From positions 29,236 through 51,536 of the IMG/VR virus record IMGVR_UViG_3300030012_004695: a DNA stretch of 22,301 nucleotides; one strand, written 5' to 3'. Positions 1 through 22,301 of this stretch are shown piece after piece. The notes below the pieces were generated by a model that saw nothing but the letters and a program-made list of their open reading frames with translations, did no database searches and was not told where the DNA came from. The position numbers were made by a program, and so were the translations under genes. This stretch comes from a virus. The first letter of the stretch is position 1. Every line of letters starts with the position of its first letter.

Positions 1-2
1 CC

Positions 3-233
3 TCTAATATAAGAACGTTCTCTAAAGATGTAGATGAAATGGATCTTATATGGCATAGGGATGATGAAGATAGAGAAATTACTATATTAGAAGGTACTGG
101 GTGGCAATTTCAAAGGGACAATGAATTACCTTTGGAACTTAAAGAAGGAGATAGTATATTTATACCACGACACCAAGTTCATAGAGTAATAAAAGGTGAA
201 ACTGATTTAAAAATAAAGATACTTAGAGACTGA
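3..233 (+). CDS. Cupin-fold protein, 3' part (5' end outside window)
   Basis: The frame is open from the first complete codon of the window (position 3) to TGA at 231-233, so the gene begins upstream; the Met at 39 is internal to it. The visible part reads as a single small cupin barrel. Cupin motif 1 is represented by WHRDDEDREITILEG, with a metal-ligand-like His, and motif 2 by EGDSIFIPRHQVHRVIKG, which has the typical G-x5-P-x-H spacing and a second His pair. Small stand-alone cupins of this kind occur in marine T4-like phages, with no established function. Whether a metal is bound, and what the substrate is, cannot be said. It is one of only two genes here ending in TGA, and it is followed directly by a strong terminator, so it ends its own transcription unit. 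Confidence 0.72.
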   Translation, partial: SNIRTFSKDVDEMDLIWHRDDEDREITILEGTGWQFQRDNELPLELKEGDSIFIPRHQVHRVIKGETDLKIKILRD

Positions 234-266
234 TTCATAGCCAGTCGATTTTAAAAAATATATAGG

Positions 267-304
267 AGCTGTGGCCCAATTTATTGGAGCCACAGCTTTT
301 TTTT
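267..304 (+). terminator. Rho-independent terminator after the cupin gene
   Basis: A 9-bp perfect stem AGCTGTGGC (267-275) / GCCACAGCT (289-297) carries an inner CCAA/TTGG extension with a TTTA loop and one bulged A. It runs into an 8-T tract (297-304). It separates the cupin gene from the metabolic cassette. Confidence 0.9.
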
Positions 305-315
305 CGTATATTAAC
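305..315 (+). promoter_or_regulatory. Promoter-like motif CGTATATTAAC upstream of the dehydrogenase gene
   Basis: TTTCGTATATTAAC lies immediately after the terminator T-tract, 17 nt before the ATG at 333. An almost identical TTTCGTATATTTAC is found 15 nt before the ATG at 1668. TATATTWA resembles the Bacteroidetes -7 element TAnnTTTG. The function is inferred from repetition and spacing only. Confidence 0.4.
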
Positions 316-332
316 ATGTAAAACTATAGTAA

Positions 333-1634
333 ATGGATGTAGTAATTATTGGAGCAGGTGTAGCAGGTGTAAATGCTGCTACTAAATTAATCGATAATAA
401 ATTTAAAGGTAAAATTACCATTATTGATATGGGTAAAAACCCATATGAAAGACCATATGAGGAGGTAATGACAGGATTTTTAGGTGCTGGAGGTTGGTCT
501 GATGGAAAATTAACTTATCATACTTCAATTGGTGGTCAACTTTCAAAATATTGTGGAGATGATAAAGCAATGGAGTTAATGGATCAAGTAATTGAAAATT
601 TTAAAAGATTTCACCCTAAACCAGAAGCAGTACAATGCTCAAATCCAGTAGCAGAACCAGACTTTATAAAACCATATTTTGGATTACGTTTATTTCCTGT
701 ATGGCACGTAGGTACAGATTATCTACATGAAATAGGTAAAAATTGGTATGATTTTTTAGTTAACAATGGTGTAGAATTTTTATGGGAAACTAAGGTTACT
801 GATATTAATTTTAAAGAAAGTATAGTAAGAGCAGATTCTACAAACTCTCAAACTATTAGATCATATAATAAGTTAATATTTGGTGTAGGTAAATCGGGTA
901 TTGATTTTGGTAAACAATTAGCAGAACAATATAAATTACCTACGGAACCTAAATCAGTACAAATAGGTGTTAGGTTTGAGGCACCACAAAAACACTTTCA
1001 AAAATTAATTGATGTATCTTATGATTTTAAGTTATATAGAAAATTTGAAGATAAAGGTGTATCATTAAGATCATTTTGTACTAATAATAATGCTGCTTAT
1101 GTTGCTGTAGAAGAAACTTATGGTGATCACAGTTATAATGGTCATGCTAAAAAGGATGAGGCATTTAGAAATGATATGACTAACTTTGGTATTTTAATGG
1201 AAATACAGGGCATAGAAGAACCATTTGTATGGTCAAGAAATGTAGTACAATCAGTAAATAAAGAAGGTACTGGTTTATATTATAGCCCATCTCGTAGACC
1301 ATCAACTACATCTGAGGGTGTAGATGTATCTGCTATACAAATTAATAATATAGAATTAGATAAAGTTAGAGAACAATTTGATGGTTATTTTCAATATATA
1401 GATGATTTTATTTCTGATATGAAAAAAGTATTTCCAACATTACAACATGATTGGGGTATCTATATACCAGAAGTTAAATACTTATCTCCTGAGCCACTTG
1501 TCGATTATTCCAATTTAGCCCTGACCAAGTTTCCCAATATCCACTTTGTAGGAGACGCTTTATCCGCTAGAGGAATAACGGTAAGTGGTGCACAAGGAAT
1601 ATATGTTAGCGAAGCTTTTTTGGATACCAAGTAA
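333..1634 (+). CDS. FAD-dependent dehydrogenase (COG2509-like)
   Basis: This 433-residue protein starts with a textbook FAD-binding Rossmann motif, GAGVAG at residues 7-12, right after the beta strand VVII. The centre contains GVGKSGIDFGKQLAEQ followed by VQIGVRFEAP. This matches the GRSG and 'diGVRvE' segments that I associate with the uncharacterised COG2509 FAD-dependent dehydrogenases. The C-terminus has the second FAD-contact motif, FVGDALSARGITVSGAQG (from about residue 405), where the Asp of GD normally contacts FAD ribityl or phosphate. The fold is therefore clear but the substrate is unknown. No signal peptide or membrane segment is seen, so it should be cytoplasmic. It is the first gene after a terminator and starts a cassette of non-structural genes. 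Such an enzyme is not part of the T4 core set and would be called an auxiliary metabolic gene. The ATG at 333 is preceded by an A-rich leader without Shine-Dalgarno. Confidence 0.82.
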   Translation: MDVVIIGAGVAGVNAATKLIDNKFKGKITIIDMGKNPYERPYEEVMTGFLGAGGWSDGKLTYHTSIGGQLSKYCGDDKAMELMDQVIENFKRFHPKPEAVQCSNPVAEPDFIKPYFGLRLFPVWHVGTDYLHEIGKNWYDFLVNNGVEFLWETKVTDINFKESIVRADSTNSQTIRSYNKLIFGVGKSGIDFGKQLAEQYKLPTEPKSVQIGVRFEAPQKHFQKLIDVSYDFKLYRKFEDKGVSLRSFCTNNNAAYVAVEETYGDHSYNGHAKKDEAFRNDMTNFGILMEIQGIEEPFVWSRNVVQSVNKEGTGLYYSPSRRPSTTSEGVDVSAIQINNIELDKVREQFDGYFQYIDDFISDMKKVFPTLQHDWGIYIPEVKYLSPEPLVDYSNLALTKFPNIHFVGDALSARGITVSGAQGIYVSEAFLDTK

Positions 1635-1640
1635 AACTTT

Positions 1641-1651
1641 CGTATATTTAC
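1641..1651 (+). promoter_or_regulatory. Promoter-like motif CGTATATTTAC upstream of the 88-residue gene
   Basis: This is the second copy of the motif seen at 305-315, with the same preceding TTT and nearly the same distance to the start codon (16 nt to 1668). It lies in the 33-nt gap after the dehydrogenase gene. Confidence 0.4.
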
Positions 1652-1667
1652 TAATAAAAACAGAAAT

Positions 1668-1934
1668 ATGTCAGAAATAAAACCAAATCCATTTCCAAAA
1701 TCTAAAAAGTTATCAAAACCAGATGGTACTATAGCTTATTCTTGGGATGGTAAATTACATAATTGGGATGGACCCGCATTAATACCTGAAGGTAATAATC
1801 GCAAAGCTGAATATTACTTATATGGTGTTAAAATGGATAAGGATGAATGGAGTGAGACTCGAAGACAAAGAGAAGGAGTTCCTTTTTATAAAAACCAATC
1901 AATGAAATCAAAATTATCAGATTATAGAAATTAA
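1668..1934 (+). CDS. Small conserved phage protein with DGKLHNWDGPA motif
   Basis: This 88-residue soluble protein has no signal or membrane segment. Residues from about 19 to 58 contain the pattern DGTIAYSWDGKLHNWDGPAL followed by KAEYYLYG. That is the 'dGxLHNxdGPAxi...EYYxxG' strand-turn repeat found in many short phage and giant-virus proteins, distantly like MORN/YwqK-type repeats. Its role is not known to me. It directly precedes the nucleotidyltransferase gene: its TAA (1932-1934) abuts the ATG at 1935, so the two are very likely translated from one message. The start is supported by the upstream CGTATATTTAC motif and by the absence of another Met in the first 50 residues. Confidence 0.7.
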   Translation: MSEIKPNPFPKSKKLSKPDGTIAYSWDGKLHNWDGPALIPEGNNRKAEYYLYGVKMDKDEWSETRRQREGVPFYKNQSMKSKLSDYRN

Positions 1935-2357
1935 ATGAAAAAAGCAGTTATAGTAAGTGGTTATTTTAACCCGTTACATAAAGGACATTTAGATTTGTTC
2001 GAAAAAGCTAAAGAGGTAGGAGATATGCTTATCGTTATAGTTAATAATGATAAACAAAGGGAAATGAAAGGTTCTAAATTTTTTCAAGACGAAGAAGAAA
2101 GAATTCGTATTATTAGAGCTTTAAGTGTGGTTGATATGGCTTGGGTTTCTATAGATAAAGATTCTACTCAAAATGCTACTTTAAAATGTATGGTTGATAA
2201 ATTTTATGGTTCTATGAAATTAGCTTTTGCTAATGGGGGAGATCAAAATAATGATACTATACCGGAAGCAGATATTTGTAGGACATTTGATATAGAATTA
2301 ATTGATGGATTAGGAGATAAAATTCAATCTTCTAGTTGGCTATTAGGAAAAAAATAA
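1935..2357 (+). CDS. HxGH nucleotidyltransferase (RfaE2/GCT-like)
   Basis: This is a 140-residue single-domain protein of the cytidylyltransferase-like superfamily. It opens with VSGYFNPLHKGHLDLFEKA, in which H15-x-x-H18 (HKGH) is the nucleotide-binding HxGH motif. GDMLIVIVNND follows, then the helix start EEERIRII (the DxxxR-like segment) and VDMAWVSIDKD. The C-terminal part has GGDQNN...IPEA and QSSSWLL, which line up with KGGD...IPE...STT in RfaE2/HldE adenylyltransferases and ISSTxIR in related NMN adenylyltransferases. The expected reaction is transfer of a nucleotidyl group from NTP to a phosphorylated sugar or polyol; the substrate cannot be read from the sequence. It sits between the small DGPA protein (0-nt gap) and a P-loop kinase (13-nt gap). 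The nearest alternatives are glycerol-3-phosphate cytidylyltransferase, heptose-1-phosphate adenylyltransferase or an NMN adenylyltransferase. Confidence 0.8.
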   Translation: MKKAVIVSGYFNPLHKGHLDLFEKAKEVGDMLIVIVNNDKQREMKGSKFFQDEEERIRIIRALSVVDMAWVSIDKDSTQNATLKCMVDKFYGSMKLAFANGGDQNNDTIPEADICRTFDIELIDGLGDKIQSSSWLLGKK

Positions 2358-2370
2358 TTATATTTAAAGT

Positions 2371-2901
2371 ATGAAAATAGGATTATGTGGTACAATGAGT
2401 GTAGGTAAAACTACATTAGTTAATGCTTTAGAAAAATTAGATCAATTTAAGGATTATAAGTTTGCTACTGAACGTAGTGAATATTTAATGAATTTAGGTA
2501 TTCCATTAAATACGGATTCAACATTAAAGGGTCAAACAGTATTTTTAGCCGAGCGTTGTGCGGAATTAATGCATAATAAGGTTATTACAGATAGAACTAT
2601 TTTAGATGTTATGGCATTTACTATGAATGCTGGATCAATTGATTATAAAGATAAGGAAGCATTTGAAGAATATGCTATAGAGTTTTTAAGAGAATATGAT
2701 TATATATTTTATATTTCTCCTGATGGTATTCCTATTGAAGATAATGGTATTAGAGAAACAGATGAGCATTATAGAGATTTAATTGATTTTACTATTACTA
2801 CTTTAATTAAAAGATATAGTCATAGAATACAAAATATTGAAATGATTAAGGGTAGTACAGAGGAACGTATAGAGCAAATATTAAAGTTTACAGGTCTTTA
2901 A
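2371..2901 (+). CDS. P-loop NTPase/kinase, AAA_28 (NadR-kinase-like)
   Basis: This 176-residue protein starts with a Walker A loop, GTMSVGKT (residues 7-14, with K13 and T14), directly after the first beta strand. ATERSEYLMNLG and ITDRTILDVMAF (D74, R75) follow. This is the arrangement of AAA_28/NadR-kinase and deoxynucleoside-kinase-like proteins, in which the DR segment lines the phosphate-acceptor site. The rest is predicted alpha/beta, ending with IEQILKFTGL. In NadR a kinase of this type phosphorylates nicotinamide riboside and is fused to an HxGH nucleotidyltransferase. Here a kinase and a nucleotidyltransferase are separate adjacent genes, which is suggestive but not proof of NAD salvage. 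A nucleoside or nucleotide kinase is the main alternative. TATATTTA lies only 4 nt before the ATG, so I do not call it a promoter. Confidence 0.75.
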   Translation: MKIGLCGTMSVGKTTLVNALEKLDQFKDYKFATERSEYLMNLGIPLNTDSTLKGQTVFLAERCAELMHNKVITDRTILDVMAFTMNAGSIDYKDKEAFEEYAIEFLREYDYIFYISPDGIPIEDNGIRETDEHYRDLIDFTITTLIKRYSHRIQNIEMIKGSTEERIEQILKFTGL

Positions 2902-2904
2902 TCA

Positions 2905-2912
2905 TATTTATA
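2905..2912 (+). promoter_or_regulatory. Late-promoter-like motif TATTTATA (context ATATTTATAA)
   Basis: The motif lies between the kinase stop and the ATG at 2929, with 16 nt between motif and ATG. It is the first of eight copies of a motif family upstream of virion genes. Its reverse complement is TATAAATA, the T4 late -10 sequence, but the consistent downstream + strand starts argue for + strand use. Confidence 0.45.
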
Positions 2913-2928
2913 ATAAAACTTTAGTATA

Positions 2929-3480
2929 ATGAAAAAATCTGAACTAAAAGATTACGTTAAAGAACAAATTGTTGATGTTCTATCTACAGAAGCTCAAGAT
3001 GATCGTATAGGTAATCCTAAATTTGGTCCTGCTCCTATGGAATTTCAAACTATGAGAGATACATTAGGAGATAAAAAAATGCTGGATAGAATCCAAATGC
3101 TAAATGTAAATGATTTAGAAGAATTACTAAACGCTTTAACATTTGTAGTTCAAAAAGAGGCATCCGAAGAAGATATAAAAAATCAAAAGGCATTTAATGA
3201 TGAGTTAGAAAAAACAAATGATTTAATGTCTAAAATGAAAATGGAAGACGAAGAAGCCCCTGCGGGTGATAAGGAGGTTCAAGCTAAAGCCTCTAAACAA
3301 GATAAAATTATTAAAAATTTTAAACGTTTAGAAGCTCAGATGAAAACCCATCTTGAACTTTTTAAAACATCTGAATCACCTGAAAATAAAGAAACAGCTA
3401 AAAATATGCTTAAAAAATTAACTCCTGAGTATCAAGCTGCTAAAAAAGAATATGATAAAATAAGAAATGTCAAAGTCTAA
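2929..3480 (+). CDS. Uncharacterised charged helical protein
   Basis: This 183-residue protein is rich in Lys, Glu, Asp and Met and has no Cys, membrane segment or signal peptide. It begins MKKSELKDYVKEQIVDVL, a short amphipathic helix. That start type is common among small unannotated proteins of marine T4-like phages. Residues from about 55 to 110 and 120 to 183 are predicted strongly helical, probably coiled coil, separated by a linker EEAPAGDKE. I recognise no catalytic motif. A late-type motif precedes it, and it overlaps the next gene by 14 nt, so it probably belongs with the downstream membrane-protein and packaging genes rather than with the metabolic cassette. A structural or chaperone role is possible but not shown. 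Confidence 0.65.
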   Translation: MKKSELKDYVKEQIVDVLSTEAQDDRIGNPKFGPAPMEFQTMRDTLGDKKMLDRIQMLNVNDLEELLNALTFVVQKEASEEDIKNQKAFNDELEKTNDLMSKMKMEDEEAPAGDKEVQAKASKQDKIIKNFKRLEAQMKTHLELFKTSESPENKETAKNMLKKLTPEYQAAKKEYDKIRNVKV

Positions 3481-3823
3481 TATATTAAATATAATACTAA
3501 TAGTAGGAATATTTATTCTACTATTTTTTATGTTTGGGGGAGAGGATGAAAATTATGTTTCTGACTATAACTCTAAAATAGAGTTGTTAGAAGAAAAAGT
3601 AGATTCTCTTCATCAAAAAAATACTGCTTTAAAATCAAAAGCGGATTCACTAGGATCAGCAATAGCTGAGTATGATATTAAAATTAAAAAATTAAACACC
3701 AGAATTTATGTTATTAAAAAACAAACTAAGGAACAACTTAATGCTGTTGATCTTTTTGGTGATGACGAGCTGGAACAGTTTTTCGCAAAGCGTTACGGAC
3801 AGTACTCAGATTCAATTAACTAA
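3467..3823 (+). CDS. Single-pass membrane protein with periplasmic coiled coil (i-spanin-like architecture)
   Basis: This 118-residue protein has one N-terminal transmembrane helix (about residues 6-23, ILNIILIVGIFILLFFMF). After it comes a soluble part containing a heptad-like coiled coil (about 38-92, KIELLEEKVDSLHQKN and onward). The N-terminus carries Lys and the post-membrane part begins GGEDEN, so an N-in/C-out orientation is expected. That is the general architecture of Rz-type i-spanins, and its 3' third is overlapped out of frame by the next gene, as Rz is by Rz1. It could equally be an unrelated membrane-anchored phage protein. The start ATG lies inside the end of the preceding gene (14-nt overlap), implying translational coupling. 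It is a hypothetical protein with a clear topology; the spanin role is inference. Confidence 0.6.
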   Translation: MSKSNILNIILIVGIFILLFFMFGGEDENYVSDYNSKIELLEEKVDSLHQKNTALKSKADSLGSAIAEYDIKIKKLNTRIYVIKKQTKEQLNAVDLFGDDELEQFFAKRYGQYSDSIN

Positions 3824-4133
3824 ACCAATAGCAAGGTTAGTCATAAAAGATCTAATTCAATTTGATGGTTTATCTGAAGAGATGCAAACCATGCAAATTA
3901 TTTTAACTGAGACTAATAATAAACTGTTAACTCAGGGTACATTAGTTGCTAATTTAAAAACCCAAGTTGAAACCTATCAAAATATAATTGATAGTAAGGA
4001 TCAACAATTTGATACTCAGGCTGAGCTTAATAAAAAATTGCAGACTGATCTCAAAAAACAAAAATTAAGAACTAAATTAATGGGTGGAGCTGGTTTAGCT
4101 TTAGCAATAGGGGCTGCTGTACTTATAAATTAA
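3708..4133 (+). CDS. Secreted coiled-coil protein with C-terminal hydrophobic segment, overlapping the previous gene
   Basis: This 141-residue protein starts within the preceding gene in a different frame (116-nt overlap). It has a canonical signal peptide: basic n-region KNKLRNN, hydrophobic core LMLLIFLVMT and c-region SWNSFSQ, with a plausible signal-peptidase-I cut after SFS (small residues at -3 and -1). No lipobox Cys is present, so it is not a standard Rz1-type lipoprotein. The middle (about 55-120) is Gln/Lys/Thr-rich coiled coil, and the C-terminus has a short hydrophobic stretch (GGAGLALAIGAAVLI, about 126-140). A later Met at residue 12 would remove the basic n-region, so the first ATG is preferred. 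Its stop TAA overlaps the terminase ATG (TAATG). The function is unknown; a lysis/spanin partner is one reading. Confidence 0.6.
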   Translation: MLLKNKLRNNLMLLIFLVMTSWNSFSQSVTDSTQIQLTKPIARLVIKDLIQFDGLSEEMQTMQIILTETNNKLLTQGTLVANLKTQVETYQNIIDSKDQQFDTQAELNKKLQTDLKKQKLRTKLMGGAGLALAIGAAVLIN

Positions 4134-5701
4134 TGGCTGATTTAAAAAAAGTAATACGACAAGAGTATCTTAAATGCGCTAAAGACCCAGTACACTTTAT
4201 GCGCAAATACTGTTATATCCAACACCCCCAACGTGGTCGTATACAATTTAATTTATATCCTTTTCAAGAAAAAGTATTAACCCTAATGAGAGATAATCCT
4301 TATTCGATTATCTTAAAATCAAGACAATTAGGTATATCAACATTATCTGCTGGATATTCATTATGGTTAATGTTATTCCATAAAGATAAAAATATATTAT
4401 GTATCGCAACAAAGCAGGAAACTGCTAAAAACATGGTTACTAAGGTAAAATTTATGTATGAAAATTTACCCTCATGGCTTAGAGTAGATGCAGCAGAAAA
4501 TAATAAACTTAATTTAAGACTAACAAATGGATCTCAAATAAAAGCAACATCAGCGAGTAGTGATGCTGGTAGATCAGAAGCAGTATCTTTACTATTAATT
4601 GATGAGGCAGCTTTTATTGATAATATTGGTGAGATATGGGCATCGGCGCAACAAACACTTGCAACGGGTGGTGGATGTATAGCATTAAGTACTCCCTATG
4701 GTACTGGAAATTGGTTTCATCAAACATGGACAAGAGCCGAAGCTTCTGAAAATGAATTTTTACCTATAAGACTACCTTGGCATGTACATCCTGAAAGAGA
4801 CGAAGCATGGAGAAAAAGACAAGATGAATTATTAGGTGACCCTAGAATGGCGGCACAAGAATGTGATTGTGATTTTTCAACTTCGGGTGATATTGTATTT
4901 TATCCTGAATATATGGAATATTATGAAAAATCATATATTAAAGACCCACTAGAAAGAAGAGGAGTTGATAAAAATTTATGGGTTTGGGAATCACCTGATT
5001 ACTCAAGAGATTATATAGTAGTTGCTGACGTCGCTCGTGGTGATGGTAAAGATTATTCTGCTTTTCATATTATTGATGTAGAAAGTAATGTACAAGTAGC
5101 GGAATATAAAGGACAAATTGGAACTAAAGAATATGGACATTTACTAGTAGGTATAGCTTCAGAATATAATGAGGCATTACTTGTAATTGAAAATGCTAAT
5201 ATAGGTTGGGCAACTATACAAGTTGCTATAGATAGAGTGTATCCTAATTTATATTATTCTCCTAAAAGTGAATCTAATGTAGATTCATATTTTGACAAAT
5301 ACCAGGATCATTCAAAAATGACTGCTGGTTTTACAATGTCTTCTAGAACAAGACCTATGGTAGTAGGTAAATTTCAAGAATATATAGCTGATAAAGGTGT
5401 TACTATTCAATCTAAGAGATTAATAGAAGAAATGAAAACTTTTATCTGGCGTAATGGAAGACCTGAAGCACAACAAGGTTATAATGATGATTTAGTAATG
5501 GCCTTTGGAATTGCTATGTATATTAGAGATACTGCTTTGAAATATAGACAAAGAGGTATAGATTTAACAAAACAAACATTAAATAATATGACAGTTAATA
5601 GGACTGCATACCAAGGAGCATATTTTTCTAAAGGTATTGACAATCCCTACCATGTAGATACAAGCCGTGGTCAAGAAGATATTAGCTGGTTAATTAGATA
5701 A
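4133..5701 (+). CDS. Terminase large subunit (T4 gp17-like DNA packaging ATPase/nuclease)
   Basis: This 522-residue motor protein translocates DNA into the prohead and cuts concatemers. The ATPase half has a Walker-A-type loop, KSRQLGIST (62-70), a Walker B LLLIDEAAFI with D157-E158, and a coupling motif STPYGTGNW (S186-T187-P188). The C-terminal RNase-H-like nuclease half has the first acidic residue in VADVARGDG (D299), the second in LLVIENANIG (E353) and the third in NDDLVMAFG (D452/D453), as in T4 gp17. Its length is somewhat below that of T4 gp17 (610). The classical Walker A Lys position is Ile here, and a Lys stands six residues earlier, a variation also seen in other phage terminases. 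It overlaps the upstream gene by one base and is followed 25 nt later by the portal gene. No small terminase (gp16) is recognised in the window. Confidence 0.95.
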   Translation: MADLKKVIRQEYLKCAKDPVHFMRKYCYIQHPQRGRIQFNLYPFQEKVLTLMRDNPYSIILKSRQLGISTLSAGYSLWLMLFHKDKNILCIATKQETAKNMVTKVKFMYENLPSWLRVDAAENNKLNLRLTNGSQIKATSASSDAGRSEAVSLLLIDEAAFIDNIGEIWASAQQTLATGGGCIALSTPYGTGNWFHQTWTRAEASENEFLPIRLPWHVHPERDEAWRKRQDELLGDPRMAAQECDCDFSTSGDIVFYPEYMEYYEKSYIKDPLERRGVDKNLWVWESPDYSRDYIVVADVARGDGKDYSAFHIIDVESNVQVAEYKGQIGTKEYGHLLVGIASEYNEALLVIENANIGWATIQVAIDRVYPNLYYSPKSESNVDSYFDKYQDHSKMTAGFTMSSRTRPMVVGKFQEYIADKGVTIQSKRLIEEMKTFIWRNGRPEAQQGYNDDLVMAFGIAMYIRDTALKYRQRGIDLTKQTLNNMTVNRTAYQGAYFSKGIDNPYHVDTSRGQEDISWLIR

Positions 5702-5702
5702 A

Positions 5703-5710
5703 TATTTATA
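5703..5710 (+). promoter_or_regulatory. Late-promoter-like motif TATTTATA upstream of the portal gene
   Basis: The motif begins 2 nt after the terminase stop in context AATATTTATAATAA. Sixteen nt separate it from the portal ATG, the same spacing as for the copies at 2905 and 21069. Confidence 0.5.
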
Positions 5711-5726
5711 ATAATAATTATATACA

Positions 5727-7625
5727 ATGGCTGATAAAGGCATATTTTCAAGATTACAAAGATTATTTTCTACTGATGTAATTATCCGTAATGTAGGTGG
5801 TGATCAATTAAAAGTAACAGATAGTAGCAAAATTCAAGCTATTGGTGGATTAGAAACTAATTCATTAATAGATAGATATAATAGAATTTATTCTACTAAT
5901 CCTACTTCGTTATATGGTCAACAGTTCAATATGAACTACCAATACCTAAGACCACAATTATATTCAGAATATGATACAATGGATCAGGATGCCATTATTG
6001 CATCTGCATTAGATATTATAGCGGACGAATCTACTTTAAAAAATGATATGGGGGAAGTACTTCAAATTAGAAGTGCAAATGAAGACATACAAAAAATATT
6101 ATATAACCTATTTTATGACGTATTAAATATTGAATTTAATTTATGGTCATGGACTAGACAAATGTGTAAATATGGTGATTTCTTTTTAAAATTAGAAATC
6201 GCAGAAAAATTTGGAGTATATAATGTAATACCTTATACAGCATATCATATTTCTAGAGAAGAAGGATACAATCCTGAAAACCCGGCTGATGTTCGTTTCT
6301 TATATTCACCAGATGGTTTAGCTAATCCAAGTTCTGGAATGTATACTTTACCAAATCAAAGTCAACCTAATAATTTACATTTTGATAATTATGAAATGGC
6401 TCATTTTAGATTATTAGCTGATACTAATTATTTACCTTATGGTAGAGCTTATTTAGAACCTGCTCGTAAATTATTTAAACAATATACTTTAATGGAGGAC
6501 GCAATGTTAATTCATAGAATTGCTCGTGCCCCAGAAAAACGTATTCACTATATAAATGTAGGATCAATACCACCAAATGAAGTAGATTCATTTATGCAAA
6601 AAACTATTTCAAACATGAAACGTACTCCTTATATTGACCAAAAAACTGGTGAATATAATTTAAAGTACAACATGCAAAACATGATGGAAGATTTTTACAT
6701 TCCAGTTCGTGGTAATGATACTACAACTCGAATTGATACTACTAAGGGATTAGATTATGATGGTATTAAAGATGTAGAATATTTAAGAGAAAAGTTATTT
6801 GCTGCTCTTAAAGTACCTAAGGCATTTATGGGATATGAAGAGGATGTAGAAGGTAAAGCTACATTAGCTGCTGAAGATATTAGATTTGCTAGAACAGTAG
6901 AACGTATTCAACGTATTATGCTATCAGAACTAAATAAAATAGCTTTAGTTCATTTATATACCCAAGGTTATACAGATGAAAGTTTAACTAATTTTGATAT
7001 ATCATTAACTACTCCATCTATAATATTTGAACAAGAAAAAGTAGAATTACTTAAATCAAAAGCAGAATTATCTAGTACTTTATTAGAACAAAAAATTATT
7101 CCTACTGATTGGATATATGATAATATTTACAATTTAAGTGAGGACCAATATGATGAATATAGGGATTTAATTAGACAAGATGCTAAACGTTCATTTAGAT
7201 TAGGTCAAATTGAAGGTGAAGGAAATGATCCTATTGAAACAGGTAAATCATATGGTACTCCTCATGACTTAGCTTCTTTATATGGTAAAGGAAGAATGTA
7301 TTCTGACCCAAGTAATTTACCCCCAGGGTATGATAAAGACAAAGATCCAGTAGGCAGACCTCAGGATTCTATTTCAAAAATTGGTAAACAAGATAGTAAT
7401 TTTGGTAAGGATAGATTAGGTGTTAGCCGTATGAAAGACACCGATAAAAATGATTCTGCAGATAGCAGAACCAATACTAATAAAAATGGTATAACTTTAG
7501 AAACAGCCCAAAGTGTTTATTTACAAAATAAGGATATGTTTAAAAAAATACCGAAAAAACGTTTAGTTTTTGAGGAAGACAAAAAGGGTGAATCTTTATT
7601 AGACGAAAAACAATTAAAAGAGTAA
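5727..7625 (+). CDS. Portal vertex protein (T4 gp20-like)
   Basis: This 632-residue protein forms the dodecameric ring at the head vertex through which DNA enters and to which the neck attaches; it also nucleates prohead assembly. Family signatures are YDTMDQDAIIASALDIIADES (about 80-100), FLKLEIAEKFGVYNV, the portal core RIARAPEKRIHYINVGSIPP (about 267-286), and the stretch from TISNMKRTPYIDQKTGEY into EDFYIPVRGNDTTTRID. After that come LREKLFAALKVPKAFMGYE and the helix RIMLSELNKIALVHL. It is about 100 residues longer than T4 gp20 (524). The extra length is mainly a polar C-terminal tail (about 500-632) rich in Asp, Lys, Ser and Gly. It follows terminase and precedes likely prohead-core genes, as expected for a head-assembly operon. 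Confidence 0.95.
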   Translation: MADKGIFSRLQRLFSTDVIIRNVGGDQLKVTDSSKIQAIGGLETNSLIDRYNRIYSTNPTSLYGQQFNMNYQYLRPQLYSEYDTMDQDAIIASALDIIADESTLKNDMGEVLQIRSANEDIQKILYNLFYDVLNIEFNLWSWTRQMCKYGDFFLKLEIAEKFGVYNVIPYTAYHISREEGYNPENPADVRFLYSPDGLANPSSGMYTLPNQSQPNNLHFDNYEMAHFRLLADTNYLPYGRAYLEPARKLFKQYTLMEDAMLIHRIARAPEKRIHYINVGSIPPNEVDSFMQKTISNMKRTPYIDQKTGEYNLKYNMQNMMEDFYIPVRGNDTTTRIDTTKGLDYDGIKDVEYLREKLFAALKVPKAFMGYEEDVEGKATLAAEDIRFARTVERIQRIMLSELNKIALVHLYTQGYTDESLTNFDISLTTPSIIFEQEKVELLKSKAELSSTLLEQKIIPTDWIYDNIYNLSEDQYDEYRDLIRQDAKRSFRLGQIEGEGNDPIETGKSYGTPHDLASLYGKGRMYSDPSNLPPGYDKDKDPVGRPQDSISKIGKQDSNFGKDRLGVSRMKDTDKNDSADSRTNTNKNGITLETAQSVYLQNKDMFKKIPKKRLVFEEDKKGESLLDEKQLKE

Positions 7626-7636
7626 TATCCTCTACA

Positions 7637-7644
7637 TATTTATA
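7637..7644 (+). promoter_or_regulatory. Late-promoter-like motif TATTTATA upstream of the 287-residue gene
   Basis: Context is CTACATATTTATAAATAAA, with 17 nt between the motif and the ATG at 7662. A T4-type TATAAATA also reads on the + strand at 7641-7648, overlapping this copy. Confidence 0.45.
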
Positions 7645-7661
7645 AATAAATATATTTTTTG

Positions 7662-8525
7662 ATGAAAATTAAACACTCAAAGTACAAAAATACGGGTATT
7701 CTTTTTGAGTTACTAGTTAGACAAGCTACTGCTGATACCCTAAAAGGTACTGATTCCCCCGCTATCGATTTAATTAAAAAGTATTTTGTTAAAAGCGAAT
7801 TAGGTCGTGAATATAAGTTATATGAATCGGTTATTAAATCTAAAAAATTAACCGAAAGAAGGGCTAATGCAATTATTAGTACTATTTTAGAAACCTCTCA
7901 TAAATTTAACCGTTCTTCTTTAAGAAAACAAAAATATAATCTTATATCTGAAATTAAAAACAGTTATAAATTAGATGAATTTTTTGGAGCTAAAATCAAA
8001 AATTATAAGGAATTAGCTTCTTTATATACTTTAATTGAAGGATTTAATAATAAAGAGATAGTAGATACTAATCAATTAGTAAATAATAAAGTAAATCTTT
8101 TAGAATACTTAACAAAACAAGATATTGTAACTTCAGAAGTAAAAGAAAATGTTCTTAAAGAATTTCAAACATATGATAAAGATTTAAGAATACTAACATA
8201 TCAAGTTCTTCTTGAAAAGTTTAATGATAAGTATCAGGATTTATCAAATCACCAAAAACAAGTATTAAAAGAATTTATTAATTCAGTAGATTCAACTCCA
8301 AGTTTAAGAGAATTTTACAATACAAAAATTAATGAATTAAAGCTTTCATTAACTAAAGAGGCAAAAAATATTACTGATAAAGCTACCAAAGTAAAAGTAC
8401 AAGAAATCTCAAAACTTCTTACTGAATTAGATAAAAATGATAAAGTTTCAAATGACAATTTAGTTGATTTGTTACAATATTATGAACTAATTAATGAGAT
8501 TAAGGTAGCAAATGGCAAAGTATAA
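7662..8525 (+). CDS. Conserved phage protein downstream of portal (putative prohead/structural)
   Basis: I place the start at the ATG at 7662 (287 residues); an in-frame TTG one codon earlier is less likely. The protein is Lys-rich and almost wholly helical, with no Cys, signal or membrane segment. The N-terminus KIKHSKYKNTGILFELLVRQ is recognisable as a conserved opening found in proteins encoded next to the portal gene in marine T4-like phages. In T4 the corresponding place holds the small prohead-core genes 67 and 68, but I see no sequence similarity to them. Its location between gp20 and gp21 suggests a role in prohead assembly or in the virion, which is inference. Its last 14 nt overlap the next gene, suggesting coupled translation. 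Confidence 0.72.
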   Translation: MKIKHSKYKNTGILFELLVRQATADTLKGTDSPAIDLIKKYFVKSELGREYKLYESVIKSKKLTERRANAIISTILETSHKFNRSSLRKQKYNLISEIKNSYKLDEFFGAKIKNYKELASLYTLIEGFNNKEIVDTNQLVNNKVNLLEYLTKQDIVTSEVKENVLKEFQTYDKDLRILTYQVLLEKFNDKYQDLSNHQKQVLKEFINSVDSTPSLREFYNTKINELKLSLTKEAKNITDKATKVKVQEISKLLTELDKNDKVSNDNLVDLLQYYELINEIKVANGKV

Positions 8526-9282
8526 ATATAACTTAAAAGAAAAACCATTTAAAGTAGGAGATACTTCAACGGACATGGGCGTTAAGTCTACTGTAAAAGC
8601 AGTGGATCCAGAAACAGGTGCTGTTAGTTGGGATATTGATTATGTTCCTGCTTTTGATTCTGTATTTAAAGAGTTTGATGAACTAAGACAGGCTATTGCA
8701 AAATTAGATCAAAAAACTGATGATAAAGTAGTAGATGATATAGCAAGTAAAATTAAATCTGAATTTAATCGCTATAGAACTCACATTAGAAAAAATTACC
8801 CCGATTCTTATAAAAAATTTTCTACAAACGAAGCATCAATGACTAATTCAGGTGGAGCTACATTCACTCCTGGAACTGGTGCCCAATATGCTACTCCTAA
8901 GGCATTTAGAAAAAAAGGACAAAAACAAAATAGTGCTACTAATTATATCCTTAAAAAATTTGGTTATAAATTAGCACCATCTATTCCAAATAGACCATCA
9001 AAAGCTATAACTTATAAACAGGTTATGGAAAAAGCTAATATGTATAAATATAAACTAGCTGAAGCTGAAAATAACGTTGAAGTTTTTCATCAACAACGTA
9101 TAAAGGATTTTGATGAACTTGAAAGTAGATTAGATGTTTTAAAGAAAAAATTACGTCAAGGCAAACTTTCTACTATTAAATATTACAGAGAAAATCCTCA
9201 AAGCTATTCAGTAGTGTATGGAACAGATATGATAAACGATTATTTTAACGATATAGAAGAATTACTCACACAAGACCAATAA
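8512..9282 (+). CDS. Putative head/core protein sharing a 21-residue segment with the capsid protein
   Basis: This 256-residue protein starts with ATG inside the end of the previous gene (14-nt overlap). The N-terminal ~100 residues are charged and helical. Residues 107-127, starting at E107-A108, read EASMTNSGGATFTPGTGAQYA. That segment matches residues 58-78 of the major capsid protein at 16 of 21 positions; in the capsid protein it starts at the predicted gp21 cleavage point. YATPKAFRKKG follows, then a basic region and a C-terminal coiled coil (about 170-255). The segment suggests that this protein is also handled by the prohead protease or contacts the same partner, which is inference. 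There are no catalytic motifs. It lies between portal and protease genes, where prohead-core proteins are encoded in T4. Confidence 0.72.
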   Translation: MAKYKYNLKEKPFKVGDTSTDMGVKSTVKAVDPETGAVSWDIDYVPAFDSVFKEFDELRQAIAKLDQKTDDKVVDDIASKIKSEFNRYRTHIRKNYPDSYKKFSTNEASMTNSGGATFTPGTGAQYATPKAFRKKGQKQNSATNYILKKFGYKLAPSIPNRPSKAITYKQVMEKANMYKYKLAEAENNVEVFHQQRIKDFDELESRLDVLKKKLRQGKLSTIKYYRENPQSYSVVYGTDMINDYFNDIEELLTQDQ

Positions 9283-9283
9283 T

Positions 9284-10516
9284 ATGAAAACTTTACAAGA
9301 GCAGTATAATTTAATTAAAGAGGGAAAAGGAAGCAAAGATGTTTTCCTTAAGGAAGCTAAGGCTAAATTCCCAAATATGATCACTAATTCAGCTACTTTT
9401 AATGAAACCACTAAAATTTTAAAAAATAGAAGTGTAATTTCCGAAGAATTAGGTGGCGTAATAGGACTTGAGCCAATTAATACTAATGAACCTCGTGAAA
9501 AAGAAAGTTGGGAAACTAAATTTGCTAACTTTTTAGCTGAAGAAGCAAAAGCTGTAGAGAAAAAAGCTACTAAAGAGGTAGAAGAAGCAGAAACTGCTGC
9601 TTATGATTATACTGATGTAAAATCACTTGATAATCAAATTGGAAGTGAAGTTCAAAGTGGAATATATTTTGAAGCAAAACAACATCCAGATAAATCAATT
9701 GAAGAAATTAAAGAAATTGTAGCTAAAAATTTAGCTAAGGATCAATTACATTATAAGAAAAACGCTGCATTTGGAGTTGAAGGTCTTGGACTCGAGGAAA
9801 TGAAAAGCGAAGAAGTATCTGGTAAACATAAAGAAAGTGGATATTCTGATAAACTAAAAGCATTAGTTAAAGAATCTTTAGTAGGTGGAGTAGTTACTAC
9901 TGGAAATCCTAATTCAATGTCCGCTATTCAAAATCAAGTAGTAAAAGATATGCTTGAAGAAAATGATGAAGAAGTAAAAGAATCATATGATGAGTTCCAA
10001 CGTGATGATAAAGGTGCTAAAGGTGTAGATAAAAAAGATAAAGGTGAAGAAGAAGCATTTGGGGCAGGAGTTAAAAAAGGTGAAAAAATTGAAAAAAAGA
10101 AAAAAATGAAAAAAGAAACAATCGATTCAAAACTTGCTGAAATTGAAGCTGCTGGTAAAATTACTACTTTAGAAGCTCAAATCGCTGCGATTGACGAAGT
10201 TATTGCACAAAAGGAAGAAAGATTATCTCTAGTAAATGAAGATAGTGAAATGGCAGAATTACTTGATAAAGGTAAAGTAAATGCTATGCGTAAAGAAATT
10301 AAATTACTAGAAAAGCGTTGTGGCAAAATGAGAAAAATGTATGAAAAATTAAATGGATCTCCTTATACTGCTCCCATTGTTGATGAACAAGAAATTGATG
10401 AAATGGATGCAGTAAGTTGGAATGAAAAAAATAACCCAACACGTGGTGCTGCCGGTGAAAGAGATCCTAAAAAAGTAGGTCAAACAACACCTCAATACGC
10501 CATTAACGTAAAATAA
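9284..10516 (+). CDS. Charged conserved phage protein, likely prohead-associated
   Basis: This 410-residue protein starts 1 nt after the previous stop and is followed by the protease gene after 1 nt, so it is in the head-assembly operon. The N-terminal ~60 residues (MKTLQEQYNLIKEGKGSKDV, then FLKEAKAKFPNMI and ATFNETTKILKNR) look globular and conserved among marine T4-like phages. The remainder is dominated by Glu/Lys-rich helical segments, with a near-homopolymeric stretch of Lys around residues 264-283. A second ordered part is ESEMAELLDKGK-like, followed by the helical EIKLLEKRCGKMRKMYEKL (about 340-360). No enzyme motif is visible. The operon position and the highly charged helical composition resemble scaffold/core proteins, but no direct family assignment is possible from reading alone. 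Confidence 0.7.
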   Translation: MKTLQEQYNLIKEGKGSKDVFLKEAKAKFPNMITNSATFNETTKILKNRSVISEELGGVIGLEPINTNEPREKESWETKFANFLAEEAKAVEKKATKEVEEAETAAYDYTDVKSLDNQIGSEVQSGIYFEAKQHPDKSIEEIKEIVAKNLAKDQLHYKKNAAFGVEGLGLEEMKSEEVSGKHKESGYSDKLKALVKESLVGGVVTTGNPNSMSAIQNQVVKDMLEENDEEVKESYDEFQRDDKGAKGVDKKDKGEEEAFGAGVKKGEKIEKKKKMKKETIDSKLAEIEAAGKITTLEAQIAAIDEVIAQKEERLSLVNEDSEMAELLDKGKVNAMRKEIKLLEKRCGKMRKMYEKLNGSPYTAPIVDEQEIDEMDAVSWNEKNNPTRGAAGERDPKKVGQTTPQYAINVK

Positions 10517-10517
10517 A

Positions 10518-11117
10518 ATGTCTCAACTTTTAATAGAAACTAATCTATGGAATACCAATTCCTTATTAACTGAAAATGTTAGTAAGGAAAATGGTAATAT
10601 CATGGTAGAAGGTATTTTAGCGACCGCTGAAGTAAAAAATGGTAATGGCCGTTATTACCCAAGAGAATTATGGGAACGCGAATTAGATAAATACCAAGAA
10701 TCTATTAATAACAGAACAGCTACAGGTGAACTAGATCATCCAGAATCTCAAGTAATAAATTTAAAAAATGTATCACATTTAGTTAGAGAATTTTGGTGGA
10801 ATGGAGACCAAGTAATGGGAAAAATAGAAATATTACCTACCCCATCTGGTCAAATATTAGAAGCACTAATTAAAGCAGGTGTAACTGTAGGTGTTTCTTC
10901 ACGTGGAATGGGATCATTAGAACAAAATGGTAATGTAATGGAAGTACAAGATGACTTCGAATTATTATGTTGGGATTTTGTTTCTACACCTTCAAACCCA
11001 GGTTCTTATATGGGTGTTTTGCAAGAAAATCAAACTAAACAAATACCAGATTATTCTTTAGTAAATGGTATTATAAGAGAAATACTTTGTTCTAAAGGTT
11101 CTTGCACACTTTTTTAA
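10518..11117 (+). CDS. Prohead core protease (T4 gp21-like)
   Basis: This 199-residue serine protease is close to the length of T4 gp21 (212). In T4 the enzyme sits in the prohead core and, once activated, degrades the scaffold and trims the capsid protein after Glu. Conserved segments are EGILATAEVKNGNGRYYP (about 31-48), the His motif TGELDHPES (H74), and the nucleophile region GVSSRGMGS (S127/S128). An acidic segment, DDFELLCWDFVSTPSNPGSY (about 145-164), follows. The order His then Ser agrees with the gp21 family. The C-terminus ends CSKGSCTLF, Cys-containing and possibly an autocleaved tail. It is tightly linked upstream (1-nt gap) and followed by a 121-nt intergenic region before the scaffold gene. 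Confidence 0.93.
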   Translation: MSQLLIETNLWNTNSLLTENVSKENGNIMVEGILATAEVKNGNGRYYPRELWERELDKYQESINNRTATGELDHPESQVINLKNVSHLVREFWWNGDQVMGKIEILPTPSGQILEALIKAGVTVGVSSRGMGSLEQNGNVMEVQDDFELLCWDFVSTPSNPGSYMGVLQENQTKQIPDYSLVNGIIREILCSKGSCTLF

Positions 11118-11238
11118 TCCTCTATAAATCTACATATACGTATAATTGATAATGTGTTATTCTTATAACACTAAACAATATTAACTTTCCTATTACGGTT
11201 CTTAATAACCGTATTTCACAAATTAAAAATTTTGCGAT
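11118..11238 (+). promoter_or_regulatory. Leader region of the scaffold gene with two hairpins
   Basis: This is the longest gap inside the head cluster. It holds TATAAATC (11123-11130), close to the T4 late -10 sequence, and CTACATATACGTATAA (from 11131), a variant of the late motif context. Two small hairpins follow: GTGTTAT/ATAACAC with a 4-nt loop (11154-11171), and TACGGTT/AACCGTA with a 6-nt loop (11194-11213). Neither has a good T-tract. I read it as the promoter/leader of the strongly expressed scaffold and capsid genes, which is inference. Confidence 0.45.
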
Positions 11239-12495
11239 ATGTCTAACAACAGAGATTTGCTTAAAGAAGCAATTGCTGATGCTAAAGCTGTAAAAGATAC
11301 CGCTATAGCAAATGCTAAAGCTGCTTTGGAAGAAGCATTTACTCCTCACCTTAAGTCTATGTTAGCTGCTAAATTAGAAGAAATGGATAAAGAAGACGAT
11401 GTAAAAGAGTCTGAAGAAATCCAAGAAACTGAAGATGTAGTAAACGAGACTGAAGAAGTTAACGAAACTGAAGAAGTAAATGAAACTGAAGAAGTTGCTG
11501 AAGCAGAAGAAAAAGTCGAAGAATCTGAAGAAATTGAAGAAGAACTCGACTTAGATGAAATGCTTGCAGAACTCGATCTATCTGAAAAGAAAGAAGAAGA
11601 CAAAAAAGACAAGATGGAAGAATCTGAAGAATTAGAAGAAGCTAAAGAAGAAGTTTCTGAGTCTGAAGAAATCGAAGAATCTAAGGAAGAAGTAGACGAA
11701 TCTAAAGAAATAGAAGAGTCTGAAGACGTTGACGAAGGATATGGTATGAAAAAATACGAAGAAGACGACGTTGACGCTAAAAACGAAGCCAAAGAAGAAG
11801 ACGATAAAGACGAAGAAGGTGAAGAAGAAGCTGAAGAAGAGGAAATCGATCTTGAAGATATGTCATCTGATGATCTTAAAGGATTTATCGAAGATGTAAT
11901 TAAAGACATGGTACAATCTGGAGAATTAGAAGCTGGAGATGGAATGGAAGGCGAAGCCGGAGATGAAATCGAAATGGAAGATGAACTAGATATGCCAATG
12001 ATGGAAAAAACTGAAGAAGTAACTGAAACTGAAGAAGTCGATGAGGAAATGAAACCTAAAGAAAAGAAAAAGGACATGGACGAAGAGATGAAAAAAGATA
12101 AAAAAGATGAAGTTAAAGAATCAGAAGAAGATGTAAATGAAGAAGTAGAAAAAGCACTAGCTGAAATTGAGGAACTTAAAAAAGAACTTAATGAAGTTAA
12201 CCTTTTAAATGCTAAACTTCTTTACACTAACAAAATTTTCCGCGACAAGAATCTAACTGAAGATAAAAAAGTTAAAGTGCTTAAAGCATTTGACAAAGCA
12301 TCTACAGTTAAAGAAGCTAAAGTTATCTTTGAAACATTAAATGAAGGACTTATTTCTAAAAAAGCTCCTATGATTAATGAAGTAAAAGGTAGTGCGTCTA
12401 AAGCAACGGGCACAGCTCCTGCTGCTAAACAACCAATCGTTGAAAGCGATGCTATGGTTGAAAGATTTAAAAAATTAGCTGGAATTATTAAATAA
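11239..12495 (+). CDS. Prohead scaffold protein (T4 gp22-like)
   Basis: This 418-residue major core protein directs capsid shell assembly and in T4 is destroyed by gp21. The identification rests on position (gp21-gp22-gp23) and on the C-terminal ~120 residues. These contain the coiled coil VEKALAEIEELKKELNEVN followed by LLNAKLLYTNKIF, NLTEDKKVKVLKAFDKA, STVKEAKVIFETL and a short tail ending RFKKLAGIIK, a combination typical of gp22. Residues about 50-300 are an extraordinarily acidic Glu/Asp/Lys/Ser low-complexity region, including a perfect-in-protein tandem NETEEV. T4 gp22 is 269 residues, so the acidic insert largely explains the excess. A Ser-rich antisense frame over this part is an artefact of its composition. 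Confidence 0.9.
   Translation: MSNNRDLLKEAIADAKAVKDTAIANAKAALEEAFTPHLKSMLAAKLEEMDKEDDVKESEEIQETEDVVNETEEVNETEEVNETEEVAEAEEKVEESEEIEEELDLDEMLAELDLSEKKEEDKKDKMEESEELEEAKEEVSESEEIEESKEEVDESKEIEESEDVDEGYGMKKYEEDDVDAKNEAKEEDDKDEEGEEEAEEEEIDLEDMSSDDLKGFIEDVIKDMVQSGELEAGDGMEGEAGDEIEMEDELDMPMMEKTEEVTETEEVDEEMKPKEKKKDMDEEMKKDKKDEVKESEEDVNEEVEKALAEIEELKKELNEVNLLNAKLLYTNKIFRDKNLTEDKKVKVLKAFDKASTVKEAKVIFETLNEGLISKKAPMINEVKGSASKATGTAPAAKQPIVESDAMVERFKKLAGIIK
11443..11496 (+). repeat. Three tandem 18-bp units encoding NETEEV in the scaffold gene
   Basis: Three consecutive copies of AAY-GAR-ACT-GAA-GAA-GTW lie in frame and encode (NETEEV)x3. They differ only at third codon positions. Degenerate copies such as SEEIEESKEEVDESKEIEES continue further on. 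This suggests expansion of the acidic region by slippage or duplication followed by synonymous drift. Confidence 0.85.
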
Positions 12496-12518
12496 TTAAA
12501 CATTAAATTTTTTTAGAC

Positions 12519-14135
12519 ATGAGTATTCAATCTCTTTTAGAAAGTGCAAACAACTTTAAGTCACAACAAAGTGACGCTGCACGACTGTCTGAAAAGTGGG
12601 AAAAAACAGGACTTTTAGAAGGACTTGAAGGATCACATAAAACCAATATGGGTGTTATCCTTGAAAACCAAGCAAAACAACTTGTTGTTGAAGCTTCTTC
12701 TACTAATTCTGGTGGAGCATCTTTCACTGCTGGTGATGGTGCACAATGGGCTGGTGTAGCTCTTCCACTTGTACGTAAAGTATTCGGACAAATAGCTGCT
12801 CAGGAATTCGTTTCTGTTCAGCCAATGAACTTGCCTTCTGGGCTAGTATTTTATTTAGATTTCCAATATGGAACTACTAAAGATGGATTTACTTCTGGTA
12901 ATTCACTTTATGGTGACGTATCTGGATTTGCATCTAACTCAACTTCAGGTGGTCTTTATGGCGCTGGTAGATTTTCTTATTCTATCAACACTACTGGATC
13001 CGCTGTAATTAATTCATCAACAGTATCTGGATCTGCTACATGGTCAGATTTAAACTTTGATTCTGATTTTTCAGCATCTGCAGTAGCTGGTGATTATAGA
13101 ACAATTACAATTGCTGATACAGCATTGACTGAGCCTGATACTGAAGCCGTAAGAGGATTCCGCTTAAAAGATAGCGTTGGTCTATCTATAGCAGAAGATG
13201 CTTTTACAAGAAGAAATGCTGCTGATAACAGTACAATTTTTGTAGTATCCTCTTCTTTTATTGCCGGTGATGAAAATATTACTATCGATTATTCTCAACA
13301 AACTAAGGATAATAACAGAGGTGACTTTGAAGATGGTAACACTGGATTAAACGGTGGAAACAACCCTATCTCAATTCCTGAGATTAATGTACAAATGAAA
13401 TCAAGTGCGATTGTTGCTAAAACTAGAAAGTTAAAAGCAGTATGGACACCTGAATTTGCACAAGACCTTAATGCTTACCACAGTATTGATGCTGAAGCAG
13501 AATTAACTTCTATGTTAAGTGAGTATATCTCTCTAGAAATTGATCTAGAAATTCTTGATATGCTAATTGAAAATGCTTCTGCTGGTACTGAAGTATGGTC
13601 TGCTGTAAATAACCAAGCATTTAGCTCAACTGCTGGTAATGGTACTACTACTGACCTAGGATTTTATAATTCACAAGGACAGTGGTTCCAAACACTAGGA
13701 ACTAAAATTACTAAATTAAGTAATGTTATTCACCAGAAAACTCTTAGAGGTGGTGCTAACTTTATGGTAATTGCTCCTGCTGTAGGTACTGTACTTGAAG
13801 CTATTCCTGGATTCGCTGCTGACGCTGATGGAGATGTAACTAAGAAAGATTATGCTTTCGGTGTACAGAAAATCGGTGCTCTAGGTGGTGGTAAGATTAA
13901 AGTATACAAAAACCCTTATATGACTGAAAACCGTATCTTATTAGGATACAGAGGTGGACAGTTCCTAGAAAGTGGTGCTGTATTTAGTCCTTACATTCCA
14001 TTAATCATGACTCCTCTAGTATACGATCCAGATACCTTTACTCCAAGAAAAGGTCTCTTGACTAGATATGCTAAGAAGATTGTTAGACCAGAATTCTATG
14101 GTACAATAGAAATTTCAGGACTTAACACTATCTAA
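12519..14135 (+). CDS. Major capsid protein (T4 gp23-like)
   Basis: This 538-residue HK97-fold shell protein is close to T4 gp23 in length (521). The N-terminal ~58 residues form a helical prodomain. The sequence QLVVEASSTNSGGASFTAGD gives a predicted gp21 cleavage after E58 (hydrophobic-x-Glu), matching the position of the T4 cut after E65. Then come PLVRKVFGQIAAQEFVSVQP and MNLPSGLVFYLDFQYG, the hallmark gp23 segment. Residues about 105-270 are a Ser/Gly/Thr-rich variable part, probably surface-exposed. The C-terminal half has the conserved KTRKLKAVWTPEFAQDLNAY and DAEAELTSMLSEYISLEIDLE, then VYKNPYMTENRILLGYRGG and PYIPLIMTPLVYDPDTFTPR, ending with RKGLLTRYAKK. It follows the scaffold gene by 23 nt and is closed by a strong terminator, consistent with very high expression. 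Confidence 0.96.
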   Translation: MSIQSLLESANNFKSQQSDAARLSEKWEKTGLLEGLEGSHKTNMGVILENQAKQLVVEASSTNSGGASFTAGDGAQWAGVALPLVRKVFGQIAAQEFVSVQPMNLPSGLVFYLDFQYGTTKDGFTSGNSLYGDVSGFASNSTSGGLYGAGRFSYSINTTGSAVINSSTVSGSATWSDLNFDSDFSASAVAGDYRTITIADTALTEPDTEAVRGFRLKDSVGLSIAEDAFTRRNAADNSTIFVVSSSFIAGDENITIDYSQQTKDNNRGDFEDGNTGLNGGNNPISIPEINVQMKSSAIVAKTRKLKAVWTPEFAQDLNAYHSIDAEAELTSMLSEYISLEIDLEILDMLIENASAGTEVWSAVNNQAFSSTAGNGTTTDLGFYNSQGQWFQTLGTKITKLSNVIHQKTLRGGANFMVIAPAVGTVLEAIPGFAADADGDVTKKDYAFGVQKIGALGGGKIKVYKNPYMTENRILLGYRGGQFLESGAVFSPYIPLIMTPLVYDPDTFTPRKGLLTRYAKKIVRPEFYGTIEISGLNTI

Positions 14136-14143
14136 TTAGATAG
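14128..14143 (+). repeat. Perfect 16-bp palindrome overlapping the capsid gene stop
   Basis: CTATCTAATTAGATAG spans the last codons and TAA stop of the capsid gene and lies 17 nt ahead of the terminator hairpin. It could be a protein-binding site or an mRNA 3'-end structure, or simply chance in AT-rich DNA. Confidence 0.5.
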
Positions 14144-14159
14144 AGTCTTTTGATAAATT

Positions 14160-14187
14160 AAGCCCGGCTTTTGCCGGGCTTTTTTTA
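14160..14187 (+). terminator. Rho-independent terminator after the capsid gene
   Basis: The 9-bp stem AAGCCCGGC/GCCGGGCTT with a TTTT loop is followed by a run of Ts to 14187. It is by far the most GC-rich stretch of the neighbourhood. It ends the head-gene transcript and isolates the neck gene cluster. Confidence 0.95.
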
Positions 14188-14214
14188 TATATGTACTAAT
14201 AGGAAATAATTCAA

Positions 14215-14222
14215 TATTTATA
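14215..14222 (+). promoter_or_regulatory. Late-promoter-like motif TATTTATA upstream of gp13
   Basis: Context is CAATATTTATAACAAAA, lying between the capsid terminator and the ATG at 14238, with 15 nt to the start codon. Because a strong terminator precedes it, the neck cluster needs its own promoter, and this is the only candidate I see. Confidence 0.55.
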
Positions 14223-14237
14223 ACAAAATATTTAATA

Positions 14238-15386
14238 ATGGCAAACCCTGCAATTTGGCCCGGATCAAGTTCCTTTGCAACTGGCTCAACTCCATTTGGA
14301 TTTTATGATACTGATGCTGATTTTCAGACTGATGCTGATAAAGTATCTAATTTTTGTGCTAGAAGATTAGGTTATCCTTTAGTTGATGTTGAACTTCAAG
14401 ATATTTCATTTTATGCTGCATTTGAAGAAGCAGTAACTACATATGGAAATGAATTATATGCTTATAAAATTCGAGATAATCAGTTAACAATAGAAGGTTT
14501 ATCTACGGGTAGTAATATTAATAAAGCAATAATAACTCCTAATTTTGAACCCATTGTAAGATTATCAGAACAATATGGTTCAGAAGCAGGATCAGGTGGT
14601 AATGTTGAATATTATACTGGTTCTTTACCTATAACAGCTTCAATTCAAGATTATGATTTAAAAACTTGGGCATCAGCAAGTGGAGTAAATGGAGAATATG
14701 GTATAGAAATTAAAAGAGTATTTTATGAATCTAATCCTGCTATTGTAAGATATTATGATCCTTATGCCGGGACTGGATTTGGATATCAAAATTTATTTGA
14801 TTCATTTGGTTTTGGAGGTATGTCTCCAGCAATCAATTTCTTAATGATGCCATTAAATTATGATATACAGGTACTTCAAGCTATTGAATTAAATGATACT
14901 ATTAGAAGATCTAATTTTAGTTTTGAATTAAGAAATAATAAACTTAAAATCTTCCCTATTCCTACTATGAGTGGAAGTATGTATTTTGAGTACATAAAAA
15001 GAGATGATAGAATATCGGGATCTATACAACAAACCCCAGATAGAGTAACTAATGTATCTGATTCCCCATATGATAATCCAACTTATGCTAATATTAATAG
15101 TGTAGGTAGACAATGGGTGTTTGAATATACTCTGGCACTAGCTAAAGAAATGTTAGGATATGTAAGAGGTAAATATCAAACAGTACCAATTCCTGGGGCT
15201 GAAGTACAATTAAACCAAGGTGATTTAATTACAGCGGCTACAGCAGAAAAAAATTCATTAATTGAAAGATTAAGAGGATACCTTGATGAAACTTCCCGTA
15301 AAGCATTATTAGAAAGAAGAGCTCAAGAAGCAGAATTCACAAATCAGGAACTTAAAAATGTTCCATACACAATTTATATAGGGTAA
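14238..15386 (+). CDS. Neck protein (T4 gp13-like)
   Basis: This 382-residue head-completion protein would act at the portal-neck junction after packaging. The call rests on the segment NFCARRLGYPLVDVELQDIS followed by FYAAFEEAVTTYGNELYAYK (about 37-77), characteristic of gp13 in marine T4-like phages, and on its place immediately before gp14- and gp15-like genes. Further ordered segments are NLFDSFGFGGMSPAINFLMM and SGSMYFEYIKRDDR. The C-terminal helix ERLRGYLDETSRKALLERRA is followed by EAEFTNQELKNVPY. It is longer than T4 gp13 (309). No membrane or catalytic motif is seen. The next gene starts after a single base, indicating one operon. Confidence 0.8.
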   Translation: MANPAIWPGSSSFATGSTPFGFYDTDADFQTDADKVSNFCARRLGYPLVDVELQDISFYAAFEEAVTTYGNELYAYKIRDNQLTIEGLSTGSNINKAIITPNFEPIVRLSEQYGSEAGSGGNVEYYTGSLPITASIQDYDLKTWASASGVNGEYGIEIKRVFYESNPAIVRYYDPYAGTGFGYQNLFDSFGFGGMSPAINFLMMPLNYDIQVLQAIELNDTIRRSNFSFELRNNKLKIFPIPTMSGSMYFEYIKRDDRISGSIQQTPDRVTNVSDSPYDNPTYANINSVGRQWVFEYTLALAKEMLGYVRGKYQTVPIPGAEVQLNQGDLITAATAEKNSLIERLRGYLDETSRKALLERRAQEAEFTNQELKNVPYTIYIG

Positions 15387-15387
15387 T

Positions 15388-15903
15388 ATGGCTTTATTTG
15401 GTGGCTCCAGAGATGTAAGTTTAATAAAAAAATTAAATAGAGAATTGATGGGTGATATAATCACCCAACAAGCTGCTATTTACAAATATAAATTAGAAGA
15501 AACAAAAACTAATTTATATGGTGAAGCAGCTGGAGAAAAATTTTATGATGGTCCTTTTTTATTTAATTGTTTAATTGAAAGAGAAAATCAAGCATACCCC
15601 GAAGATGATACTGGGATTGGGTTTGGACAAGGTATTGAATTTAGATTTTTACGTGCTGATTTAGTAGAAGCTAATGTTGTCCCTCAAGTAGGAGATATTA
15701 TTTTATACCAAAATAAATATTATGGAGTAGATTCTACAGTTTCTAACCAATATTTTGTAGGTAAAAACCCAGATTATCCTAATAATGATAATCCTTTAAA
15801 CCCAGGGTTAGAAAATTTTGGAGCTAATCATTCAATAATTTGCAGTACATATTATGTACCAGCAGATAAAGTTAATATATCACCACATAGAGAAAGATTT
15901 TAA
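15388..15903 (+). CDS. Neck/head-completion protein (T4 gp14-like)
   Basis: This 171-residue protein is markedly shorter than T4 gp14 (256). Its N-terminus is MALFGGSRDVSLIKKLNREL. Later parts, FLFNCLIERENQAYPEDDTG and VPQVGDIILYQNKYYGVDST, parallel the 'EGDLIYFP...FEI' core of gp14. The assignment rests on that weak similarity plus strict gene order (gp13-gp14-gp15) and spacing: 1 nt after gp13, and a 1-nt TAATG overlap with the next gene. With gp13 it would form the neck that receives the tail. An uncharacterised connector protein is the alternative. Confidence 0.68.
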   Translation: MALFGGSRDVSLIKKLNRELMGDIITQQAAIYKYKLEETKTNLYGEAAGEKFYDGPFLFNCLIERENQAYPEDDTGIGFGQGIEFRFLRADLVEANVVPQVGDIILYQNKYYGVDSTVSNQYFVGKNPDYPNNDNPLNPGLENFGANHSIICSTYYVPADKVNISPHRERF

Positions 15904-16793
15904 TGCCTAGTAAAAAATATTATAGAAAACCAATTCCTAAAAAGCAAAAGGAAATAAGTGCAGGTTTGCAAAAAGCTTTTGATACTGAAAGAGGTAATCC
16001 TAATAAAGTAGTTAACCCTAATAATTCTCAAACGGGTATTGATTTTAATAGGGGTACACAACTTAGTATGAAAAATGATTCATCTAAGTTACTTACTATT
16101 GGCATACAGGATTTAGATGAAGCCGTATTTTTTTATTTTCAAAATGTTATAAAACCATTTGTTTATCAAAATGGTTCAAGAAGAAGTGTACCTTTTATTT
16201 ATGCCGCTCCTGAAAGATGGAAATCATATCAAAAAGATGGCTATTATAGAGATAAGGGTGGAGCAGTAATGTTACCTATTATTGTTATCAAACGTGATTC
16301 TTTAGAAAAAGATAGAACAGTATATAATAAATTAGATGCTAATATGCCTAATTTGTATGGTACTTTTCAAAAAGCATATAATCCTAAAAATGCATATGAT
16401 AATTTTGCTGTTTTAAATAATCGTATCCCAACTAAAGAATACAATCTATCAGTAGTTCCCGATTTTGTAACATTAAATTATAGTTGTATAATCCAAACTT
16501 ATTATATGGAACAATTAAATAAAATAATTGAATCTGTAGAATATGCTTCGGATGCATACTGGGGTGATCCTGAAAGATTTAAGTTTAGAGCTTTTATAGA
16601 TAGTTTTCAAACTGCTACCGAATTAACAGCGGGTAGAGATCGTTTAGTTAGAGGTAATTTTAATATTAGATTACGTGGATATATTATACCTGGAGTAATA
16701 CAAAAAGATATTACTGCACTTAAAAAAGTAAATTCTAAAGCAAAGGTTACAGTTACTTCGGAAACAGTAGCTAATATAAATAATGTTCCTTGA
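15903..16793 (+). CDS. Tail sheath stabiliser/completion protein (T4 gp15-like)
   Basis: This 296-residue protein compares with 272 in T4 gp15, which caps the tail tube and sheath and joins the neck. After a basic, Asn-rich N-terminal ~60 residues, the core has VPFIYAAPERWKSYQKDGYY, MLPIIVIKRDSLEKDRTVYN and VVPDFVTLNYSCIIQTYYME followed by QLNKIIESVEYASDAYWGDP. These fit the gp15 pattern of 'VPITYAsKEhf', 'LPRI', and 'YELSIFTRYEDDMFQIVEQI', as well as I can align by eye. The gene overlaps gp14 by one base and is the last of the neck operon; it ends in TGA, unlike most genes here. A 33-nt gap separates it from the glycosyltransferase genes. Confidence 0.72.
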   Translation: MPSKKYYRKPIPKKQKEISAGLQKAFDTERGNPNKVVNPNNSQTGIDFNRGTQLSMKNDSSKLLTIGIQDLDEAVFFYFQNVIKPFVYQNGSRRSVPFIYAAPERWKSYQKDGYYRDKGGAVMLPIIVIKRDSLEKDRTVYNKLDANMPNLYGTFQKAYNPKNAYDNFAVLNNRIPTKEYNLSVVPDFVTLNYSCIIQTYYMEQLNKIIESVEYASDAYWGDPERFKFRAFIDSFQTATELTAGRDRLVRGNFNIRLRGYIIPGVIQKDITALKKVNSKAKVTVTSETVANINNVP

Positions 16794-16826
16794 TTAAATT
16801 AGTAAAGGTTATTATATTATAGTTTA

Positions 16827-17918
16827 ATGAAAGTTTTATTTTTAGCACCACATTTGAGTACAGGAGGAATGCCTGCGTTTTTATTAAAACGTATTGAGGC
16901 ATTACTTAAATATAGCAAAATAGAAATATTTGTTATAGAATGGAAATGTTATAGTGATGTTTATACTATACAACGTGACAAAATTAAAAATTTATTAGGG
17001 GATAATTTTATTTCATATTGGGGTGAAATAGATAAACAAAAAAATATTGTAGATTTTTGTTATAAAAATAAAATAGATATAATCCATACAGAAGAAATAC
17101 CTGAAGGATTTGATACTCATAACCCATTTGATATTAAATTACAAGAAAGATTATATGATAGAAAACATCCTTGGCAAATAATAGAAACCTGTCATAATAT
17201 CTATTTTAAACCTGATGAAGAAAAATTATTTGAACCAAATGCTTATGCTTGTGTTACTCCTTTTCATATAAGAAAAACTTTTAAAAATCGTCCTGTTTAT
17301 AAAACATTAATTCCTTTTCCTATTGATCCCCGTATTCAATTATCTTCAACACAAGAAGAAGTTTTATCTCAAAATGGATGGATAACAAAAGGAGAATTTC
17401 ACATTTTAAATGTAGGGTTATGGACTCCTGGAAAAAATCAAGGTTATGCTATAGAATTAGCTAGAACACTATATGACAAATATGGATGGACTTATATATT
17501 TCATTTTTTAGGTAATCAAGCTTCTAATTTTAAAGAATATTGGGAACCTTTAATGAGTAATCTTCCACCTAATGTATTTGTATTAGGAGAAACAAATGAT
17601 ACAAATAAATATTTTAAAATGTGTGATTTAATGTTATTTACTTCAACTTGGGAATGTAATCCTATAGTACTAAAAGAAGCGATATCAAATAATATTAAAA
17701 TTATGGCTTACAATTTAGATCATTATGGAGAAGAATATTTACCTTTTATAAATCCTTTATCAAGTAATTTAGAAACGGATAAATTAAATATATTAAAAAC
17801 CATCCATTCACCTATAAAATATAAATTACAAGATTATAGTGATGATGTAAAAATATTTGCTACAAAACATATTGATTTATACGAAAATTTAATTAATAGT
17901 GGAGTTAGAAGAAAATAA
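16827..17918 (+). CDS. Glycosyltransferase, GT-B fold (GT4-like)
   Basis: This 363-residue cytoplasmic enzyme transfers a sugar from a nucleotide donor. The N-terminal Rossmann domain opens MKVLFLAPHLSTGGMPAFLL, with the Gly-rich loop STGGMP that approaches the donor phosphates in GT4 enzymes. The C-terminal donor domain starts around NVGLWTPGKNQGYAIELA (N195 onward), then FHFLGN, VFVLGETNDTNKYFKMCDL, and the E-x7-E motif ECNPIVLKE (E276 and E284), typical of retaining GT4 enzymes. Acceptor and sugar are unknown. It lies between gp15 and gp18, an unusual place for a non-structural gene. It overlaps the next glycosyltransferase gene by 20 nt, so both are probably made together and act in one pathway, perhaps modifying a virion or host surface component. 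Confidence 0.86.
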   Translation: MKVLFLAPHLSTGGMPAFLLKRIEALLKYSKIEIFVIEWKCYSDVYTIQRDKIKNLLGDNFISYWGEIDKQKNIVDFCYKNKIDIIHTEEIPEGFDTHNPFDIKLQERLYDRKHPWQIIETCHNIYFKPDEEKLFEPNAYACVTPFHIRKTFKNRPVYKTLIPFPIDPRIQLSSTQEEVLSQNGWITKGEFHILNVGLWTPGKNQGYAIELARTLYDKYGWTYIFHFLGNQASNFKEYWEPLMSNLPPNVFVLGETNDTNKYFKMCDLMLFTSTWECNPIVLKEAISNNIKIMAYNLDHYGEEYLPFINPLSSNLETDKLNILKTIHSPIKYKLQDYSDDVKIFATKHIDLYENLINSGVRRK

Positions 17919-18996
17919 AATATTAATTACTTTTAATTTAGTACCTAAAGTTGAAATAAAAGGAAATATTAAAAAAGAATATTTTGTAGAATTTATTGAT
18001 TCAGATACTAATACTACTATTCATACAGATACTATCAGTAATAATATGTGGACTCAATCTAACCGGAGATGGTTAACTAATTGGGTTATTAAAATTAATG
18101 GTAATGTAGAACATGTATTTAATTTAAAAGATAAAAAAGTAAAAATTTCATTTGAATCTAAGTCTGTAGGTGATACTTTAGCTTGGATGCCTCAAGTAGT
18201 GGAATTTCAAAAAAGATATAAATGTAATGTTATTGTATCTTCATTTCATAATGAATTTTTTCAGGGTTTAGATGTATATAAAAATGTAGAATTTATATCT
18301 CCAGGTGTAGAGTATGATTGTTATGCCCATTATGGTTTAGGATGGTTTAGGACTAATGAACAATGGGATGAAGGATCATATCATTTAAATAAACCTAATA
18401 CTATTCCTATGATACAAGCTACTACTGATATGTTGGGTTTACCTTATAAAGAAATTAATTATGGGATTAATTTTAAATTTAAAAAACGTCCCCTAAAAGA
18501 AAAATATATTTGCATTGGCCCTCGTTCGACCGCTGCTTTAAAAGAATGGCCTTATCATTACTGGGAATGGTTAGCTAAAATGTTAAATGAAATAGGATAT
18601 AAAGTAGTTAATATATCATATGAAGGTTTTAATCAAAAAAATATAATAAATAAAGAAAAATTAAATTGGGAAGATACTTATAATTACCTTTATCACGCCG
18701 AACTATTTATAGGTTTAGGTTCTGGGTTATCTTGGTTTAATTGGGCTATGGAAAAACATACGTTAATGATAAATAATTTTATCCCATACGGATATGAAAT
18801 GACCCAAAACTTAACTAAAATAGAAGATCATTCAGTATGTAATAATTGCTGGGTAGATAAAAGAGTATTGTTTGATAAAAGTAATTGGGATTGGTGTCCT
18901 AGACATCAAGGTACTATGTCTCAACATATTTGTCATAAGGCAATAAAACCTGAAATAGTTTTAAAGAAAATTCAATATTTATTAAAGTTCAAATAA
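17899..18996 (+). CDS. Autotransporter-heptosyltransferase-like glycosyltransferase (TibC/Aah type)
   Basis: This 365-residue protein has a GTG start (17899); an in-frame stop at 17890 excludes a start further upstream with a normal codon. Residues 1-80 are an N-terminal beta domain (FVEFIDSD, NNMWTQSNRRWLTNWVIKI). The GT-B part then begins KISFESKSVGDTLAWMPQVV (82-101) and continues with GPRSTAALKEW (207-217) and LFIGLGSGLSWFNWAM (269-284). The C-terminal cluster is C314-x2-C317, then NWDWCPRH with C333, and C345. This order, and the four-Cys site that holds iron in TibC, is the signature of bacterial autotransporter strand-loop-strand O-heptosyltransferases, which attach ADP-activated heptose to Ser of secreted proteins. 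The family is assigned from remembered motifs, and the donor sugar here is unknown. It overlaps the GT4 gene by 20 nt. Confidence 0.82.
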   Translation: MELEENKILITFNLVPKVEIKGNIKKEYFVEFIDSDTNTTIHTDTISNNMWTQSNRRWLTNWVIKINGNVEHVFNLKDKKVKISFESKSVGDTLAWMPQVVEFQKRYKCNVIVSSFHNEFFQGLDVYKNVEFISPGVEYDCYAHYGLGWFRTNEQWDEGSYHLNKPNTIPMIQATTDMLGLPYKEINYGINFKFKKRPLKEKYICIGPRSTAALKEWPYHYWEWLAKMLNEIGYKVVNISYEGFNQKNIINKEKLNWEDTYNYLYHAELFIGLGSGLSWFNWAMEKHTLMINNFIPYGYEMTQNLTKIEDHSVCNNCWVDKRVLFDKSNWDWCPRHQGTMSQHICHKAIKPEIVLKKIQYLLKFK

Positions 18997-19004
18997 TCAA
19001 TATA

Positions 19005-19012
19005 TATTTATA
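19005..19012 (+). promoter_or_regulatory. Late-promoter-like motif TATTTATA upstream of the 83-residue gene
   Basis: Context is ATATATTTATAATTAAA, starting 8 nt after the heptosyltransferase-like stop and with 14 nt between motif and ATG at 19027. It would restart transcription for the tail genes independently of the glycosyltransferase genes. Confidence 0.48.
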
Positions 19013-19026
19013 ATTAAATCAATATT

Positions 19027-19278
19027 ATGTCAGAAATAATTAAGTTACAAGAAGAAGAGTTGCAACAACTTAAAGAAACCCAAAATCAAATTACTCAATT
19101 CATTTATAATTTAGGTCAATTTGAAGTTCAAAAAACTACAGTTTTAACCCAACTGGAGCAAGTTCAGGGAAAGCAAAATGAATTTGCTAAGGAACTAAAT
19201 AAAAAATATGGGGAAGGAAATATTAATTTAGAAACAGGTGAACTTACTTTAGTAAAATCATCTGAATCCACAGAATAA
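19027..19278 (+). CDS. Small coiled-coil protein upstream of tail sheath
   Basis: This 83-residue protein is almost one continuous helix: heptad-like Leu, Ile and Gln spacing runs from residue 4 to about 62 (IIKLQEEELQQLKETQNQIT and LTQLEQVQGKQNEFAKELNK). A short ordered tail, KYGEGNINLETGELTLV, follows. It is soluble, has no Cys, and carries no catalytic motif. The NINLETGEL tail and coiled coil look conserved in type among small proteins of marine phages, but no function is known to me. Lying directly before the sheath gene with its own promoter-like motif, it may be a tail-assembly chaperone or minor virion protein, which is inference from position only. Confidence 0.68.
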   Translation: MSEIIKLQEEELQQLKETQNQITQFIYNLGQFEVQKTTVLTQLEQVQGKQNEFAKELNKKYGEGNINLETGELTLVKSSESTE

Positions 19279-19303
19279 ATTGATTTTTTGAAAAGGGTTT
19301 CAA

Positions 19304-19311
19304 TATTTATA
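19304..19311 (+). promoter_or_regulatory. Late-promoter-like motif TATTTATA upstream of tail sheath
   Basis: Context is CAATATTTATAAGAAAA, with 29 nt to the ATG at 19341, about 13 nt more than most copies. The extra length is an A-rich leader ending AACATAAA. Confidence 0.48.
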
Positions 19312-19340
19312 AGAAAATAATACTTAAATAAAAACATAAA

Positions 19341-21053
19341 ATGGCAGAAACTCTATTATCTCCTGGTGTATTAGCCCGAGAAACTGACCAATCATTTATT
19401 CAAGGACAACCTGTACAAGCTGGAGCTGCTGTTATTGGACCAGCTGCTAAAGGGCCTGTTGGTATTCCTACTTTAGTTACTTCATATAGTGAGTATCAAG
19501 CAATTTATGGTAGTGATGTTACTAGTGGCTCACAACAATATGAGTACCTAACTCAAACCTCAGCAAATAATTATTTTTCTCAAGGAGGAACTTCATTATT
19601 AGTTACACGTGTTGCAAGTGGTAGCTTTACAGGTGCTACAAGTACAACAATTGCAAATTCTATTGATGCTACTTCTGCATCTTTTGAATTAACAACTTTA
19701 TCAGAAGGTGAAATTGCTAATAGTTCTGGATCGGAAGGTACTAATAACATTTTGACTAATGGTACTAAAGATAATGTACGTTGGGAAATTACTAGCGTAA
19801 ACACTTCTTCCGGTGTATTTAGTTTATTGATTCGTAGAGGAGACGATTCTTCAAAACAAAAGAATGCATTAGAAACATTTTCAAACCTTTCACTAGACCC
19901 AAAAGCAAGTAACTATATTTCAAAAGTAATAGGAGATACATCACATACTGTACAACAAGATGGTACAGATTATTATGTAAAATCAAATGGTACTTTTGTA
20001 AACAAAAGTAAATATGTTAGAGTAAGTGCTGTAAATTACCCAACACCCGATTATTTTGATAATAATGGGGTTGCAAAAGATGCATTTACTGGTTCTATCC
20101 CAGTAGTTGGTTCAGGATCATTTAGTGGTGCAACTGGTGCTTTATTTAATGGACCTGGTGCTGCAAAATTTAATGATTCAATTGATACAAATATTCAGGG
20201 ATTAGGCCAAACAGACTATACTGAATCTATTAACTTATTAAGTAATACAGACGAATATAAATTCAATGTAATTAGTGTACCTGGACTAAATCATAGTGAT
20301 CATGGAACTGCAGTTGGTTTATTAGTATCTACAGTAGAATCACGTACAGATGCAATAGCTGTAATTGATTTAGACGGATATGGTACTGGAGTTTCAACTA
20401 TAGTAAATGGAGCAAGTTCATTTGATACTAGTTATGCTGCCGCTTATTGGCCATGGCTACAAACATTAAATACAACTGGACAAACAGTATGGGTACCTGC
20501 TTCAACTATGATTCCTGGAGTATATGCATTTACTGATAAATCAAGTGATGCTTGGTTTGCCCCAGCTGGTTTAACTAGAGGTGCTCTAGGTAATGTAATT
20601 AAAGCTGAAAGAAAATTAACTTCTGGAAACAGAGACGCATTATATGCTGCTAATGTTAACCCAATTGCTACATTCCCAGGAAGTGGAGTTGTAGTATTTG
20701 GTCAGAAAACATTACAAAAACGTGCAAGTGCTCTTGATAGAGTAAATGTAAGAAGATTGTTAATTGCTCTTAAAGGATTTATTTCTCAAGTTGCTGATAA
20801 TTTAGTATTTGAACAAAATACAACAGCTACAAGAAATAGCTTTTTAAGTCAAGTTAATCCTTATTTAGAAAGTGTACAACAACGTCAAGGTTTGTTTGCC
20901 TTTAAAGTAGTAATGGATGAAACTAATAATACTGCTGATGTAGTAGATAGAAATGAGCTTGTTGGTCAAATATTTTTACAACCAACTAAAACAGCTGAAT
21001 TTATCATGTTAGATTTCAATGTATTGCCAACTGGAGCTACATTCCCAGCATAA
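19341..21053 (+). CDS. Tail sheath protein (T4 gp18-like)
   Basis: This 570-residue contractile sheath subunit is shorter than T4 gp18 (659). The N-terminus MAETLLSPGVLARETDQSFI leads into GAAVIGPAAKGPVGIPTLVT and SYSEYQAIYG, the classic opening of myovirus sheath proteins, whose N-terminal strand links neighbouring subunits. The middle (about 95-260) is a variable Ser/Thr/Gly-rich part facing outwards. The conserved C-terminal half includes VISVPGLNHSDHGTAVGLLV, YAAAYWPWLQT and VWVPASTMIPGVYAFTD. It also has RKLTSGNRDALYAANVNPIA, GVVVFGQKTLQKRASALDRV and NVRRLLIALKGFISQVADNL, ending with FKVVMDETNN and FIMLDFNVLPTGATFPA. The gene shares its leader-start sequence AACATAAAATGGCAG with the tail tube gene. 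Confidence 0.95.
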   Translation: MAETLLSPGVLARETDQSFIQGQPVQAGAAVIGPAAKGPVGIPTLVTSYSEYQAIYGSDVTSGSQQYEYLTQTSANNYFSQGGTSLLVTRVASGSFTGATSTTIANSIDATSASFELTTLSEGEIANSSGSEGTNNILTNGTKDNVRWEITSVNTSSGVFSLLIRRGDDSSKQKNALETFSNLSLDPKASNYISKVIGDTSHTVQQDGTDYYVKSNGTFVNKSKYVRVSAVNYPTPDYFDNNGVAKDAFTGSIPVVGSGSFSGATGALFNGPGAAKFNDSIDTNIQGLGQTDYTESINLLSNTDEYKFNVISVPGLNHSDHGTAVGLLVSTVESRTDAIAVIDLDGYGTGVSTIVNGASSFDTSYAAAYWPWLQTLNTTGQTVWVPASTMIPGVYAFTDKSSDAWFAPAGLTRGALGNVIKAERKLTSGNRDALYAANVNPIATFPGSGVVVFGQKTLQKRASALDRVNVRRLLIALKGFISQVADNLVFEQNTTATRNSFLSQVNPYLESVQQRQGLFAFKVVMDETNNTADVVDRNELVGQIFLQPTKTAEFIMLDFNVLPTGATFPA

Positions 21054-21068
21054 AATTTTAGATAATAA

Positions 21069-21076
21069 TATTTATA
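21069..21076 (+). promoter_or_regulatory. Late-promoter-like motif TATTTATA upstream of tail tube
   Basis: Context is AATATTTATAATAAAC with 16 nt to the ATG at 21093. It lies in the 39-nt gap between sheath and tube genes and could boost production of the abundant tube subunit. Confidence 0.5.
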
Positions 21077-21092
21077 ATAAACAGAACATAAA

Positions 21093-21581
21093 ATGGCAGT
21101 ATTAGATAGCAACGAAATTTTTTACACAGCTTTTGAACCTAAACAAGCTAATAGGTTTATTATGTATATGGATGGTTTTCCTTCTTACATTGTAAAAGGA
21201 ATGGGAGCTGTTTCACTTACTCAAGGTACAGTAGCTTTAAATCACATTAATGTACAAAGATATGTAAAAGGAAAAACAGTATGGAATACAATTAGCTTTA
21301 CTCTATTTGATCCTATTACTCCTTCTGGTGCCCAAGCTGTAATGGAATGGGTTAGATTACACCATGAATCAGTAACAGGTAGAGATGGTTATTCTGATTT
21401 CTATAAAAAAGATTTAACTTTTAACGTATTAGGACCTGTGGGTGATATTGTAAGTGAATGGGTAATTAAAGGTGCTCTTATTACTGAAGCTAGCTTTGGT
21501 GAGTATGGATGGGATAATGAAAATTCAGCTCAAGAACTTACAATGACAGTTCAACCAGATTACTGTGTACTAAACTTTTAA
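21093..21581 (+). CDS. Tail tube protein (T4 gp19-like)
   Basis: This 162-residue protein is nearly the length of T4 gp19 (163). It stacks as hexameric rings to form the inner tube through which DNA leaves. Key segments are NRFIMYMDGFPSYIVKGMGA near the start (about 16-35), HINVQRYVKGKTVWNTISFT and LFDPITPSGAQAVMEWVRLH, followed by HESVTGRDGYSDFYKKDL. Near the end are WVIKGALITEASFGEYGWDN and the closing strand ELTMTVQPDYCVLNF. These are the standard beta-sandwich elements of myovirus tubes. It lies immediately after the sheath gene, as in T4, and is followed by a strong terminator, fitting very high late expression. Confidence 0.95.
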   Translation: MAVLDSNEIFYTAFEPKQANRFIMYMDGFPSYIVKGMGAVSLTQGTVALNHINVQRYVKGKTVWNTISFTLFDPITPSGAQAVMEWVRLHHESVTGRDGYSDFYKKDLTFNVLGPVGDIVSEWVIKGALITEASFGEYGWDNENSAQELTMTVQPDYCVLNF

Positions 21582-21610
21582 AATACTTTCCCTCCACATA
21601 TATTCCTCGA

Positions 21611-21637
21611 AAAGGCTTGGCTTCGGTCAAGCTTTTT
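21611..21637 (+). terminator. Rho-independent terminator after tail tube, with UUCG loop
   Basis: The stem GCTTGGC/GTCAAGC (21615-21621 with 21626-21632, one G-T pair) is closed by C(TTCG)G, the exceptionally stable tetraloop. It is flanked by AAAG and a T5 run. It lies 30 nt after the tube gene stop. Confidence 0.88.
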
Positions 21638-21647
21638 CTTATCTTAA

Positions 21648-21655
21648 TATTTATC
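21648..21655 (+). promoter_or_regulatory. Variant late-promoter-like motif TATTTATC upstream of the baseplate gene
   Basis: AATATTTATC differs from the other copies by its last base and is 30 nt before the ATG at 21686. A T4-type TATAAATA on the + strand at 21672-21679 is much closer to the ATG (6 nt). Because a terminator precedes it, this gene needs a promoter here. Confidence 0.38.
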
Positions 21656-21685
21656 AACGAACAAAAGTTATTATAAATAAAGATT

Positions 21686-22301
21686 ATGACGGAATTTAAT
21701 CTACCAACTGAAATTATTGATCTACCCTCTCAGGGAAAATTATATCCTAAAGATCATCCTTTAGCTGAAGGTAAAATAGAAATTAAATATATGACAGCTA
21801 AGGAAGAAGATATTTTATCTAATCAATCTTACATTCAAAGCGGTACAGTAATTGATAGATTACTTAAATCCCTTATTGTTACTAAATTTGATTATAATGA
21901 TTTATTGATTGGTGATAAAAATGCTATAATGGTAGCAGCTCGTATATTAGGTTATGGGTCAGAATATAAATTTGCGGCGTTAGAAGGTGTCCAAACTGTG
22001 GATTTATCTAAATTAGATAATAAACCATTACATGAGGATATAAAAAATTCTACTGAAAATAAATTTAATTTTAAATTACCTCATACAGATAATGAAATAA
22101 CTTTTAGAATTTTAACTCATGGTGATGAAGCTAAAATTGAACGTGAATTAGAAGGGCTTAAAAAAATAAAAAAAGATAATTCACCTGAGGTATCTACTCG
22201 CTTAAAATATATTATTACTTCAATTAATGGTGAAGATGATCCACCCACAATTAGGAAATTCGTAGATCAGGGATTACTCGCCCGTGATTCAAGAGCTCTA
22301 C
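21686..22301 (+). CDS. Baseplate hub/assembly protein (T4 gp26-like), 5' part
   Basis: The frame is open from the ATG at 21686 to the end of the window (205 complete codons), so the 3' end is missing. It begins MTEFNLPTEIIDLPSQGKLY and continues with HPLAEGKIEIKYMTAKEEDI, LSNQSYIQSGTVIDRLLKSL and VAARILGYGSEYKF. The 'LPSxGxxYP', 'KYxTAKEEDIL' and 'AARILGYG' blocks are the signature of the T4 gp26-type baseplate hub family in marine myoviruses. In T4 gp26 takes part in building the central hub of the baseplate. The second half visible here (about 120-205) has KFNFKLPHTDNEITFRILTH and EVSTRLKYIITSINGEDD. The position after gp18-gp19 fits a tail cluster that continues beyond the window. Confidence 0.85.
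   Translation, partial: MTEFNLPTEIIDLPSQGKLYPKDHPLAEGKIEIKYMTAKEEDILSNQSYIQSGTVIDRLLKSLIVTKFDYNDLLIGDKNAIMVAARILGYGSEYKFAALEGVQTVDLSKLDNKPLHEDIKNSTENKFNFKLPHTDNEITFRILTHGDEAKIERELEGLKKIKKDNSPEVSTRLKYIITSINGEDDPPTIRKFVDQGLLARDSRAL

Follow-up and report, generated by a model that had tools for sequence, protein, structure and literature searches.

The window, as we call the whole 22,301-nucleotide stretch analysed here (positions 29236-51536 of a 51.5-kb viral contig), carries a T4-like head and tail gene cluster of a marine T4-like phage. Its major capsid protein gp23 (12519..14135, plus strand) is closest to that of Flavobacterium phage immuto (57% identity), followed by that of Microcystis phage Mel-JY01 (50%). 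A gene presumed from gene order to encode gp15 (15903..16793, plus strand; no family hit) and the gene for the tail sheath protein gp18 (19341..21053, plus strand) form the upstream and downstream borders of a slot that holds a glycosyltransferase cassette: a GT4-family glycosyltransferase gene (16827..17918, plus strand) and the gene for a 365-amino-acid TibC/AAH-like glycosyltransferase (BAHT; 17899..18996, plus strand), the GTG start codon of which lies within the final 20 nt of the GT4 gene. Between the cassette and gp18 lies an 83-amino-acid gene of no family (19027..19278, plus strand); since it is found in cassette-free phages too, we count it as core and not as part of the cassette. 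The original prediction had set BAHT between gp15 and gp18, which stands with gp15 presumed, while the GT4 and 83-amino-acid genes were missing from that account. Elsewhere in the window, an RfaE-C/cytidylyltransferase-like gene adjoins a gene for an AAA_28 kinase (1935-2357 and 2371-2901), a pair that perhaps serves nucleotide or NAD salvage and whose membership of a glycan cassette is not clear.

A phage branch of the TibC/AAH family

The motifs on which the original prediction of a TibC/Aah-like enzyme was based (SVGDTLAW, GPRSTAALKEW, GLGSGLSWFNWAM and NWDWCPRH) are all found in the ORF at 17899-18996, and the cysteine cluster consists of exactly C314, C317, C333 and C345, i.e. CxxC-x15-C-x11-C. 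The profile search that had been proposed as a check returned a significant match to the NCBIfam family TIGR04414 (hepto_Aah_TibC; E=3.6e-55), but at 187.4 bits the match stays under the curated whole-protein cut-off of 200 bits, which relatives in two other contigs (L072, 221 bits; L009, 225 bits) and in Mel-JY01 (321 bits) exceed. The homology is specific despite the missed cut-off, since ordinary GT9 enzymes of 369 gammaproteobacterial genomes reach at most 36 bits on the same profile. The enzyme also matches the GT9 Pfam family; its only real match in the PDB is TibC (E=9e-27), and a profile built from 62 homologues aligns to TibC with E=6e-67.

In good agreement with the profile searches, an AlphaFold model computed from a 59-row alignment (pLDDT 92.8) matches TibC (4rb4) with a TM-score of 0.83 and WaaC/WaaF-type enzymes with TM-scores of 0.43-0.51 at 12-14% identity. 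The strands of the N-terminal beta domain extend to approximately residue 73 and are followed by the GT-B catalytic domain. The GT9 lipopolysaccharide (LPS) heptosyltransferases WaaC and WaaF have the GT-B catalytic core in common with the window enzyme; they contain neither the N-terminal beta domain nor the Cys4 segment. We take the encoded enzyme to represent a branch of the TibC/AAH O-heptosyltransferases that is specific to phages, with a computed fold and a predicted sugar transfer activity. As originally described, a GT-B core is combined with an N-terminal beta domain and a Cys4 motif within a T4-like structural cluster. A real BAHT is present in two of the 369 gammaproteobacterial genomes, and a search of genome contigs for cellular donors, with patterns suited to phages only, gave two hits, one of them a phage-like contig.

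In TibC, D110 is the base, T226, K230, W305 and R286 bind the donor, P300 sets stereoselectivity, F265 and V266 form the tip of the thumb and Cys339, Cys342, Cys358 and Cys370 hold iron (PMC4358343). The computed equivalents in the window enzyme are D92 (codon 18172..18174, plus strand) for the catalytic base, T211 for T226, K215 (18541..18543, plus strand) for the phosphate/sugar contact K230 and W279 (18733..18735, plus strand) for the sugar O4 contact W305; these four positions are invariant in 93 homologues wherever the letter is present. The window protein is therefore likely to be an active enzyme, as judged from its residues. The adenine contact R286, a conserved residue of the BAHTs described so far, is replaced by T260 and P300 by G274. 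The R286 site is Thr, Leu, Ser or Val in all 84 sheath-linked homologues and Arg in the two bacterial BAHTs, and the segment of the thumb, a beta-hairpin that in TibC serves to build the dodecamer, comprises 25 residues in the same 84 of 84 homologues versus 35 in TibC, with no two-strand hairpin at the thumb position in the AlphaFold model. Both the donor-base specificity and the assembly of the ring may thus differ from those of TibC; as TibC depends on Arg286 and the window enzyme has Thr at this site, the donor base is possibly not that of ADP.

The iron-finger segment with C314, C317, C333 and C345 (18838..18933, plus strand) corresponds to C339, C342, C358 and C370 of TibC. Across the 93 homologues the four cysteines are all-or-none, and the four rows without any of them form one clade (L010, L011, L145 and L149), in which all four have been replaced together and the catalytic residues are retained. 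While each iron-finger cysteine is essential in TibC, the phage clade does without all four; the iron site noted earlier is present as a motif in the window and is not indispensable to the family. Given the replaced Arg286, the shortened thumb, the score under the cut-off and the lack of a TIGR04415 strand-loop-strand autotransporter acceptor in the phage's own contig or in 10 further BAHT phage records, we file the enzyme as a BAHT-like variant and not as a TIGR04414 equivalog.

A variable cassette upstream of the tail sheath

In IMG/VR, at least 543 relatives were confirmed by a profile scan. Among 106 distinct contigs examined, gp18 lies 2-7 genes downstream of BAHT in 99 and exactly two genes downstream in 60, figures that are biased upward because the contigs were picked by their likeness to the window. 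The window's GT4 partner matches Pfam PF00534 above its cut-off (E=3e-10) and has an MshA/BshA/WaaG-like fold (TM ~0.7). A GT4 gene adjoins BAHT in 38 of the 106 contigs, and in 57 BAHT is embedded in a long protein; each long protein checked proved to be a GT4-BAHT fusion, in some cases with an additional PIG-L-like deacetylase domain. The fused GT4 usually belongs to a subfamily other than that of the window; the fusion in contig L009 contains the window-type GT4. Larger cassettes also contain a sugar C-methyltransferase and an epimerase/dehydratase.

When contigs were picked by gp18 only, the gp15-gp18 slot was visible in 41, of which 30 carry BAHT, six are empty and five hold other genes. 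The BAHT gene is part of a glycan cassette of variable content that sits among the late structural genes, immediately before the tail sheath gene. The slot of one relative, L056, holds three LamG-domain proteins where others have the BAHT cassette. Many BAHT-negative relatives (L056, L064, L065, L075, L078, L079 and L083-L094) encode two different gp18 genes in tandem.

The donor sugar

Activation of a heptose phosphate requires a kinase, a phosphatase and a nucleotidyltransferase. Four contigs from two BAHT lineages carry genes for an RfaE-domain-II-like nucleotidyltransferase, a small HAD phosphatase and an RfaE-domain-I-like kinase directly after BAHT. The co-location of these activities with BAHT supports a heptose donor, with all genes of the trio (HldE-N-like kinase, HAD phosphatase and HldE-C-like nucleotidyltransferase) scoring under their curated cut-offs. 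Similar kinases have already been annotated in cyanophages. A phmmer search with the trio of L072 detected no hld genes in the window's 51-kb contig.

A Ser glycosyltransferase that has diverged from BAHT might instead use a non-heptose sugar or a nucleotide other than ADP, a reading that we regard as possible, though on the doubtful side, and that concerns the donor and is compatible with the acceptor favoured below. It would account for the replacement of R286 by Thr, Leu, Ser or Val throughout the sheath-linked clade, for the cassettes with a sugar C-methyltransferase, an epimerase/dehydratase and a PIG-L-like deacetylase, and for the restriction of hld genes to four contigs. The retained equivalents of W305, K230, T226 and D110 and the hld-like trio next to BAHT in two lineages argue for a heptose, and Gly or Ser at the P300 site resembles Ser294 of AAH, an enzyme that accepts both ADP-heptoses (PMC4358343). 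In other viral contigs (L098-L102), a trio of HldE-N-like kinase, HAD and HldE-C-like genes occurs together with a radical SAM gene and with no BAHT nearby.

Collagen-like fibres as candidate acceptors

In all-frame translations, 19 of the 57 fused-BAHT loci encode long (Gly-Ser/Thr-Ser)n proteins a short distance upstream of the cassette. Such repeats are absent from all 41 BAHT-negative sheath loci, from randomly chosen viral loci totalling 1.04 Mb and from two BAHT-negative large records (one of 156 kb, and immuto). The repeat proteins that were scanned, those of L159 and L128, contain Collagen (PF01391) and Peptidase_S74 (PF13884) domains and are hence tail fibres.

The association was also examined in reverse. 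Viral contigs 30 kb or longer were selected by nothing but a DNA pattern encoding eight Gly-Ser/Thr-Ser triplets, and the repeats were verified in translation. BAHT is encoded by 20 of the 41 repeat-picked contigs (19 above the cut-off) and by none of 46 control contigs, for which the selection used a random 15-mer or Gly-Pro-x collagen repeats (Fisher p=1.1e-8, with lineage and exact length unmatched and shared descent inflating the significance). The count is conservative in that it leaves out L278, which is the same contig as L155 and for which BAHT was known beforehand. The repeat gene lies within 6 kb of BAHT in 13 of the 20 contigs, compared with approximately five expected under a crude uniform null. 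In the isolated phage Mel-JY01, the repeat ORF ends 1.7 kb upstream of a GT4-BAHT fusion, and the gp18 slot is empty. Both gammaproteobacterial BAHTs adjoin GTS-repeat lipoproteins (3' flank of L169; L177:2081-2419), not autotransporters. This computed linkage makes a repetitive Ser-rich tail-fibre shaft, typically with (Gly-Ser/Thr-Ser)n collagen-like repeats, the most likely acceptor of the family. A 548-kb phage contig (L594) contains, a few kb from BAHT, three ORFs (15-848, 2165-3913 and 3949-5631) with near-pure poly-serine stretches (~90% Ser in 60 residues); their products are possible extreme acceptors.

In the window's own clade the picture is different: no Gly-Ser/Thr-Ser repeat was found in the 51.5-kb contig or in the 77-kb and 54-kb sister contigs, and such a repeat is present in one of 45 standalone-BAHT loci. 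The collagen-like acceptor is therefore assigned to the family and not to this phage. For the window phage itself, gp18 and gp23 are less likely acceptors than either a fibre encoded beyond the 51-kb contig or some other Ser-rich fibre. Fibre-like ORFs, including one with an S74 domain, lie at the far end of its contig. The sister phage G005 encodes, at the end of a contig of the window clade, a 408-amino-acid S/T-rich ORF (L330:16239-17465, minus strand) with STTTTFNTSRTT-type repeats and 64% Ser+Thr. This Ser/Thr fibre (STTTTFNTS repeats) is a possible alternative acceptor; a second copy of it and a single distant relative both lie on BAHT-free contigs.

The host surface, tail sheath and capsid as targets

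A glycosyltransferase encoded by a phage could also act on the host, modifying its LPS or a secreted surface protein of host or phage origin for superinfection exclusion, the role proposed for pelagimyophage glycosyltransferases (PMC7029224). We consider this unlikely for BAHT. The enzyme is homologous to protein O-glycosyltransferases and not to LPS enzymes, as the TM-scores given above illustrate, its gene sits in the late structural cluster, and the family is linked to collagen-like fibres with an S74 chaperone. In favour of a surface target, a protein that combines a signal peptide with an S/T-rich part and a barrel-like part is encoded by the sisters G001 and G005. This sister-phage protein (L333:15523-17208; L327:7275-9068) has a signal-peptide-like start, an acidic low-complexity middle rich in Ser, Thr and Asn and a barrel-like C-terminus ending in Phe, and gives no Pfam hit.

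The original prediction had named the Ser/Thr-rich parts of gp18 and gp23 as natural acceptors, and the location of BAHT, which precedes gp18 by two genes in 60 contigs (by 2-7 in 99), together with a gp18 Ser+Thr content of about 20%, would fit with this. However, comparison with BAHT-negative relatives removes Ser/Thr richness as evidence for either protein: Ser+Thr content is equal in relatives with and without the cassette (20.1% versus 19.8% for gp18), and no Ser column distinguishes the gp18 proteins. Losses and gains of Ser between BAHT-positive and no-cassette gp18 are balanced (152/140), the same as in the control, and each near-invariant Ser of BAHT-positive gp18 is also retained in most no-cassette gp18. 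Moreover, BAHT lies away from gp18 in Mel-JY01 and in most repeat-picked contigs. Glycosylation of the surface domains of gp18, or of gp23, is accordingly unlikely; in other lineages, the genes linked to BAHT suggest Gly-Ser/Thr-Ser collagen-like fibres instead.

Discussion

It is plausible that the window enzyme glycosylates some virion protein. Taking all evidence together, we think it probable that phage BAHTs glycosylate Ser residues of virion proteins and that the acceptor of the family is, most likely, a Ser-rich fibre shaft. As to donor, acceptor, timing and purpose, we infer that late in infection, in the cytoplasm, BAHT would use a nucleotide-activated heptose, or a close relative of this sugar, to glycosylate Ser of the virion protein, and that the GT4 enzyme would extend this first sugar. 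In relatives, the deacetylase, C-methyltransferase and epimerases would elaborate the glycan further. The finished glycan could shield or stiffen long fibres, or change their binding.

The kind of enzyme is already known. With TibC (PDB 4RAP/4RB4) and AAH (eLife 03714), the window enzyme shares the full-length fold, comprising the N-terminal beta domain and GT-B core, and the catalytic D/T/K/W residues and Cys4 motif at equivalent positions. It differs in that it is phage-encoded beside tail genes, has lost R286 and has a thumb that is ~10 residues shorter; furthermore, BAHTs of the window type are coupled to or fused with GT4, and one clade has lost Cys4. One phage homologue is already named in UniProt (A0A6J5SVC1, 'Glycosyltransferase Aah/TibC [uncultured Caudovirales phage]'), i.e. 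automatic annotation has already assigned a TibC-like domain to a phage protein; in the literature searched this is a name only, with no study of function, cassette or acceptor. That literature, which excludes most subscription journals, contains no description of phage BAHTs or of a collagen-like fibre acceptor.

To our knowledge, few cases of phage protein glycosylation have been established, and for most phage glycosyltransferases the acceptor is a matter of guesswork. In mycobacteriophages, likewise a case of phage-encoded glycosylation of virion proteins, glycans are found at the C-termini of capsid and tail tube subunits (Freeman et al. 2023, cited in PMC12619734); the part of that account available to us describes neither a BAHT-type enzyme nor a collagen-like fibre acceptor. 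The present analysis ties a Ser-glycosyltransferase family of known structure statistically to collagen-like fibre shafts as an acceptor class, and offers an alternative to the usual LPS-modifying reading of such genes. If correct, it would mean that there are heavily glycosylated phage fibres, with implications for adsorption, immune recognition and stability, and the BAHT family would extend beyond autotransporters.

More tentatively, and with a little less than even confidence, we suggest that TibC-like enzymes constitute a broad glycosylation system for phage Gly-Ser/Thr-Ser collagen-like fibres and bacterial GTS-repeat lipoproteins, of which the autotransporters would be one special case. 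The fibre shafts of many large aquatic phages would then carry hundreds of O-linked sugars, in some cases made via phage-encoded heptose pathways, and the window clade would have changed its acceptor. Sugar-coated phage fibres are a specific and testable prediction, and the isolated Microcystis phage Mel-JY01 carries both BAHT and a collagen-like fibre gene. In its deposited record (PP395634.1), a minus-strand 'hypothetical protein' (L014:739-2298) beginning PEVPSVPELPEVP looks like a shadow of the plus-strand collagen-like fibre ORF at 2-3052.
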